DNA from: Leptonema illini DSM 21528
Lineage (GTDB): Bacteria > Spirochaetota > Leptospiria > Leptospirales > Leptonemataceae
DNA: 64,000 nucleotides
Direction: 5' to 3'
Assembly (NCBI RefSeq): GCF_000243335.1
Contig: NZ_JH597773.1
Location: forward strand, 4,114,115 to 4,178,114
The translations under genes were made by a program, and so were the position numbers. Position 1 is the first letter of the stretch, and each line of letters begins with the position of its first letter. This document shows, one piece after another, positions 1 through 64,000 of this stretch. A model generated the notes under the pieces. It had not been told where the DNA came from. It worked only from the letters and a program-made list of their open reading frames with translations, and did not search any database.

Positions 1-1370
1 GAAGCGACGTAGAGGATCTCACCGTCGCCTTCGTATTCTACACGATGCGGAAAGCGCACGACGTCGATGCCGTCGGGCGACTCGCTTTCAGGCTTGCGCA
101 GTACATGCCAGATCGCCGGATCTTCCGCTCCGAGTACCCAGAGCGCCGTTCCGCGAAAGCCGAACTCGCGACCGACGCGCATCTGATTGAAGGCCGTACT
201 GGCATCGAGAAACCAGACGGTTCGCTCTTTGCCGTCTTCGTCGATATAACGAAAGTAGGGGTTGAGCGCGTCGGGATCGAAACGGATGAAGCTCGATCGG
301 TTATGCTCGGGAAGATGCTCATGGGCGCGATGAAGCGCCGTTTGAAAGCTCAGGGCTTCGGCCGGGCCATGTTCGGGCCAGTCATAGGCGTAGCAGGCGA
401 TGCCAAGCACCGTTTTTTCCGGTGGTACGTGCTCTGCAAATTCGCGCAGGGAGTTATACAGCCAGGGAGCGGAGGCGATAGGACCGGGTTCTCCGCCGGA
501 ATAATGCTCGTCATAGGCCATAGGGATAACGAAATCCGCCTGCTCGGCAAGCTGTCGTATGGGGATCTCGGGACGGTTCAGTTCGACGTCGATCGTTACA
601 AGCAGATCATGCTTGCGGAACTCCGCTGAGAGCTCCTGCATAAAAAGCACAAGAAGATCATAGTCTTTTCGATACAGATTCTCGAAGTCGATGTTGATAC
701 CGTGAAACTGCTCTTTCATGACGAAGTCGCGCAGATCGGCGATGAGCTTCGTTCTGTTCTTCGGATTGCGCAATAGACGCGAGACTCGCTCAGGACGGAA
801 CTCTCCCCCTTCGGCATTGTTGATAACGGGCAGGATCTTGATCTTCTCTTCGCGACAGATGCGCACGACCTCAAGGTTCTTGATGTTCAGCGTCGGGTCC
901 CAGTCACGCGTCGTGAACCCCGTTCCCGACGGATTCAGATGCAGCCACTCGGGAAAGAGATGTGTGAGGTCTTCGCGTGCCTCGTTCAACGAGCTCAATC
1001 CGGCCACTCGCCAGACGCTGTAGAAGGCGGCAACGACGGTCTCTCCTCTGTAGCCGACGGATGTCTGATGCTTGCGCTTTGTGATCTCGCGAAAGAGCTG
1101 CTGTTTGGCCTGCTGCAGCAGATAGCGGCTGAGTCGGTCTTCATGATCGGGCAGATCGGGCAGGATAGCCGTGCGAGCTCGCGTCGTCTTCAGATCGCCG
1201 ACGGCGGGCAGAAAGGGCGCGGCCAGCAGGCTCAGAAAGAAGAGAAAGGAAAGAAGCACCAGGGTAAAGGCAAGGGCCGCTCCTATACCCGTTAGCCTTC
1301 GTCCGCGGCGACCACTCGGGTCAAAGAAAACCTGACGTTCCGTTTTCAGGAGTCCAGCAATTCCCCGCAA
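1..1370 (-). CDS. GH18-type glycoside hydrolase domain protein, C-terminus cut by window edge
   Basis: The reverse-strand frame stays open from the left edge up to a TGA at 1382-1380. The product begins with a short basic segment, then one hydrophobic membrane helix (codons near 1293-1225), then an extracytoplasmic domain. That domain carries the GH18 barrel pattern: LFPEWLHL, KILPVINN, and HGINIDFENL at about 718-690, matching the catalytic DxxDxE-type strand, followed by VIPMAYDEHYS. About 456 codons are visible and the C-terminus lies outside the window. GH18 domains of this form occur alone or fused to polysaccharide deacetylase and GT2 modules. Which applies here cannot be seen. No ATG lies at the front of the open stretch, and the first usable start is TTG at 1370-1368. 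The same frame continues upstream past the TGA to an ATG at 1454 (separate entry). Domain call firm, start uncertain. Confidence 0.75.
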   Translation of the reverse strand, partial: MRGIAGLLKTERQVFFDPSGRRGRRLTGIGAALAFTLVLLSFLFFLSLLAAPFLPAVGDLKTTRARTAILPDLPDHEDRLSRYLLQQAKQQLFREITKRKHQTSVGYRGETVVAAFYSVWRVAGLSSLNEAREDLTHLFPEWLHLNPSGTGFTTRDWDPTLNIKNLEVVRICREEKIKILPVINNAEGGEFRPERVSRLLRNPKNRTKLIADLRDFVMKEQFHGINIDFENLYRKDYDLLVLFMQELSAEFRKHDLLVTIDVELNRPEIPIRQLAEQADFVIPMAYDEHYSGGEPGPIASAPWLYNSLREFAEHVPPEKTVLGIACYAYDWPEHGPAEALSFQTALHRAHEHLPEHNRSSFIRFDPDALNPYFRYIDEDGKERTVWFLDASTAFNQMRVGREFGFRGTALWVLGAEDPAIWHVLRKPESESPDGIDVVRFPHRVEYEGDGEILYVA

Positions 1371-1379
1371 GAAAGGGGG

Positions 1380-1454
1380 TCAACCTTGAAGCGGATTCAG
1401 GCGCAGAAAGGAACGACCTCCTTGCAGTTTTTCCTCGACAGTGAGCAAATGCAT
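1380..1454 (-). other. in-frame 24-codon segment ending in TGA just before the GH18 gene
   Basis: An ATG at 1454-1452 opens 24 codons in exactly the same frame as the GH18 gene and ends at TGA 1382-1380, ten bases before the candidate TTG start. Its end reads LRLNPLQG-stop-PPFLRGIAG, which looks like continuous coding sequence interrupted by one stop. A strong ribosome-binding match (AAGGAGG, reverse complement of about 1418-1424) lies inside it. It is either a leader peptide, or the original N-terminus lost to a nonsense mutation or a base-call error. Confidence 0.4.
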
Positions 1455-1556
1455 ATTTTATACTCTTTAAAGTAATATTGATCCGCTTTTGTTCGGAATC
1501 TCTACATGATATCGTCCTCTGCAGCGTCTCATTCTTTAATCTATTCGAGGTACACT

Positions 1557-1973
1557 ATGGAGCCCTGGCTGAAGGATTACTACGGACAGCATGCGCGGTT
1601 GGGGGAACTTGCCGTCCGATTACAGAAAGGCCTTGAAGACGGACAGGATGAGGCTGCACTCATTTCTGTGCTTGCCGAGCTGATGGCCGTTTTGCGGCTT
1701 CATCTTGCACTTGAGGATCACGTTCTTTATCCCGTTCTTCGTCAATCGCAAGTGGCCGGAGTGGCGGCGAAGGCGAAGCAGTTTCAGGACGAGATGGGCA
1801 GCCTGCTACCCGTCGTCGTCGGCTTCATCGATCGATGGTACTCGGTCAATGCCGTGCGCGAGAATGCGGCCGTTTTTCAGAAAGAGGCGGCCGGGTTGCT
1901 TGAGGCGCTTTTCACTCGCGTTCGTCGCGAGAATCAGGAGCTGTATCCGATGGCCGAAGGAGCTCGTATCTGA
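1557..1973 (+). CDS. hemerythrin-like (HHE) four-helix protein, degenerate iron site
   Basis: This is a 138-residue cytoplasmic protein with the hemerythrin/HHE helix pattern. His12 lies in YYGQHARL, and His49 and Glu53 in [14 protein letters not shown] second copy of the pattern, [11 protein letters not shown], has Arg121 where the fourth-helix histidine is expected, and no histidine is present in the third helix (around [10 protein letters not shown]). Family members bind a di-iron centre and sense or carry O2 or NO. With roughly half of the ligands missing, iron binding is doubtful. The ATG at 1557 is preferred over an in-frame ATG at 1506 because AGGT sits about 8 bases before it and the conserved helix starts there. 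The stop overlaps the next start (TGATG), so the chemoreceptor-type gene is probably translationally coupled. Confidence 0.72.
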
Positions 1974-3118
1974 TGAATCCGGTTCTGTTATCGCTTCTTT
2001 TCGCCGGTGCTCTTCTCGTTATCCTGATTCCTGCGATCTTTCTCATCCGCATGAGAGAACGTCGCCGTTTGAGACGAGAGTATGCGCCCCTGCTCGACGC
2101 CATCGATCGCTTGAGTTCGATGAATCTTCTCATTCCGGCCGACAGAATGGCGTCCATTCCGCCCTGGTTTCGAACCTTATCAGACCTGATTCAGCGCATC
2201 CAGTTCGAGTCGTATCGCTTTCGCGAAACAAGCGGAGCTATGCGCAAGATCAGCGACGATGCGCTTCAGTTTCAAGAGAGACAGGAGCAGGAGTTTCGGG
2301 CCTACTTTCAGCTGTTGCAGCAGGCAGGTGGAATTCTCGCCCGTCTTGAAGAGGATGTGCAGCGGCAATCAAGTATTCTGGAGAAGATGCTCGCCCGTGG
2401 GATGGCGTTATCCGAATCGCTTGTCGCTTCGGGCACGAAGCTGCAGGAGCTGGAAGAGAGGTTTCGAAAGTCGGCGAGAGAGGGAATGGAAGGCCAGGCC
2501 TCGCTTGTTGAGGTGAAGCAGTCGATGAATGAAATCGATGCCGGTTTCCAGCGCATCGCCGATATCGTCGATTTCATTACCGAGATATCGGATCAGACGA
2601 ATCTTCTCGCCCTGAACGCTTCTATTGAGGCTGCTCGAGCCGGTCAGGCCGGTCGCGGCTTCGCTGTCGTCGCTCAGGAGGTTTCGCGTCTGGCCGATCG
2701 TACGATGACGGGCGTGAAGGATATTCTCGATCTGATGAACCAGACGGAAAGCTCGCTTGCCGGCGCACATCAGAGCATTGAACAGAAGCTATCGGGCCGA
2801 CTGGATGATCTTTTGAAAGGCCTGCAGCATGCAGTAGCGCAGCTCGAAAGCTTTGCCGCTGAGAACCGTGAACAGGGCGAACAGGTCAATCAGTTCCTGA
2901 TCAATTCAAGGGAGCTTCGCGATCAGTCAAAGCAGCTTTTTTCAAGTATGGAAGAGCAGCGTCGCGCCGCCGATCAGGTATTTTCTTCGGGGAAGGGTAT
3001 TCTTGACGATTTGCAGAAGAACTTCTTTCGCATGCATGAACTGGCCGCCGTCGCCGACGAAGCCGAGGCTCAGTACAGTGATCTGAAAGGGATTCTCGAA
3101 CGCTTTCGCGCTCAATAA
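1973..3118 (+). CDS. membrane-tethered methyl-accepting chemotaxis-type signalling protein without sensor domain
   Basis: The 381-residue product has one N-terminal membrane helix (about residues 4-25, ending in the basic run [11 protein letters not shown]). A long coiled coil follows, and then the conserved hairpin tip of chemoreceptor signalling domains, [18 protein letters not shown], at about residues 205-225, where CheA and CheW dock. I see no periplasmic loop and no HAMP domain, so it cannot sense outside ligands by itself. It starts on the last base of the hemerythrin-like stop codon. Known receptors such as Desulfovibrio DcrH carry hemerythrin fused to the receptor, so the neighbour may be a separate input subunit (inference). 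A shared hairpin follows at 3126. Confidence 0.85.
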
Positions 3119-3125
3119 CAGAATA

Positions 3126-3154
3126 GCAGGCCGCTTCAAGAAGAAGCAGCCTGC
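3126..3154. terminator. hairpin between convergent genes
   Basis: The arms gcaggc-c-gcttc and gaagc-a-gcctgc pair with one mismatch around a 5-base loop. The hairpin lies between the stop of the chemoreceptor-type gene (3118) and the stop of the lipase (3164). No T-tract follows on either strand. Position suggests a shared, bidirectional transcription end. Confidence 0.5.
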
Positions 3155-3163
3155 ATCAGCCGA

Positions 3164-4282
3164 TCAGTCGTAATACGCTATGTAGTCGATGATAGCCGCG
3201 TAGAATTCAATCTCATCGAACGTATCAGGCGGAACTCCGACAACGTCAAGGTGATCCTGTTCGATCACCGCCGTCGCCGACGTCATCTGCGTCGAGGTCG
3301 GAGCGTTCAGGTTCGACACATAACCCGTCGACGATTCCGTTCCGATATAATCGAACAGACCCAGTCCGTAGACGGTGTAATAGAGTCGATAACCCATCTG
3401 CTGCGAATTGATACCCACAAGGCCGTCATCGTCACGGTCCGTGCGACTTCCGTCGCCTTTACCGGCCGCTCCGTCGTTATCGCAGTCATCGACGCAGTAG
3501 CCGTCGCCGTCGATATCATAGAGGCCGTTCACAAGCAGGAACAGAGCCGGATTCACCGACAGACCGTTCTGCGCCGTCATCAGCGAGCCGTAGCGCGAGG
3601 CATAGGTCGAGCTCACAGGATACTTAACGTTGAAGTCTTTCGCACCCGTCGTCTTGCCGTCGTTCGCATCGTAGTCGTTATAAACGAGCTGCTTCGCCGC
3701 GGCGATGCCGTCGTTACCCGAACCGTAGATCGTATTGCCGAAGATCGTCGCAAGGGCGTTGATCACGTTTGTGACGCCGGGCTTCAGATCGAGGATGTAC
3801 TTCGCCGTCGGAGAGCCGCGGTGAGGCGACGAAACGCTGATCAGCACCTTTACGACGGTACGTCCTTTACGCAGGTACAGCTCTTTTGCCGCCTTGCGCG
3901 CATCGAGACCGCCCTGCGAGTGACCGACGATGTTTACATAAGAAGCGCCGACGGTGGCCATGTAGCCTTCGGTGTCGTTCGCCAGATCGTAGCCGCGCAC
4001 CTCAGAGGTCTGAAATGGCTGAACCTGAGCGGCAAAGGCCTTCTGTCCGGCGTCGATATAGCTGTTGCACGAGACTTCGAGAAACTCGTCGCAGGGATCG
4101 CCGACAAAGGTGCCATAGTCATCGCCCCAGTAGTCGTAGCCAAGAAGGTCATCAAACCCGGCCATACCGTGGGCAAACACAACGGGGTAGGTCGTACGCG
4201 CTGCCCCTGCATGAAGATTTCCGGCCGCTAAGACCAGAAGGATGGCTGGAGCGAGGCTCCAGATAGCAATGTTTTTTCGCAT
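3164..4282 (-). CDS. secreted triacylglycerol lipase (family I type) with acidic calcium-loop insert
   Basis: The 372-residue product has a Sec signal peptide (about 1-26). The oxyanion region PVVFAHGMAG leads to the nucleophile box GHSQGG with Ser122. The catalytic Asp is probably Asp287 in DDDGLVG, and the catalytic His is His344 in QDHLDVVG. This order matches Pseudomonas-type true lipases. Directly before the catalytic Asp, residues 256-283 are an Asp/Gly-rich stretch (DIDGDGYCVDDCDNDG and following) that resembles EF-hand or thrombospondin type-3 calcium loops and contains a CVDDC pair. Cys64 and Cys72 could form a second disulfide. No lipase chaperone gene is adjacent. The gene is monocistronic, ending in the hairpin shared with the convergent gene. 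Confidence 0.88.
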   Translation of the reverse strand: MRKNIAIWSLAPAILLVLAAGNLHAGAARTTYPVVFAHGMAGFDDLLGYDYWGDDYGTFVGDPCDEFLEVSCNSYIDAGQKAFAAQVQPFQTSEVRGYDLANDTEGYMATVGASYVNIVGHSQGGLDARKAAKELYLRKGRTVVKVLISVSSPHRGSPTAKYILDLKPGVTNVINALATIFGNTIYGSGNDGIAAAKQLVYNDYDANDGKTTGAKDFNVKYPVSSTYASRYGSLMTAQNGLSVNPALFLLVNGLYDIDGDGYCVDDCDNDGAAGKGDGSRTDRDDDGLVGINSQQMGYRLYYTVYGLGLFDYIGTESSTGYVSNLNAPTSTQMTSATAVIEQDHLDVVGVPPDTFDEIEFYAAIIDYIAYYD

Positions 4283-4576
4283 GTTCTTTTTCCCGGTTGA
4301 GTTGAAAAAACCCGACCGACGTAAAACTTGCCGCTTACGTTAAGGTTTCGTCAATCGAATTTCGATTCAGAATAAAAGACGCGAGGAAAAAAGGGATCGA
4401 CGTACGTTTGTTGCCGGCGGCAGACTGATCGGTCTCTATGTTTGCAGGAGCTCCAGACTCTCTGTTGATTTGAACGTCATAACCATTTAGAGCCGGTTTT
4501 GAGACGTGTTCTTACGAGATAGCTTGTAGCCAGCAGGCATCCGACTCAGAAAGTGTTTTGATAGACTGAACGCGAT

Positions 4577-4730
4577 AGCAGGCTGCTGAAAAAGCAGCCT
4601 GCTAAGGCAAAATAGGATGTTTTGCCAAAATGGCCTTTTTGGAAAAAGGCCATTTTGTAAGGATTTTTGGGCTTAGCTCAAAAATCCGTCAGCCGAAAAA
4701 GTCCACGGATGGACTTTTTCAGCAGCCTGA
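4577..4730. repeat. block of five perfect hairpins bounded by a 16-bp inverted repeat
   Basis: Five back-to-back stem-loops occupy 4577-4720: 4577-4587/4593-4603 (11-bp stem), 4606-4612/4620-4626 (7 bp), 4626-4640/4643-4657 (15 bp, 2-base loop), 4661-4669/4679-4687 (9 bp) and 4695-4705/4710-4720 (11 bp). The outer segments 4579-4594 and 4714-4729 are also a perfect 16-bp inverted repeat (core caggctgctgaaaaag). Near-identical sequences flank the block: tgatagactgaa at 4559-4570 and tgataggactgaa at 4728-4740. It looks like an inserted palindromic or MITE-like element, and it creates a spurious 5' extension of the next gene. Confidence 0.8.
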
Positions 4731-4740
4731 TAGGACTGAA

Positions 4741-5241
4741 GTGGAAAAGATCGTAGAAGAAAGGATCGCAGGAACCCGTGTCGCCTCGATGCAAGTAGAA
4801 AGGGCCTTGCTCGAAGAGTTCGGTCATCTGCTTGCCTCTCAGCTCGAAACACCCGACTATCATGTTCGCATAACACATCCGCTTCATTTAGGTGAAGATT
4901 CCGTCGTTATCCCGCATCTACAGATCGCTCCCGATGCGTCTGAAATGCCCGCTCTCATTATCGAATTTTTTAACGTTCAGAGCAGGCAAACTACGGCGGC
5001 GCGCCTCCGACTATACGAAAGGCATCGTATTCGTGAGTACTGGGCCATTGATCTTGATACGCGCGAGCTGGACCGATACGTACTACTTGAAGGCTATTAC
5101 CTGCCGCCGCATGCCTTCGATCTGCGAACGGACGCGGTCTTCTCTGTGGTCTTTCCCGAGCTGCGTCTTGAGCCCGCTTTTACGGGCTGGTCGATGTATG
5201 AGTCGAGCGATTTGCCGTCACACGATACGCCGGCGCAGTGA
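4741..5241 (+). CDS. Uma2-family (DUF820) nuclease-fold protein, divergent
   Basis: About 166 residues from GTG 4741. The core PALIIEFFNVQS...LRLYERHRIREYWAIDLDTRELDRYVL matches the Uma2 pattern (PDL..EV.S...K..LYE..GV.EYWIVD), a PD-(D/E)XK-like nuclease fold common in cyanobacteria and scattered elsewhere. The usual EVLS is EFFN here, the catalytic Lys position is Arg, and the N-terminal YELIDGE block is missing, so activity is doubtful. The frame is open back to 4630, but everything before 4741 is hairpin-element sequence, so a start at GTG 4741 is more reasonable (AGGA lies just upstream). It may be a remnant truncated by the element. It converges with the sirtuin gene 6 bases away. Confidence 0.55.
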   Translation: MEKIVEERIAGTRVASMQVERALLEEFGHLLASQLETPDYHVRITHPLHLGEDSVVIPHLQIAPDASEMPALIIEFFNVQSRQTTAARLRLYERHRIREYWAIDLDTRELDRYVLLEGYYLPPHAFDLRTDAVFSVVFPELRLEPAFTGWSMYESSDLPSHDTPAQ

Positions 5242-5247
5242 AGCGAA

Positions 5248-6015
5248 TCAGGAATTGGCTTCGTCAACGATACGGCGGATGGCAAGCATCGATTCAGCAG
5301 CCCTGCCCGGAAGAAAGTGGCGTACGATCTTGCTCAGCTCCGTGCGATCCGGATTGATTTCGAGCGTCGGGATGCCGTGTCGCGCCGCCTCGACGACGGG
5401 GCCATATATATACGGAAATACCGCCGATGTGCCGATGACGACGACGCAGTCAAAGCCCCGATTCATCTCGCGCTCATAGACGCGGGTCGCCTCGTAAGGC
5501 AGGGCCTCACCGAACAGCGTTACCTGCGGGCGAATCAGTCCGGCGCATTGCGGACAGGCCGGCGGCAGCTCAAGGCCTATGTAATCGTCTCTTTCTTCTT
5601 CATGTTCGCAGACGGTGCAGGAAAGTCGATGCAGGTTCCCGTGGATCTCGACGAGCTTCTCGGAGCCGGCCATATGATGGAAGCCGTCGACGTTCTGCGT
5701 CAGAACCCAGAGCCGTTTCTTTTTTTTCTCAAGATAGGCAAGTGTCTCATGGGCGGCGTTAGGCCTGCGTCCACGGCTGCTTTTTTCAAGTTCGAGCAGG
5801 TACTTCCAGGTGAGCTCCGGACGCCGCTCAAACATATCAATCGACAGGATGTCTTCGATGGCATAACCTTCTTCGGTCTGGCCCGTATTATACAGACCTC
5901 CCACGCCTCTGTAGGTCGGCAGACCGGAATCGGCTGAGATGCCTGCTCCGGTGATAACGAGAATGTTGTCCTGTTCGAGGAAAAGTCGGGCCGCCTGCTC
6001 TATGGTCGTCTGCAC
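5248..6015 (-). CDS. sirtuin (SIR2 family NAD-dependent protein deacylase)
   Basis: The 255-residue cytosolic enzyme removes acyl groups from lysines using NAD. Visible motifs in order: the NAD loop GAGISADSGLPTYRG (about 22-36), TQNVDGFHH (about 105), the catalytic His in VEIHGNLH (about 125), a zinc tetrad formed by CTVC and CPQC, and IGTSAVFPYI and LEINPD for NAD ribose binding. GLPTYRG differs from the GIPDFRG of canonical bacterial CobB (Pro kept, Asp and Phe replaced). It is therefore a divergent sirtuin, and its acyl preference cannot be read. An acetyl-CoA synthetase gene, a classic sirtuin target, occurs 27 kb away. Single gene, divergent from olsB. Confidence 0.9.
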   Translation of the reverse strand: MQTTIEQAARLFLEQDNILVITGAGISADSGLPTYRGVGGLYNTGQTEEGYAIEDILSIDMFERRPELTWKYLLELEKSSRGRRPNAAHETLAYLEKKKKRLWVLTQNVDGFHHMAGSEKLVEIHGNLHRLSCTVCEHEEERDDYIGLELPPACPQCAGLIRPQVTLFGEALPYEATRVYEREMNRGFDCVVVIGTSAVFPYIYGPVVEAARHGIPTLEINPDRTELSKIVRHFLPGRAAESMLAIRRIVDEANS

Positions 6016-6197
6016 GTTTCAATCTGATGACGCAGACGTATTCAGTAAAGTCATTTTGAATCCGAATCGCTCCCGGAAACCGCCCGGACTCTGAAACTCC
6101 GGAAGGACTTCAGGAGTCACATAGAAAACCGCATACTGTCACACAATCATCACACAGTACGGCGACGCTATGCACATCTAACCTGAGAGGAAAACTC

Positions 6198-6965
6198 ATG
6201 CAAGGTGTTGCGTTAAAAGAGAAACAGCTGGAAGTGCGTCTCGCAGAAAACCAGCTTGAAATCGAGCAGACACTGTCTCTTCGATACGACGTGTTCAATC
6301 GCGAACTGGGCGAGGGCCTGCCCGAATCGGCCGCCACATGCAAGGATCGCGATGAATATGATTTCTACTGTGATCATCTGATCGTCGTCGACAGAGCGTC
6401 CGAGGATCGCATCGTCGGAACCTACCGCCTCCTGAGAGGTTCCGTCGCTCGCGCTAACATCGGCTTTTACTCCGACAACGAATTCGATCTGTCTCGCATC
6501 TATGACCTGAAAGACGAAACGGCTGAGATCGGCCGCAGCTGCGTGCATCCCGATTACAGAGACGGATCGGTCATCGGTCTTCTGTGGACCGGCCTTGGCT
6601 GGTACATCAAGAAGCATGACATCCGCTATCTGATGGGATGCGGCTCGGTGCATGACACTACCGTCGAAACCGCCAACGAGGCCTTCGCTTTTTTTAGAGA
6701 GAAGAATCACCTTGTCGACGCCGATCTGCGCGTAACGCCGCGTAACTCTCATCGCATGGAAGGGTTTAACCCTCTGCATCAACCCGAGAATCTGAAGGCG
6801 GCCATGTGGAAGATTCCGCCGCTGCTTCATGGTTATACGAAGGTGGGAGCGAAAATCGGCGGCGAGCCGGCTCTCGATGCCGTCTTTGGAACGACCGACT
6901 TCTTTATCTTTTTCGACTCAAAGAAGATCTCGGATCGCTACGAGAAGCACTACCTGAAAGACTGA
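6198..6965 (+). CDS. olsB: ornithine-acyl-ACP N-acyltransferase (OlsB-type GNAT), ornithine lipid synthesis
   Basis: The 255-residue GNAT-fold protein matches the OlsB/hemolysin-like acyltransferase family, which transfers a 3-hydroxyacyl chain from ACP to ornithine to give lyso-ornithine lipid. Diagnostic blocks are LSLRYDVFNRELGEG, DEYDFYCDHLIVVD, IVGTYRLLRG, AEIGRSCVHPDYRDG and LMGCGSVH. The start at 6198 has a good GAGAGGAAAA ribosome site. No olsA-like O-acyltransferase is adjacent, so the second step must be encoded elsewhere. The leader holds a TACTGT/ACAGTA inverted repeat (6134-6139 and 6154-6159) that could be an operator. A hairpin at 6987-7018 follows. Confidence 0.8.
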   Translation: MQGVALKEKQLEVRLAENQLEIEQTLSLRYDVFNRELGEGLPESAATCKDRDEYDFYCDHLIVVDRASEDRIVGTYRLLRGSVARANIGFYSDNEFDLSRIYDLKDETAEIGRSCVHPDYRDGSVIGLLWTGLGWYIKKHDIRYLMGCGSVHDTTVETANEAFAFFREKNHLVDADLRVTPRNSHRMEGFNPLHQPENLKAAMWKIPPLLHGYTKVGAKIGGEPALDAVFGTTDFFIFFDSKKISDRYEKHYLKD

Positions 6966-6986
6966 CTCCTCTCTCTTTTAACGCAC

Positions 6987-7018
6987 TCCCGTGCAGGGCC
7001 GATCGAACCTGCACGGGA
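6987..7018 (+). terminator. hairpin after olsB
   Basis: The 11-bp perfect stem tcccgtgcagg / cctgcacggga encloses a 10-base loop, 22 bases after the olsB stop. There is no downstream T-run. The same pattern, a strong stem without a U-tract, appears at 3126 and 58591, so it may be a local terminator style. Confidence 0.5.
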
Positions 7019-7139
7019 GACTCGTCCGCTATCGGTGCCATTCAGACCGCATCTGAGATTGTAACTCAAAAACAACTCCTGTTCACTCTCGCTTCATCAT
7101 CGCAATTGACCGCCGCTTCGACTTCAACGTTTTCGTTGC

Positions 7140-7319
7140 ATGGCAGATGCGACAGATACCATATTGAAGGCGATGAAAAAGGCAGGCAAGCCCATACAGG
7201 CCGGCGAGCTCGAAAAGGCGACCGGGCTACCGCGCAAAGACATCGATAAGGCTATGAAACTCTTAAAAGAAAGCGGTGCGATCGTATCGCCGAAACGCTG
7301 CTACTGGGAACCCGCCTGA
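7140..7319 (+). CDS. small winged-helix DNA-binding-like protein (59 aa)
   Basis: An ATG at 7140 opens 59 codons ending at TGA 7317-7319. The sequence ILKAMKKAGKPIQAGELEKATGLPRKDIDKAMKLLKESGAIVSPKRCYWEP has the helix-turn-helix plus wing layout of minimal winged-helix regulators: helix 1 about 5-15, recognition helix about 31-44, wing about 47-56. Such one-domain proteins occur as stand-alone repressors or accessory factors, and no partner is obvious here. No clear ribosome site precedes the ATG. It lies alone between olsB and the convergent flavoprotein gene. Coding is supported by intact domain logic and codon use rather than by length. Confidence 0.6.
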   Translation: MADATDTILKAMKKAGKPIQAGELEKATGLPRKDIDKAMKLLKESGAIVSPKRCYWEPA

Positions 7320-7321
7320 AA

Positions 7322-7357
7322 GGAAAAAAAGGCCTCACAGAAGGGAATCTGTGAGGC
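7322..7357 (-). terminator. intrinsic terminator of the flavoprotein operon (reverse strand)
   Basis: A 9-bp perfect stem gcctcacag / ctgtgaggc (7332-7340 and 7349-7357) has an 8-base loop. On the reverse strand it is followed by a run of seven T (A-run at 7324-7330). It lies 64 bases past the flavoprotein stop, in the correct orientation. Confidence 0.8.
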
Positions 7358-7420
7358 AAACTACCAGGGAAACAGGCAGAGAAACAGGAGTTCTCTTACG
7401 TTTTCGTGTGCATGTCGCTT

Positions 7421-8617
7421 CTACATTCCGGGAAGCCGTGGTATCCGCTTGAGTTTCGTATTGCGGTAGTAGAAGCCCCATAGCCGCTTCACGGCATGTC
7501 CGATGAAGGGAAGCGGTAGAAAGAAAGCCCGTCGATCGCTTCGAAAAACAAGGGCCGCTCCGTTCCCGCTATCCATCAAGCAGATGATATTCAGATGTTC
7601 AAAGTATCCTCTTCGATGAGTGGAGCCTCGCTCCATGGCGAGAATGTTATACACAGCGGCCTGAGCCATCGCTTCTGCTATATGCCCCTGCTTCGCCCTC
7701 CAGTCGGGACCGTCCAGGGCGGCCGTATCGCCGATAGCAAAAACGTTATACGCGTCGAGAGTATCATCGAAGTTATGCATCACCTCGCAATAATGGTTGA
7801 TCTGCACGAAGCCGGCCTTGTTGAGCGGTATGTCTGATTTCTTCAGAATCGGATGCCCTGCCAGACCGGGAATATAGATGATAAGATCCGATTCAATAAA
7901 GGAGCCGTCTTCGAAGGCGATACCGTTCTCTTTGAACTCAGTGATCTTAACGCCGAAGTGGCGTCGGATGTTCAATCGCTTGAAAAACTTGCCGAGAGCC
8001 GTAAGGGCATCGGGCCCCATACGCGCTCCAGGAGAAGGCATCGGGGCGAAGAACGTCAGCTCAAAGCGATCACGTACGCCTTTCTTTCTGAGCAGATGGT
8101 CGATGTTGAACATGAGCTCAAAAGCAGGGCCGCCGCGCACGGCAGACGGATCGTCGGGATTGCCGCCAAAACCCACTGCGATGCGTCCGCTGCCGGTTTC
8201 GATTATTTCGACTAACCTCTCTCTTATGCGGTCATGTTGATCGGGTGAGGCGCAGATAGAGAGGGTATGCTCCTCCATGCCTTTCACCGGCCTTTTTCCC
8301 GCGCCGAGGCCGACGATCAGATACTCATAGGCCGTCCATCCCGCTGTCGTCAGGCGCAGCTGCTTTTTCTTGATTTGAATCTCGGCAACCTCGTCTATCA
8401 CGAGATCAAAGCCGTGTCTTTCGGCCAGTCGCTTGAGATCGATGCTCACGTCTTCGATCGTCCGCTCTCCTGTCGGCACCCAGATAGAAAGGGGATAAAC
8501 AAAGAGCGACGGCCGATTGCTGATCAGCGTTACCGGCATACCGGCGCGGCGAAGTTGAATCGCCGCTTCGACTCCGGCGATGCCGCCGCCTGCAATGAGC
8601 ACTCGCTTCTTCATCAA
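7421..8617 (-). CDS. FAD-dependent oxidoreductase, sulfide:quinone reductase / NDH-2-like
   Basis: The 398-residue flavoprotein has an N-terminal FAD-binding GGGIAGVEAA (10-19), a second nucleotide region around residues 144-152, and the FAD-binding NVFAIGDTAALDGP (291-304). The C-terminal amphipathic or hydrophobic tail FFLPLPFIGHAVKRLWG suggests membrane association. The layout is that of sulfide:quinone oxidoreductases and related type II NADH dehydrogenases. Cys122 (LSICASPD) and Cys346 (NIICLMD) sit where two of the three redox cysteines of SQR fall. The middle one is missing (AVRGGPAFE at 159-167 instead of C-x-GPAYE), so sulfide oxidation is unproven. Its ATG overlaps the stop of the His-rich NifX-like gene upstream (ATGA, 8614-8617), implying joint translation. 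Confidence 0.75.
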   Translation of the reverse strand: MMKKRVLIAGGGIAGVEAAIQLRRAGMPVTLISNRPSLFVYPLSIWVPTGERTIEDVSIDLKRLAERHGFDLVIDEVAEIQIKKKQLRLTTAGWTAYEYLIVGLGAGKRPVKGMEEHTLSICASPDQHDRIRERLVEIIETGSGRIAVGFGGNPDDPSAVRGGPAFELMFNIDHLLRKKGVRDRFELTFFAPMPSPGARMGPDALTALGKFFKRLNIRRHFGVKITEFKENGIAFEDGSFIESDLIIYIPGLAGHPILKKSDIPLNKAGFVQINHYCEVMHNFDDTLDAYNVFAIGDTAALDGPDWRAKQGHIAEAMAQAAVYNILAMERGSTHRRGYFEHLNIICLMDSGNGAALVFRSDRRAFFLPLPFIGHAVKRLWGFYYRNTKLKRIPRLPGM

Positions 8618-9174
8618 CCGAGCTCGATGGCGCGCAGCATCAGATGGCGGCGATTCTCGCCGGCACGGATCTGCTCGTCGACCTGATCGAGGTTTCGCTC
8701 GATCGCGGCCAGTGCGTCATCGACGCTGCCTTCGCTGACGACGACGGGCGTGAAGGCAGTGCGCAGATTGCGGATGTTCGGTCCGTACTGCACCGAGCCG
8801 ACGACGTTTACGTCATGCTTCTTCAACGCCGAGAAGATATGGCGGAACTTGCTTCCCGGTCCGCGGGGCTGCCGGTGTTCGCCAGATCCGGCTTCGTGTT
8901 CTTCACGGTGCCGGCCATGACCAGATCCGTGATGTTCGCCACGGCATGCCTGCCCATGATGGTGGGCGTGGCCTTCTGTGTGGTGTTCACCACGACATCC
9001 CTCTGCATGGTGGTTTCCATGCTGCCCGTGACATCCGGGGTTTGCAACGTCGGCGATGTGCTGCCACTGGCCGTCGTCGTTACGGCGATGGATGGAGTAG
9101 AGCGAAGCAGCACCGAAATGGGTTCGGCGCAGAGTCCTGTCAGATTCTGCGGCAAGGGCTACGGTAATCGTCAT
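8614..9174 (-). CDS. NifX/NafY-type (Fe-Mo cofactor biosynthesis-like) domain protein with His/Cys-rich insert
   Basis: The 186-residue protein is built on the dinitrogenase iron-molybdenum cofactor domain (MTH1175/NifX type). The N-terminus MTITVALAAESDRTLRRTHFG and the C-terminal half FRHIFSALKKHDVNVV...VVVSEGSVDDAL are the two halves of that fold. Between them, residues about 47-100 are an insert with many His and two CRGEHH repeats (GCRGEHHTEG and ACRGEHHGSG), an obvious metal-binding tract. The family binds or carries Fe-S or Fe-Mo clusters and is widespread outside nitrogen fixers. No nif gene is nearby. The 4-base overlap with the SQR-like flavoprotein suggests a metal or sulfur redox unit (inference). 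The start has AGGG just upstream. Confidence 0.75.
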   Translation of the reverse strand: MTITVALAAESDRTLRRTHFGAASLYSIHRRNDDGQWQHIADVANPGCHGQHGNHHAEGCRGEHHTEGHAHHHGQACRGEHHGSGHGRHREEHEAGSGEHRQPRGPGSKFRHIFSALKKHDVNVVGSVQYGPNIRNLRTAFTPVVVSEGSVDDALAAIERNLDQVDEQIRAGENRRHLMLRAIELG

Positions 9175-9233
9175 GGCCCTATTGTTATGATTTTCAGGAA
9201 AAGTGAAAGAAACGGAACCGGTTTTTTATGGCA

Positions 9234-10112
9234 CTATTTATTCATTTGAGACTTATTTTCAGTTCGGAAGGCCTCCGGAGAGCGGCCCATCTCTTTGCGA
9301 AAGAAGCGGCTGAAATATGAGGCCTCCTCGAATCCAAGCTGGTCGGCAATATAGGCTATCTTCTCGTCGGAGTGAACAAGTAATCGACAGGCCTCAAGCA
9401 CGAGCCGTTCGCGGATCAGCGAGCCGGCCGTTTTTCCGGTGCGGCGCTTGCAGAGCACGTTCAGATAGTTCGAGGTAATGGCGAGAAGACCTGCATAGTC
9501 GGAGGGCGCTCGCAGTCGCAGAAAGTGTTCGTCGACAAGGCGTTCAAACTGGCGAAAGAGGTCGGATCGTTCGGCCTCCGCTTTTGGAAAGGCGCGCGCC
9601 GCCTCAAGAAGCAGGAACTTCGTCAGCACCCGAAGAATGTTCGCATCGGCCTCTCTGCCGCGTCGGAACTCCTCGTAGATCAGATGCATCGGCCGCTCGA
9701 TGCGATCGGCATCATTTTTGAGAAGAGGCTCTTCATCGAGGCTGTGAAAGTACGGCAGTTCGAGCAGAGGCGGATAGGCGCAGTTGCGTTCGATGAAGTT
9801 TCGCGAGAAGAGGATGTTATAACCCTGTACGTCGTCCGAGAGCTCCCACGAGTGGATCTGCCCCGGTGTCAGAAAGAAGGTGACGCCTGCCCGGATCTCA
9901 TAGTCGTGAAAGTCGATGCGGTGGCGACCTGACCCGGCCGTGAACAGGATGATGTTATAAAAGTCGTGGCGATGCGGGAAGGTCGCATGGCGGATGACCT
10001 GGCGAAAGCTCTCGAAGCGATCGATATGGAAATCCTGGATAGGACTATCGGTCGTGATCCCTTCGATAATCTGGTCGATACGCAGAGGGGGGAAGAGCTG
10101 TTTTTCGCTCAT
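9234..10112 (-). CDS. AraC-family transcriptional regulator
   Basis: About 292 residues. An N-terminal cupin-like sensor domain (HRHDFYNIILFTAGSGRHRIDF, TPGQIHSWEL) is followed by two helix-turn-helix motifs in the C-terminal AraC domain (AGLLAITSNYLNVLCKRRTGKTAG, and IAYIADQLGFEEASYFSRFFRKEMGRSPEAFR). The cupin probably binds a small metabolite, which cannot be named. ATG 10112 is preferred to an in-frame GTG at 10118 because AAGG lies 9 bases before it. The gene is divergent from the GapN-like gene and 59 bases upstream of the NifX-like gene on the same strand, so either may be its target. Confidence 0.9.
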   Translation of the reverse strand: MSEKQLFPPLRIDQIIEGITTDSPIQDFHIDRFESFRQVIRHATFPHRHDFYNIILFTAGSGRHRIDFHDYEIRAGVTFFLTPGQIHSWELSDDVQGYNILFSRNFIERNCAYPPLLELPYFHSLDEEPLLKNDADRIERPMHLIYEEFRRGREADANILRVLTKFLLLEAARAFPKAEAERSDLFRQFERLVDEHFLRLRAPSDYAGLLAITSNYLNVLCKRRTGKTAGSLIRERLVLEACRLLVHSDEKIAYIADQLGFEEASYFSRFFRKEMGRSPEAFRTENKSQMNK

Positions 10113-10250
10113 CCTCACCAGCCTTGCATGTCATGCCCATTGCGCAAGCCAGTTCGCAGGCGTTGATTTCTGAACCGGTCAGAAAAGGCCGCCCCGCAAT
10201 CCGCTGATTCTTAGATCTTGACTGCGCCAGGGCCGGATGAAGCGTTGAGT

Positions 10251-11861
10251 ATGGCCGAAAACTCCGCTCTTCTGAAATACTTCCCGACCGAGCTTCCCGT
10301 CGATGTGGCGCCCGGCCTTCCCACACAGCAGCGTCGCTATCTCATCGACGGGCGCATCGAAGAGTGGAAGGGGCCGATGATCGACGTCTATTCGCCCGTT
10401 TGCGTGCAGAAGGATAACTCCGTTGAGCCCGTCTATCTGGGGTCGGCGCCGGCCATGGACGAAGAGACGGCGATGCGCGCCCTTGATGCCGCCGTGCGCG
10501 CCTGGGATCGCGGTAACGGCCTGTGGCCGCGCCTTTCGGCAGAGCAGCGTATCCAGGCCGTGCATGCGTTCACCAAACGCATGGAAGAGAGGCGCGAAGA
10601 GATCGTGCGCTGGATCGTCTTTGAGATCGGTAAGCCGCGATCCGAAGCCGAGAAGGAGTTCGATCGCACGACCGAGTATATTCGCGATACGCTTAACGCC
10701 GTGAAAGAAGGCGCCCGATCGACGGCTCGCTTTACCGTGGAGCAGAGCATTCTCGCGCAGATCCGCCGTGCTCCGCTGGGCGTTGTGCTCTGTATGGGGC
10801 CTTTCAATTATCCGCTGAACGAAACGTTTGCGACGTTTATTCCCGCGCTTGTTATGGGGAATACGGTACTTTTCAAGCCGCCAAAAAACGGCATCCTGTT
10901 ATACGGCCCTCTGCTTGAGGCTATGGCGGAGTGCTTTCCTCCGGGAGTGGTCAATACCGTCTATGGCGACGGGCCCGTCGTCATTCCGCCTGTTATGCGT
11001 TCGGGTAAGGTGGATGTGCTGGCCTTCATCGGATCAAGCCGTGTAGCCGATCAGTTGAAGAAAGAGCATCCACATCCGCATAAACTGCGGGCCATTCTGG
11101 GCATGGGCGCGAAGAACGCCGCCATCCTGCTTCCCGACGTGAAGATCGAGTCGGTCATCGACGAATGCCTGCGCGGAGCGTTAAGCTACAACGGGCAGCG
11201 CTGCACGGCGCTCAAGATCTTCTTCGTGCCTCGTGATAAAGGCGAGCAGTTTGTCGAGGCCTTTCGCGAGAAGATGGCCTCTCTTTCCGTTGGCATGCCC
11301 TATCTGGACGGCGTACAGATCACTCCGCTGCCCATCGAAGGCAAATCGCAGTATCTGCAGGGGCTTGTCGATGATGCCGTTTCGCAGGGAGCCGCCGCAT
11401 ACGGCGGAGGGTATCTCGGTCCGCTTTTTCTGCCGGCGATCCTTTACCCTGTAAAGAAAGGCATGAAGGCCTATGAAGAAGAACAGTTCGGCCCCGTCGT
11501 TCCTGTCGTGCCCTATGATGATCCCGAAGAGGCCCTTGACTGGATCGTCGAATCTCATTACGGACAACAGGCATCATTATTCGGCGAAGATCCGGCGCAG
11601 GTGGCGCATTTTGTCGATGAGCTTGTACATCAGGTGTGCAGGGTTAACCTGAACAGTCAGTGTCAGCGAGGGCCTGACGTCTTTCCGTTCACAGGCCGCA
11701 AAGGATCGGCCGAAGGAACGTTATCCGTATCGGATGCTCTGCGCGCCTTCAGCATCCGCACGCTTGTGGCGGCGAAAGAAAACGACGCAAATCGTGCACT
11801 GCTGCGAAAGATTACAGAAGAGCGTCTGTCGTCGTTTATCTCGACGGATTTCCTGTTCTGA
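10251..11861 (+). CDS. aldehyde dehydrogenase, non-phosphorylating glyceraldehyde-3-phosphate dehydrogenase (GapN)-like
   Basis: The 536-residue ALDH-superfamily enzyme has the cofactor-binding GPFNYPLNE and LFKPPKNG blocks, the catalytic Cys in SYNGQRCTALK, EEQFGPVVPVV, and a C-terminal QCQRGPDVFPFTGRKGSAEGT. That last block is typical of GapN, which oxidises glyceraldehyde-3-phosphate to 3-phosphoglycerate with NADP. Length fits this group. The usual ELGG glutamate block reads LGMGAKNAAI, a variant. ATG 10251 is chosen over a TTG at 10218 because the family sequence begins there. It is divergent from the AraC regulator. A Crp-type regulator follows 55 bases after the stop. Confidence 0.75.
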   Translation: MAENSALLKYFPTELPVDVAPGLPTQQRRYLIDGRIEEWKGPMIDVYSPVCVQKDNSVEPVYLGSAPAMDEETAMRALDAAVRAWDRGNGLWPRLSAEQRIQAVHAFTKRMEERREEIVRWIVFEIGKPRSEAEKEFDRTTEYIRDTLNAVKEGARSTARFTVEQSILAQIRRAPLGVVLCMGPFNYPLNETFATFIPALVMGNTVLFKPPKNGILLYGPLLEAMAECFPPGVVNTVYGDGPVVIPPVMRSGKVDVLAFIGSSRVADQLKKEHPHPHKLRAILGMGAKNAAILLPDVKIESVIDECLRGALSYNGQRCTALKIFFVPRDKGEQFVEAFREKMASLSVGMPYLDGVQITPLPIEGKSQYLQGLVDDAVSQGAAAYGGGYLGPLFLPAILYPVKKGMKAYEEEQFGPVVPVVPYDDPEEALDWIVESHYGQQASLFGEDPAQVAHFVDELVHQVCRVNLNSQCQRGPDVFPFTGRKGSAEGTLSVSDALRAFSIRTLVAAKENDANRALLRKITEERLSSFISTDFLF

Positions 11862-11916
11862 GTTGTGTGGCGTTATTCACTTGACCTATGCGTTCGCCGG
11901 GCGATCAGCATGCAAG

Positions 11917-12513
11917 ATGAGAGCATGCACGGCTGAGGAATTTACCGCCCTTCGCACGATCATTGATCGAATCTCGCCCATCCCCGATGTGGAGTGGCAG
12001 TATGCATCACAGTTCCTTGTGGCGGAGGATTTTGCCGGCGGCGCATTCTTGCAGAGAGCGGGCGACAATCCACAGGCCTCGTTCGTGATTGTCGAAGGAG
12101 CGGTTCGCATTTATTACCTGAGTCGCGGCGGGCGCGAATACAATCAGGCTTTTTTATGCGAGGGACAGATTGCCGCCTCGATGCGTTCTGTGATCGGCGG
12201 GATTCCATCGAAGTTCTTTATCCAGGCGATGCGCCCGACGAGGACGATCCTGCTGCGGCGCGACAGCGTGCTGAAACTCTACGATCGCAACGATTGCTGG
12301 AATCGACTGGGCCGTGTGAGCGCCGAAGGAGCGTTGATCGGTCTTGAATCGAGACAGGCGATGACCTTTGAGTCGCTTGAAGAACGGTATCGCACGTTTC
12401 TCGATGAGTATAAGGATTTTCCTTACCGCATTCCCAACTATCAGATCGCCTCGTATCTGGGCATTACTGACGTCGCCCTCTCTCGTCTGCGTCGGCGTAT
12501 GAATCTGGTTTAA
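11917..12513 (+). CDS. Crp/Fnr-family transcriptional regulator
   Basis: About 198 residues: a cyclic-nucleotide-binding-like beta barrel (ASQFLVAEDFAGGAFLQRAGD, FVIVEGAVRIYYLSRGGREYN), then a long connecting helix, then a winged helix-turn-helix (IPNYQIASYLGITDVALSRLRRRMN). No cysteines of the FNR iron-sulfur type are arranged at the N-terminus, so a ligand other than oxygen is likely. Short members of this kind often sense stress or work ligand-free. The frame extends upstream into the GapN-like gene, but ATG 11917 is the first start consistent with the domain. It lies on the same strand as the dehydrogenase and may be cotranscribed. Confidence 0.8.
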   Translation: MRACTAEEFTALRTIIDRISPIPDVEWQYASQFLVAEDFAGGAFLQRAGDNPQASFVIVEGAVRIYYLSRGGREYNQAFLCEGQIAASMRSVIGGIPSKFFIQAMRPTRTILLRRDSVLKLYDRNDCWNRLGRVSAEGALIGLESRQAMTFESLEERYRTFLDEYKDFPYRIPNYQIASYLGITDVALSRLRRRMNLV

Positions 12514-12678
12514 GAGAACAGGATAGATGTTCGGAATGTATGAATTCGACCGGATGCTCAGGCAAGCCAAAAAATCCCGAATCCGGAGGTACGGTCGCTT
12601 CGCGGCGGTTGTAAATCTTTGTTTCTGCCCTCTCATACGGGTTGATTTTATTGCGAAACTTCCGAAATTGAACCTGTT

Positions 12679-13731
12679 ATGATGCGATTGCCACAGAGAT
12701 TGATCCTCATCCTTGCGATGCTGAGCCTGGCCACCCTTCACGCCGAACCGGGCGGGCAGGCGCGGGAGCTCCAGAATACCTTTCACCAGATCTACGAGAA
12801 ATACCAGGACTCCGTCGTCTTTATAGCGACCGAGCGTACGGTGAGGGTGCAGTCCGATCCGCTCATGCAGCATTTCTTCGGACAGAGGACTCCGCAGACG
12901 CAGCGTCAGCAGGGCATGGGCACGGGCTTTGTGATCAGCGAGGATGGTTACGTCTGTACGAACCATCACGTCGTTGCCGGATTCGATCGCGTGCGCGTGC
13001 GCATCCACGAACGGGAGTACGAGGCGAAGATCGTCGGCTCCGATGCGCTCACCGACATAGCTCTATTGAAGATTGAAGGGGCGAAGGGCCTGAAGCCCGT
13101 GCAGTTCGGCGATTCGTCTAAAGTACAGGTCGGCGACTGGGCCGTCGCCATCGGCAACCCATTCGGCCTCGACCGCACCTTCACCGTCGGTGTGATCAGC
13201 GCCGTCGCCCGACGCGGCGTCGACGACATGGGCATGGACCATCTGCAGACCGATGCGTCGATCAATCCGGGTAACTCGGGCGGTCCGCTCATCAATCTCG
13301 ACGGCGAGGTCGTCGGTATGAACCGCATGATCTTCTCGCAGACGGGCGGCAACCTCGGCATCGGATTTGCCATCCCCGTCAACCGCGTGCGCGAGATCGT
13401 CGATCAGCTGCGGCAGAAGGGAAAGATCGTACGCGGTTTTATTGGCATCCGCATCGCCCCGCTCACGCCCGAGATGATCAAAGAAGGGAATCTACCGATC
13501 GAAACGGGCCTGTTTGTGGCCGGCGTCTTTCAGAACGGACCGGCGGGCAAGGCCGGCATCCGCCCTGGCGATGTAATCTACGCGATGGATGGACGCCCAC
13601 TCTCTGATCCCGAAGACCTGATCCGCTCTGTCATGGCCATGCCGCCAGGAAAATCGGTACGCTTTGCCGTAATCCGCGGGCAGAAAAAGCTTTCCGTCCT
13701 GGTGCATGTCGGGCAGCGTCCTGAGAAATGA
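12679..13731 (+). CDS. HtrA/DegS-type periplasmic serine protease with one PDZ domain
   Basis: The 350-residue product has a signal peptide or N-terminal anchor (about 5-22), a trypsin-like domain with the triad His97 (TNHHVV), Asp126 (LTDIALLKI) and Ser200 (NPGNSGGPL), and a single PDZ domain (about 240-345, GLFVAGVFQNGPAGKAGIRPGD). One PDZ and about 350 residues resemble DegS more than DegP. It degrades or processes misfolded envelope proteins. Its stop overlaps the gtrA start (ATGA, 13728-13731), making it the first gene of the glycosylation operon. That placement is unusual and may link quality control to surface glycosylation. Confidence 0.92.
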   Translation: MMRLPQRLILILAMLSLATLHAEPGGQARELQNTFHQIYEKYQDSVVFIATERTVRVQSDPLMQHFFGQRTPQTQRQQGMGTGFVISEDGYVCTNHHVVAGFDRVRVRIHEREYEAKIVGSDALTDIALLKIEGAKGLKPVQFGDSSKVQVGDWAVAIGNPFGLDRTFTVGVISAVARRGVDDMGMDHLQTDASINPGNSGGPLINLDGEVVGMNRMIFSQTGGNLGIGFAIPVNRVREIVDQLRQKGKIVRGFIGIRIAPLTPEMIKEGNLPIETGLFVAGVFQNGPAGKAGIRPGDVIYAMDGRPLSDPEDLIRSVMAMPPGKSVRFAVIRGQKKLSVLVHVGQRPEK

Positions 13732-14144
13732 TCGATACGGATTCCCGAAGCGCCCCGGTGCTTCACCGGCGTACGTTTTTTGAGGCCGTGCGCTTCGCCG
13801 TTGTGGGCCTGGTCAATACGGCCATCACGCTTGTTCTGATCTACGGGCTTACGGCGCTTGGCCTTTCTTATCTGATGGCAAACGCGATCGGTTATGCGGC
13901 CGGCTTCGTGAACAGCTTTGTGATGAATCGACAGTGGACGTTTCGCAGCAGCGGACACTGGGGCAGGCAGGCCGTGGCCTTCTTTCTGGTCTTCGCCGTG
14001 AGTTACGGCGTTCAGTTCCTGGCCTTGCTGGCGCAGACGGAATGGCTGGGCGTGCCGGTCTGGCTGGCGCAGGGTACGTCGATGGTGGTGTATACGGGCG
14101 TGAATTTCCTCCTGAATAAGATTGTGACTTTCCGAAGCGTATGA
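13728..14144 (+). CDS. GtrA-family four-helix membrane protein (probable polyprenyl-sugar flippase)
   Basis: The 138-residue protein has four predicted membrane helices. The family signature RFAVVGLVNTAITLVLIYGL opens the domain, NSFVMNRQWTFRS sits after helix 2, and the last helix ends with NFLLNKIVTFRS. GtrA proteins are thought to flip undecaprenyl-phosphate-linked sugars across the inner membrane. It starts inside the htrA stop codon and is followed 12 bases later by a GtrB-type transferase, the expected partner. Confidence 0.9.
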   Translation: MIDTDSRSAPVLHRRTFFEAVRFAVVGLVNTAITLVLIYGLTALGLSYLMANAIGYAAGFVNSFVMNRQWTFRSSGHWGRQAVAFFLVFAVSYGVQFLALLAQTEWLGVPVWLAQGTSMVVYTGVNFLLNKIVTFRSV

Positions 14145-14156
14145 AAACTGTCCCTG

Positions 14157-15152
14157 ATGTTCCGGGGAAAGCTGTCCATTATCGTACCTTGTTACAACGA
14201 AGAAGAGGTCGTCAACGAGACCTACCGCCGTCTGAAGGCAGTCTTACAGGAGAGCGGACTGCGCGATCATGAGCTGATCTTCATCAATGACGGAAGCAGA
14301 GACGGGACGCTACCCCTTCTGCGATCCATCGCCGAAAAAGATCCCCTTGTCGTCGTGCTCTCTTTCTCGCGAAACTTCGGTCACCAGCCCGCCGTGACGG
14401 CCGGCCTGCACCGATGTACGGGCGATGCCGCCGTTATCATCGACGCCGACTTACAGGACCCTCCGGAGCTGATTCCGCAGATGGTGCAGAAGATGCTTGA
14501 TGAAGAGGCGGGCGTCGTTTATGCCGTGCGCGACGAGCGCAAGGGCGAGACCTTCTTCAAACGCTTCACAGCGTCGCTTTTCTATCGTCTGATCAACGGC
14601 CTTTCTGATGTGCCGCTTCCGATGAATACGGGGGATTTTCGCCTTGTGGACCGCAAGGTCATCGACGAGTTCTGTCGCCTTGAAGAGAAGAACAAGTATA
14701 TTCGCGGGCTGATTAGCTGGATCGGATTCAAGCAGGTGCCGATCTCATACGTGCGTGAACCTCGCTTTGCCGGCGAGACGAAGTATCCTCTGTCTAAGAT
14801 GCTGAAGTTCGCGACGAACGCTCTTCTCTATTTTACAAGAAAGCCTTTGAAGATGGCGATGGGGCTCGGTTTCTCAAGCGTCGTTGTCGGGCTCTTCCTG
14901 ACAGTGTATGCCGTTCTTTCGCGTGTTCTCTATCCTGAAACGACGATCTCAGGATGGACGTCGACGATGATCGCCATCGTCTTTCTTGGCGGCGTGCAGC
15001 TGCTGACGATCGGAGTGATCGGCGAATACGTCGGCTCAATCTTCGACGAGGTGAAGAATCGTCCGCAGTATATCATCGGCGAAACGATTTCAGGCAGGAA
15101 GACGAAGGATCGCAGTCGAGCGGCTAAGAAGGCGACAGGAAAGCGAAGATGA
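14157..15152 (+). CDS. GT2 polyprenyl-phosphate glycosyltransferase (GtrB/ArnC-like)
   Basis: The 331-residue protein has an N-terminal GT2 domain (LSIIVPCYNEEEVVNETY, FINDGSRDGTL, IDADLQDPPELI with the nucleotide-sugar aspartates) and two C-terminal membrane helices (about 240-260 and 275-300), ending in the usual YVGSIFDEVKNRPQYII. This is the architecture of GtrB and ArnC, which charge undecaprenyl phosphate with a sugar at the cytoplasmic face. The sugar cannot be predicted. It sits between gtrA and a GT-C protein, and its stop overlaps the next start (ATGA, 15149-15152). Confidence 0.9.
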   Translation: MFRGKLSIIVPCYNEEEVVNETYRRLKAVLQESGLRDHELIFINDGSRDGTLPLLRSIAEKDPLVVVLSFSRNFGHQPAVTAGLHRCTGDAAVIIDADLQDPPELIPQMVQKMLDEEAGVVYAVRDERKGETFFKRFTASLFYRLINGLSDVPLPMNTGDFRLVDRKVIDEFCRLEEKNKYIRGLISWIGFKQVPISYVREPRFAGETKYPLSKMLKFATNALLYFTRKPLKMAMGLGFSSVVVGLFLTVYAVLSRVLYPETTISGWTSTMIAIVFLGGVQLLTIGVIGEYVGSIFDEVKNRPQYIIGETISGRKTKDRSRAAKKATGKRR

Positions 15153-17194
15153 TGTTGCGGTCTGTTTTCTGGGCTGCCGTCTTTTGCATCGGAGGCTTCG
15201 CTCTCTGGACGCAGTTCGCGAACTGGAATGAGCTCTTTCTCGCTACGTGCCCGAATAAGGACTCGCTTGTCTGGGACGGCAACATGCGCTTCGTGCAGGC
15301 CATCGACATCGTCGACGATGCAAGGCGAGGGGTTATTCTTCCCGGTATAAGCAGTATTCTTGCTTCTCCTACCTGGCCGCCGCTTCGCACGCTTTTCAGC
15401 ATTGTCTTGCTTGTCTGGAACGGTTCACCCGATCCGGTGCTTGACGGTCGTCCGTCGGCCTTCTTTCTCTTTGCGACGGCGGCGCTGCTTTTCGCCTTTG
15501 CCTTCTTCTTTCGCAAGCAGAGTGAGGGTGCAGATCAGAGTCGGGAAGCGCTGCGACCTTACTTTAATGGTCTGCTTGCGTTAACCGTTCTCTTTCTGCT
15601 GCTCGGCATCGTCGATCTGCCGCAGTTTGTGTTCAGCTCCATGCTTGAGATCCAGGGCATGTTCTTTTTTACCTGGAATACCTGGGCGGCCTTTTCTATT
15701 CTGAGGCATATCGATGCCGGCGCTCGTATAGAGAAAAATGCGCGGAACGTTTCAGGCGATTGGGGCGTGTCAGGCGGGCGGAGTAGGTCGGATGCGAGCG
15801 CATCGGCGCTCTCGGCTGCGTCCGTACCGATGCTGCTGCTCTGGTCTTTCGCTCTTTCCGGCGCCGGCCTCTATCTTACAAAATATCCGTTTGGAATCCT
15901 TACGGGAATGGCACTTCTGCTTGTGTGTATCGTGCGCTCCCCCGGAGGATTCGCCTCGGCCGTGATACGCGTGTTGAAAGAACGTTATACGGGCTGGCAT
16001 CTGATTCCGCTCGGCCTGCTTGCGGCGGCGGCGTTGATCATCGTGCTCGGTCCGTATCTCGGTTCGGCTGTGGTCAATACAAAGGGCGTGAAGCGCTTTC
16101 TTTATCTGGCCATCGTCATCGTCTTTATCGACTTCAATCATTATCTGTATCGCTGTCGGCCGGATTTCTTCTCGACCGAGCTGCGTCTTTTTTATCTGTA
16201 TTTCCTGCTTCCGTTTGTCTTTATTCTTCTCTCGCATCCCGATCGCTTCGGATCGCTTGTGCAGGCGCAGACGGATCGCGTGCCGGGCGGCAGTCGCTTT
16301 TATCCGGTCGCTCTCTTTCAGGAGTATTTTCTGGCCTCCGATGCGCTGGCCGCCATCGTACTCGGTGGCCTGGCCTCGGCGTTGGTCGCCTTTGCCTTTG
16401 CTCTAAAATCTCGCTCACGGCATGAGCCGGCATCTTCAAGCGAGGGTATGCTGCGTTATACAGATGAACCCGCGGCCGAGCTGCCTTCTTTCCTGCGTTT
16501 CCTACCAGAGCGCACGTCGCTCTCTCTTGAGGGGCAGATGATCCTCTTTGTATGGGCGAACATCTTTGTCATGCAGTTCATGACTTCCAATCATCAGGCC
16601 CGCTATCTGTTTCAGATCTTTCCCGTGTTTCTGTTCTTTCACGGAATGCTCTTCTGGCAGCTTGGACGGTCGTTACCCGGCTCTTCGCTTCTGCGTCAGA
16701 CGGTGCCGCTGCTTATGATCCTGCCTCTGCCGCTGCTGGCCGCCCGTCCTCTGCTTGCCGTCTCATCTGATTCGAGAAACGTCTGTTTCGCAACGACCGA
16801 TCCGGCGCCGATTGACGCCGCCCGTCGCATCGCCGCTCACGTTCCCGAGAACACCGATGCAATTCTGCTGAATGACTTCCATGACACGGCGTCACCCGTT
16901 TTCGGAAGACGCCAGGCGACGGAGATCGATCTCTTTTTGAGATACCGCACCTACGGCGGCGGACGCATTCGCACGGATTCAAAGTACCGTTATCCGACCT
17001 GGATAGAGGATAACAGGCCGATCTTTAACGAGCTCGTGCACGTCACCTATCTGTGCGGCGAAAAGGCCGGGCAGGGACGTGATCGGGCGACGGAGCGTGC
17101 GTTAAAGGCGGGCGTGCGGATCGAGCCGGTCGATACGTATAACGATCCCGACGGTCTGTGTATGACGCGCTACAGGCTGCTGCCTTCGCGCTGA
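15149..17194 (+). CDS. large multi-spanning membrane protein, probable GT-C glycosyltransferase
   Basis: The 681-residue protein has about ten or more hydrophobic helices, an early acidic loop (ATCPNKDSLVWDGNMRFVQAID, near residue 35) typical of GT-C enzymes, and a soluble C-terminal stretch after about residue 530. GT-C enzymes take a sugar from a polyprenyl carrier and attach it to an acceptor on the outer face of the inner membrane. In the operon htrA-gtrA-gtrB-this gene it fills the place of the serotype-specific Gtr transferase, which is known to be poorly conserved. The acceptor (LPS, protein or glycan) is unknown. Residues about 195-225 are a Ser/Arg/Gly-rich cytoplasmic loop. Confidence 0.7.
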   Translation: MMLRSVFWAAVFCIGGFALWTQFANWNELFLATCPNKDSLVWDGNMRFVQAIDIVDDARRGVILPGISSILASPTWPPLRTLFSIVLLVWNGSPDPVLDGRPSAFFLFATAALLFAFAFFFRKQSEGADQSREALRPYFNGLLALTVLFLLLGIVDLPQFVFSSMLEIQGMFFFTWNTWAAFSILRHIDAGARIEKNARNVSGDWGVSGGRSRSDASASALSAASVPMLLLWSFALSGAGLYLTKYPFGILTGMALLLVCIVRSPGGFASAVIRVLKERYTGWHLIPLGLLAAAALIIVLGPYLGSAVVNTKGVKRFLYLAIVIVFIDFNHYLYRCRPDFFSTELRLFYLYFLLPFVFILLSHPDRFGSLVQAQTDRVPGGSRFYPVALFQEYFLASDALAAIVLGGLASALVAFAFALKSRSRHEPASSSEGMLRYTDEPAAELPSFLRFLPERTSLSLEGQMILFVWANIFVMQFMTSNHQARYLFQIFPVFLFFHGMLFWQLGRSLPGSSLLRQTVPLLMILPLPLLAARPLLAVSSDSRNVCFATTDPAPIDAARRIAAHVPENTDAILLNDFHDTASPVFGRRQATEIDLFLRYRTYGGGRIRTDSKYRYPTWIEDNRPIFNELVHVTYLCGEKAGQGRDRATERALKAGVRIEPVDTYNDPDGLCMTRYRLLPSR

Positions 17195-17208
17195 ACGACG
17201 CCCCGGGC

Positions 17209-18462
17209 TTACAGATACTTCTGTAATACGTCGGGGATGTCGAACGTTCCGTCGGCCTTCTGGTAGTTCTCCATAACGGCGATCATGGTGCGACCGGCGG
17301 CAAGGCCCGAGCCGTTCAGCGTATGCGCATAGACGTTGCCGTCTTTCGTCTTGATGCGAATCTTGCCGCGACGGGCCTGATAATCCCCGCAATTTGAAAC
17401 GGACGAGATCTCAAGCCAGCGGTTCAGGCCGGGCATCCAGACCTCGAGGTCGTAGGTTTTGCGGGCCGTCGCTCCCATATCGCCCGAGCAGAGAAGCAAC
17501 ACGCGATACGGTAGCTTCAGCGCCTTGAGCACCGATTCGGCATGTGCGAGCATCTGCTCATGCTCTGTCGCCGAGTTATCCGGATGCGTGATGCGAACGA
17601 GTTCGACCTTTTGAAACTGATGCACACGCACGAGTCCGCGAGTATCCTTGCCGGCTGCTCCGGCCTCGCGTCTGAAGCACGACGACGCCGCCGTAACGGC
17701 GACGGGCAGCTCTTCTTCTTTGATGAGTTCGTCGTAATAAAGATTCACAAGCGGCACTTCGGCCGTCGGAATCAGCGACAGGCCGTCGCGCTCGAGCTGA
17801 TAGTACTCACCCTTAAACTTCGGATACTGGCCCGTCGTCATCATACACTGATCGTTGACGAGAATGGGAACCCACATCTCTGTATAACCATTCTGCTTTG
17901 TGTGCAGATCGAGCATGAAGCTGATGATGGCTCGCTCCAGCCGTGCGGCCAGGTCGCGATACGTGTAAAAGCGCGATCCGGCAAGTTTTGCGCCTCTTTC
18001 AAAATCGAGGATGCCGAGCTTCTCGCCGATATCATAATGCGGAAGCGGCTGAAAGTCGAAGCGGGGAATCTCGCCGACCTTTCGCACTTCGATGTTGGCC
18101 TCGGCGTCCGCTCCGTCGGGAACGTCGGCATCGACCCAGTTCGGAAGGGCGACGACGATCTCATCCTGCGCGGATTGGACCTCTTCAAGCTTCTTTTCAA
18201 GCCCGGTAATCTCGTCGCCGATGCGGCGCACCTCTTCTTTGCGAGCCTCGGCCTCGTCTTTTTTGCCCTGACCGATTAAGGCGCCGATTTCTTTGCTGGC
18301 GCGGTTCCGATCGGATCGGAGGGCTTCGGCGCGGGCACGTATCTCTTTCGATTCTTCGATCAGTTTCAGAAGTTCAGAGATGGCCACGCCTTCGTGGCGG
18401 CGGCGTGAAAGCATCTGTTTCAGCGCCTCCGGGTTTTCCTGGATGAGGCGAAGCTCGAGCAT
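17209..18462 (-). CDS. serS: seryl-tRNA synthetase
   Basis: The 417-residue class II synthetase charges tRNA-Ser. The N-terminal long antiparallel coiled coil (about 30-100) binds the tRNA long arm. Motif 2 is FRREAGAAGKDTRGLVRVHQF, TAEVPLVNLY precedes it, and motif 3 is NGSGLAAGRTMIAVMENYQ. The family start MLELRLIQENPEALKQ fixes the ATG at 18462, so an in-frame extension to 18522 is not used. It is divergent from the pseudouridine synthase, with 49 bases between starts, and converges with the GT-C gene 14 bases away. Confidence 0.97.
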   Translation of the reverse strand: MLELRLIQENPEALKQMLSRRRHEGVAISELLKLIEESKEIRARAEALRSDRNRASKEIGALIGQGKKDEAEARKEEVRRIGDEITGLEKKLEEVQSAQDEIVVALPNWVDADVPDGADAEANIEVRKVGEIPRFDFQPLPHYDIGEKLGILDFERGAKLAGSRFYTYRDLAARLERAIISFMLDLHTKQNGYTEMWVPILVNDQCMMTTGQYPKFKGEYYQLERDGLSLIPTAEVPLVNLYYDELIKEEELPVAVTAASSCFRREAGAAGKDTRGLVRVHQFQKVELVRITHPDNSATEHEQMLAHAESVLKALKLPYRVLLLCSGDMGATARKTYDLEVWMPGLNRWLEISSVSNCGDYQARRGKIRIKTKDGNVYAHTLNGSGLAAGRTMIAVMENYQKADGTFDIPDVLQKYL

Positions 18463-18511
18463 AGCCGCATAGAATGGTTGTCCGGCTGCCTGTAAAGTAA
18501 TTTCTGGTGAT

Positions 18512-19474
18512 GTGGAGTTCAAAGCAGAAGAATCGCAGATGCGGCTTGATCAATTCCTGGCACAGGAGCTGATCGCCCATTTTGGCGAAGAGCGTTACAG
18601 CCGATCGACGGTACAGCGCTGGGTCAAACAGGGAGCGGTGCGCGTTTTTGCCGAGGAGCGAGAACTTCCCGAAAAGAAGGTGAAGCCTTCGCTTGCCATT
18701 GAGACAGGCTACGTCGTTCATCTGGAGATTCCGGTGGAAGAACCGACGAAGCTTGAAGGCGAGTATGTCGATTTTACCGTTCTCTATGAAGACGAGCATC
18801 TTGCCGTTATCATCAAGCCTGCCGGTATCTCGGTGCACCCGGGCCCAGGTGAAAGCGGAGGTACGACGCTTCTTCACGGCCTGCTTCATCGCTGGCCCAT
18901 TATCGCCTCGGTCGACTCGCAAGAGGCGAATCGACGCCCGGGTATCGTGCACCGGCTCGACCGCCCTACCGAGGGCGTAATGGTCGTCGCGAAAACGTCG
19001 CAGATGCAATGGCAGCTTTCGCGCCTCTTTCAGCGTCGTGAGGTCGAGAAGCGGTATCTGGCCTGGTTAAACGGCTCGCCCGGCGATCCCAAAGGACGCA
19101 TCGAGCAGCCGTTGCGCCGGCATCCGACCGATCGCATGCGTATGCAGGTGCATAAAGACGGACGCCTTGCCATCACCGAATACAGCGTTCTCGACTATAA
19201 GATCTCGCGAAGAGGGCGCAAATTCACGAAGGTCGACGTAAACCTGCTCACGGGCAGAACGCATCAGATTCGAGCGCACTTCGCTTATTTGAAGTGCGCC
19301 ATCGTCGGCGATGAGCTGTATTCCAATTCGGCTAAAGAGTTCTCTAAATTCGGATTGCTGCTGCTTTCGCGAAGCCTGAGCTTTGAACATCCGGTTACGA
19401 AAGAGCGGATGAGCTTTGAAGCGCCCATCCCCCGTCGCTTTACGGAGTTTGAAGAGAAGTGCATCTTTTTCTGA
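18512..19474 (+). CDS. RluA/RluD-family 23S rRNA pseudouridine synthase
   Basis: The 320-residue protein has an N-terminal S4 RNA-binding domain (RLDQFLAQE...VQRWVKQGAVRV, about 10-70) and the catalytic RluA domain: VIIKPAGISVHPG, GIVHRLDRPTEGVMVVAKT with the catalytic Asp in HRLD, and LTGRTHQIRAHFAYL. It isomerises uridines in RNA, most likely rRNA. The usual HRLDKDTSG is HRLDRPTEG. The start is GTG 18512 with GGTGA just upstream. ATG 18539 is an alternative. Its 3' end overlaps the prepilin peptidase start by 16 bases. Confidence 0.92.
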   Translation: MEFKAEESQMRLDQFLAQELIAHFGEERYSRSTVQRWVKQGAVRVFAEERELPEKKVKPSLAIETGYVVHLEIPVEEPTKLEGEYVDFTVLYEDEHLAVIIKPAGISVHPGPGESGGTTLLHGLLHRWPIIASVDSQEANRRPGIVHRLDRPTEGVMVVAKTSQMQWQLSRLFQRREVEKRYLAWLNGSPGDPKGRIEQPLRRHPTDRMRMQVHKDGRLAITEYSVLDYKISRRGRKFTKVDVNLLTGRTHQIRAHFAYLKCAIVGDELYSNSAKEFSKFGLLLLSRSLSFEHPVTKERMSFEAPIPRRFTEFEEKCIFF

Positions 19475-20322
19475 GTATTGCGCCCTATCTCTTTATCGCC
19501 CTGATCGGCGCCGCGCTGGGCAGTTTCTACAGGGCACTGGGCGATCGCATCCTCTATTATTTTTACGGGAAGGGCCGCAAAGAAGAAGTAAAAGAAAAGG
19601 GAACGAAACAAGAAGGCGGCGCCATCAGGCGAACGATGCCGGCTTCGAAGCGATGGAAGCTGCTTTTCACGCATCCGTCTTCGTGCCCTCATTGTGGAGG
19701 GCGCATCTCTATAAGCAGACTGATTCCCGTTATCGGCTGGTTTATTGCCGGTGGGCGCTGCGAGCATAGCGAGCATAGCAAGCACTGCGGGGAACGCATC
19801 TCCGTATGGCATCCGATAACGGAGGCGTTGTTTGCCGCCCTCGGCGTGTTCTTTCTGCATTACAGTCAGAATGCCGTCGCCGCTCTGATTCTGCTTCTTT
19901 TCTGCGGCCATCTGCTTGTGGCGATGGTTACTGACTGGAATCGGCTAACCCTCGATTACGAGAATACGGCCGTCTTGCTGCTTCTCTCTGTAATTTCGGT
20001 CTATCTGCATGAGGGCTATTCGAGTATGCCGATGCGACTCGCCGCCGGTTTCGGCGTTCTGGGCTTTTTCTTTGTTTCGTATATCGTAACGAAGGGGCGT
20101 CAGCCGGGCTTTGGAGACATACTGCTCGGCGCCGTTCTCGGCTTTCATCATGGATTTCCCTGGCTGCTGCTGCCGCTTCAGATCGGAGCGGCAGGTTCGC
20201 TTCTGCATCTGTGGCTGATCAATCGTAATATGCGATCGTCGGCTCCGCTCGGTTTTTATATGGCGGTGGGTTCAGTCGTTACGATGGTCGTAACGACGGT
20301 GCTGGCGTCTATGTTACTCTGA
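19459..20322 (+). CDS. prepilin peptidase (type IV leader peptidase, A24 family)
   Basis: The 287-residue inner-membrane aspartyl protease has about seven helices and cleaves, and often N-methylates, type IV prepilins or type II pseudopilins. The likely catalytic aspartates are in MVTDWNRLTLDYEN and PGFGDILLG. The N-terminal cytoplasmic domain has the zinc tetrad, SCPHC followed by the second pair. The second pair is spaced Cys-x8-Cys instead of Cys-x2-Cys because of a 9-bp repeat (separate entry). No pilin or secretion genes adjoin. It overlaps the RluA-type gene by 16 bases and, convergently, the regulator gene by 9 bases. Confidence 0.9.
   Translation: MHLFLSIAPYLFIALIGAALGSFYRALGDRILYYFYGKGRKEEVKEKGTKQEGGAIRRTMPASKRWKLLFTHPSSCPHCGGRISISRLIPVIGWFIAGGRCEHSEHSKHCGERISVWHPITEALFAALGVFFLHYSQNAVAALILLLFCGHLLVAMVTDWNRLTLDYENTAVLLLLSVISVYLHEGYSSMPMRLAAGFGVLGFFFVSYIVTKGRQPGFGDILLGAVLGFHHGFPWLLLPLQIGAAGSLLHLWLINRNMRSSAPLGFYMAVGSVVTMVVTTVLASMLL
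19762..19788 (+). repeat. three tandem 9-bp units inside the zinc motif of the prepilin peptidase
   Basis: The units GAGCATAGC, GAGCATAGC and AAGCACTGC encode EHS-EHS-KHC. They follow Cys codon 19759-19761, so the normal C-x-H-C pair has become C-EHS-EHS-KHC. The repeat keeps the frame and the last cysteine. Confidence 0.85.
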
Positions 20323-21603
20323 GCGAACACAGTTGCGACCGGCCTTTTTAGCCTCATAGAGGGCCCGATCCGCTCGATCCATGATCGAGTTGATCGTGTC
20401 GTTCATCTGAAACTGCGTGATGCCGACGCTTGTCGTAAGCGGCCTGTCGATTCCCTGAAAAACGTGAGAGGCGACGACCTCGCGCACCTTTTCACCGAGC
20501 AACATCGCCTGTTTGAGATCGGCTTCGGGAGCCAGGATAACGAACTCCTCGCCGCCCCAGCGTGCGAGAAAATCGGATTTGCGGATGCTGGACTGCACCT
20601 TTTCAGTGAACTCTTTCAGGATTTCATCGCCCATGAGATGACCGTAGGTATCGTTGATCGATTTGAAAAGGTCGAGATCGAGCATCAGAATAGAGAACGT
20701 ATGCCCGCCATTATAGCGATGTATCTTCTGGATGTTGAACTGTAGAATCGTATTGAAGTGGTGGCGGTTATACACGCCCGTAAGCGGGTCGATGGTGGCC
20801 AGCTTTTCCAGCTCCTGCCTTTGAAGCTCCAGCTCCGTTATATCAAAGAACGAAACGATGTAACGATGCTCGAATCCTGGAACAAGGCTTGCGTGCGGGC
20901 TGAAAATACGCGTCGTACCGTCTGCGACGTCTTGCATCTTGACTCTCAGAGCGACGTTAGATGTGCTTGTCGCCTGCAGCCAGTCGCTCTTGCCCGAAAC
21001 GAAGCCTTCTTCTTCAACGAAGAATTCGCATATGCACTTATGTTTAGCTCTGAATGCGGCAAGCGTTTCGAAACCCGTGAAGCGAAGAGCGGCTCGATTC
21101 GCTCCCGAAAGACTTTCACCGTCGGTGAGGATCGTAATGAGGTTCTGCGAATCGAGCACCGTCTCGATAAAGGATTGTTGAAGCGCGAGACGGCGTCGCA
21201 AAAGAATAACAGTGCGCAGCTCGTCAAGCGTGGCCAGCAACTCCTGCATATGTATGGGTTTCATGATGAAGCGCGTCACACCGGTGCGAATCGACTCCAT
21301 CAGAACCTCGCGGTCTCCGAAGGCCGATGTGATGATGATCGGAGCATCATGCTGTATCTCTTTGATCTTGCCGGCCATCGTGATGCCGTCCATAACGGGC
21401 ATGCGGACGTCTGTGATGACGATATCGGGGCGATGCTTTTCGAAAAGCTCAAGGCCCTGTTGACCGTCTTCGGCCGTTATTATATCGGGGAATCGCTGTT
21501 CGAGTATCTTAAGCGTGTACTCACGATTTACGTAGCTATCTTCTACGTAGAGAATCGAAAGCCTGCCCTCTGCCGGCGCGAAAAAATCTTCAATGAGTTC
21601 CAT
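20314..21603 (-). CDS. response regulator diguanylate cyclase (REC-PAS-GGDEF)
   Basis: 429 residues. The receiver domain (about 14-130) has the phospho-acceptor Asp in DIVITDVRMPVMDG and the conserved Lys in IMKPI. A PAS-like region (about 150-260) follows. The GGDEF domain (about 275-429) has the active motif RWGGEEFVIL, so it should make c-di-GMP. No RxxD inhibitory site is obvious directly before it. It lies 10 bases after the PAS histidine kinase stop on the same strand, and the two are very probably a cognate pair. Confidence 0.93.
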   Translation of the reverse strand: MELIEDFFAPAEGRLSILYVEDSYVNREYTLKILEQRFPDIITAEDGQQGLELFEKHRPDIVITDVRMPVMDGITMAGKIKEIQHDAPIIITSAFGDREVLMESIRTGVTRFIMKPIHMQELLATLDELRTVILLRRRLALQQSFIETVLDSQNLITILTDGESLSGANRAALRFTGFETLAAFRAKHKCICEFFVEEEGFVSGKSDWLQATSTSNVALRVKMQDVADGTTRIFSPHASLVPGFEHRYIVSFFDITELELQRQELEKLATIDPLTGVYNRHHFNTILQFNIQKIHRYNGGHTFSILMLDLDLFKSINDTYGHLMGDEILKEFTEKVQSSIRKSDFLARWGGEEFVILAPEADLKQAMLLGEKVREVVASHVFQGIDRPLTTSVGITQFQMNDTINSIMDRADRALYEAKKAGRNCVRSE

Positions 21604-21613
21604 GCGAGGCCGG

Positions 21614-23521
21614 TCAGAATTGAAGAGTAAAGCAGGCGCCTTCCCTCCGGTTATGATGCCGGATTCCTCCTCTCATAGATTCAGCGATCATTTTCACGAT
21701 ATACAGTCCGAGTCCGGTGCCCGCTTCGATGGGGCGCGTCGTAAAGTAAGGTTCGAATATGCGGTCGGCGATATCATCGGGCACGCCTCCACCGTTGTCA
21801 GAGATGTCGATTTTTCTCAGCGTATCATTGACGTCGATTACGATTCTTCCACGGACGTCGGGCCTGGCGATACGCCTCTGGTTGATGGCATCTCGTGCGT
21901 TGTTTAAGAGATTGAGGATAGCCTGCTTGAAACGATTCGGGTAGCCGACGATTTCGAAGTCGCCGCCGAACGTTTCGATGACGATATCTGGCATCTGATC
22001 GTGCACGATTTCCACGCATTCGAGGATGCTCGATCGTACACGGAATTCTCTCTCTTCTGTCTCTGGTTTCAGGTAATCGCGAAAGTCGTCGATCGTTCGC
22101 GACATGTATTGCAATTGAGCAGTAGCGTCGTTTACGACCGATTCGACGGCTTCGGTGGTTAAACCTCCTCCGTGGCTCAACTCCGAAAGGTATTGCATCA
22201 TCAGCGAGACGGCGTTCAGAGGCTGCTTCCACTGATGGGCGATGGCGCCGAGCATATCGCCCATCGCCGCCGTCTTCGCCTGTTGAATCAACAGACGTTC
22301 CGTCTCGCTTTTCTGTTTTTCCTTTTCCGTTTCCGCCGTGACGTCCTTGCACATGGCGTAGAGCACATAGCCCTCGTCGAGATCGACGCGCGAAAGGTCG
22401 ACGTGTACATTGATTGCGTTTCCGTCGGCTCTGCGATGAAGATAGGTGAATTGCTGTCGGCCTTCATGCTCGGCTCGCGCAAATACCTGTGTTGCCCTTT
22501 CTTCGGAGCTCTGACCGTCGATCTGAAGCGGAGGGGCGAAGTCGTGAGGATGCCGTCCTTTGATCTGCTCTCGATCTGAAAGACCGAATAATGCGAGCGC
22601 GGCGTCGTTGCAGTCCAGGTAAACGGTGTTCTGTAAGATGAAGACGGCTCCGCCTGCTCTTTCGAAAAGCAATTGATACCGTCGCAGGATGTCGGTGCGA
22701 CGAAGGATTTCTTCGTCGACCCGGCGTTGCAGATCCTGGTTCAGTTCTTTCAGTTCAGTCTCAAGTCTAACTCTGTCAGAGATATCGTGAATGATCGAGA
22801 AAAGGTACTGCCTGTCGTAGATCTGCGCCGGTGTACTGTGTACTTCTACCGTGCGAACCTCGCCTGATGCGAGACGATGCGGGAAGATGAAATAGTTACG
22901 CCTCAGCCGTTCCGCCTCATCCATTCGCCGTTTGATCTCATCTCGCGGCAGGGCGTTGATCTGCGAGATGGACATCTGCTCGAGCTCTTCGATGGAATAT
23001 CCATAGAACAGAGCCGCTGATCGGTTCGCCTTCACGATTCGTCCGTTAACCGGATCAATGAGCAGAAAGATGGAGGAGTGCTTTTCGAAGAAGGATCGGT
23101 ATTTTAACGACTCCATCATCAGAGCGTCGACGTTGTTCTTCTGCGTCGTTATGTCGGTAAGGTATCCGTAGATAAATGTCGGCCGATTGGATTCATATTC
23201 GACGTAGCCATATTCTCGCACCCAGCGGACCGAGCCATCGCGATGGATGATGCGATATGGTTGATGACGATACTGTGTCGCCCTCTGGACGTCGGTATAG
23301 AACGTCATTTCCTGAACGATTCTCTGTATGTCTTCCGGATGGATGATCTCACGATGATGCAATCCATCCAGAAATTGTTGTTTTGTATATCCGCAGAGGT
23401 CGTTCACGTTCTCTGAAATGGCCAGCACGGTCCACTGCTCATCGGCCTTTCGTTTGAAGAAGACGAGAGGGCCGTGGCTCAGCCGATCGAGAAATCCGAT
23501 GATCTTTTCATCTTCGATCAT
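21614..23521 (-). CDS. soluble multi-PAS sensor histidine kinase
   Basis: 635 residues and no membrane helix, so input is cytoplasmic. PAS domains lie at about 10-125, 130-250 and 270-395 (the first with a PAC segment YRIIHRDGSVRWVREYGYVE). The dimerisation helix is MGDMLGAIAHQWKQPLNAV, whose His in AHQWKQP is the phospho site. The ATPase domain has N-box NLLNNARDAI, DNGGGVP and GTGLGLYIVK. The HQWKQPL form is typical of kinases paired with diguanylate cyclase regulators. Its start overlaps the aldehyde dehydrogenase stop (ATGA, 23518-23521), and the REC-GGDEF gene follows. Confidence 0.94.
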   Translation of the reverse strand: MIEDEKIIGFLDRLSHGPLVFFKRKADEQWTVLAISENVNDLCGYTKQQFLDGLHHREIIHPEDIQRIVQEMTFYTDVQRATQYRHQPYRIIHRDGSVRWVREYGYVEYESNRPTFIYGYLTDITTQKNNVDALMMESLKYRSFFEKHSSIFLLIDPVNGRIVKANRSAALFYGYSIEELEQMSISQINALPRDEIKRRMDEAERLRRNYFIFPHRLASGEVRTVEVHSTPAQIYDRQYLFSIIHDISDRVRLETELKELNQDLQRRVDEEILRRTDILRRYQLLFERAGGAVFILQNTVYLDCNDAALALFGLSDREQIKGRHPHDFAPPLQIDGQSSEERATQVFARAEHEGRQQFTYLHRRADGNAINVHVDLSRVDLDEGYVLYAMCKDVTAETEKEKQKSETERLLIQQAKTAAMGDMLGAIAHQWKQPLNAVSLMMQYLSELSHGGGLTTEAVESVVNDATAQLQYMSRTIDDFRDYLKPETEEREFRVRSSILECVEIVHDQMPDIVIETFGGDFEIVGYPNRFKQAILNLLNNARDAINQRRIARPDVRGRIVIDVNDTLRKIDISDNGGGVPDDIADRIFEPYFTTRPIEAGTGLGLYIVKMIAESMRGGIRHHNRREGACFTLQF

Positions 23522-24891
23522 AAAAGCCTTACTGTTTTTACGTTCACAAACGATCGAATCCCTTCAAGCGAAAGCTCGCGGCCATAACCCGAGTCTTTTA
23601 TGCCGCCGAAAGGAAGCGCCGGATCGGATCGGACGGTGGCGTTGATAAAGACGCTTCCCGCCTCGATGAACGGAGCCATCGCCATCGCCCTTTCCGTATC
23701 GCCCGCCCATATCGAGGCGCCGAGCCCGAAGCGACTATCGTTAGCCAGTCGAACGGCCTCTTCATCTTCTGAGAAAGGCAGCACGGCTGCAACAGGACCG
23801 AAGGCCTCCTCATGATAGAGCTGCATGGCAGGCTGTAACGCGTCGATAATGGTCGGAGCATAATAAGCTCCCTTTTCGAAAAGCGGGCCGCCGCCGAGAA
23901 CGATTCGCGCTCCGTTTGCGCCTGCATCTTCGACAAGCCCGTGCAGCTCCTCGCGAAGATCTTTTCGTGCGAGCGGCCCGATTTCAGTCTCGGACCGAAG
24001 CGGATCGCCGATCTTCAGGGCCTGCATACCGGCGCGAAAAAGATCAAGGAAAGAATCGTATATCTTTTCGTGAACGATGAATCGTTTCGCGGCGATGCAG
24101 CTCTGTCCGCTGTTAACGCATCGCGCACGGACGGCGTTCTCGGCCGCAACACGAACATCGGCATCGGCAAGCACGATATAGGGATCAGATCCGCCCAGTT
24201 CCAGAACGGCGGGCTTTAAGAAACGGCCGGCAAGGGCGGCAAGCGATCGACCCGCCGCCTCGGAGCCTGTGAGCGTAACGGCCTGGACCTCGGGCATGAC
24301 GCTTTCGAGTCGCGAAGCGGGAAGAAGTAGCGTTCCAAAAACTCCGTCAGGAAATCCGGCCATTCGAAAGATCTCTTCGATCTCCAGTGCGCATCGGCTC
24401 ACATTCGAAGAGTGTTTGAGTAGCATGACGTTTCCCGCGGCAAGGGCGGGCACGGCGGCGCGAAAAACCTGCCAGAACGGGAAGTTCCATGGCATGACGG
24501 CAAGCACGATACCGAGCGGATCAAAACGAACAGAGGAATGGCGAAATGGAGCGGAAGGACGGATCTCGGTCTGCAAGAAGCGTTCGGCGTTTTCGGCATA
24601 ATAATCGCAGAGCAGGGCGCATTTGTCGACCTCTGCCAGCGCTTCAGTGATGGGCTTTCCCATCTCAATCGTCATGATGCGGGCGTATTTTTGCTTCCCA
24701 TCCCGGAGGGTTTTCGCCGCTGATCGCAGCAGGTCCGTGCGACGCATCAGCGGAAGAGATTTCCAGTGAGCAAAGCTCCGACGAGCCCCGTCGATCAATC
24801 TCTGAACATCGGCCGGAGTATGAACGGCGAAGGTCTCAACGGTCTCGTCCGTAGCCGGATTGATACTGGTTAGAATCTCCATAGATGGCAT
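23518..24891 (-). CDS. aldehyde dehydrogenase, YneI/Sad-type succinate semialdehyde dehydrogenase-like
   Basis: 457 residues, compact like E. coli Sad. Motifs: MPWNFPFWQVFRAAVPALAAGN, LELGGSDPYIVL with the catalytic Glu, VNSGQSCIAAKRFIV with the catalytic Cys, and EEAFGPVAAVLPF. It oxidises an aldehyde to its acid with NAD(P), and succinate semialdehyde is the best-supported substrate by family. It lies between a chemoreceptor (26 bases upstream) and the histidine kinase (4-base overlap). A metabolic enzyme placed inside a signalling operon suggests its substrate or product is the cue. Confidence 0.88.
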   Translation of the reverse strand: MPSMEILTSINPATDETVETFAVHTPADVQRLIDGARRSFAHWKSLPLMRRTDLLRSAAKTLRDGKQKYARIMTIEMGKPITEALAEVDKCALLCDYYAENAERFLQTEIRPSAPFRHSSVRFDPLGIVLAVMPWNFPFWQVFRAAVPALAAGNVMLLKHSSNVSRCALEIEEIFRMAGFPDGVFGTLLLPASRLESVMPEVQAVTLTGSEAAGRSLAALAGRFLKPAVLELGGSDPYIVLADADVRVAAENAVRARCVNSGQSCIAAKRFIVHEKIYDSFLDLFRAGMQALKIGDPLRSETEIGPLARKDLREELHGLVEDAGANGARIVLGGGPLFEKGAYYAPTIIDALQPAMQLYHEEAFGPVAAVLPFSEDEEAVRLANDSRFGLGASIWAGDTERAMAMAPFIEAGSVFINATVRSDPALPFGGIKDSGYGRELSLEGIRSFVNVKTVRLL

Positions 24892-24917
24892 TCACATGCC
24901 GGGAGCCCGCCTGACGT

Positions 24918-27467
24918 TCAAGGATTATTTCGATCATCCTCGTGCGGCAGTGCTCCGTTATCAAGGGCTTCGAGGCTTGCTTCAAGCTTGCGTTCCTGCT
25001 CCGTTTCTGTAAAGAATTGCAGAATCTCTTTCAGGTCGCCCGTAAAGCCCAGCAATGTGGCCGCTTCGCTGTGTATCTTTTCGTTCTGGCTGAGATGGCC
25101 GGTTACGGCCTTCATTACGGTATTCAGTCCGATTCCGATCTCGTTCAGCGCGTATCTCTGCTCTTTGCTATTGGCTGAGATAAATTTGACGATTTCGTTA
25201 ATCTCGTTGTTACGTTCGGCGACGAATTGATTGGTGAGGCTCAGGTCGTTGCGGGTTTTTGCAATCTCTTCTATGACGTCGTTGATCGTGTTCATGTCGA
25301 CAAGAACGCGGTTGAAAAGTCGTGCCGCTTCCGTAGCGTTTTCGAAACCGCGCTTGCTTTCTTCTCGGTTTCCCTGTACGAGCGAGCTGATGTTTTTCAC
25401 GCTCTCTGAGATACGGTCGGCGAGTCGCGACACCTCGTCGGCGACGACGGCAAAGCCGCGTCCGGCCTCGCCGGCACGCGCCGCCTCAATCGAAGCGTTC
25501 AGAGCAAGCAGGTTGACCTGCTTCGAAATATCGTTGATAAAACCCACGATGCCTTCGATCTGATTGGCGCGATCGTCCAGGCTGCGCATCGCATCTTTTA
25601 GATCTTTAAGAAGAGATCGTCCGATGGACGCCTCGCTTCGCGTTGAGTTATAGAGGGAGTTCAGCTGATTCACAGTCTCATTCATCTTGCCGATTGTGAC
25701 CGTGAGTTTTTCGATGGCCTGTAGATATTGATCGATGTTGCCGATCTGCTGCTGCGTCTTGTGATCGACCTCTTCAACCGTCGTCAGGATTTCCGTGCTT
25801 GAAGTGGCGATCTCTTCTACCGTCGCCGATATGGCCTGGAACTGCTGACGGTTCTCTTCGGTAAGAAGAAGGTTCTGCTGATTGCGTCTGAGGATGAGAC
25901 CGATCGTAAAACGTGTCTGGTTCACGATGCTCTGCAGCTTTTCAATGAGCTCGTTCAGGTGCAGCGAAAGCTGGCCGAGGCTATCGCCGGTAATATACTC
26001 GATGTGCGCCTGAAGATCGCCCTCGGCAAGCCGTGTTACCTGATCCTTCAAGCTGCGAACGCTTCCAAGATTGAAAAACAGAAGCAGATGCATGCCGGCT
26101 GAGAATGCCAGGGCAAGCGGAAACATGACGAGAGAGATATAGAAAAGAAGATGGTCTACGTTCTTTTCAAGATGCTTCGCATCGGTCAGGAGCAGCACGG
26201 AAAGCGGCCCGCCCTGATGAGGACCGATGAGCACGCGATCGACATTGTCTTCGTGATAGTAGACGACCTGCGGTTTTCTTTCGTCGCCCGAAAACTCAGC
26301 GTCTTCGAGCGAGGCGAAGCTCTTCCCGATAAGAGAAGTATCAGGATGATACGCGATCGTTCCATCTTCTCTTGCAAGAACAATGTGCAATCCTGCGGGC
26401 AGGGCGGCCTGTATGAGAGAGAATTCGCCGTGGCCGTCATATATCAGGCCCGCAGCCGTATTTTTACCCGTGCAGGCGGCAAGCAGCAACGCTTTGTCGT
26501 TTTCATAAACGACATCAATAAAGAAAGAGCGACCCTTCCATTGATCGGGTGCGGGCAGGGTAAGCGAGCTTCCTCTGACTATTCCGTCCGCCCATCGAAC
26601 GATGTATTTCAGCGTCGGGCTTTTCGGATGTTTCAATTGCTGACGGATCTCTTCGTCCGTGGCGTCTCTATCGATCAGAGAGCGGGTCTGTAAACATTGC
26701 GCCTCCATGACCTCGAGACGCTGATTGAGCTGCATCTGTAGAACGGTCCGCAGGCCTTCCTTTTCTTTCAGCTCTTCCTGAAACAGCGAGTGGCCGCCCG
26801 TAACCTTGATAACGAGAATCAACCAGCCCGTGAAGAAGCCGAGGGCGAGAAAGACCGAAAACGAAACGATCTCTCGTAGTTTATTAAACTGTAGAAGATG
26901 AACGGGAGCCTTTAAGAATTGCGTGGCGTTGAGCAGATTTCCGATCAGCAGTCGATGGAAGGCAAGCAGGACAAAGAGCGCGAGGCTTGCCGAGATCAAG
27001 GTCTGGGCAATAAACCGAACCGAATCATAGATGCTTGCATCGATAAATGCGAAACGTATCGTCATCGCAAGCACGGCGAGCAAAGTGATGCGTACGCTCA
27101 GGTTCAATGTGAACCGGAACGGAATCTGTAGCATCCGGTTCACGCTCTGCGCTCGCTGCTGCTCGCTCCAGGCGTTTAGATTATTCAGCTGTTCGAAATA
27201 CGAGTCGACATCCTTCCGGTTTCTGAGGTAGCACAGAAGTCCCGCTATGACGGAAACCGAAAGAGAGGCGCCATAAGCGAAGAGAAGCGTCAGCGGCTGG
27301 TTGAGCAACGAAGGCTCAAGCAGGATCCTGAAAAGGAAAAAGATCGGCAGTGCAAAGATCGACAGCAGCGCCTCGGGCAGCAGAAAAAGCAACCTCTTGA
27401 AGGCCGTCGCTTCCACGGGGACGCGAATCGATCTGACATATTCGAGAATCCTGTCGACTATCAGCAT
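24918..27467 (-). CDS. methyl-accepting chemotaxis protein with multi-helix N-terminus and periplasmic Cache-like loop
   Basis: 849 residues. The first about 225 contain six hydrophobic helices. A periplasmic region (about 245-415) with Cache/PAS-like features ([34 protein letters not shown]) is closed by another helix (about 425-450), then HAMP, then the signalling domain with [35 protein letters not shown]. The N-terminal helix bundle before the sensor loop is unusual for a chemoreceptor. It is the first gene of the operon with the aldehyde dehydrogenase, kinase and c-di-GMP regulator. Confidence 0.92.
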
Positions 27468-27685
27468 CTCAACTCCATGAATCCTTACAGTATCGGCAGA
27501 TTTCCCAAAGCGGCGGCGCGCAAAGCGGGGTTTTTACAGCCTGTTCTGAAAGAACTGTTCTTGATTTTGAGCCCGTCTCGAAACCCGTTCAGGTCTCGTT
27601 TTCAGGCCCTTTAGCCGGTGGCTAAACGCAGGCTTTCCTATGAGACGGAAGAACGCTGCGTTTTCTAAGCTTGAATCGGCGAGAG
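27468..27685. other. 218-bp spacer between TolC-like stop and chemoreceptor start
   Basis: Reverse-strand genes flank it. It holds a 7-bp perfect hairpin tttagcc-ggt-ggctaaa (27610-27626) and a distal ccgtctc/gagacgg pair. It must contain the chemoreceptor promoter and perhaps the end of the TolC-like transcript only if that gene reads through. I see no open frame worth calling. Confidence 0.4.
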
Positions 27686-29389
27686 TTACTTTTCCAGTCG
27701 GTTTTCCATCTTATAGATAACGTCGTCGATATCGATGTTATATTTCGGGAAAATCCGATTCCGGATCATATCGTAACGGACGAGGGAGATGTTGTATTGT
27801 ATGGAGGCGCGCGTCAGAGCCTGTCTTGCCTGAACGAGCGAATCAAGGGCGTTTTTAACGGCAACGGCCGTAAACCGACCGCGCTGATATCCGTTTACAA
27901 GACCGAGATAAAAGGCCTCCGTCTGGCGAAGGGCGTTTCGAGCCTTCTGAAGCGCCTGAAAGCTGACGCGAATCTGATCGTGACCCTGGACGACCTCATC
28001 CTTTACCTGTCGTGTAATCTCGGCCTTCTGGATGGTAAGCTGCTTTAACGTAATGCGAGCGTTGCGCGCATCGACCTTCGCCCCTTCATCCCAGAGCGGA
28101 TATTGCATATAGAACTCCACTCCCGTTTCTGGATAACTTCCGTCGGGAACGGCGTTGAAGGCAGTCGTTCCATGACGGCCCCAGTCGCGACTGGAGTACT
28201 TACCACCGATGCGCATCGTAGGCAGCAGGTTGTTGTCGGCCAGCTCGGTAGAAAGGCGGGCAATCTCCATCTGTTTGTCGATGGCCTTCAGGTCGGGGCG
28301 ATGCTGGAGAGCATATTCCGTATCTTTCTTGATGTCGATATCGGCGGGCAACTCGTCGATGAGATCGGTAGCGCCGGTAAGCTTCAGATTCGGATCAAGA
28401 TTCATCGTACGCAGAAGATCACGACGCATCGTATTACGATTGAGCTCCGCCGCCTCTACCTGGATCTCGGCCGAGCTGACGAGGGCGTTCCATTGATTCA
28501 GTTCGAACCCTTCGGCCAGCCCGATGTTCAATTTCTGAGCCGTGATGTTTCTTATGTTCGTGGTGTTGTTCAGAAGCAGTCTCGACGTCGTCACTTCCTG
28601 TTCGGCGATGGCGAGATTCCAGTAGTTGATCATCGTCTGAACGACCAGGCCGGTCAGCTGATATTCAAGCTGCTCTCGCTTGAGCAGCGATTGCTTGCGG
28701 GCGATCTCGTTCAGACGTCGCTGGCTATAACCGAAAGAGTTCTTCAGCAGTTCCTGTTGAAGCTGAATGGATACGGCTCCCGTATGAACCGGCGGCTGGG
28801 CGAGTCGCGAAAGCAGCGAATTCGAAAGCGCCGTCGCACCTTCGCCGGCATTGGAATCGAAGCGCGTATCAGAGCCTTCCAGTCGCAGGAAGGTGCCGCT
28901 TTCAAACAGCTTCTCGATACCGGCCGTATACGTGTTCTGGCTGACCTTCGTTCCTGAAAAGATGGTCGAAGGAAGCGTTTTATCGGTCTTTTGATAGTTC
29001 TGCGCCTTGAAATCTACTTTAGGCGTATACTTCGCCTCTTCTTTCAGGAGGTCGGTGTCGGCCTTGACGATCTCAAGCTGTTGCAGGCGAACCGTATTGT
29101 TGTTCTGTAGAACGAGCTTGATCGTCTCTTCCATCGTAAGGGATCGCGGCTGCCCGGACTTATCGAGCGGAATCGTCATCAACTCCTCAGCGAAGGGAGA
29201 CTGTGTTTCCGTCGTCTCTGCATCCGTTTCGGTCTCATCGACGGCCTCTGCGGGCTGAGTCGCATCCTGATCGGTCGTTTCTTTCAGGTTGGACTCCGCC
29301 GGGGAGTTCATCGTCGTGGATTTGCACGAGGCGACGAGGAAAAAGAGCATGCCGGAAAGCAGGGTGGTTAGGATTGTTCTTGATAACAT
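27686..29389 (-). CDS. TolC-family outer membrane efflux lipoprotein
   Basis: About 567 residues. The lipoprotein signal MLSRTILTTLLSG...LVASC puts the lipid anchor at the Cys near residue 21. An acidic Thr/Glu-rich linker follows, then two outer membrane efflux protein repeats with long alpha-helical segments (about 85-320 and 330-560). It forms the exit duct of tripartite exporters. No inner-membrane pump or adaptor is adjacent. The frame is open upstream to 29500, but ATG 29389 gives the clean signal peptide. It is divergent from the exported-protein cluster at 29505. Confidence 0.88.
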   Translation of the reverse strand: MLSRTILTTLLSGMLFFLVASCKSTTMNSPAESNLKETTDQDATQPAEAVDETETDAETTETQSPFAEELMTIPLDKSGQPRSLTMEETIKLVLQNNNTVRLQQLEIVKADTDLLKEEAKYTPKVDFKAQNYQKTDKTLPSTIFSGTKVSQNTYTAGIEKLFESGTFLRLEGSDTRFDSNAGEGATALSNSLLSRLAQPPVHTGAVSIQLQQELLKNSFGYSQRRLNEIARKQSLLKREQLEYQLTGLVVQTMINYWNLAIAEQEVTTSRLLLNNTTNIRNITAQKLNIGLAEGFELNQWNALVSSAEIQVEAAELNRNTMRRDLLRTMNLDPNLKLTGATDLIDELPADIDIKKDTEYALQHRPDLKAIDKQMEIARLSTELADNNLLPTMRIGGKYSSRDWGRHGTTAFNAVPDGSYPETGVEFYMQYPLWDEGAKVDARNARITLKQLTIQKAEITRQVKDEVVQGHDQIRVSFQALQKARNALRQTEAFYLGLVNGYQRGRFTAVAVKNALDSLVQARQALTRASIQYNISLVRYDMIRNRIFPKYNIDIDDVIYKMENRLEK

Positions 29390-29504
29390 GGCAGTTGTAA
29401 TGATTGTCGGGTTCAAAAATCGTATCCAGATTGGTCCGTCCATAAAAAATATCAATCTCTCTCTAACAGAGGCGTGAAAAACGCCCGCAAAAGGCCTCAT
29501 AACA

Positions 29505-30188
29505 ATGAAAAACAGACGAATGCGAGACGGTCATTATGTTCGGATTGTTCAGTTTTTACTGAATGGTCGACCGAGCAATCGTTTTCTCGCCGCCCTGTCG
29601 CTTCTGATCGTAACGGGCTGTTCTACGCCGCCCCTGCAGACGGATGAGCCGGCCATACCGCTCTTTGACGGCTATCCGCTGCCCGTTGATTCGCTTCAGC
29701 CGGCGGGTCCCCTTGTTGTAAAAGGAGACGGCGAGGGCCTCTACAGGCTGGCCGCTCAGAACGATGCAGCCTTAAAAAAGAGGCTCGAACAGGAGGCTAC
29801 GCCGATTCGCCGGTCGTTCTGCGACGCGTGCAATGATGAGTGTCGTCGTCGCCGTGTCGACGACATGAAAGCCCGTACAGAAAGACGTAACCTGGCCCTG
29901 CGAAAGCAACTGAAGCTGCGTCTGGACGCACTTGAGGGTCGCCTTGAGACCCATTCTCGCAGGCAGGGGCCCGATTCTGTGATGTCGGAGTTCCGACGTA
30001 ACCGGCTTTTGCTCGAAACAGTAGCGGATGAGCGACTGCTTCACATCCAGGAATACTGGCTGCAATCCCTTCTCGCCTGCGAAAGCGCTGTACGGCCCGA
30101 GGATCGATTGTTCCTGCCCTATTATACGGCCTATTTCAAGCTTGTGAAGTCCTTGCCTGCGGGATTTGCAGCAGAGTTTTTTCCATAA
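29505..30188 (+). CDS. hypothetical lipoprotein
   Basis: 227 residues with a hydrophobic stretch ending in LIVTGC, a lipobox, preceded by an unusually long basic N-region from this start. A later start would shorten it. The mature part has a proline-rich linker, a cysteine-containing stretch FCDACNDECRRRR, and a long charged helix (about 115-190). I do not recognise the family. It heads a three-gene forward cluster of exported proteins and is 33 bases from the LamG-like gene, with which it is probably cotranscribed. Confidence 0.7.
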   Translation: MKNRRMRDGHYVRIVQFLLNGRPSNRFLAALSLLIVTGCSTPPLQTDEPAIPLFDGYPLPVDSLQPAGPLVVKGDGEGLYRLAAQNDAALKKRLEQEATPIRRSFCDACNDECRRRRVDDMKARTERRNLALRKQLKLRLDALEGRLETHSRRQGPDSVMSEFRRNRLLLETVADERLLHIQEYWLQSLLACESAVRPEDRLFLPYYTAYFKLVKSLPAGFAAEFFP

Positions 30189-30220
30189 AGGGGACGGAAA
30201 AAACGGCCGACCTTTGCAGA

Positions 30221-31876
30221 GTGAAAGCCTGGCTTCCTCTTGCTCTTCTAACGGTCTCGGCGCTATCCGCCGCGCCGCGTATCGTTCCCGCTCCCGAACG
30301 CCTGCCCGTCGACCTCGCCGCTCTGGCTCGCAAAAATCCGCTTTTACAGTATCGCAGTGGATTGCAGCTCGCCCCCGGAACGGCCGTCGACCTGGACAAT
30401 GCCCTTCTGTATCTCAACTTCGATGAGCCGGCAGCTCCGTTGCTCAAGGATCGCCGCGGGCTTTACAGGGTACTCGAATCGAATTACACACCCTCCACAG
30501 AGGCGCATTCGGGCGATCGATCTGCCTTCTTTCGCTTTCGCCGGCAGATGATCCGGCTACGAACCACTGAAGACCTGTGGCCCCTGCAAAACGAGCAGGC
30601 CTTTACTATCAGCTTCTGGATGAGGCCGAGACATTTCTTTCGTTCTTCTAACCTTTTTCGCCGCGTAGCCTACGCCTCTGGAGAGCGCAAAGGTATCGAG
30701 ATACTGCTGGAGCAGGATCGTCTGCGGCTGAACCTTGAAGGCGTCCTCGTCTATGAAGGCGAGACCGAGCCGTCTCACAGCATACGTGTGCCGCGACCGT
30801 TGCAAAAGGATCGCTGGTACCATCTCGCCGTATCTTTCGATCTTCCAAAATCGACCGTTATTGTGTTTCTCGACGGGAAAGAAGAAGGGCGCTTTCGCCT
30901 GAATCGCGACGGCCGCCTGCCTGAAATCGACTTCAGCGGGCCGGAGCTTGCGCCGATCCAGCTCGGCGGCGACTTTATAGGACAGATCGACGAGTTGATG
31001 ATCCTTGCCGGAGCGTTATCCGAGGAGTCCGATCTCGACACTTCGCCTTATGGAAAACTGCAGTACAATCATCAATCCGGACGCGGAACTCTGCCTGTGG
31101 TGCCCGTTGTAACCGAAGTCTTTCAGCTCTCCGGAGCTTCAGAAGCGATCGATATCACCGCGAGCGGTGAGGCCGGCGGCGGCTCCTCTCTTCGCCTTTA
31201 CTACAGAATATCAGATAAGCCCTTTCATGAGAGCAATCGCACGCTTCCCTGGATACAGTTCGCCGATCTTGCCCGGGGTGGAAGCCACCGGCAGAATGTT
31301 CCTCAATCGGGACGTTACGTGCAGCTGAGAGGAGAGTGGCAGCCCGATCCTTCGGGAACGATGGGGCCTGTCTTAAAATCCATGGCCATCGAGCAGCATC
31401 CGCTGGCTCCGCCGATCAAGCCGAGCGAGGTGCGCATCATTGAAGAGCTGTCGCGCGACGGAAGGATCTGCCTTGAGTGGCGGATCAATCCCGAGATAGA
31501 AATAGAAGAGCGCGGCGGTTATCTGGTCCATGTCGGCGTCAGGCCGGGCGAGTACGAGGCCGTTTTGAATAAGGCCTTTGCCGCAAACGATCTCGTTCTG
31601 ATCCGTCGCCGGAACTTCATCGAGTTTCCCCTGACGGCCGAGGAGCGACGTCTTGAACAGTTGCGACCTGAAAGGATTCGCGAATGGAAGCGTTCCCATA
31701 TACGTATTTTTCTGGATAACGCCCTTTTATCGCGGGCAAGGTTTACGCAGAACGTGCGCCGTCCTCTACCCTTTTTTGAGCGAAACCATCCATACTATTT
31801 TGCCGTCAGTGCCTACATACATGAACAGGCTCCGTCGAAAGTTTCTGCTCCGGCTCGGTCGATTTTCAACGATTGA
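30221..31876 (+). CDS. secreted LamG/concanavalin A-like domain protein
   Basis: 551 residues from GTG 30221. The signal peptide (MKAWLPLALLTVSALSAA) is followed by a LamG-like jelly-roll domain (about 55-270: FTISFWMRPRHFF, DRWYHLAVSFD, TVIVFLDGKEEGRF, QIDELMI). A middle beta-rich region and an FN3-like C-terminal region (about 400-520, GRICLEWRINPE, GGYLVHVGVRPGEY) complete it. LamG domains bind glycans or other proteins outside the cell. No catalytic motif is seen. Neighbours on both sides are lipoproteins, suggesting a surface complex. Confidence 0.75.
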   Translation: MKAWLPLALLTVSALSAAPRIVPAPERLPVDLAALARKNPLLQYRSGLQLAPGTAVDLDNALLYLNFDEPAAPLLKDRRGLYRVLESNYTPSTEAHSGDRSAFFRFRRQMIRLRTTEDLWPLQNEQAFTISFWMRPRHFFRSSNLFRRVAYASGERKGIEILLEQDRLRLNLEGVLVYEGETEPSHSIRVPRPLQKDRWYHLAVSFDLPKSTVIVFLDGKEEGRFRLNRDGRLPEIDFSGPELAPIQLGGDFIGQIDELMILAGALSEESDLDTSPYGKLQYNHQSGRGTLPVVPVVTEVFQLSGASEAIDITASGEAGGGSSLRLYYRISDKPFHESNRTLPWIQFADLARGGSHRQNVPQSGRYVQLRGEWQPDPSGTMGPVLKSMAIEQHPLAPPIKPSEVRIIEELSRDGRICLEWRINPEIEIEERGGYLVHVGVRPGEYEAVLNKAFAANDLVLIRRRNFIEFPLTAEERRLEQLRPERIREWKRSHIRIFLDNALLSRARFTQNVRRPLPFFERNHPYYFAVSAYIHEQAPSKVSAPARSIFND

Positions 31877-31950
31877 AAGAGCCCGAGCAGATGAAGACAG
31901 GCGAAGCCGCTAAAGTGTTGACGGCCTGCCGGTAAGGGTAAGGCTTATTC

Positions 31951-32577
31951 ATGCGCCTGCCTGCCTTGCTCCTTATTCTCTGCCTGCTTCATTGCTCCGC
32001 CGATGTGCGTCAGGTTCCGCTGCGCCGGCCATTTCCCGCTCCGCAGCCCGGCGGAAAGGTCCTGTATATAGGCATCTTCGACATCATCTCGTCGGAGCGC
32101 GAAGAGATGGTCGCACCGATGAAGGAATCGTTCCGTTCCTTCCTTCAGTCCGAGCGATACTTCGCCGATGTGCGCGACATGATGAACGATGCCGGGGCTG
32201 TCGGCAAAGAAGACGTCATCATAGATATACGCATCGGTATGCAGCTCGATGAGAGTTATAACTGGTGGTATACATGGCCGGGTGTGTATCCCTTCTCTGC
32301 CTACTGGCCGTTTCAGGGACGTCAGGCGCGCTATCGCACCGAGATGGACGTGCAGGTGAACGGATTGAGCGAGCAACCCATTCGGTTTATGTGCTCTCGC
32401 AGTAACACCGATTCCGTCGTTTTCTATGGCTTCTTTCGCGTCGCCTGGATTGAGTCCATTATTGCACAGACCAATCTTGAAATCTTTGATGAATGCAGTC
32501 GTCGTATCGTGCAGACCGTCAGGCTGTACGATACGAAGTCTGAAAAGCCCTCGCCCGAGAAGCCGGGCAGGCGATGA
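31951..32577 (+). CDS. hypothetical lipoprotein, possible DUF4136-like
   Basis: 208 residues with signal peptide MRLPALLLILCLLHC, the Cys being the likely lipid anchor. The mature domain has alternating strands and a Trp/Tyr-rich turn (YNWWYTWPGVYPFSAYWPF) reminiscent of DUF4136-type envelope lipoproteins, then a C-terminal charged tail. Function unknown. It follows the LamG-like gene by 74 bases on the same strand. A 9-bp hairpin at 32635-32669 lies after it. Confidence 0.65.
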   Translation: MRLPALLLILCLLHCSADVRQVPLRRPFPAPQPGGKVLYIGIFDIISSEREEMVAPMKESFRSFLQSERYFADVRDMMNDAGAVGKEDVIIDIRIGMQLDESYNWWYTWPGVYPFSAYWPFQGRQARYRTEMDVQVNGLSEQPIRFMCSRSNTDSVVFYGFFRVAWIESIIAQTNLEIFDECSRRIVQTVRLYDTKSEKPSPEKPGRR

Positions 32578-32634
32578 AACAGAGAAACCTCCCGATCTGA
32601 CGTGATCTACGTTCCGATGGGAGGCTTCACTTTT

Positions 32635-32669
32635 GAATCGGTCTTAAAACTCAGGGTCAGGACCGATTC
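32635..32669. terminator. hairpin between convergent lipoprotein and acs genes
   Basis: A perfect 9-bp inverted repeat gaatcggtc / gaccgattc with a 17-base loop. It lies between two convergent stops (32577 and 32685). No T-run follows on either strand, so termination is inferred from position. Confidence 0.45.
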
Positions 32670-32684
32670 ATATTAGAAATTCCG

Positions 32685-34574
32685 TCAATCTTCCAGCGTA
32701 GAAAGATCTCCTGCATCCTGTCCCATCTCCTGTGCTTTGAGCAGACGACGCACGATTTTGCCCGACCGTGTTTTCGGCAGGTTCGTGCGGAAGTCGACCT
32801 CGCTCGGCGTGGCGATCGGGCCCAGCTCACGACGAACGTGGTCGCGCAGGGTTAGACGGAGGTTCTCGGTCGGCTCATGGCCCGGCCGCAGAACGACGAA
32901 TCCTTTAATACGCTCACCTTTCACTTCGTCGGGCAGACCGATAACGGCGGCCTCGGCCACGGCCGGATGCGAAACAAAAGCGCCTTCCACTTCGGCCGTG
33001 CCGATACGGTGACCGGCAACGTTCATCACGTCGTCGGCGCGACCGAGAACGCAGAAGTATCCGTCTTCATCATAGAAGGCGACGTCGCCCGCCGAATAGC
33101 AGCCCGGGAATTCGCTCCAGTATTCTTTATAGCGATCGTCGTCGTTCCAGATCGTCCTCATCATATAGGGCAGAGGGCGACGGATGATCAAGAGGCCGCC
33201 TTTGTTAGGCGCTACCTTTTCGCCGTCGGGTGAAACGACATCGACGATCGCGCCCGGCATCGGACGGCCGACCTTGCCCACCTTCGCTTCCATCGACGCA
33301 AGAGTGCCAAGAACGGGCGAGGCGATCTCGGTCTGCCACCAGTTGTCGACGATGTATCCGTGATCTTTAAGGATGTTTTTCTGGGCCCAGAGCTGCGCTT
33401 CAGGGTTAAGCGGTTCACCGGCCGATGCGATCAGGCGCAGGCTGCGAATATCGTATTTGTTGACGAATTCTTCGCCGAAGCGCATGAACATACGGATGGC
33501 CGTCGGCGCCGTAAACATGACGTTCACGCCGTGTCGTTCGACGACCTTCCAGACGACTCCCGGGTCGGGGTAGTTGATGGCGCCTTCGCGAGCAACGATC
33601 GTCGCTCCATTCAAGAGCGGCCCGTAGACGATGTAGGAATGTCCGACGATCCAGCCGATATCGGACGTCGACCAGAAGATATCGCCGTCTTTGATATCGT
33701 AGAAGGCTCGCGAAAGATAGTAGGTGCCGACCATGTAGCCGCCATGCACATGCACGACGCCTTTCGGGCGTCCCGTCGTACCCGACGTATAGAGAATGAA
33801 AAGCGGATCTTCGCTATCCATGATCTCGGGCTCGCACCATTGCGGCTGCGCTTCCATAACCTCGTTGAAATCCACTTCTTTCAGCGAGCCGAATTCGACC
33901 TGCGGCTCCTGACGGCGATGAACGACGATATGCTCCACGAATTCAAGATCTTCGACCGCTTCGTCGACGATGCCTTTCAGCGGCACGATCTTTCCGTTAC
34001 GATAGGTGATATCGGAGCAGATGATTACTTTCGCATGCGAATCTTCGATTCGATTGCGAAGGGCCTGCACGCCCATACCGGCATAGACGACGGAATGGAT
34101 GGCGCCGATGCGAGCGCAGGCAAGCATCGAATAGATACCCTGCAGCGTAAGAGGCATATAGATGATGACGCGGTCGCCTTTCTTTACTCCCATCGCTTTC
34201 AGAGCATTTGCAACCTGACAGACGCGACGGAGCAGGCGATCATAGGTTACGAGAACCTCTTCGCCCTGTTCGCTTGACCAGATGATGGCGACACGGTTTC
34301 GATTGGGACCGGCGACGTGACGATCGAGAACGTTTTTTGTGATGTTGAGTTTCCCGTTAAGAAACCATTTATGATGCGGAGCGTTAAACTCCATGACCTT
34401 ATCCCACTTCTGATCCCATACCAGATCAGATGCGATGCCGCCCCAGAAGCTATCGGGCTGCGTAATAGAATGGAGATACAGTGCTTCGTAGTCCTGAATA
34501 AGAGCGTTTTGCTTCAGCGATTCGGTCGGTTGCAGCCGCTGATCCTGCTGCATCAATGTGTCGATCGTACTCAT
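32685..34574 (-). CDS. acs: acetyl-CoA synthetase (acetate-CoA ligase, AMP-forming)
   Basis: 629 residues. It activates acetate to acetyl-CoA through acetyl-AMP. Adenylation motifs: TSGTTGRPKGVVH (A3), WWQTEIASPVLG (A5), YSAGDVAFYDEDGYFCVLGRADDVMNVAGHRIGTAEVE (A7-A8 and hinge, spread over about 520-560), and KTRSGKIVRR with the catalytic, sirtuin-regulated Lys. ATG 34574 has a strong GAGGGGAGGA site, while an in-frame TTG at 34595 lies inside that site. It is the last gene of the acetate cluster. A 14-bp palindrome lies upstream at 34646. It may be a substrate of the sirtuin at 5248. Confidence 0.97.
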   Translation of the reverse strand: MSTIDTLMQQDQRLQPTESLKQNALIQDYEALYLHSITQPDSFWGGIASDLVWDQKWDKVMEFNAPHHKWFLNGKLNITKNVLDRHVAGPNRNRVAIIWSSEQGEEVLVTYDRLLRRVCQVANALKAMGVKKGDRVIIYMPLTLQGIYSMLACARIGAIHSVVYAGMGVQALRNRIEDSHAKVIICSDITYRNGKIVPLKGIVDEAVEDLEFVEHIVVHRRQEPQVEFGSLKEVDFNEVMEAQPQWCEPEIMDSEDPLFILYTSGTTGRPKGVVHVHGGYMVGTYYLSRAFYDIKDGDIFWSTSDIGWIVGHSYIVYGPLLNGATIVAREGAINYPDPGVVWKVVERHGVNVMFTAPTAIRMFMRFGEEFVNKYDIRSLRLIASAGEPLNPEAQLWAQKNILKDHGYIVDNWWQTEIASPVLGTLASMEAKVGKVGRPMPGAIVDVVSPDGEKVAPNKGGLLIIRRPLPYMMRTIWNDDDRYKEYWSEFPGCYSAGDVAFYDEDGYFCVLGRADDVMNVAGHRIGTAEVEGAFVSHPAVAEAAVIGLPDEVKGERIKGFVVLRPGHEPTENLRLTLRDHVRRELGPIATPSEVDFRTNLPKTRSGKIVRRLLKAQEMGQDAGDLSTLED

Positions 34575-34645
34575 GTGATGAAATCCTCCCCTCAATTTAA
34601 ACAGTGAGTGTGGTTACCCTGCGTGCAAGCCTCAGGAGATCAAAT

Positions 34646-34659
34646 CATTTTATAAAATG
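34646..34659 (-). promoter_or_regulatory. 14-bp perfect palindrome upstream of acs
   Basis: The sequence cattttataaaatg is its own reverse complement. It lies 71 bases before the acs start in the 201-bp gap from the exonuclease gene, and it is AT-rich with a TATAAA core. It could be an operator or contain the -10 box of a separate acs promoter. No regulator is assigned. Confidence 0.4.
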
Positions 34660-34775
34660 TCTGTAATAATACCGCCGGCTCTTTGTAATGATGAAGTCGG
34701 CGTTAATTGAACGTTGTTCAGGAACAAAATGGTTTGTCGTCAAATGATATAGTGGTCGCAATCCGCTATTCAACA

Positions 34776-35456
34776 TCAGAATGCAAGACTTGCCATCGTC
34801 ATCGTCTGCTTCTCATCAATGCGGCTGAGCAGCTTGAGAAAGAGCTGCGCCGTTATATAGGCGTCGCCTGCGGCCGTATGTCTGGCTGTTCGCCTGATGT
34901 TATAGCGATCACAGAGAGCGTCAAGGCTGTATTCTTTCCAGTTGATTTCTTCGGGGTTTTTATTCGGATGCTCAAGGCGCACCGCCATGCGGGCCGTATC
35001 GATGCAGCGATTGTAGATCTGCACCGGGAAGTATCTCTTTAGATTGAAACTCAATATCTTTCTGTCGAAGGAGATATGATGCCCTACAACGACATCGCCG
35101 CGCAGATACTCGAGAAGAGGCAGCATAACGTCAGAAAGTTCTTCTCCCTTTTGAACGTCCGATGGGCGAAGCCCGTGGATGCCGATGCTTTCATCGGAAC
35201 CGGCATGCTCCGATCGAACGATGCACTCAAAGGAATCGGCGATGATGATTTCTCTGTTCTGCACGGCGACCGCGCCGATCTCTATAATGTTGTCGCGCTT
35301 GAAATCCAGACCGGTCGTTTCGGTGTCAAGCACGACAAGGCGGCTCGATGAAATCCTTGCCGATAGATTCGTGTCGCGCACGGCGATAAGGTACTGCCGT
35401 ATCGGGTCGGGTAACGATTTGCGAAGCAGCGCAAGGCGAAGACGAAGAGCATCCAA
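34776..35456 (-). CDS. DnaQ-like 3'-5' exonuclease (DEDDh)
   Basis: 226 residues. Exo I VVLDTETTGL (Asp44, Glu46), Exo II GHHISFDRKIL (Asp131) and Exo III RHTAAGDAYITAQLF (His193, Asp198) give a complete DEDDh active site. The N-terminal about 35 residues are a helical extension. Proteins of this type are commonly encoded next to DUF294/CBS proteins in acetate clusters of proteobacteria, with unclear physiological role. It is 37 bases downstream of the DUF294 gene on the same strand. Confidence 0.9.
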   Translation of the reverse strand: MDALRLRLALLRKSLPDPIRQYLIAVRDTNLSARISSSRLVVLDTETTGLDFKRDNIIEIGAVAVQNREIIIADSFECIVRSEHAGSDESIGIHGLRPSDVQKGEELSDVMLPLLEYLRGDVVVGHHISFDRKILSFNLKRYFPVQIYNRCIDTARMAVRLEHPNKNPEEINWKEYSLDALCDRYNIRRTARHTAAGDAYITAQLFLKLLSRIDEKQTMTMASLAF

Positions 35457-35493
35457 GAACAGACTCCTGAGAAGTTGTTATTTTTTTTCTCTG

Positions 35494-37422
35494 CTATCGC
35501 AGAAGGTCGAGCTGGAATCGAACGCGTACGATTCGCTGTATCTCCTCGATGGTCGAAAAGGTATTACGTAACGTCTGGCGGTCGATCTTGTCGAGTTCTT
35601 GAGGATTGATATAGCGGCCGGAGTCGTTATTTCGCAGCCCGTATGTCGCCCGGAATTGCATGTAGATGCCATAGGCCCGGATCGCCTCTTCGTAGATGGA
35701 GCGATGATCCGGCTCGAGCTCGATGAGTGTGCGATATCGTTCCACCGTCGAAACCGAATTCAAACGTTCATGACTGATCGTTAACAGACGGGCTGCATCT
35801 GCAAGCGGCATCATGCAACGCGCCTTGAGGTCAAAGCGATCTTCATGCGCTCCTGATTTCTCGACGATGAAGTTGCGGAAGAAATTCAACGGGGGCGGAT
35901 TGGATATGGCGTTCTTCGCCAGAAAAAGCAAAAAGGCCGGGTCCTTCTTTTTATACGTGATGATACAGTTGCGAAGCTCGTCGGCAAGCGAGCTGTCGCC
36001 ATAGGCCGGGCGCAAATCAAAGAAGATCGTCGTATGCATGACGGCCTTATCGTCGGGCACTCGAATCCAGCGTCCGAAATACTCTTTCCAGGCCGATACG
36101 GGTTTGCACCACATCGGGTTGCGCGCCATAATGTCAGACGGGCATTCCTGAAATCCGCAGGAGATCAGAACGTTGTTCACCTCGCGCCCGAGAGCAAGGT
36201 AGTAGCGTTCGTATTCATCTTCACGTCCGGGCGGCGGATCGGCATAGACGATGGCGTTATCCTGGTCGGTGCGCAGCAGCTGCTCTTTACGGCCTTCGCT
36301 ACCAAGCGAGAGCCAGCAGAAGCGATCATCGGGTGACTGCAGGCCCATCTCTTTCAGTTTCTGAATCGATAAATCGATGGCCCGGTCGATCAATTCGTCG
36401 TTAATCTCGGTCAACGTACCGGCGATAAACTGAATGGAAACGTTCTGCTGCAAATAATCACGCAGCAACTGTTCGGCCCTGTCGCGAATGCGCGGCAGAG
36501 GCGTGAGATCGGTCGCCTGCTCGATCTCTTTCACAAGAACGGCCGGATTGTTGCCGTGAAGAACGAGAACGTCGTGCTCCGAGACCATGCCGCGCACGGC
36601 TGACTCAGACGTTCCATCTTCGGTGATGGCGACGTGTTTGATGTTGTGTCGCATCATGAGTACGATGGCGTCGGCCGCTGTCAGCTCGGGCGAAGCGGTG
36701 ATCACCGGGCTCGACATGATTTCATCTGTGCGGCTGGAAATGGGAAAAAGACCCGTCGCTACCTTCTTTCGCATATCGGAATCGGTGATGATACCAAGCG
36801 GATATTGCCGATCGTCGAGCACCATGATGGAGCCGACGCGATGCTCCGTCATGATCTTTGCCGCATCGGAAACAAGCATATCGGGGCGGCATTGAACGAC
36901 GCGCTTGGAGACGTGAATTTTGAGTATTTCGTCATGGGCGCTGAATTCGCTGCGATCATGGTTTTCCAGCCCCGTCCCGATGTTGCGCTTGTGATAGACG
37001 TGCATGCCGGCCGAGAAACCCGAGGAAAAAAAGCGCAGGATGCGCGGGTGCGTGTAGATAATCTTTTTGAAGGGTTCCCAGGGAAGCAGATAAAGGATGC
37101 AATCCTCCTCGGCCTTTGCCGTAAAAAGATACAGGCGTCGGGCGAGCAGGGCGGCAATTCCCAGGAGATCGCCTTCGTCCAGGGATTCGACCAGACCCGT
37201 TTCATTTTCTTCTTCAATGGTCAGGTGAATATGTCCTTGATTGATCACATAGAACACATCTTCGGGCTGCTCTCCCTGGTGGAAGATCACCTCGCCGGCT
37301 TTTCTGAACTGTACGCGGGCAAGGGCGCTCAGGCGAACAAGCTCATCCTCCTCAAGAAAGGAAAAGGGTGGATATTTCTTTAAGAAGTCGGCGATGCGAT
37401 GCTTCAGGCTTTCAGAGACCAT
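35494..37422 (-). CDS. cNMP-binding / CBS / DUF294 putative nucleotidyltransferase regulator
   Basis: 642 residues. A cyclic-nucleotide-binding domain (about 18-130, FRKAGEVIFHQGEQPEDVFYVIN) leads to paired CBS domains (about 165-290). Next comes a GlnD-like nucleotidyltransferase domain of DUF294 type (about 320-450, with LGSEGRKEQLLRTDQDNAIV), then the DUF294 C-terminal domain (about 490-630). It probably senses nucleotides and modifies a partner protein. Genomic association is with acetate permeases and acs. ATG 37422 is chosen over TTG 37428. It is followed by the DnaQ-like gene. Confidence 0.92.
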   Translation of the reverse strand: MVSESLKHRIADFLKKYPPFSFLEEDELVRLSALARVQFRKAGEVIFHQGEQPEDVFYVINQGHIHLTIEEENETGLVESLDEGDLLGIAALLARRLYLFTAKAEEDCILYLLPWEPFKKIIYTHPRILRFFSSGFSAGMHVYHKRNIGTGLENHDRSEFSAHDEILKIHVSKRVVQCRPDMLVSDAAKIMTEHRVGSIMVLDDRQYPLGIITDSDMRKKVATGLFPISSRTDEIMSSPVITASPELTAADAIVLMMRHNIKHVAITEDGTSESAVRGMVSEHDVLVLHGNNPAVLVKEIEQATDLTPLPRIRDRAEQLLRDYLQQNVSIQFIAGTLTEINDELIDRAIDLSIQKLKEMGLQSPDDRFCWLSLGSEGRKEQLLRTDQDNAIVYADPPPGREDEYERYYLALGREVNNVLISCGFQECPSDIMARNPMWCKPVSAWKEYFGRWIRVPDDKAVMHTTIFFDLRPAYGDSSLADELRNCIITYKKKDPAFLLFLAKNAISNPPPLNFFRNFIVEKSGAHEDRFDLKARCMMPLADAARLLTISHERLNSVSTVERYRTLIELEPDHRSIYEEAIRAYGIYMQFRATYGLRNNDSGRYINPQELDKIDRQTLRNTFSTIEEIQRIVRVRFQLDLLR

Positions 37423-37543
37423 CGGCAAGTAGTCTACTCTCTTTATTAAAAATGTAAAGTAAAATCTCGGCCGCCGACAGCGGTAGCGCAGGAAACGGAG
37501 ATTCGATTTTCTACGTCCTCAGCGTTCCGGGCAGGCCCGCAAA

Positions 37544-39472
37544 TCATTGCTCGATCTTGAAGGCGATACGGATCGCTCCCCAGTGCTTACCGTTTACATA
37601 AACCGGAACGGAAAGGTCGTTCATGATCTCGCCCGTATCGCGGCGGTATGTCTGTAGCAGGTAAGGGGCCTCGTTGCGGGCCGCCTTAAGACCCACCGTA
37701 TCGTTGAAAAGACGCTTTGTGCGATTCCCCCAGAGATCGGCCTTGTAATCGCCCGTAAGCGGTTTCGAGAATTTGAGGTTATGCGTGGGAATATAACCGT
37801 TGTTGTCGTTCATCAGGGCAAAGACGATGCGCGGATCACGGACCAGATAAGCCTCTTCGATATCCTGTATGTACTTATCGGTAAACCAGTCGAAGCGCGT
37901 ATTGTACTTCACGGGGTTGGTTCCCTCGATGGGCCTGTAGTCGCGGTCCCACAGGTCGTCCATGCTCAATTCGCCCCGGCGCATCCCGTCTTCGAGGGCG
38001 GTAGCGCATTCACGCGACATCTCTTCGGCGAAGGTGCGGATGCGTTCGATGATCTCTTTCGTTTCGTCGCCGATTTCGAATTCGTTTGCATGCAGGCGAA
38101 TGCTATCGGCGTCGGCTCGCAATCGGCCGATCGCCGTCGTGATTTCATTCAGGCTCCCTTCGTCGCCGCGCATCGCCTGATTGATATGCCCGAGATTACC
38201 GGCAAAGGTTTCGATGTTCTGAGCCTGTTCTTCTGAGATGGCCGAGATGTTCTGAAGTCGCTCGTTAACGACCTCGATGCTTTCGACGATGCGAATCAGA
38301 TGCTCTTCGGCGCCGGATGATATCTCAATGCCGCGCCGGGCCTTTTCGTGGCCGTCCTGCACCGTTGCCAGCGTCTGGTCGGTGTTGTCCTTGATGCGGT
38401 TTACCGTTTCAGAAATCTCGCGTATCGCCTGTCGCGTGCGATCGGCGAGTTTGCTCACCTCGTCGGCGACGACGGCGAAGCCCTTGCCCGCCTCGCCCGA
38501 ACGCGCCGCCTCAATGGCTGCATTCAGCGAAAGCAGGTTCGTTTTTTCGGCGATCTCTTCGATGACCTGAACGACGCGATGCACGCGTCTCGTCGATTCA
38601 GCCAGGTCGCTCGACGCCTTCACCGTTCGCTCAACAAGATCAGAGAGCGAACGCAGGGAGGCGATCGTTTCAGAGAGCGCCTTTTTGCCTTTCAGGGCGA
38701 CGTCGTAGGCAAGGTCGGCATGATGTACGGTGCTGGCAATATCCTGCGTCGTCAGGTTGATGTTCTTGCTGAGTTCGCGAATGCCCTCGTCAAGGCGCTG
38801 CACCGATTCGGATTGTGAGGTCAGTCGGTTCTGTATGCCCGTCGTGCTCTGTAAGATGGCGTCGGCGGCTCGCGTAACGTCGTCTGACACCGATTGATAG
38901 AACATCTGCTGCTGTTCGTACCGGCGGCTTCGAGCCTTCACATCGCTGAGCGTATCGCCGTATGTCTTTTCAAGCTCTTCGTATTTGTGAATGGTTTCGA
39001 GTTGATCATGCTGTTCTTTTCGCGTCTGCCGTGCCGTTGTCCAGGCAAGGGATGCGGACGAAAGCAACAGTACGTTAAGACCGATCAGATGCTGCCATTG
39101 CGTGAACGGAGATCCTTCGATGAGGTAGGTAAGGGCGTTCAAGGCGACGAGCATCACGACGCCGAATACGGCGAGCGCATTCAGATTGATCACGGCCGAG
39201 AGAAAGATGATAGCAAGTACTGTATAAACCCATACGACGGGCTGCGCCGGAGTGGCGATCACAAGGCAGAGGGCGACGATGGCGCAGCCGATCATGCGAA
39301 TCCAGGGAGAGATGCGCGGAAGCAGCAGGCTTGCGTTGCAGATAAAGGCCACGCCGAGCAGAAGCAGCGCCAGCGGTGAATCGGGCGGAGGAATGAGGGC
39401 CAGCAGAAGAAAAAAGACACCGACAAGAAAGGCGGTGATCCGAAGCCCTCGGTTTGTTGATTCCAGTTTCAA
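37544..39472 (-). CDS. methyl-accepting chemotaxis protein with C-terminal sensor-like domain
   Basis: 642 residues. About five or six N-terminal membrane helices (12-150) with no large periplasmic loop come first. The signalling domain (about 190-470, [34 protein letters not shown]) follows, then a C-terminal domain (about 500-640: [58 protein letters not shown]). That last module recurs at the C-termini of soluble or multi-helix chemoreceptors and is probably a cytoplasmic Cache-like sensor. It sits inside the acetate cluster, so acetate or its metabolites are a reasonable but unproven cue. Confidence 0.92.
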
Positions 39473-39599
39473 ATCCGCCCTCCGCAGTTTATTATCTGTG
39501 TATTTCAGTCAGTTCTGGCTGCGTACTGAATGAGAGTATTTCACCCGTATTCCGTCAAGAAAATATGCATAATATTGCGAACGTATATCGACTTCCCTT

Positions 39600-39824
39600 C
39601 TATTGATCGGACTTCTGTTCATCATTCTGAAAATTCAAAACGCCGATTTTCACCAGAAGAAAGACGATACCAAGCAGAGCCAGGCCTATGCCCAGGGAAA
39701 GCGCAAGGTTGCCGCGAAGAAGCGGTTCAATATAAAAACGGACCGCCATAGTAATCGCGCCGTAAACGCCAAGGAAGATGATGGATTGAAGTCGATTCAG
39801 CTGGAAGATGGATTTTTCTTTCAT
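39600..39824 (-). CDS. small two-helix membrane protein
   Basis: 74 residues with two hydrophobic helices (about 13-32 and 40-62), a charged N-terminus MKEKSIFQLNRLQ and a polar C-tail. No family recognised. It lies between the symporter and the chemoreceptor on the same strand, in frame-consistent codon usage, so it is likely a real gene of the cluster. The symporter terminator at 39930-39965 implies its own promoter. Confidence 0.65.
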   Translation of the reverse strand: MKEKSIFQLNRLQSIIFLGVYGAITMAVRFYIEPLLRGNLALSLGIGLALLGIVFLLVKIGVLNFQNDEQKSDQ

Positions 39825-39929
39825 CGTTTTTGCCTGTAAATGCTTGTGCGGATAACAAGAGCCCTTTCGCGCTCACTCCAGACTCTACTTACGAGTCTCC
39901 GTAACGGAATCGTCGTAGCAGAGGGGAGT

Positions 39930-39965
39930 AAAAAAAAGAAAGGGCGCGATTGCTCGCACCCTTTC
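39930..39965 (-). terminator. intrinsic terminator after the symporter (reverse strand)
   Basis: On the reverse strand a gaaagggtgcg / cgcgccctttc stem (one G-U pair, 39938-39965) with a 6-base loop is followed by eight or more T (A-run at 39930-39937). It starts 19 bases after the symporter stop. Confidence 0.85.
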
Positions 39966-39983
39966 CCCGATTCTGTAATGGAA

Positions 39984-40517
39984 TCAATGGGCAGAAGCGC
40001 CGCCCGCTCCACGCGGATAACGGATGCTTTCTACCAGATCCATAACCTCTTGCGGCGGAGCCGGAGTGAACTTCGATACGACGTAAGCGACGATGAAGTT
40101 CAGAAGCATACCGACCGTTCCGATTCCCTCAGGAGAGATACCGAACAGCCAGTTTGCCGCCACATTCTGATCGGCTGCAACCATGAACTTGAAGTAGATG
40201 ATGTAGCCGGCGGTAAATACCAGACCTGTGATAAGGCCGGCAACGGCGCCTTCGCGGTTCATGCGCTTGTTGAAAATCCCCATGATGATCAGAGGGAAGA
40301 ACGACGATGCGGCAAGACCGAAGGCAAAGGCCACAACCTGCGCCACGAATCCAGGAGGCTTGATGCCGAAGTAGCCTGCGATGATGACGGCACCACCGGC
40401 AGCGATACGAGCGGCCATGAGTTCTCCTTTTTCAGAGATGTTCGGGTTAAGAACGTGATCTTCCCCCCTTTTCCTGGACAGGAGACAGTAAAATGAAAAG
40501 GGGTAATTTATGGGCAA
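39984..40517 (-). pseudogene. C-terminal fragment of sodium/solute (acetate) symporter, cut by IS
   Basis: Symporter sequence runs from 40460 down to 39984. The part of the open frame above 40460 is IS sequence. It encodes the last about 158 residues: the start of the fragment NPNISEKGELMAARIAAGG, three membrane helices, and the tail PAPPQEVMDLVESIRYPRG. It is the direct continuation of the N-terminal fragment at 41678-42956. Joining across one copy of the 4-bp duplication gives IKSVDHVLNPNISEK without frameshift. The upstream coding and promoter are displaced by 1.2 kb, so a functional product is unlikely. Confidence 0.9.
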
Positions 40518-40791
40518 AAGAGGCCAGCATTACGATGATAGCTTTCGCAGAATGGCGGTGGATCGGTGGATTCGCGGCGGCAAAACCAGCAAGGAAGTAG
40601 CCGACGATCTTGGAATCTCTGTCAATTCCTTGAGAGCATGGAAAGCGCTGTATCTATCAGAACCGGGTGGACCCCAGCAGCAAAACCTGCAAGAGGAAGT
40701 TAATCGTTTAAAAAAGGAAGTCATGGAGCTACAGGAGGAGCGCGATATTCTAAAAAAGTCCGTTGCCATCTTCTTGAAACCCCGAAAATGA
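40510..40791 (+). CDS. IS3-family transposase OrfA
   Basis: 93 residues. A helix-turn-helix DNA-binding domain (YDDSFRRMAVDRWIRGGKTSKEVADDLGISVNSLRAWK) leads to a leucine-zipper-like coiled coil (LQEEVNRLKKEVMELQEERDIL), which ends in KKSVAIFLKPRK. It binds the IS ends and regulates transposition. The start has AAGGGG upstream. Its stop overlaps the orfB start (40788-40791), so OrfB is made by coupled reinitiation or as a fused OrfAB by frameshifting near the A-rich codons. Confidence 0.95.
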   Translation: MGKRGQHYDDSFRRMAVDRWIRGGKTSKEVADDLGISVNSLRAWKALYLSEPGGPQQQNLQEEVNRLKKEVMELQEERDILKKSVAIFLKPRK

Positions 40792-41654
40792 AATTCGCCT
40801 GGATACAGGAGAATCGCTCCGAGTTTTCGGTAAGGAAGATGTGCCGTGTGCTTGATGTATCGGAGAGCGGCTTTTATGAATCACAGATTCGACCTCCTTC
40901 ACAGCGCTCAACAGAAGATGCTCGAATTGTGGAAGCAATCAGAGTGATCGCTGATGAAACGTTTGGTACCTATGGCAGTCCTCGCGTGACTCCGGAGCTC
41001 CATAATACAGGCATGAAAGTTAACCGAAAGCGGGTGGAAAGGCTGATGAGGGAAAACGACATTTCTGCAAGAAATCCGAGGGTTTTTCGTGTAAAGACGA
41101 CGGATTCCAATCATGAATTGCCGGTTTCGCCCGATCTTGTTCAGCGAAACTTTGAGCCAGGTGCACTTGATCGAATCTGGGTAACTGATATCACCTATAT
41201 CGAAACAACCGGAGGATTCGCTTACCTGACGACCTTCATGGACCTTGGAAATCGTGAAATCGTCGGCTGGAAACTTTCTGACAATATGCGATCGGAGTCG
41301 ATCGTTGCCGCTTTGAGGCAGGCCTTGAATCGAAGGGGGCAGAATACCAAAGGCCTGATTATACATTCAGATCGTGGGGTACAATATGCATCGAAAGAGT
41401 ATCGTGATGTATTGAAAGGTAAGAAGATAAGCCAGAGCATGAGTCGCAAAGGGAACTGCTGGGACAATGCTGTTCAGGAATCGTTCTTCCATACCTTGAA
41501 AACTGAATGTTTATACAGAATCGGGTTTTTTCCGAATTTTGAAGACCTACGAAGAATTCTGTTTGACTATATCGAAGTGTTCTACAACCGTAGAAGGAGG
41601 CATTCTGCTCTCGGGTACTTAAGCCCGGTAGCTTATGCACAGCAAATTGCATGA
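40788..41654 (+). CDS. IS3-family transposase OrfB (DDE integrase domain)
   Basis: 288 residues. The N-terminal HTH_21-type region (ETFGTYGSPRVTPELHNTGMKVNRKRVERLM) is followed by the rve/DDE core: first Asp in RIWVTDITYIE, second in IIHSDRGVQYAS, and Glu in WDNAVQESFFHTLK. The catalytic triad is complete, and the C-terminus IEVFYNRRRRHSALGYLSP is typical. It should be active with OrfA. The stop is 23 bases from the right end of the element. Confidence 0.96.
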   Translation: MKFAWIQENRSEFSVRKMCRVLDVSESGFYESQIRPPSQRSTEDARIVEAIRVIADETFGTYGSPRVTPELHNTGMKVNRKRVERLMRENDISARNPRVFRVKTTDSNHELPVSPDLVQRNFEPGALDRIWVTDITYIETTGGFAYLTTFMDLGNREIVGWKLSDNMRSESIVAALRQALNRRGQNTKGLIIHSDRGVQYASKEYRDVLKGKKISQSMSRKGNCWDNAVQESFFHTLKTECLYRIGFFPNFEDLRRILFDYIEVFYNRRRRHSALGYLSPVAYAQQIA

Positions 41655-42956
41655 TTCCCTCCGGAATATTGGGGGAAGATCAACGCTCTTGATCAGGTCA
41701 TGCGCCACAGAGGTCGAGATGACAAGCAACAGACCCGCAGCAGTCGACAGAGCGGCGGCAAGACCACCGGCAGCGACGAGAGCCACGACCCAGTTCGGCA
41801 GGCCGCCGATCTCGGGGTTAGCCAGAACCATGATGTCACGGTCTACAGTGAGTTCATTGCCCTTCCAGCCCGCTTCTTCGGCCGCTTTCAGAACGGATTC
41901 GTTCTTGGTCTTGTCGTTGTAGTACTGAACCAGACCGTCGCCGTTTTTATCTTCGAACTTCAGAAGACCGGTTTCTTTCCAGTTTTCGAACCAAGAAGGC
42001 AGTTCGGCAACGGGCTTGTTGTGAACGGTCTGAACAAGGTTCGTACGGGCGAAGGCGCCGACAGCGGGAGCCGTCGTATACAGCAGGGCGATGAAGAACA
42101 GGGCCCAGCCTGCAGACGTACGGGCGTCGCGTACTTTCGGAACCGTATAGAAGCGAACGATCACGTGCGGAAGACCGGCCGTTCCCACCATAAGGGCGAC
42201 GGTAATGGCGAACATGTCGATCATGTTCTTCGTGCCCGCCGTATAGGCGTCAAAGCCGAGTTCAGTCGTCAGTCCGTCGAGACGATCGAGCAGGTAAATG
42301 TTCGATCCATCACTGAGTGTAGCGCCGAGACCGAGCTGCGGAATCACATGCCCCGTCATCATCAGCGAAAGGAAGATGGCCGGCACCAGATAAGCGACGA
42401 TCAAGACGCAGTACTGAGCTACCTGAGTCCACGTAATGCCCTTCATACCACCGAGAACGGCGTAGAAGAACACAAGCACCATACCGATCACAACGCCGAG
42501 GTTGATGTCTACTTCGAGGAATCGTGAGAATACGATTCCTACGCCGCGCATCTGACCGGCTACGTAGGTGAACGACACGAAGATGGCGGCCACAACGGCA
42601 ACCAGTCGAGCCGCTTTTGAATAGTAGCGGTCGCCGACGAAGTCGGGAACGGTGAACTTGCCGAACTTACGCAGATAGGGGGCAAGCAGCATGGCAAGAA
42701 GCACATAACCGCCGGTCCAGCCCATCAGATAGACGGCTCCGGAATAACCCATGAACGAGATCATACCCGCCATGGAGATGAACGATGCAGCCGACATCCA
42801 GTCAGCGCCCGTGGCCATACCGTTAGCAATCGGAGGAACCGATGCAGCGGCTACATAAAAGTCTTTCGTGCTTTTCGCCCGGGACCAGATGGCGATCCCG
42901 ATGTAGAGGGCGAAAGAAAGCCCGACGATGATATATGTCCAAACTTGAACAGACAT
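41619..42956 (-). pseudogene. N-terminal fragment of VC_2705-type sodium/solute symporter (acetate permease-like), interrupted by IS
   Basis: The fragment encodes about 425 genuine residues (42956 down to 41682). The open frame then continues about 20 codons into the IS. The product has about ten membrane helices of the SSS family (YIIVGLSFALYIGIAIWSRAKSTKDFYVA, ATGADWMSAASFISMAGMI, FYAVLGGMKGITWTQVAQY) and the large loop between helices typical of the VC_2705 subfamily (PSWFENWKETGLLKFEDKNGDGLVQYY). The small DUF4212 partner precedes it by 33 bases. Because the last part is severed, sodium-driven acetate or short-acid uptake by this system is probably lost in this strain. Confidence 0.9.
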
Positions 42957-42989
42957 TCTGTCTCTCTCCTACCTTATATTTGTTTTCTC

Positions 42990-43247
42990 TCAGTCCTCGT
43001 GGACGTCGAATTCTTCGTCGAGTCTATCCATCAGCCATACGTAGATGACGATGAGAAAGACGAAGATGATCATCGAACCCTGCTGTGCAAACCAGAAGCC
43101 CAGCTGGAATCCGAAGAGCCTAATACTGTTCAGGGAGTCAGCAAACAGAATCCCTGCCCCGTACGATACCAGGAACCATACGGCAAGAAGGATACCCACG
43201 TAGGTGAGGTTCTTCATCCAGTAGTCCCGAAGGTTTTTACCGCTCAT
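42990..43247 (-). CDS. DUF4212 small membrane subunit of acetate/solute symporter
   Basis: 85 residues with two membrane helices (about 14-35 and 50-73) and the C-terminal IYVWLMDRLDEEFDV motif characteristic of DUF4212, the constant small partner encoded before VC_2705-type symporters. It lies 33 bases upstream of the symporter gene, and both are expected to be made from one promoter in the 43.25-43.56 kb gap. It should still be expressed even though the symporter is broken. Confidence 0.92.
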   Translation of the reverse strand: MSGKNLRDYWMKNLTYVGILLAVWFLVSYGAGILFADSLNSIRLFGFQLGFWFAQQGSMIIFVFLIVIYVWLMDRLDEEFDVHED

Positions 43248-43392
43248 TCAGCTTCTCCTTCAATAGAGTCGGGGTTTGACCCCCGCTGTCGGGTCATCGC
43301 TGACCCATCTTACCGGCATCGCCGGAAGACCGTTATCAACTCCGATTCTCAGAACGATTCGCACCGCATATCGGGCTTCTGAAATCGGTCGC

Positions 43393-43421
43393 AGTATCGC
43401 TGCGAAGTGCTTCTCAATCAA
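43393..43421 (-). promoter_or_regulatory. candidate promoter of the DUF4212-symporter operon
   Basis: On the reverse strand TTGATT (43421-43416), 17 bases, then GATACT (43398-43393) resembles a housekeeping promoter. The -35 lies within a short repeat tract (tgacttgatt ... tgacttgatt, 43417-43446). It is about 146 bases before the DUF4212 start. No experimental or comparative support. Confidence 0.35.
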
Positions 43422-43457
43422 ATCAAGTCAAATCGAATCAAGTCAAAAGGTTAACAG

Positions 43458-43488
43458 AATCCTTCGAGCTGTCAGACAGCGAAGGATT
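43458..43488. other. long imperfect hairpin upstream of the symporter operon
   Basis: aatccttcg-a-gctgt and acagc-gaaggatt can form a stem of about 13 pairs with one bulge and a 3-base loop. It lies between the porin terminator and the candidate operon promoter. It could be a second stop signal or a protein-binding site. Confidence 0.4.
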
Positions 43489-43520
43489 GTGAATACCCTC
43501 TGAAATATCCATAACACTCG

Positions 43521-43547
43521 AAAAAAAACCGGGGCCGGAGCCCCGGT
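43521..43547 (-). terminator. intrinsic terminator of the porin gene (reverse strand)
   Basis: An 8-bp stem accggggc / gccccggt (43528-43535 and 43540-43547) with loop cgga is followed on the reverse strand by eight T (A-run at 43521-43528). It lies 18 bases past the porin stop. Confidence 0.88.
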
Positions 43548-43564
43548 ACAACTCTCTCCTCTTC

Positions 43565-45097
43565 TTAGAAGTTCTGTTGAACGCTGAATTGAATACGGTG
43601 GTTAACTACCGTATACGTTTTGCCGATTTCGCCTTTCTTGCTGATGACGGAATCGTTGTTGATTGTCAGACTGCCCACATTGAGCGTATCAACGCTCGCA
43701 GGAATTGCGTACGTTCCTGTCGTTGCGTAGTTAAGCGTGGCCATGTAGTTCTTGTCATTCTCTTTGTATTTGGCTGCCGAGTAGATATACTCGAAACCAA
43801 TCATCGTCTTACCGGACGTGAGTTTGACACGCGGAGCGATCGTGATCACTTCTTTAAGATCCATGGCGTTTCGCCCGGTCACAACAGTCGTTCTCACTTC
43901 GTCGGCAGCGCCTTTGTTGATGGTGCGACCACCGACGATGCCGAACTCAAGGTCTTTACCATAGGAGACCTCGGCCCAGTAGGCGTGTGACTTCGTCTGC
44001 GAGAACTGACGCTTTGTAGTCTGCTGATAACCTGCTATGTCAGCTGCCGGTACACCAAGAGCTGCCAGGTTGGCTTCAAGGACGCTTTCTTTCATTGCAT
44101 AGCCGCCGACGCCGAGCAGAGCAAACCAGTTGTCGCCCCAGGTCGTCGATGCTTTAATCTTCAGATCGCCCGTTTTAAACTGCATGTAGGCCGAGTAGAT
44201 CTGTGTTCTGACTTCTGCGTTGTTGTTCCCGGTTCTGGTATTGGTACAGGTCGTGGTAGCAACGCCGTCGCAGTCTGTAGCGATCACAGGGTTCGTTGCG
44301 TTGAGCGGAACGATGATTTTATTGTCATACGTACCACCGACCGTGAAGCCGCTGATCGTGTAATCACCCTGTACGGCAAGTTCCGGACGTTTCGCGTTAC
44401 GAAGGGCCTTGCCACTGGGTTGTCCGGTGATCAATGTGGATTGGACGTCAGCGTCGGCATGGTAGGATTGCTCCAGGGCATACAGGCTGAGGCGAAGGCC
44501 TTCAACCGGCTTGAACGTAAAGGCGATCTGCGGAGCTCGGCCCAACGGATGGATCGGTGCCAGAGGGTTAAACTGCAGCGTTCCAGGGAACACTCCACCC
44601 TGAAGGAAAAGCGGATGCCAGTCCTGGCCGGCACGGAAGGCGACTTTACCCCAATCAAGGTTGATCCATGCATGGCGCAGACGCGTCATGTTGGCGTTGT
44701 AGTTTGCGCTTCCAAAGAAATCGAGCTCGATCAATCCACTGACTTTGGCGCCGAAGGCGTCAGGGCCGGTAATCTTGCCGCTGAGTCGGGATTGGACGGC
44801 CGTCATGCCTGTTTGCCCGTAGGCGTTCAGATCTTCCTTGTTACTGAAGATGTACAGATCGCGCGCTGTCGCATCCGTAATTGCATCGGGTGCTGCCGTG
44901 ATCTGGCTTCTTGCAGCCGGGTAAAGCAGGAACATATCATCGCGCGCAGCGACAACTGCTCGCGAATCGTTAAAGGCATCGAATTTCACGAAGCCGCCGA
45001 ATTTTATTCCATACTCTGGCTCGCCCTGCGCATGTACCATGGCAGGGGCAATCAGAGCGGAAAGGGCCACTGTGAGCCACAATCTTTTCTTGGTCAT
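43565..45097 (-). CDS. outer membrane porin, DcaP-like beta-barrel
   Basis: 510 residues. The signal peptide (MTKKRLWLTVALSALIAPAMVHAQ) leads to GGFVKFDAFNDSR, typical of DcaP-type dicarboxylate porins. Amphipathic strands and aromatic girdles follow (FRAGQDWHPLFLQG), and the last strand ends in Phe (RIQFSVQQNF), the outer membrane insertion signal. It probably lets small organic acids enter. It lies upstream of the symporter operon on the same strand but has its own terminator. ATG 45097 has AGGAG at good spacing, so an in-frame extension to 45130 is not used. Confidence 0.85.
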   Translation of the reverse strand: MTKKRLWLTVALSALIAPAMVHAQGEPEYGIKFGGFVKFDAFNDSRAVVAARDDMFLLYPAARSQITAAPDAITDATARDLYIFSNKEDLNAYGQTGMTAVQSRLSGKITGPDAFGAKVSGLIELDFFGSANYNANMTRLRHAWINLDWGKVAFRAGQDWHPLFLQGGVFPGTLQFNPLAPIHPLGRAPQIAFTFKPVEGLRLSLYALEQSYHADADVQSTLITGQPSGKALRNAKRPELAVQGDYTISGFTVGGTYDNKIIVPLNATNPVIATDCDGVATTTCTNTRTGNNNAEVRTQIYSAYMQFKTGDLKIKASTTWGDNWFALLGVGGYAMKESVLEANLAALGVPAADIAGYQQTTKRQFSQTKSHAYWAEVSYGKDLEFGIVGGRTINKGAADEVRTTVVTGRNAMDLKEVITIAPRVKLTSGKTMIGFEYIYSAAKYKENDKNYMATLNYATTGTYAIPASVDTLNVGSLTINNDSVISKKGEIGKTYTVVNHRIQFSVQQNF

Positions 45098-45305
45098 ACT
45101 CTCTCCTTTCAATCTTTCAATCTTCATCAAGGTTTTTATTTTATTTTAACTTTTTCTCTCGGACCGGATTCTGTCGCGCACTAAAAGCGTGCATGCTTAC
45201 GCTTACGTAAGGGGGAGTTCTTCTGGCCTGCGTTTGCAACCTGTGCAATTCTCTGGATGATGTTTGCAATCCCCCCTGCTTCGCTTGAGCAGTATAACTT
45301 CAATT

Positions 45306-45322
45306 CCTGTTCTTAGAACAGG
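45306..45322. repeat. 7-bp perfect inverted repeat with 3-base spacer
   Basis: cctgttc-tta-gaacagg lies in the porin/ArsR-type intergenic region. Symmetry fits a dimeric regulator site or a small hairpin. The owner is not known. Confidence 0.4.
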
Positions 45323-45616
45323 CCTTAGAGCATGGTCTTTGTGAGACGTGGCTCGAAGTCCTTGTTCTCAATCCTCTCTCTTCCTTGCAGCTTTGAGCCT
45401 GTCAGGTCGACAGCCTCTCATTGCAGCCTGCTTGCAGACGTCAGTGTCTCTCGGGCAGGGCCTCTTTGTTGCCCGGTTTCGAGAGATACTCTCAGAATCC
45501 GTTGCAGCAAATTACTATATTTTATAAAGGATATTGGAAGAGCCGCCGTATTTTACAAGAATTTTTTGACCTGGAGGCCCGAGAAATTAAAAAAAATTAA
45601 TAATTCAATTTAAGGA

Positions 45617-45631
45617 ATGAACGTCGTTCAT
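45617..45631. promoter_or_regulatory. candidate ArsR-type operator
   Basis: ATGAAC-gtc-GTTCAT is a perfect 6-bp inverted repeat 152 bases before the ArsR-type start. A half-matching gttcat recurs at about 45650. ArsR-family repressors bind such short AT-edged palindromes near their own promoters, so autoregulation is plausible. Confidence 0.45.
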
Positions 45632-45783
45632 CTTTGTTTCTGAATGGGTGTTCATGATTGTGTCGTGCGTTAGTCGGCAGCTGGCGAAAGTATGAAGCTG
45701 AGAATCATTATGAACTGAAGTTCGAGCCCGCTTTCTCAAAAGGACTATACAGTGTGTTCGCTTTTCTGGAAGGCTTGAAGTCG

Positions 45784-46089
45784 ATGGGCGTTCCGAAAAC
45801 CGAGGAATTCAACCGACAGCAGAATGAACTGGCTGCGATGGCCCGCGCGCTGGCCAGCCCGTCTCGTGTGGCGATTCTTGAATTCATTTACGATCGAGAT
45901 AACTGCACGTGCAGCGAGATCGTCGATCGTCTGCCGCTTGCCCAGGCGACCATCTCCAGACATCTGAAAGAGCTGAAAGAGAACGGCCTCATAGAGGGCA
46001 GGGCCTCAGGCACCTCGGTGCTCTACAGCATCAATCGCAAAAAGTGGGATCTGTGCCGGGCTCGCTTCGAACGCTTCTTTCGCCGTTGA
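45784..46089 (+). CDS. ArsR-family winged-helix transcriptional regulator
   Basis: 101 residues. MARALASPSRVAILEFIY, then CTCSEIVDRLPLAQATISRHLKELKENGLIEG and a beta wing GTSVLYSINRKKW. NCTCSEI puts two cysteines at the position of the ArsR/SmtB ELCVCDL metal motif, so a thiophilic metal or metalloid ligand is possible. The frame is open upstream to 45658 but the family begins near ATG 45784 (GGAAGG lies 11 bases before). It is followed by an EamA-type exporter 102 bases later, a possible target. Confidence 0.82.
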   Translation: MGVPKTEEFNRQQNELAAMARALASPSRVAILEFIYDRDNCTCSEIVDRLPLAQATISRHLKELKENGLIEGRASGTSVLYSINRKKWDLCRARFERFFRR

Positions 46090-46191
46090 GCGGACTCTCG
46101 CAGAAGCTCTTATATATGAAGAAAGCGTGATTTTGCGTCGGCTGTCTGCCTCTTTCACTTTTCCCGGTTCGGCCCCGAAAAAACCTGGGTT

Positions 46192-47043
46192 GTGAGCCGC
46201 TGGCGAGACACTCTACTGTTACTGCTGACGGTCCTGTTCTGGGGCACGACCTTTCACGCCGCGCGCTACGCGATGCAGAGCTTCACTCCAGTGGCGCTCG
46301 CCGCCGCTCGATTCTTGATCGGAGCGCTCTTTTTACTGATAGTTACAGGGCGCCTCACGGATCTGACTTTGCTTCGCAACCGGGACTTTCTGGGGCGTAT
46401 CGTGTTGCTGGGCGCCGTCGGAGTCGGCATCTATAATCTGCTTTTTTATGAGGGAATCGCCCGTGTGAATCCGGCCAGGGCCGCTCTCATTGCAGCGGCC
46501 AATCCAGGCATCACGGCGCTTTTGCTTCGCGTCTGGAAGAAGGAGGCGTTACCCGTAGCCTCGCTTGCCGGTATCGTCCTGGCCTTTGCTGGCGTGGCCT
46601 TTGTCGTCTTTGAACCCGGATCAGGCTGGTCGATCGGAGTGGGAGAGCTCTGCATCATGGGAGCGGCAACGGCCTGGTCGATCTATAGCATCGCCGGGCG
46701 CGATGTGATGCGCACCTACGAACAGCGTGCCGTGACGCTTTACTCCGTCGTCGCCGGGTCGCTGATGCTTCCGCTTTTTGTCGGGAGCGTGGACGATACG
46801 CATTTTGCTATCGGCCCATTTATTGCCGTGCTCTATATGGCCATCTTTGCCACAGGCCTTGCCTACGTCTGGTGGGCGAGGGCGGTGCAATCGCTCGGGC
46901 CGGCTCCCGCTGCCGTCTTCATGAATCTTGTGCCGGTGACGGCTCTTGTCATCGAGGTCTTGCTCGGCGGCAGCATTGAGACGCGACAGCTTTTCGGGGG
47001 CGCCCTTGTGATAGCGGGCGTCTGGCTGACGAATCGCCGATGA
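46192..47043 (+). CDS. EamA-family (drug/metabolite transporter) ten-helix permease
   Basis: 283 residues from GTG 46192. Two EamA repeats of five helices each (about 5-135 and 145-283), with WGTTFHAARYAMQSFTPVALAAARFLIGALF in the first and YMAIFATGLAYVWWARAVQSLGPAPAAVFMNLVPV in the second. Members export amino acids, metabolites or drugs. Substrate not predictable. It follows the ArsR-type gene on the same strand. A small hairpin cgggc-agac-gcccg (47094-47107) lies between it and the convergent HD-GYP gene. Confidence 0.88.
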   Translation: MSRWRDTLLLLLTVLFWGTTFHAARYAMQSFTPVALAAARFLIGALFLLIVTGRLTDLTLLRNRDFLGRIVLLGAVGVGIYNLLFYEGIARVNPARAALIAAANPGITALLLRVWKKEALPVASLAGIVLAFAGVAFVVFEPGSGWSIGVGELCIMGAATAWSIYSIAGRDVMRTYEQRAVTLYSVVAGSLMLPLFVGSVDDTHFAIGPFIAVLYMAIFATGLAYVWWARAVQSLGPAPAAVFMNLVPVTALVIEVLLGGSIETRQLFGGALVIAGVWLTNRR

Positions 47044-47108
47044 GCATTGATCGAAACACTAACAGGCTGCTAAGAAAAGCGGTGAGCAAACGGCGGGCAG
47101 ACGCCCGG

Positions 47109-49712
47109 TCAGGGAGTGCGGGGCGAGATGTCGATCGTGACTCCCGTCCCGGCCAGTTCTTCGTCGAACTGCGTTTCTTCGGGGACGGGACGTACGTCGT
47201 TCAAAAAGAGCAAAAAGTCATCGCCCTGAATGCGAAAACACAGGCAGTCAGGGTACAGTTCTCGTAGCCGCCCTGCCACCCTCTGTAAGAGGACGTCGCC
47301 TTCATGCCAGGAAAGGCGTCGGTTATAAGAGTGAAATCCGTGCAGCTGCAGATCGATTTGCTTCGACAGAGCCGGGGTCTCGCCTTTTTTCTCAAGATAG
47401 GCGAGGTATTTTTCGTTATAAAGACGCGTCAACTGGTCGCGAAAGAAAAAGGCGAAGCGCTCCTGTTCGAGCATCGTCGCCGGTTCCTGGTGAATGGATT
47501 CGTCGACCGTGACGTCGGCAAGGGCCGGTCGGACGGCGGGCACGATCTCGGGATCATACCGGCTGCCGGCAAGTCGCTCGATTTCGTCGAGGGCGTCGTT
47601 CACGGTTTTTCTCGGGCGATAGATGCGGCTGGTCGTCATCGCATCAAAGGCGTCGGCGATTGTAAGAATCCGGGCCAGCAATGGAATCTGCCTGCCTCTC
47701 GCTCCTTTCGGGTAACCACTACCGTCGAAATGCTCGTGGTGATAGCGGATGATCTCGGCCAGATTGCGATAGAGCGGCGTGCCCGAAAGCATCGTGACGC
47801 CGATGTCGACATGCATGCGAATGAGTCGGTGTTCGTAGGGATCAAGCGGGCCCGGTTTCAATAGAATGGAGTCGGGCGTCGAGACCTTACCGACGTCGTG
47901 CAGCCTGGCGGCTCGCGTTAACAGCTGAATCTGCTCAGAGCTGAGGCCGAGTTCGAGAGCGATGAGTTCACTGTAGCGGGCGACGCGAGATTGATGTCCG
48001 GCCGTATAGGAATCGCGCTGTTCGATGAGGCGGGCGAAGGTCTCGATGACCTCTTCCTGTTCGAGGAACTTCTCCATCTCGATGCGCTGCAGGTCTTCTC
48101 GAATGCGAAAGGCGTTGATGGCGAAGCCGATATCTCCGGCAAGCTCTTCAAGCATGCCTGCCTCTTCGCTATCGAAGCCGCGCTCGCGTCGGGAGTAAAT
48201 CGTTAACAGACCGATCGGCGGCAGGTCGGATCGGGGCCGCAGAGGATAACAGGCCACGGCCTGGATGCCGGCCTGAAGGGCCCGATCTTTCCAGGGCATG
48301 AAGTCTGCCGCTGTGGTGATATCGTTTATGATGTAAGGATGGTTGTCTAAAAGGGCTCTTCCCGCCGGCCCGCGTGAAAGGGGGTCTTTCGGGTCGAGCG
48401 AGATTTGAGGCTTCACCTCAAGGTAGCGCAGGTGATCCTCGGAGTGATAAGCGATTCTGCATTCCTGGCCGTCCACAAAACCGATCCAGGCCATGGTGTA
48501 ATGCGAATGCTCGGCGAGTCGATCGCAGCACTTCTGTAAAAGAACGGGCAGGTCGGTCTCGGTGACGAGCAGCTGGTTGATGTCGGCGACGGTTTGAAGC
48601 GCTTGCCTGAGATACCGTTCATGCCTGTACATCTGATCGATGTAATCGGTCCTGCTCGTCAGTTCGACGCGCATATCTTTCAGGCTTCTGTTCAGACGAT
48701 AGGATCTGTACGTCCACAGGGAAAGAACGAGCAAAACGGCAAGTGCTATGCCGATCAGATATAAATCATAATCATGCAAGAACTGCCTGAGTGAAATCGG
48801 TTCGGGCTCGTAGGGTTCTAAGGCCAGCTCGCGAAGGCAGGCGTGCACCTCTCTGTAGTCGGCCGGAGCGACCCATCCGATTCCGGCAGTGTTTAACTGA
48901 AGCAGGGAAAGCGTTACCGATCGGGCGAGGTCGGTCGGCGTACCCGGCATAGCGGCAAAGGCCCACTCCGGATACAGAGTCGAGCTGTGCCGCTCTTTCA
49001 TGCCGGGCGTTAGCTGTTCGTTAATGACCGTGAGATCGTCGGGCGAGAACGTCTCGGATTGCAGCGATTCGATGATACCGGTACGCACGACGCCCGCATC
49101 GGCCGTGCCTGTGAGCACCGCATGGATGACCGCTTCATGCGTTCCGACGAAGATGATCCGGGAAAGATCATCGGTTTGAACGCCGGCTCGCTTCAGTTCG
49201 CGCAGAGCGGCGATCCATCCTCCAAAGGATGTAGCGTCCGGGGCGGCAATCGAGCGGCCTTTGAGATCGCTGATTGTATCTATGCCGGCAAGATCCTTCC
49301 GTTTGAAGATGACGGTGCTGAACGAGCTGCGCCGACCTCTGCCTGATGGAATCTCCATGGTAGCGATACGTGAGGCGCCATATCTGGATTCTGCGAGAAC
49401 ATAGATCGCCGGATTCGCGATCAAGAAATCGAGATCGGTGCGGCTCAGCGTTTTGTCTGTTTCGCTGAGAAGAAAAGGAACGGCCTCAAATCGGTAGCCC
49501 GGAATCGAGCGATTCAGTTGTTCGAGAGTGGGAGTAAAGTCCTCATAAATACGGGGAAGGCCTCGATGAGCCAGTATGCCGATACGCACTGTCGTCTTTT
49601 CTGCGTACAGGGAGTGGCGCGAGCCCGGTGCGATAAGGGAAAAGATTGACAGAACAACGAAAAGTGAAGGGATTTGAGTTGCTGATAACAGACGACGATG
49701 CAACTCTCGCAT
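47109..49712 (-). CDS. periplasmic-binding-protein / GAF / HD-GYP sensor phosphodiesterase with degenerate GGDEF
   Basis: About 867 residues. The signal or anchor segment is followed by a PhnD-like periplasmic binding domain (about 40-300: VRIGILAHRGLPRIYEDFTPT, DLKGRSIAAPD, ADAGVVRTGII). A membrane helix (about 320-345), GAF domain (about 390-540) and HD-GYP domain (about 555-730) come next, the last with HDVGK and HHEHFDGSGYP. The C-terminus is GGDEF-like (about 750-865, DQLTRLYNEKYLAYL) with RIQGDDFLLF in place of GGDEF. HD-GYP hydrolyses c-di-GMP. The degenerate domain is probably regulatory. A start at 49796 would lie 1 base from the divergent gene start, so ATG 49712 is preferred. Confidence 0.88.
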   Translation of the reverse strand: MRELHRRLLSATQIPSLFVVLSIFSLIAPGSRHSLYAEKTTVRIGILAHRGLPRIYEDFTPTLEQLNRSIPGYRFEAVPFLLSETDKTLSRTDLDFLIANPAIYVLAESRYGASRIATMEIPSGRGRRSSFSTVIFKRKDLAGIDTISDLKGRSIAAPDATSFGGWIAALRELKRAGVQTDDLSRIIFVGTHEAVIHAVLTGTADAGVVRTGIIESLQSETFSPDDLTVINEQLTPGMKERHSSTLYPEWAFAAMPGTPTDLARSVTLSLLQLNTAGIGWVAPADYREVHACLRELALEPYEPEPISLRQFLHDYDLYLIGIALAVLLVLSLWTYRSYRLNRSLKDMRVELTSRTDYIDQMYRHERYLRQALQTVADINQLLVTETDLPVLLQKCCDRLAEHSHYTMAWIGFVDGQECRIAYHSEDHLRYLEVKPQISLDPKDPLSRGPAGRALLDNHPYIINDITTAADFMPWKDRALQAGIQAVACYPLRPRSDLPPIGLLTIYSRRERGFDSEEAGMLEELAGDIGFAINAFRIREDLQRIEMEKFLEQEEVIETFARLIEQRDSYTAGHQSRVARYSELIALELGLSSEQIQLLTRAARLHDVGKVSTPDSILLKPGPLDPYEHRLIRMHVDIGVTMLSGTPLYRNLAEIIRYHHEHFDGSGYPKGARGRQIPLLARILTIADAFDAMTTSRIYRPRKTVNDALDEIERLAGSRYDPEIVPAVRPALADVTVDESIHQEPATMLEQERFAFFFRDQLTRLYNEKYLAYLEKKGETPALSKQIDLQLHGFHSYNRRLSWHEGDVLLQRVAGRLRELYPDCLCFRIQGDDFLLFLNDVRPVPEETQFDEELAGTGVTIDISPRTP

Positions 49713-49797
49713 AGACCGGTATTGAAAACGCCTGCGCTCTGGTGGCAAGCAAAGATTCTCAGTTAAGGATCGAGAGGGTTCTACGATCGGAGGCATT

Positions 49798-50943
49798 ATG
49801 GGTTTAAAAGAGAATCAATCTCACATGATTCTGAGTCGGCGAGAGCTACTTGCTGCGGGCATGGCAATATCCGTAGCTTCGCTTGTCGAATCGTGTGGAT
49901 CGGTACGCGATGAAGAGTTAGTCGAATCCGATCCGATGCTTTTCGCACTGAAGATCGGGCCGACGGCGCCGAATCCTCATAACACACAGGCATGGAAGGT
50001 CAGGTTGATATCGTCGACGGAGGCCGAGCTCTATGTCGATGAAAAGCGCCTGCTTCCTGAAACCGATCCTCCGAACCGGCAGATCCATATCGGGCAGGGC
50101 ACGTTTATCGAACACTTCGTCCTCGGTGCCGCAGCGGCCGGCTTTACAGCCAGTGTTAAGCTGTTCCCGCTCGGGCCGTACGGCGCCGCCGAAATCGGCC
50201 GAAAGCCCGTTGCCAGGCTAACGCTTACAAAAGATGCTATAAAAACGAGTGAGCTCTATGGCGCCATCGCTCTTCGGATAACGAATCGAAGCGAATACTC
50301 GGGGCCTGATATTACTGTCGCTGAATTCGAGCGGCTGAAATCTCTCGTCGGTCCTGTGGCCGGTCGTCTTGATACGAGAACGGGCAACGGCGGAACGCTG
50401 ACCGATCTCTTTGTAAAGGCCTTCGCCGTCGAAACGAACACGCTTACCACAAACGAAGAATCGCGGCTTTGGTTTCGCTTCAATGATTCCGAGATTGAGA
50501 AATATCGAGACGGCATCTCGCTTCGCGGCAACGGCGTCTCGGGATTAAAATATCAGATCGCCTCCCGTTTCGTTATTGAAAACGATAAGGCCTACTGGAA
50601 CGCCCCGGAGACGAAGCAGTATTCGATTGATGCTTTTCGCGGCCAGGCAACCAGCGCGAAAGGCATCGTCATGATCGTGACGCCGAAGAACGGCCCTGTC
50701 GACTGGGTGCAGGCCGGTCGTACCTATGCGCGCCTGCAACTGGCGGCGACGGCGATGGGCCTGTCCTCGCATCCGATGAGTCAGATCTTACAGGAGTACG
50801 AAGAGATGCGCTCACTGCGCGAAGAATTCGAACGCGAGGTCGGGGTCACAGGCTCCGAGAAGGTGCAGATGATCGCACGCCTTGGCCGGAGCGATTATTT
50901 CTTTCGTGCGCCGAGACGTGATCTTGCGTCGTTTCTTGTTTAG
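49798..50943 (+). CDS. Acg/nitroreductase-like protein with Tat lipoprotein signal
   Basis: 381 residues. The N-terminus SRRELLAAGMAISVASLVESC combines a twin-Arg motif with a lipobox-like Cys, so export folded with bound cofactor and lipid anchoring is likely. The body resembles the Acg family of FMN-binding, nitroreductase-fold proteins (IGPTAPNPHNTQAWKVRL, RITNRSEYSGPDI, GLSSHPMSQILQEYEEMR). Acg lacks the usual reductase dimer partner site and may sequester flavin. A GGAGG ribosome site lies just before ATG 49798. It is divergent from the HD-GYP sensor and convergent with hisS (4-base gap). Confidence 0.82.
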   Translation: MGLKENQSHMILSRRELLAAGMAISVASLVESCGSVRDEELVESDPMLFALKIGPTAPNPHNTQAWKVRLISSTEAELYVDEKRLLPETDPPNRQIHIGQGTFIEHFVLGAAAAGFTASVKLFPLGPYGAAEIGRKPVARLTLTKDAIKTSELYGAIALRITNRSEYSGPDITVAEFERLKSLVGPVAGRLDTRTGNGGTLTDLFVKAFAVETNTLTTNEESRLWFRFNDSEIEKYRDGISLRGNGVSGLKYQIASRFVIENDKAYWNAPETKQYSIDAFRGQATSAKGIVMIVTPKNGPVDWVQAGRTYARLQLAATAMGLSSHPMSQILQEYEEMRSLREEFEREVGVTGSEKVQMIARLGRSDYFFRAPRRDLASFLV

Positions 50944-50947
50944 CCCC

Positions 50948-52276
50948 TCAGCGTTTCTTCAGATAATCGGCCACCGTATGCCGCGTCTCGGCATGCTGTG
51001 ATCCCGTCTGTAGATCCTTGATGATAACGGTGCCGGCCTTCGCCTCGTCTTCGCCGAGGATCAGCACGTAACGGAAGCCTTTCTTTTCGGCGAGCTCGAA
51101 CTGTTTGCCGAACTTCTTTGTCGCTTCAAGAGAGGCCTCGATATGCACCCCTTCGGAGCGAAGCTCTGAGGCGAGCTTCAGCGTCTCGCCGAGCAGATCG
51201 TTATTCATCAGAGTGAGGAAGGCGCGGTGCGATACGGTGCGCGACGACTCCAGCCCGTGCCCTTCGAGAAAATGCTCGAGTGTGACGTCGCCCATGCCGA
51301 AACCGACGGCCGGAATATCCTCTTTACCGAACTGCCCGAGCAGGCGATCATAACGTCCGCCGCCGAAGATCGCCCTGCGATTCTCGGGGTTCGTGTCATA
51401 GATCTCGAAAACAAGGCCCGTATAGTAGTCGAAGCCGCGAACGATCGCCGGATCAAAGAGCACGGCAGCTTCATGGCCCGATTTACGAAGAAGAAGCCGG
51501 ACTGCGATCAGATGATTGAGAACGGCTAACAGATCGTCGGCCTTCTGGCCTTCGAGCTTCAGATGAGCGACGATTTCGTCAGGATCCCGGTCAAGCGAAG
51601 CGTTATCCATCGCAAGAAACGAGCGTACGCGAGATTCAAGCTCGGGATCTTCGCATTCTTTTGCCAGCTCTTCGGCGAAGGCCTCTTCGGTGATCTTTTC
51701 TTTCTTGTCGATCAGACGTCCGATGCGACGCAGCTTCTCGCGGTCGTCGATACCGATCCACAGATCGAGCAGACGTCGGTCGCTGATGCGAACGACGAAC
51801 ATATCGTCGCTTGCTCCGTAGGCGCGCATGAGGTCGACGGCGATCATGAGAATCTCGGCGTCGGCGCCGGGGCCCTTTGCTCCGAGCAGGTCGACGTTCA
51901 GCTGATAGAACTCGCGAAGGCGTCCGCGGCCGGGGCGTTCGTAACGCATGAAATTCGCGATAGAGAACCAGCGCAGAGGAAGAAGGCAGGAGGCGGGGCG
52001 ATCGACGGCCATACGCGCAAGCGTCGGCGTCATCTCGGGGCGAATCGAAACCTCGCGATCGCCGCGGTCGGTAAAGGTATAAAGCTGTTCGTTTACGATC
52101 TCTTCAGATGACTTTGCGCGATAGAGATCTGTCGATTCAAGCACGGGCGCCTGATATTCGCCGTATCCGTAGCGTTCGCATACTTCCCGTTGAGTCTGGA
52201 ACATCCAGTTGCGGAATTCCATCTCGGCGGGATAAAAATCCCGTGTGCCTGGATAGGGGCGAAATTTTGCAGCCAT
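50948..52276 (-). CDS. hisS: histidyl-tRNA synthetase
   Basis: 442 residues. Class II catalytic core: motif 1 region GTRDFYPAEMEFRNWMF, motif 2 FSIANFMRYERPGRGRLREFYQLNVD, histidine-binding motifs VRGFDYYTGLVFEIYD and GGGRYDRLLGQFG, motif 3 AVGFGMGDVTLEHFL, then the C-terminal anticodon-binding domain (about 345-442). It charges tRNA-His. Length normal. It is 24 bases upstream-adjacent to the PilZ gene on the same strand. Confidence 0.97.
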   Translation of the reverse strand: MAAKFRPYPGTRDFYPAEMEFRNWMFQTQREVCERYGYGEYQAPVLESTDLYRAKSSEEIVNEQLYTFTDRGDREVSIRPEMTPTLARMAVDRPASCLLPLRWFSIANFMRYERPGRGRLREFYQLNVDLLGAKGPGADAEILMIAVDLMRAYGASDDMFVVRISDRRLLDLWIGIDDREKLRRIGRLIDKKEKITEEAFAEELAKECEDPELESRVRSFLAMDNASLDRDPDEIVAHLKLEGQKADDLLAVLNHLIAVRLLLRKSGHEAAVLFDPAIVRGFDYYTGLVFEIYDTNPENRRAIFGGGRYDRLLGQFGKEDIPAVGFGMGDVTLEHFLEGHGLESSRTVSHRAFLTLMNNDLLGETLKLASELRSEGVHIEASLEATKKFGKQFELAEKKGFRYVLILGEDEAKAGTVIIKDLQTGSQHAETRHTVADYLKKR

Positions 52277-52300
52277 GAGCCCTCCCGGAGCTCACGTCTA

Positions 52301-53365
52301 TCAGCTCCGCAGCAGTTTCTGAATCAGCGAGCGGTACACTTCTTTCGTGCTTTTGCGATAGTCGGAATGTCCCTGACCTGAAAGGTCGATTCCAACAAGC
52401 CATTCTCCGTCCTTCTTACCGATATGGCGGATGTTGCCGTAGAAGCGGATCGGAGCGTGCATCTTGAAAAGCAGGTCGAAGGTCAACCAGTCTCTGAGAG
52501 GCAGGTTTTTCTGTAGAACTTCACTGTCTATCTGAAGCGCCACACCTCCCTCTGAAATGTTTATGACCTTCTGCTTCTCTTTCACAAGAGAGGCATTTGC
52601 ATCAATCACCTTCTGCAAGAGCTCGTCGGCCAGCTCTTCGGCGCGGGATTGCACGGCGGGGTTCATGCCCGAGGACGGCATCGGAAAGAAGATCAGAGCC
52701 AGCAGGATGCTCTTCTGATCTTCGTACATGTGTACGGGCTGAAGAAAGTGAGGCCGTCCCTGTATGGTAACCTCGATGCCTTTTTCGGGATGTTGTGTGG
52801 CGATCTCAGCAGGCAGTCGCGGATCACCGGCAAGGGCGACGCGCAGTCCACCGAACTCGGCCTGATGCAGCTTTTCAAACTCGGGAAAGATCACCTGCGT
52901 CGTGATCTGTAGCTTCGTGTTATTGGGAGCGATCTTGTTCGTAGAGATGCGAAAGTTCGAGGCGACGACCTCGCCGTCGTTCAACGCAAATCGGGGGAAG
53001 GCCCTCTGAACGGAACCGACGCGAGCCTGCAGAGGAACAAGGACGACATGACCCGGGCTGACCTGCTCGGACAGCGAGAAGTCGATCTCAAGCTGTCGGT
53101 TCAACGTAATAAAGAGCGTGTTCTGTGTATTCAGCTTAACGGAAGGATTGCAGTAGAATTCAAGACCATCGCCGCGCCGCTCGCCTGGCGTAAACTCCGC
53201 AGCCGGGTGCGTACCTTTCAGATAGAGCGGACGACGGTTCAGTTTTTCTTCGATCAGCTTGAGGATGGCTTCGCGATCCTTCATAAGCTGCCAGCTGCGC
53301 GGAGTCTCTTTCAACAGCCTGAAATCGTAGTTGCTGAATCCGTTTGTTACTGCGTCGTTTGCCAT
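52301..53365 (-). CDS. PilZ-domain protein (YcgR-like layout)
   Basis: 354 residues, no membrane segment. The C-terminal domain has VINISEGGVALQIDSE (about 270-285), matching the DxSxxG half of the PilZ c-di-GMP motif with Asn for Asp, and later VGIDLSGQGHSDYRKS. The RxxxR arm before it is not clear (around VKEKQK), so binding is uncertain. The N-terminal part is a beta-rich YcgR-N-like domain. It likely couples c-di-GMP to motility or envelope functions. The window encodes both a cyclase (20314) and a phosphodiesterase (47109) for that messenger. Confidence 0.75.
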   Translation of the reverse strand: MANDAVTNGFSNYDFRLLKETPRSWQLMKDREAILKLIEEKLNRRPLYLKGTHPAAEFTPGERRGDGLEFYCNPSVKLNTQNTLFITLNRQLEIDFSLSEQVSPGHVVLVPLQARVGSVQRAFPRFALNDGEVVASNFRISTNKIAPNNTKLQITTQVIFPEFEKLHQAEFGGLRVALAGDPRLPAEIATQHPEKGIEVTIQGRPHFLQPVHMYEDQKSILLALIFFPMPSSGMNPAVQSRAEELADELLQKVIDANASLVKEKQKVINISEGGVALQIDSEVLQKNLPLRDWLTFDLLFKMHAPIRFYGNIRHIGKKDGEWLVGIDLSGQGHSDYRKSTKEVYRSLIQKLLRS

Positions 53366-53442
53366 TGTCGCGCTGCCTTAAAAGCCGATGCACCATATAT
53401 CGGGCCCGGCTCTAATCTTTACGACGCCGCTTTTGTAAAAAA

Positions 53443-55707
53443 TCAGTCGATTTTTTTAAACTCCACCCTGCGATTGATCGCTCCTTTTACTGCATCTTTT
53501 ACGGGGATCAACGGTCGATCATAGCTGTAGCCGCGAACGATAAGCCGGTCGGCGGCGATGCCCAGCTCGATCAATCGCTGCTTCACGGCATTGGCTCTGT
53601 CAAGGGAAAGCTTCTGGTTGTAGGTGTGGGACTTCGTCTCGGGCCCTCTGTAGGTGAGATCCGTATGTCCCTGGATCTCGATGCGAATGCCCGTATTGCT
53701 CTGCATGATGCGCGCAATCGCTCGCAGCTTCTTCATCTCGCTTTCTTTGATTACGGCGCTGTTCAGATCAAAGTAGATGCGTTCGTTGCCGATGCATTGC
53801 GGATCGCCCGCCTCGCATGGATTCGTATCTTTGCCCGCCTTCAGGCGGATGACGATCTCTTTCAGCTCTTTCGTTTCTGTGAAGGATTGCTCCTGTGAGA
53901 CATAACCTGGAGAAGAGGCCATGATGGCGAATCGTTCGTCGTTGCGTACGGGCACGGCGAAACGGCCTTCGGCGTTCACATCAAGAGGGACGGCCGTTCC
54001 GTCCGCCTCGCGTTTCGTGATCGTCGATCCCGGTAGCGGCAGCCCTGTCGCATCGTCGACGACGATGCCGGCGAGGCGTCTTTCATATGTGGCCTCTTTA
54101 CGAATCGGCTCCAGATAGAAGATGCGTTCGTCCTTGCGCCCGGCCGGTATGACGCCGCGATAATCAAGCACCGTCTGATAGGGCTGGTATCCGGGCGCGC
54201 TGATGCGCAGTCGATAGCTGCGACCCGTATAAAGATCGGTGGTGAAGTTGTTCTCGATGGTCTCGCCGTCGTTTTTCACCCGTCGCTTTGACGTGATCAC
54301 CTTCGTCATCAATTCAAAGTCGATATGTATCGTCGCATCCATACCCAGAGGCAGTCGCGAAGATGCGTCGAGAATGCGTCCGGTCAGCGTAAGTTTAACC
54401 GACTCGATCAATTCGGTCGGCACGGCCACTCTGTAGATATCGAAGCGACCCTTCGCGTCGGTATGCCTTCGATCTGAGGAGAAGTAGCCCCACATGCCGT
54501 CGTCGGTGAGCTTGAAGGCTTCGTCGTCGCGCTCGGAGTTGAACGGACGACCGGCGTTTAACGGCATCTCGAACTCAAGGCCGTTCCAGTGTGAGATGTA
54601 GATATCGAATCCGCCAAGCCCGCCTTTGCGATTGGAAGAGAAGACGAGCTTCTGTCCGTTTGCCGTAAGAAAGGGCGTGATCTCGTCGTCGGGCCCGTTC
54701 ACGAGAGGACCGAGATTGATCGGAGACGCCCACAGTCCGGTACGCATATCGCGCTCCGTATAATAGATATCGTCGCCGCCGTATCCGCCCGGCCGATTCG
54801 AGACGAAGAACATACGTTTGCCGTCAGGGGTCACATAGGCCATGCGATCGTCGTAATCGCCGTTGATCTCGTTGATATGCATGAGCTCGCTCCAGCGATT
54901 GTTGCGGTAGCGAGCGTAGTAAATATTCAGTCCTGCATAACCCTGCCGTCCGCCCTCGGCTCTGCGTGAGGTCAGATAGATCTCGACGGGTTTTGATCCG
55001 ACCATGACGATAGACGGATGTCCTTCAAAGCCGTCGCTGTTCACCGAGAACTGTCCTGGAGGATTCTCTGCCGGCTTCTGTACCTGCATCGTATCAGAGG
55101 GATTGCCGATCAGAGGAAAGGCGAACGGAAGCGGCACAGACCACTGCGGTCGTCCTGTTCGATCGCGATAGTTAGCATTGTGGCTGTACCACAGATCATG
55201 TCCTTCGGTCGAGCCGGGTCTGGCAGATTGAAAGACAAGAAAGCGTTCGTGAAGCAAAGGCAGGGGGGCGTAGTCATCCCACGGATGATTGAGCACCATC
55301 TGGTTCGCCGGTTCGTCGTCGGCGAGTATGCTATCGGGTTCGATGACGGTATCGACGGGCTTCGCTGTGTCGGGCTCTTTCTCGACAGGTTTCGTGCTGT
55401 CGGGCGCCTTCTCGGCTTCAACTGGCTTCTCGGTTTTTCCGGGAAGCGTTTCGGCCGCCTCGGGCTTCTTCGCAGTCGGCTTCGTAACGGTCGGAGTCTG
55501 TTTGACCGGCGTCTTTTGCGTCGCAGGAGGTTTTGCCGGTTTTTTGACCGGCTTTTTCTCAGGCTTCTTAACCGGCTTCTTGGTTTGTGTTGCCGGCGGC
55601 TTATTGTTGACCGGAGCCGATCGGGAGTCGACCGGCAACAGCATCGTCCATATAACGACGGCGCTCGTCAAAGAGAGCGTCAAGATTCTTCGCCGACCCT
55701 GGAACAA
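53443..55707 (-). CDS. OmpA-family envelope protein with WD40-like (PD40) repeats and Lys/Pro-rich linker
   Basis: About 754 residues. A signal peptide (RRRILTLSLTSAVVIWTMLLPVDSRSA) is followed by a periplasm-spanning Lys/Pro/Thr-rich linker (KKPVKKPEKKPVKKP type). PD40 beta-propeller repeats (FFVSNRPGGYGGDDIYYT, LVFSSNRKGGLGGFDIYIS, GYFSSDRR) and two carboxypeptidase-regulatory-like beta domains come next. The C-terminal OmpA/Pal domain carries IRIEIQGHTD, which binds peptidoglycan. It resembles Tol-Pal or gliding-associated OmpA proteins. The best start is TTG 55707 with GGGAGGG 11 bases before it, which lies inside the preceding radical SAM gene (107-base overlap). The longer frame to 55845 has no signal-peptide logic. 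Confidence 0.83.
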   Translation of the reverse strand: MFQGRRRILTLSLTSAVVIWTMLLPVDSRSAPVNNKPPATQTKKPVKKPEKKPVKKPAKPPATQKTPVKQTPTVTKPTAKKPEAAETLPGKTEKPVEAEKAPDSTKPVEKEPDTAKPVDTVIEPDSILADDEPANQMVLNHPWDDYAPLPLLHERFLVFQSARPGSTEGHDLWYSHNANYRDRTGRPQWSVPLPFAFPLIGNPSDTMQVQKPAENPPGQFSVNSDGFEGHPSIVMVGSKPVEIYLTSRRAEGGRQGYAGLNIYYARYRNNRWSELMHINEINGDYDDRMAYVTPDGKRMFFVSNRPGGYGGDDIYYTERDMRTGLWASPINLGPLVNGPDDEITPFLTANGQKLVFSSNRKGGLGGFDIYISHWNGLEFEMPLNAGRPFNSERDDEAFKLTDDGMWGYFSSDRRHTDAKGRFDIYRVAVPTELIESVKLTLTGRILDASSRLPLGMDATIHIDFELMTKVITSKRRVKNDGETIENNFTTDLYTGRSYRLRISAPGYQPYQTVLDYRGVIPAGRKDERIFYLEPIRKEATYERRLAGIVVDDATGLPLPGSTITKREADGTAVPLDVNAEGRFAVPVRNDERFAIMASSPGYVSQEQSFTETKELKEIVIRLKAGKDTNPCEAGDPQCIGNERIYFDLNSAVIKESEMKKLRAIARIMQSNTGIRIEIQGHTDLTYRGPETKSHTYNQKLSLDRANAVKQRLIELGIAADRLIVRGYSYDRPLIPVKDAVKGAINRRVEFKKID

Positions 55708-56746
55708 AGCCGAAGACGCCCTCCCACATGCGCTGCGTTTCCATGCAGAGGTAAAGGAAGAGGCGAGGGTCGCGGTCCTGAATCTTTTTTCGGATCGATG
55801 CATACATGGATTCCCGTATCGTTTTAAAGTAACGGTACTTGCCATCCGATCCTTGAACCATTTCTTCGCGCGTCAGAGCGTCGGCGGAGAATCGCGATTG
55901 CATGACCTCTTTCTGACCGGGCGAGTAGCGGAACGATCCGACCGAGATCCATGAGATACGATCGGGATGAATGCGGTCAAAGAGTTCTTCAAGCAGGCGA
56001 TGGTAGTTCTGTTCCCAGTTCTCATGATGGATCAGCGGATCAAGATGAAAGGCCAGTCGATATCCCGCTCCCTGCACCTTCTCGGCCGCCTGCAGCCGCT
56101 CTTCAAGCGTCGCCGTGCCGGGCTCGACGGCATCGATGACATTCTGCGGATTCAGCGACCACGAAACGACCGTATGCTCGCGATGGTCGAGCTGCAGAAG
56201 CTCGTTCACGTTCGACGATTTCGTCTTCAGTTCAAGCGTCGCATTCGGAGTTTTCGCAAAGCGTTCGACAAGGATCGTCGAAAGGCCTGTGATCGGCTCG
56301 AGCGCAAGCGAGTCGGTGTATTCGCCCGTGCCGACGCGAAAGTGAAACTTCTTGCCGAGGATCTTGCGATCAAGCTCGGCGAACATGTCTTCGAGGTTCC
56401 CGAAAAGCGTCATCAGCGGATGATTGAGGAAATTCTGCAAATAGCAATAATGGCAGTCGTAGAGGCAGCCCACTCCGAAGTTGATGACGAAGTACTGACA
56501 GCAGACCATGCCATCAGAGCCGGGGCATGAAGAAAGGAAGCGGCCCGGATAGTTATAAACCAGCAGCGTATCTTTCTCGAAAAGGTTGCCGTTCTTCTGG
56601 TAGTGATCGAGCAGGGCGCGCGGATCGTCGATCTCTTCGATCACGACGGAACTGTCTTTGAGCTTGCTGCGGATCGATCGGGCCAGCTCACCTTCGGCGA
56701 CGGCCCGGTCTATGTAGATCTTCTGGATCAGTTCAGGACTGCGCAT
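55601..56746 (-). CDS. SplB-like radical SAM protein (spore photoproduct lyase family)
   Basis: 381 residues from ATG 56746. The upstream pair CPGSDGMVCCQYFVINFGVGC and the Fe-S/SAM motif Cys94-x3-Cys98-x2-Cys101 (GCLYDCHYCYLQ) follow the spore photoproduct lyase pattern closely. The region aligned with the essential H-donor cysteine of Bacillus SplB (AACTSD) reads GTGEYTDSL here, so no cysteine is present, and the organism is not a spore former by any sign. It is therefore a family member with unknown substrate. An in-frame TTG at 56755 is the alternative start. Its 3' end overlaps the OmpA-like gene by 107 bases in another frame. Confidence 0.85.
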   Translation of the reverse strand: MRSPELIQKIYIDRAVAEGELARSIRSKLKDSSVVIEEIDDPRALLDHYQKNGNLFEKDTLLVYNYPGRFLSSCPGSDGMVCCQYFVINFGVGCLYDCHYCYLQNFLNHPLMTLFGNLEDMFAELDRKILGKKFHFRVGTGEYTDSLALEPITGLSTILVERFAKTPNATLELKTKSSNVNELLQLDHREHTVVSWSLNPQNVIDAVEPGTATLEERLQAAEKVQGAGYRLAFHLDPLIHHENWEQNYHRLLEELFDRIHPDRISWISVGSFRYSPGQKEVMQSRFSADALTREEMVQGSDGKYRYFKTIRESMYASIRKKIQDRDPRLFLYLCMETQRMWEGVFGFVPGSAKNLDALFDERRRYMDDAVAGRLPIGSGQQ

Positions 56747-56755
56747 CCGGACCAA

Positions 56756-57208
56756 TTAAATGGAAGTATCGAGAAAAGCAAGGCCGCATCACTCCCACCC
56801 TCACCCCTGCGTGGCGCGATCCTGCGCCAGGCAGGGGCCGCTTTGACATCCATGTCCCGCTTTCGGGAGGGAGTGATGCGGCTGGATGGGGTTAGACGCG
56901 AGCGACGTTTGCCTCGCATACATTCCATTCGCCCAAATGCCAGCTCGTTTGCACTCAGCCTGTAGTGGACCACGGATGGGAGAGCGACGGCGCCTGGCGC
57001 TCGGATTGCGCCATGCGCCGGACAGGATGAGTGCAAACGGGCCCTACCAGGCCTGGCACGCTCCGCTCTCAGGTGGGTGTCGGGTGACGGGAAGGGGAGG
57101 CAGCGGGGTTCGGATGGGCGCGGTCGTGTCGGAAGGTGGGCAGCCGGATGGGTGCGATGCGGCGGCTTTACTCTTGATTTTTCTCTGACGATGCCGTAAG
57201 TTGCTTCC
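56756..57208. repeat. 453-bp gene-free region with nested large palindromes
   Basis: A first palindrome pairs gccgcatcactccc (56783-56796) with gggagtgatgcggc (56869-56882) and contains the hairpin tggcgc-gatcct-gcgcca (56812-56829). A second pairs cgtttgcactca (56946-56957) with tgagtgcaaacg (57028-57039) and contains cggcgcctggcgc / gcgccatgcgccg. GC is higher than in the surroundings. Short frames on both strands show no domain or signal and change with the palindromes. No promoter is clear. It could be a repeat-element remnant or a structured RNA. Confidence 0.65.
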
Positions 57209-57673
57209 ATGCTCGATCTGTATTCTGAGTTTGAGCGGTTGATTGCCGCTATGGCTGACCGGCAGATAGAGTATGCACTCTGTGGCGGCCTGGCGATTGC
57301 CGTGTACGCACAGCCGCGCGCTACGGTCGACATAGATCTGCTTGTAACAGACGCCATGCTGCCTGCAATGCGCCTGTTGTTAAAAGATCTTGGGTATGAG
57401 ATCGAGGCAGGGCCGATGGAGTTCGGTGGCGGGGCGACCGTCATTCACCGCTTTACGAAAGTGGATGCCGATGGAGACTTCCTTTCGGTTGACCTTCTCC
57501 TGAAGACGCCTGCCAATGCTCCGGCATGGGAGCAGATTCAACGATTGCAGTGGAACGGCCAGCCGTTAAACGTTGTTTCAAGAGACGGCTTGATTCTACT
57601 CAAAATGATGCGCGATAGCGAGCAGGATCGCGCCGACATCGCCGCTTTACGCGAAGGGACGGGCGAACCATGA
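57209..57673 (+). CDS. nucleotidyltransferase-fold protein (MNT/AbiEii-like)
   Basis: 154 residues. A polymerase-beta-type nucleotidyltransferase core: CGGLAIAVYAQPRATVDIDLLV (about 25-47) gives the GG...R.T.DID signature with two metal-binding aspartates. The third acidic position is probably in LSVDLLLKT. RDGLILLKMMRDSEQDRADIAAL ends the domain. Family members include antitoxins or toxins that attach nucleotides to partners. Its stop overlaps the next start (ATGA, 57670-57673), so the two form a pair. Confidence 0.85.
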   Translation: MLDLYSEFERLIAAMADRQIEYALCGGLAIAVYAQPRATVDIDLLVTDAMLPAMRLLLKDLGYEIEAGPMEFGGGATVIHRFTKVDADGDFLSVDLLLKTPANAPAWEQIQRLQWNGQPLNVVSRDGLILLKMMRDSEQDRADIAALREGTGEP

Positions 57674-57939
57674 AAGAGGTGGAGCTGACATCGGCAGAGA
57701 TCGATCGTCGCCTGCGTCGCGTCGCTCAGCTGAATCGCCTCTGTAAAAGCCTCAAGCAGGCCGGGACGATGCAAAAGGCGGTGGACGGCGTCGTCGGCCA
57801 TCAGAGTGTTTCTTCAGCGGACGCTCAGCGTCGACAGAGGCGTATGTCATCACGTAAATTCCTGTATATTCTGATTGTTACAAAGATAGTCGTACTGGGG
57901 TTCAGTATCGCCCTGGTCCTGTTCCTGATGAAAACCTGA
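57670..57939 (+). CDS. small partner of the nucleotidyltransferase with C-terminal membrane helix
   Basis: 89 residues. The N-terminal half (VELTSAEIDRRLRRVAQLNRLCKSLKQAG) is a basic helical segment like the small partners often coded after such nucleotidyltransferases. A linker leads to one membrane helix (about 64-87, KFLYILIVTKIVVLGFSIALVLFLMK). A membrane anchor on such a partner is unusual. An internal ATG at 57844 could instead start a separate 31-residue hydrophobic peptide. Function unknown, and the toxin-antitoxin idea rests on gene coupling only. Confidence 0.65.
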   Translation: MKEVELTSAEIDRRLRRVAQLNRLCKSLKQAGTMQKAVDGVVGHQSVSSADAQRRQRRMSSRKFLYILIVTKIVVLGFSIALVLFLMKT

Positions 57940-58100
57940 AGACCGTTCCTTATCCTCGCAATTAATCGTTGACACAAGCTCCGGGGAGTGCTGATCTCTG
58001 GCGTCTGACAGAGTTCGGGTTTGCAGGCATATCGGGCAAGTTGCCCGGTAAAGCCAGGCAGACCCGCGAAAATCAAAAGGTAGATAATATGGAGAGAAGT

Positions 58101-58562
58101 ATGAAGAAGTCGATGGTTGTCGGATTAGTCCTGGCGATGGTGCTGGGCGTTTCGTGCAAAGATGCAAAAAAAGAGGCCCTGCTTGCAGAGGTTGCAAAGC
58201 TTGAGGCCGAGCATAAGGCGGTGAGCGACGAGCATCACAGCCAGCTGCATGCCGGTCATGATGCACTGAAGGCCGATCACGATAAGGTGAAGGCGACGGT
58301 TAAGAGCAAAGAAGGCAAGGCCACGATTGAGGCGCATGAGAAGCTGATGGCGCAGCATGAAGAGCTCATGTCGCAACATATGAAGATGATGGACGAACAT
58401 GAGGCCGCCTTCGCGAAACTCAAAGATGGCAGCATGTCGACGGCCGACATGGAAAAAGAGATCGCCCGCATCCGCTCTGAACATGAGAAGATGACGCAGG
58501 AACATAAAGCGATGATCGAAGAGCACAAAAAGATGGAAGAAGAGCATAAGACGCTGAAGTAA
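58101..58562 (+). CDS. His/Glu-rich coiled-coil lipoprotein
   Basis: 153 residues. Signal peptide MKKSMVVGLVLAMVLGVSC with lipobox LGVSC. The mature part is one long charged coiled coil with recurrent H-E and E-H pairs (AEHKAVSDEHHSQLHAGHDAL, QHEELMSQHMKMMDEHE, EEHKKMEEEHK). Such repeats may bind metal, or simply form a spacer rod as in Lpp-like proteins. ATG 58101 has GGAGAG at good distance. ATG 58089 is an alternative. Monocistronic, ending in the hairpin at 58591. Confidence 0.75.
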   Translation: MKKSMVVGLVLAMVLGVSCKDAKKEALLAEVAKLEAEHKAVSDEHHSQLHAGHDALKADHDKVKATVKSKEGKATIEAHEKLMAQHEELMSQHMKMMDEHEAAFAKLKDGSMSTADMEKEIARIRSEHEKMTQEHKAMIEEHKKMEEEHKTLK

Positions 58563-58590
58563 TCTCACGAATCGTCTTTGCTTTTTGATC

Positions 58591-58630
58591 AGGCTGCTCC
58601 GGAAACCCAGCGTGGCTTCCGGAGCAGCCT
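58591..58630 (+). terminator. 14-bp perfect hairpin after the coiled-coil lipoprotein gene
   Basis: aggctgctccggaa pairs with ttccggagcagcct around a 12-base loop, 28 bases after the stop. No T-run follows. Its aggctgct/agcagcct tips are shared with the hairpin block at 4577. Confidence 0.6.
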
Positions 58631-58675
58631 CTGAAAAGTTCTTGTAGTCTGGTGGGCCCGTGGCATCCTCTTTTC

Positions 58676-59077
58676 ATGCAACCCATTCGAATTATACTGA
58701 CGGGCTTAATCGCCCTGACCCTACTTCAGTGCGGCAAGGAACCGTCCGCCCCACAGACCTCCGGCGAAGTGACTGTCGAAATCACCGGAAAAACGCTAAC
58801 CGGCACCATCGTCTCGGGAGCGACGCTGCTTGAGACGATGGACAAGCTGAAGGCGGCCGGCCAGATCCAGTTTGAGGCCTCGGGCACGGGCGAGATGACC
58901 ATGGTTGACTCCCTGAACGGGCAGAAGAATGAAGGGGCCGGCGATACAAAGCGCAACTGGCTCTATGCGCACAACGGAAAGCTCTCGCCGCTTGGCATCG
59001 GTCAGCTTAAACTGAATCCTGGCGATCGCATCACCTGGTGTTTCGTGCTCTGGCAGGACCGGGAAAGCTGTAAGTAA
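58676..59077 (+). CDS. DUF4430-like lipoprotein (SLBB/transcobalamin C-terminal-type domain)
   Basis: 133 residues. Signal peptide MQPIRIILTGLIALTLLQC with lipobox LLQC. The mature domain has the DUF4430 layout: VTVEITGKTLTGTIVSGATLLETMDKL, then GTGEMTMVDSLNGQKNEGAG and NWLYAHNGKLSPLGIGQLKLNPGDRITWCFV. Related domains bind vitamin B12 or similar ligands and sit near ECF transporter subunits, which agrees with the next gene. A surface or periplasmic ligand-binding role is inferred. It shares a strand with the ECF-S-like and amidase genes. Confidence 0.72.
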   Translation: MQPIRIILTGLIALTLLQCGKEPSAPQTSGEVTVEITGKTLTGTIVSGATLLETMDKLKAAGQIQFEASGTGEMTMVDSLNGQKNEGAGDTKRNWLYAHNGKLSPLGIGQLKLNPGDRITWCFVLWQDRESCK

Positions 59078-59140
59078 AAATCGCTTTGCCTTCTGAGACA
59101 GGACGAAAAGATTGCACTGTTTACCGGAATCGGGGGATCT

Positions 59141-59698
59141 ATGAGCTTTAATCGTTTCAAATCTGAAGATGCAGGTCGCATCCTGCTTTTTATCATCCTT
59201 GTAGGCTTTGCCGTTCTGGCCCGTACAATGGAGCATGCGCCGAATTTCACGCCGGTCGCCGCCATCGGCCTCCTGGGCGGCTATCTGTTCCGCTCACGTC
59301 TGGCCGGACTTCTTTCCGTCCTCGCCGCCATGTTTGTAAGCGATCTCATCATCGGTTATGAAAGCGTGACGATGCGCGTCGTTGTGTATCTCGCTCTCTG
59401 TGTGCCCGTTCTTCTTGGTTCTGCTCTGAAGAGCGTGAAAGGAGCCAGGCTGGGTTTCGGCCTCGTCGGTTCTTCGCTTCTTTCGTCGGTGTCTTTTTAT
59501 CTGACGACGAACCTGGCCGTCTGGGCATTCAGCGGAATGTACGAGCATACGATGCAGGGCCTTGTCCTCTGCTACACCTATGCGCTGCCCTTCCTGCGTA
59601 ATACCATGATCGGCGACCTCTTCTACACCGGAGCCTTCTTCGGTATCTACGCCGCCGTGCGCCATTTCGCCTGGCGTCCGGTTACATCAGCAGCCTGA
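59141..59698 (+). CDS. DUF6580/ECF S-component-like membrane protein
   Basis: 185 residues, five or six membrane helices. MEHAPNFTPVAAIGLLGGYLFRSRLAGLLSVLAAMFVSDLIIGY and the later NLAVWAFSGMYEHTMQGLVLCYTYALPFLRNTMIGDLFYTGAFFG are the conserved blocks of this family, which resembles substrate-binding subunits of energy-coupling factor transporters. It follows the DUF4430 lipoprotein by 63 bases, and its stop overlaps the amidase start (TGATG at 59696-59700). A role in uptake of a vitamin-like ligand is plausible, but no ATPase subunit is present here. Confidence 0.75.
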   Translation: MSFNRFKSEDAGRILLFIILVGFAVLARTMEHAPNFTPVAAIGLLGGYLFRSRLAGLLSVLAAMFVSDLIIGYESVTMRVVVYLALCVPVLLGSALKSVKGARLGFGLVGSSLLSSVSFYLTTNLAVWAFSGMYEHTMQGLVLCYTYALPFLRNTMIGDLFYTGAFFGIYAAVRHFAWRPVTSAA

Positions 59699-60243
59699 TG
59701 CAATCCGGCCCCCGGCGCCGCTTCAGACTTCGTTACCTGCTCCTGCTGGCCGTTGCCGCAGGAGCTTTCGTTTTTCTCGGCCGCCATGCCTGGCGCGAAT
59801 GGCGCTGGCGCTACATCGTTATCCATCATACGGCCTCCGATGCCGGGAATCTCGAATACTACCGACGTCTGCATAAAGAAGAGCGCGGATGGCCCGATAT
59901 CGCCTATCACTTCGTCGTTAATAACGGAGCCTCAAACACCGTTCCGGGCCAGATCGAAGAAAGCAATCTCTGGAAAGAGCGCAGCCGCGGATTTTCCACG
60001 CGCAACACCTACGTGAATACGGTGGGCATCGCCGTCGTCATGGTGGGCAATCTTGAACGACATGCGCCGACAACGTTACAGTATCAGTCTCTTGTAAGCC
60101 TGCTTGTCACACTTGCGCGTGAGTATGATATACCGCCGGAGCGCATCATAGGGCATCGCGAATTACAGCAGACGAAATGCCCCGGACAGCATCTTGATAT
60201 GGCGAAGCTGCGCGAAGATGTGGCACGGGAACTTGCGAGATAG
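59698..60243 (+). CDS. membrane-anchored N-acetylmuramoyl-L-alanine amidase (amidase_2/PGRP fold)
   Basis: 181 residues. An N-terminal basic segment and one membrane helix (about 12-28) are followed by the amidase_2 domain. Zinc ligands are His in YIVIHHTAS, His in IIGHRELQQ and Cys in TKCPGQHLD. IAYHFVVNN carries the Tyr/His pair, and VGIAVVMVGN is typical. It cleaves the amide between MurNAc and L-Ala in peptidoglycan, or binds it. It starts on the last base of the ECF-S-like stop codon, implying coupling. Confidence 0.9.
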   Translation: MQSGPRRRFRLRYLLLLAVAAGAFVFLGRHAWREWRWRYIVIHHTASDAGNLEYYRRLHKEERGWPDIAYHFVVNNGASNTVPGQIEESNLWKERSRGFSTRNTYVNTVGIAVVMVGNLERHAPTTLQYQSLVSLLVTLAREYDIPPERIIGHRELQQTKCPGQHLDMAKLREDVARELAR

Positions 60244-60403
60244 AATGCCCGGCAGGTAATGCTGTTCGCTTCTTTCCATATACGTTCCATTACGTTCACT
60301 CCAGTGCCGCGCCGAACGAGAAGGCCGGAGGTGCGTCCGTTTTGTTGTTGTCGTCAAAGGCACGTTCAAAAAACTGACACTCTGTCCGCACCTCAAAAGG
60401 CAG

Positions 60404-60423
60404 GGCGGATATTCCGCCGTTTT
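60404..60423 (+). promoter_or_regulatory. terminator-like hairpin in the helicase leader (1)
   Basis: Stem ggcgga / tccgcc with a 3-base loop (60404-60418) is followed by G and four T. It lies in the 260-base untranslated stretch between the amidase stop and the helicase start. Upstream, gaggtgcg (60328-60335) and cgcacctc (60387-60394) can pair as a further long-range stem. Confidence 0.45.
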
Positions 60424-60462
60424 CCTCTGGACTCAGAACCCTGGTTCCATCCGAAAACCGCA

Positions 60463-60484
60463 GCAGGCAAGGGCCTGCATTTTT
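60463..60484 (+). promoter_or_regulatory. terminator-like hairpin directly before the helicase ribosome site (2)
   Basis: Stem gcaggc-aagg-gcctgc (60463-60478) is followed by ATTTTT, the form of an intrinsic terminator, and ends 7 bases before the GGAG at 60491. It could be an attenuator of the DEAD-box gene or the end of the amidase transcript. Nearness to the ribosome site favours regulation. Confidence 0.5.
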
Positions 60485-60503
60485 ACTGGATGGAGACCAG
60501 GAT

Positions 60504-61997
60504 TTGAAAACACTTACACCAACAAAAGAAGCGACGTCATTTGAAGAGTTCGGCTTCGCCGATACGATTCTGCAGGGCATCAAAGAAGCCGGCTTCGAAA
60601 CGCCGAGCCCCGTACAGAGCCTTGCCATTCCGGCGTTACTTGAAGGCCAGGATGCGACCGTAATGGCCGCCACCGGCACTGGAAAAACGGCAGCCTATGG
60701 CCTGCCCTCTCTCGACTACCTCGTACGTCATCCGAAAGAGACCATGCTTGTCATGGCTCCGACGCGAGAGCTTGCCGGACAGATCAGCGATGAGCTGTAT
60801 CGCCTTGGCAAATTTGCAAACATCCGCAGCATCGCCATCTATGGCGGCCGCTCCTACGGACGTCAGACAGACATCATCAGCCGCGGAGTAAACGTAATCG
60901 TCGCCACCCCCGGTCGTCTGCTTGATCTGCTTGATTCCGGACGCCTGAAATTCTCGCCGTCGATCGTCGTTCTCGACGAAGCCGACGAGATGCTCGATAT
61001 GGGCTTTCTCGACGACATCCAGCGCATCATGGACTATGTACCCGATCGCGCCCAGACGCTGCTTTTTTCGGCGACGCTGCCTGCTCCGATTCAGGGGCTG
61101 ATTAAGAAGTTCCAGAAGAATCCGGTCATGCTGAAGGCCGCCGGCGCCGGTTCGGCCAGCCTGCAGATCGACCAGAGCTTCTATGTCGTCGGCGAAGAAG
61201 AGCGCGATCTGGCCGCTCTGCGTCTTATCGAATCGATGAACCCCGAGAAGTGCATCGTTTTCTGCCGCACGCGCGAAGAAACCGACCGGCTAACCTCAAC
61301 GCTACTCGGTCGCAGCTTTCCCGCCGCTCCGCTTCATGGCGATATCGATCAGTCCCGACGCGAGAAGACGATCCGTGATTTCCGTCAGGGACGCGTAAAG
61401 ATTCTCGTCGCCACCGACGTCGCTGCACGCGGCCTTGATGTCGCCGACGTATCGCACGTATTCAACTACCATATTCCCGGTAACTCTGAAAGCTACATTC
61501 ACCGTATCGGACGAACCGGCCGTGCCGGACGTTCAGGCGAGGCCATCACCTTCGTCGCACCGGGCGAGATGCGCCGTCTTCGCATGCTGAAGCAGGCCGT
61601 CGGCGATATCAAACCGGCATCGATTCCCACTCTGCGTGATCTGCGCCGCCGCGAGGTGGAGCGTATGACGGCTCTGGTTAACGAAGCCGAAGGCACCAAA
61701 GAGGCGGTGCGTCAGGTCGAGCGTCTGGTCGAGGCCGGATTAACGGCCGAAGAGATCGCCGTCAGAGCTCTCAGCCTTCTCATTCAGAAAGATGCGCCCA
61801 CGGGCCCCGAGAAGATCGGCTGGGAAGTGGATCGCATCAACGAGTTCCTCTCTCGACCGGCGCCGCGCTCGTCTTCGGGCGGACGTGGGTTCCCGTCACG
61901 GGGCGGTTCGCGTGGACCGAGCAGAGGCAGCTATGATCGCGGATCCGGTAAGGGCCGCAAATTTGAATCCGGTGATTCCGGTCGGCGTCGCAGCTGA
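60504..61997 (+). CDS. DEAD-box ATP-dependent RNA helicase
   Basis: 497 residues from TTG 60504 with GGAG 9 bases before it. Domain 1: Q motif FETPSPVQSLAIP, Walker A AATGTGKT, PTRELAGQ, TPGRLLD, DEAD in VLDEADEMLDMGF, and SAT. Domain 2: IVFCRTREETDRL, TDVAARGLDV and HRIGRTGRAGR. A helical region and an Arg/Gly/Ser-rich tail (about 465-497) for RNA binding complete it. It remodels RNA, typically in ribosome assembly, decay or cold response. The last 67 bases overlap the convergent VOC gene. Confidence 0.95.
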   Translation: MKTLTPTKEATSFEEFGFADTILQGIKEAGFETPSPVQSLAIPALLEGQDATVMAATGTGKTAAYGLPSLDYLVRHPKETMLVMAPTRELAGQISDELYRLGKFANIRSIAIYGGRSYGRQTDIISRGVNVIVATPGRLLDLLDSGRLKFSPSIVVLDEADEMLDMGFLDDIQRIMDYVPDRAQTLLFSATLPAPIQGLIKKFQKNPVMLKAAGAGSASLQIDQSFYVVGEEERDLAALRLIESMNPEKCIVFCRTREETDRLTSTLLGRSFPAAPLHGDIDQSRREKTIRDFRQGRVKILVATDVAARGLDVADVSHVFNYHIPGNSESYIHRIGRTGRAGRSGEAITFVAPGEMRRLRMLKQAVGDIKPASIPTLRDLRRREVERMTALVNEAEGTKEAVRQVERLVEAGLTAEEIAVRALSLLIQKDAPTGPEKIGWEVDRINEFLSRPAPRSSSGGRGFPSRGGSRGPSRGSYDRGSGKGRKFESGDSGRRRS

Positions 61998-62395
61998 TCC
62001 GGGTAACTGCTGAAGGCGATGCGGTTACGCTCGGCGTCAAAGGCGTAGAGCGTAAAACCCGATTCGCCGGCAAGCAACTCTCTCTCTTCTAAAAAGTCTC
62101 GCCACGCATCGGCGGCATCGGCGTCGATGGCGAAAGCGAGCAGATGAAAGCCCGCCTCTTTATCGTGAAAGGGGCGGGATTTTTTTTTGCCTGTGTGATC
62201 GGCCCGTTCGAGCATGAGTATGGTCGGATGGCAATCCAGCCATACGGAGCGAAGTCCGCTATCGTCATGATGCCTCGATAGTTCCTTAAAGCCAAGCGAC
62301 GTATAGAACTGCGTTTGCCGCTCTACGTCGTCACAGGCAAGGGCGATATGATGGATCATGGCGCCCTTGCGCAAGCCGGGGCTCTCGTCTTTCAT
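61931..62395 (-). CDS. VOC-superfamily (glyoxalase/bleomycin resistance-like) protein
   Basis: 154 residues. MIHHIALACDDVERQTQFYTSLGFKEL opens the fold with a metal-ligand His, and later GFHLLAFAIDA (His) and GFTLYAFDAERNRIAFSSY (Glu region) supply the beta-alpha repeats. These proteins catalyse metal-dependent isomerisation, dioxygenation or thiol transfer, or just bind ligands. The substrate is unknown. GGAAAGAAG before ATG 62395 supports that start (ATG 62359 is the alternative). The C-terminal 22 codons lie antisense to the helicase tail. Confidence 0.8.
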   Translation of the reverse strand: MKDESPGLRKGAMIHHIALACDDVERQTQFYTSLGFKELSRHHDDSGLRSVWLDCHPTILMLERADHTGKKKSRPFHDKEAGFHLLAFAIDADAADAWRDFLEERELLAGESGFTLYAFDAERNRIAFSSYPDQLRRRPESPDSNLRPLPDPRS

Positions 62396-62441
62396 GCTTC
62401 TTTCCGTATCGTTAACATATCCAAAGGCCCGAGAGTCCGAC

Positions 62442-63365
62442 TCAATTCAGTCCTTGCAGAAATTCCTGAAAGACGGCGTTATACTGCGCGAAGTTATCAT
62501 CGATGGACCGGGCATGAACGGCATTCCAGTCGGTTAAAAGCAGGCGACATCGGATGCCGGCCTTGAGCATCGTCGAGGCGATCTCTTCGGAATGTCGCGG
62601 AACCGTATACGTATCGGAGAGCGAATGCACGACCATGACGGGCGCCCGGACCTGCGAGGCGTACCTGAGCGACGAAGATTCGTCGGGATCAAAGCCGGCT
62701 CGCAGACCGGCCAGGACAAAAGCGCCTCCGGTAAAGAGCAGGCTGCCCTGTGTATAACGCTGCACGGCCTGTTCGGTTACGATCGTGCGCATGGCCGTGT
62801 AGGGAGAATCGACAAGCAGAAACCAGAATCGGCGCTTGGAATGACCGGCGGCCTGAAGCGATGTGGCCGCTCCGTAGGATTCGCCGATCAGCGCCGTATG
62901 TGCGTCGTCGACGCCTGTCTTCTTCTGTAAGAAATCAACGGCGGCAAGAAGATCGTACTTCTCGTAAAATCCGAAGGTGCCATAATCGCCGTCGCTTTCG
63001 CCGTGGCGTCGGGCGTCATAGAGCAGAAGATGGCATCTTTGATCTTTAAGAAGCGGCGTATATTTCAGCATGCCGTAGCGGGTGCCGCTGAAGCCATGAT
63101 GAAAGACGGCGGCGCAGGGGCGATCGCCGCGAAAGTACCATCCGCGAAGCGTCGTGCCGTCGTCGGGATTCTGGAAAGAAACGGCTTCAGGTTCGGCCAG
63201 GCCGAAGTCGGCCACCGAGCCGATCTTTAACCGAATTCGATCGGCTTCAAGGGTCCGGCTGTTAAAGGCGACGACCTGCGAGCTGAAATACCAGCTCACG
63301 CCGAAATAGATGCACAGAAGAGCGCCGACGGCCGCCGACCCTCGTTTTATGTTCGCTTTTCGCAT
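62442..63365 (-). CDS. membrane-anchored alpha/beta hydrolase
   Basis: 307 residues. An N-terminal basic stretch and one anchor helix (about 10-29) are followed by an alpha/beta hydrolase domain. HGFSG is the oxyanion region and Ser in LIGESYGAATS the nucleophile. Asp in HSLSDTYTVP and His in WNAVHARS complete the triad. LLYDARRHGESDG is typical of the serine aminopeptidase S33/BAAT-like group. The natural substrate (ester, amide or lipid) is unknown. It lies on the same strand as the VOC gene 46 bases downstream. Confidence 0.88.
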   Translation of the reverse strand: MRKANIKRGSAAVGALLCIYFGVSWYFSSQVVAFNSRTLEADRIRLKIGSVADFGLAEPEAVSFQNPDDGTTLRGWYFRGDRPCAAVFHHGFSGTRYGMLKYTPLLKDQRCHLLLYDARRHGESDGDYGTFGFYEKYDLLAAVDFLQKKTGVDDAHTALIGESYGAATSLQAAGHSKRRFWFLLVDSPYTAMRTIVTEQAVQRYTQGSLLFTGGAFVLAGLRAGFDPDESSSLRYASQVRAPVMVVHSLSDTYTVPRHSEEIASTMLKAGIRCRLLLTDWNAVHARSIDDNFAQYNAVFQEFLQGLN

Positions 63366-63383
63366 ATCCCCTCTCTACGTTTC

Positions 63384-63400
63384 GGATCAGTGTCTGATCC
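63384..63400. terminator. hairpin between VanY-like and hydrolase genes
   Basis: ggatcag-tgt-ctgatcc is a perfect 7-bp hairpin between the stop at 63444 and the hydrolase start at 63365. No T-run. It may end the VanY-like transcript or be an operator for the hydrolase. Confidence 0.35.
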
Positions 63401-63443
63401 GATCTTTATCTCTTGTTGAAATCGCTTCCGTTGCCTGTTGATA

Positions 63444-64000
63444 CTATCGACATTCGGCGTTAATCGAACCGACGTATTCAGGCGCCAGAGAAAAGGCCGA
63501 CGGTGCGCCGGCAAACTTCAGATCGTCGCCTTTGATCTTCTTCTCTTTATGCAGTCGTTCCCAGTCCTTAACAAAAGGAGCTGATAGTGGTTTGAAAGAC
63601 CAGTGCCACGGCTCGAATTCATAGCCTTTCTTGCGGCCTTCTGTATAAACAAGGCAGAAGCCGTACTTCGGAGCATGGACAAGCATCCACTGATAGAGCT
63701 TCTTGCCTTCGCCCGAGCGATAGTAGTCGACGGTCAGGCTGTTGATGTCGAAGTCCGTGCCCCAGTGATGTCGCGATGTGCCCGGCATAGAAGAATACGT
63801 AAGGATGCGCCGCGCTCGCTCCACCGGATCTTTTACCGTATTGAGGCGGATGCCGCCAACGGCCACGTTGCCGTTCCACTTGGATTCCCAGATGCTTTTC
63901 TGGCTGGCGAAGTTGCGTGTTCCGCTCTGCACCCAGAACGGAACGCCGGGAAGGTCTTTTTGAATCTGGGCATACATCTTCTGGATCGCCTCAAGAGCCT
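63444..64000 (-). CDS. VanY-type D-alanyl-D-alanine carboxypeptidase, N-terminus outside the window
   Basis: About 185 C-terminal codons are visible, and the frame is open to the right edge, so the N-terminus is missing. The M15 peptidase motifs are complete: FWVQSGTRNFASQK, SRHHWGTDFDI with His and Asp zinc ligands, and FEPWHWSF with the third His. It removes terminal D-Ala or cleaves near it in peptidoglycan. YGFCLVY and the final AECR contain cysteines, fitting an exported protein. With the amidase at 59698 it is the second cell-wall enzyme in this end of the window. Confidence 0.88.
   Translation of the reverse strand, partial: ALEAIQKMYAQIQKDLPGVPFWVQSGTRNFASQKSIWESKWNGNVAVGGIRLNTVKDPVERARRILTYSSMPGTSRHHWGTDFDINSLTVDYYRSGEGKKLYQWMLVHAPKYGFCLVYTEGRKKGYEFEPWHWSFKPLSAPFVKDWERLHKEKKIKGDDLKFAGAPSAFSLAPEYVGSINAECR

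Follow-up and report, generated by a model that had tools for sequence, protein, structure and literature searches.

MITEs are usually viewed as inert passengers. Those derived from IS5-family ISs, together with the ISs themselves (NF033581, IS5_4), are the mobile elements closest to the one described here, and a YTAR target is typical of IS5. Among structured RNAs, the nearest is TD-2 (RF03162) of Treponema denticola and its relatives, which is also a dispersed, high-copy spirochaete repeat with two ANGGAN hairpins on one strand. TD-2 was reportedly described by Weinberg and colleagues in 2017; our literature search for TD-2 found nothing. GGA-loop hairpins (ANGGAN, CAGGAUG or the SELEX word RUACARGGAUGU) are likewise found in CsrA-sequestering RNAs of the CsrB/RsmY/RsmZ type, which are single-locus sRNAs with many sites. 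The published CsrA/RsmE signature comprises the ANGGAN hexaloop, CAGGA(U/A/C)G and RUACARGGAUGU, and CsrA ligands prefer short stems (PMC7652899).

The window, by which we mean the whole stretch of 64,000 nucleotides of Leptonema illini DNA that was analysed, contains a 151-bp MITE-like element with terminal inverted repeats (TIRs), target-site duplications (TSDs) and five hairpins (Table 1). It resembles the IS5-family ISs and their derived MITEs in its ends, which recur exactly over 16 bp in an IS of a related genome (G005), and in its 4-bp YTAR duplication. It differs from the ISs by its five ordered hairpins, and nothing is shared past the TIR. With TD-2 it has the last hairpin in common (GCUGAAAA..CACGGAUG..UUUUCAGC); however, three hairpins are modelled in TD-2 and five are present in the element, whose TIRs and TSDs are established. 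In contrast to CsrB, RsmY and RsmZ, the elements described here are mobile, short and dispersed, with two candidate sites and long stems.

Table 1. Features of the element and its neighbour gene, in window coordinates.
Feature	Position	Strand	Remarks
MITE-like non-autonomous element, 151 bp	4579..4729	+	limits from the alignment of seven near-full copies; flanks beyond are unrelated
TSD, left side, ATAG	4575..4578	.	
Left TIR, CAGGCTGCTGAAAAAG	4579..4594	+	
Right TIR	4714..4729	-	16/16 identical to the left TIR, no mismatch
Hairpin 1, left TIR folded on itself	4576..4604	+	
Hairpin 2, GGCAAAAUAGGAUGUUUUGCC	4606..4626	+	GGA at 4615-4617; CAGGAUG in copy L003
Hairpin 3, stem of 15 bp	4626..4657	+	centre variable among copies: GG, CC, GC, GGG, CCC
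Hairpin 4	4661..4687	+	
Hairpin 5, ANGGAN type	4695..4720	+	loop ACGGAT at 4705-4710 (CACGGAUG)
TSD, right side, ATAG	4730..4733	.	overlaps the AGGA word preceding the Uma2-like gene
Uma2-family gene (Pfam PF05685)	4741..5241	+	probable GTG start at 4741; adjoins the element, outside it

The original prediction had described five stems packed end to end within 4559-4740 and closed by a perfect 16-bp inverted repeat. All of these were located, the stems between 4576 and 4720, and the repeat is free of mismatches. The flanking repeat that had been reported with them stood in part: the quoted words are present, but other copies lack the longer near-duplicate tgatag(g)actgaa, and TSD behaviour is limited to the four bases ATAG that abut each end of the element. 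The fold energy of the element lies 11 SD (as DNA) and 10 SD (as RNA) below that of dinucleotide shuffles, and none of 200 shuffles equalled it. The element has no coding capacity of its own. A long ORF (4630-5241) starts within hairpin 3, and Uma2 homology is confined to the portion past the GTG at 4741, ahead of which lies a Shine-Dalgarno-like AGGA that overlaps the TSD. The proposal that the element supplies a false start region to the Uma2-like gene is thus plausible.

The assembly of the own genome (G000, L. illini 3055T; 4,522,760 bases in three contigs) holds seven near-full copies that are 93-98% identical, one copy truncated on the right and some fragments, as well as at least 14 solo end hairpins of 23 bp (CAGGCTGCTGAAAAAGCAGCCTG). 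The near-full copies are intergenic, and their flanks differ from copy to copy without any relatedness. Near-full matches are confined to this genome among the 61 that were searched. Its eight dispersed copies speak against a lone sequence conserved as coding. Hairpin 1 of copy L007 is inverted, and the centre of hairpin 3 (4626-4657 in the window) reads GG or CC in different copies; such flipped centres look as if they had arisen by palindrome-arm recombination or template switching. Searches of plasmids returned nothing beyond short matches in Enterobacter, viral contigs held no match to the hairpin 5 pattern, and a literature search for the TIR word found nothing.

The bases abutting the ends read TTAG/TTAG, CTAA/CTAA or ATAG/ATAG, a 4-bp YTAR-like set, and are never reverse complements. 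In the own genome, TSDs are identical at 12 of 21 insertions (5.3 by permutation, p 0.0004). Insertions in other phyla gave a similar picture, with 21 of 33 identical against 12.2 by permutation, where the highest of 2000 permutations reached 19. Copy L002 provides a further view of an insertion. Here, a putative MCP gene ending in ..TTTTTAG is followed by the element and then by TTAGGAGGATGTATG, which starts a cheW-like gene; if the element and one TTAG are taken out, a normal compact operon junction remains. The names MCP and CheW come from our own reading of the translations and are provisional. At L005, the neighbour genes are only 26-41% identical to those of relatives, too distant for an empty-site comparison.

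A candidate for the type of mobiliser is found in the related genome G005, which belongs to the same family. Here, two exact copies of the 16-bp end form an inverted pair at a distance of 1.29 kb, flanked by a CTAG/CTAG duplication. The transposase of this IS, split over two overlapping frames, scores 163 bits against NCBIfam IS5_4 (NF033581; cut-off 140). A second IS, in G033, has a transposase that is 46% identical, similar ends and TTAG/TTAG. What the G005 IS has in common with the element is the TIR, and it contains no inner hairpin, so a transposase of that type does not need the hairpins for recognition. The lack of sharing past the 16-bp TIR also rules out the element as a simple internal-deletion derivative of the IS. 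A hairpin across a CsrA-like word at the start of the G005 transposase was discarded, as its fold is not clearly better than that of shuffles. In the own genome, no IS5_4 transposase exceeds the cut-off; a mobiliser in the same genome is usual for MITEs, yet not required. The ISs of L. illini were ruled out as mobilisers by their differing ends (GAGTCTGTCGAAAAAC, AGAAGCCATCTCAAA, GGCTTTGTTGTA). The same genome holds seven 1.71-kb ISs (L133, L135, L137-L141) that are more than 99% identical, end in GAGTCTGTCGAAAAACCT and are distant relatives of the IS5_4/IS1182 group.

The feature in the window can be regarded firmly as a mobile element. The earlier assignment to a non-autonomous palindromic element is borne out by multiple dispersed copies without a transposase, TIRs that match those of an autonomous IS5-family IS in a relative, and 4-bp TSDs of the IS5 type, from which its MITE-like identity follows. 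Since such an IS is present in a relative and no such transposase scores above the cut-off in the own genome, we infer that movement took place in trans and that the element has become an orphan in this assembly. In this process, an IS5-family (IS5_4) DDE transposase would have recognised the CAGGCTGCTGAAAAAG ends and duplicated the 4-bp YTAR target; this mobiliser seems to be gone from L. illini. The copies would then decay, often via deletion between GCAGCCTG direct repeats, leaving the 23-bp end hairpin plus TSD. Of these repeats, one is part of hairpin 1 (right arm) and the other, at a distance of 128 bp, is at the right end of the element; a deletion between them computes to exactly the 23-bp solo. 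Several solos retain intact TSDs. The proposed origin of the solos fits exactly as a matter of arithmetic, computed and not witnessed.

The interior of the element extends the comparison beyond spirochaetes. A sub-threshold match to TD-2, whose consensus has two ANGGAN loops, prompted a scan of GTDB genomes with the stem of the Leptonema hairpin 5, in which the six loop bases were left free. ANGGAN occupies the loop in 113 of the 123 distinct matches listed, from at least 23 genomes of several phyla, and loop positions 2 and 6 vary; of 118 unrelated hairpins of equal loop size, none reads ANGGAN. The sources among the matches listed include Sedimenticola, Magnetococcales, other Gamma- and Deltaproteobacteria, Desulfarculus, Nitrospirae and a spirochaete of the window's class. 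These matches are laid out as an end hairpin, a GGA hairpin 2, hairpins 3 and 4, a GGA hairpin 5 and YTAR, and may stem by common descent from one mobile family. The original prediction covered neither the signature of GGA loops nor the recurrence of the five-hairpin layout in other phyla.

Hairpin 2 was outside the scan pattern. Among the matches listed, it carries ANGGAN on a stem of at least 5 in 50 of 104 cases on the sense strand, compared with 1 of 104 on the antisense strand (0.8% in shuffles), and its stem shows compensatory changes across lineages. In 42 Sedimenticola copies, the N positions vary at 20% and 27% and the A and GGA at 2-7%. Within one genome, the N positions vary four to five times more than average, whereas A and GGA do not. 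Hairpins 1, 3 and 4 do not preserve their loops across lineages. In Leptonema, the loop of hairpin 5 is ACGGAU in all seven near-full copies, while that of hairpin 2 has five bases with GGA, as opposed to the six-base ANGGAN hexaloop; both GGA loops lie on one strand. When 12 loci of other lineages were compared with Rfam, tRNA was the only family reached at gathering score. GNRA tetraloops were dropped as a second RNA signature, as the counts were dominated by the GAAA of hairpin 1 and by ANGGAN loops.

Against Rfam TD-2, the window element scores 41.9 bits, below the gathering score of 48.7, and was therefore not assigned to this family. R1, a covariance model derived from 15 non-spirochaete elements, detects the window element from hairpin 2 through hairpin 5 with 49.7 bits (E 5e-10), as the sole strong match in the 64 kb, and recovers several Treponema TD-2 loci more weakly, on the TD-2 strand. 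A large part of these 49.7 bits is circular, because the scan had used the Leptonema hairpin 5 stem; hairpin 5 alone scores 34 bits in L070. Hairpin 2 and the arrangement of the parts make up the independent share of the score. In the Treponema TD-2 loci L142-L171, GUACAAGGAUGUAC and like words match the CsrA SELEX consensus. Judging by sequence, TD-2 RNA may itself bind CsrA. If the elements do bring CsrA sites, TD-2, known in Rfam as a structured motif, would gain a testable protein partner.

As ANGGAN is the published CsrA/RsmE signature and the hosts encode csrA, we propose that the interior of the element is an RNA-like, CsrA-binding cargo. The element has GGA in hairpin loops and an ANGGAN hexaloop, and hairpin 5 presumably shares its word (CACGGAUG) with the hcnA stem-loop of the RsmE complex. 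The own genome encodes csrA, as do all 24 genomes with elements that were tested; this weighs little because CsrA is common in these phyla. The long stems of the element, the short hairpin 2 loop in Leptonema and the unbiased orientation to genes count against CsrA binding. A transcript of the strand with the GGA loops of hairpins 2 and 5 would bind a CsrA dimer, and every transcribed copy would form a small mobile CsrA site or decoy. The case for binding by the element RNA is about evenly balanced or tilts somewhat in its favour. In connection with csrA, we noticed that a record labelled Caldithrix sp. SulCav_AS07-7_2_46_39 has the same csrA contig and position as G035 (L190, L205 and others), which is placed in the window's class; the Caldithrix label looks wrong.

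The hairpins could instead matter only as DNA, in an ordinary MITE whose cruciforms or single strands are recognised by a transposase or host protein, and the ANGGAN loops would then be a property of the DNA in a single old family. The ends and TSDs suit a DDE transposase that needs TIRs alone, a DNA palindrome gives the same paired changes as an RNA, and the flipped centres (L007 hairpin 1, hairpin 3) and the unbiased orientation to genes agree with this as well. However, the G005 IS has the TIR without inner hairpins, so that hairpins are dispensable for such recognition. Moreover, the constraint on A-N-GGA-N with free N is that of a known protein-RNA contact, and it is not accompanied by conservation of the hairpin 1, 3 and 4 loops across lineages. 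We consider a role as DNA only rather unlikely, and lean towards a MITE-like element that was moved by an IS5-family transposase and carries a CsrA-binding RNA cargo, both parts taken together.

It is improbable that the elements serve as cis-regulatory or terminator cassettes, which would place their neighbours under CsrA control or end their transcripts. The near-full copies do lie between genes, those that are clearly tandem in Leptonema are all sense (L002, L003, L005, L007), L002 and L005 run right up to a Shine-Dalgarno word with a start codon, and the MCP-cheW pair is separated by L002. Four copies are nevertheless too few (one-sided p 0.06), and orientation to flanking genes is unbiased in the larger multi-phylum set (tandem copies 15 sense, 21 antisense), which gives no support to cis-regulation of neighbours. 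The very stable fold and the TD-2 match below gathering score would also be expected of a structured RNA gene or intrinsic terminator that is conserved in place. This explanation is barely credible, because the copies are dispersed among unrelated flanks and have TIRs and TSDs, and because near-full matches occur in one genome among 61.

If the mobile element indeed carries a CsrA-binding cargo, CsrA sites spread through genomes would act as decoys that shift the free CsrA pool, or would be selfish modules taking advantage of CsrA. Transposition could thereby rewire or titrate a global post-transcriptional regulator across many phyla simultaneously. Our literature search found no paper connecting CsrA with MITEs. 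That small transposable elements with a conserved CsrA-binding hairpin pair form a class across phyla, in which the Treponema TD-2 RNAs would be included, is a more tentative proposal that we place just short of an even chance.

Two further observations concern hairpin loops. In the window, a hairpin with a perfect 10-bp stem and a loop of the ANGGAN type (GCCTCACAGA agggaa TCTGTGAGGC; 7332-7357) sits between the ORFs 6198-6965 (+) and 7421-8617 (-). Elsewhere in the window's class, multi-hairpin repeats at L064, L066, L070 and L080 (G043, G039) carry on one strand the loops ACATGGATGT and CACGGAGG; their ends differ.
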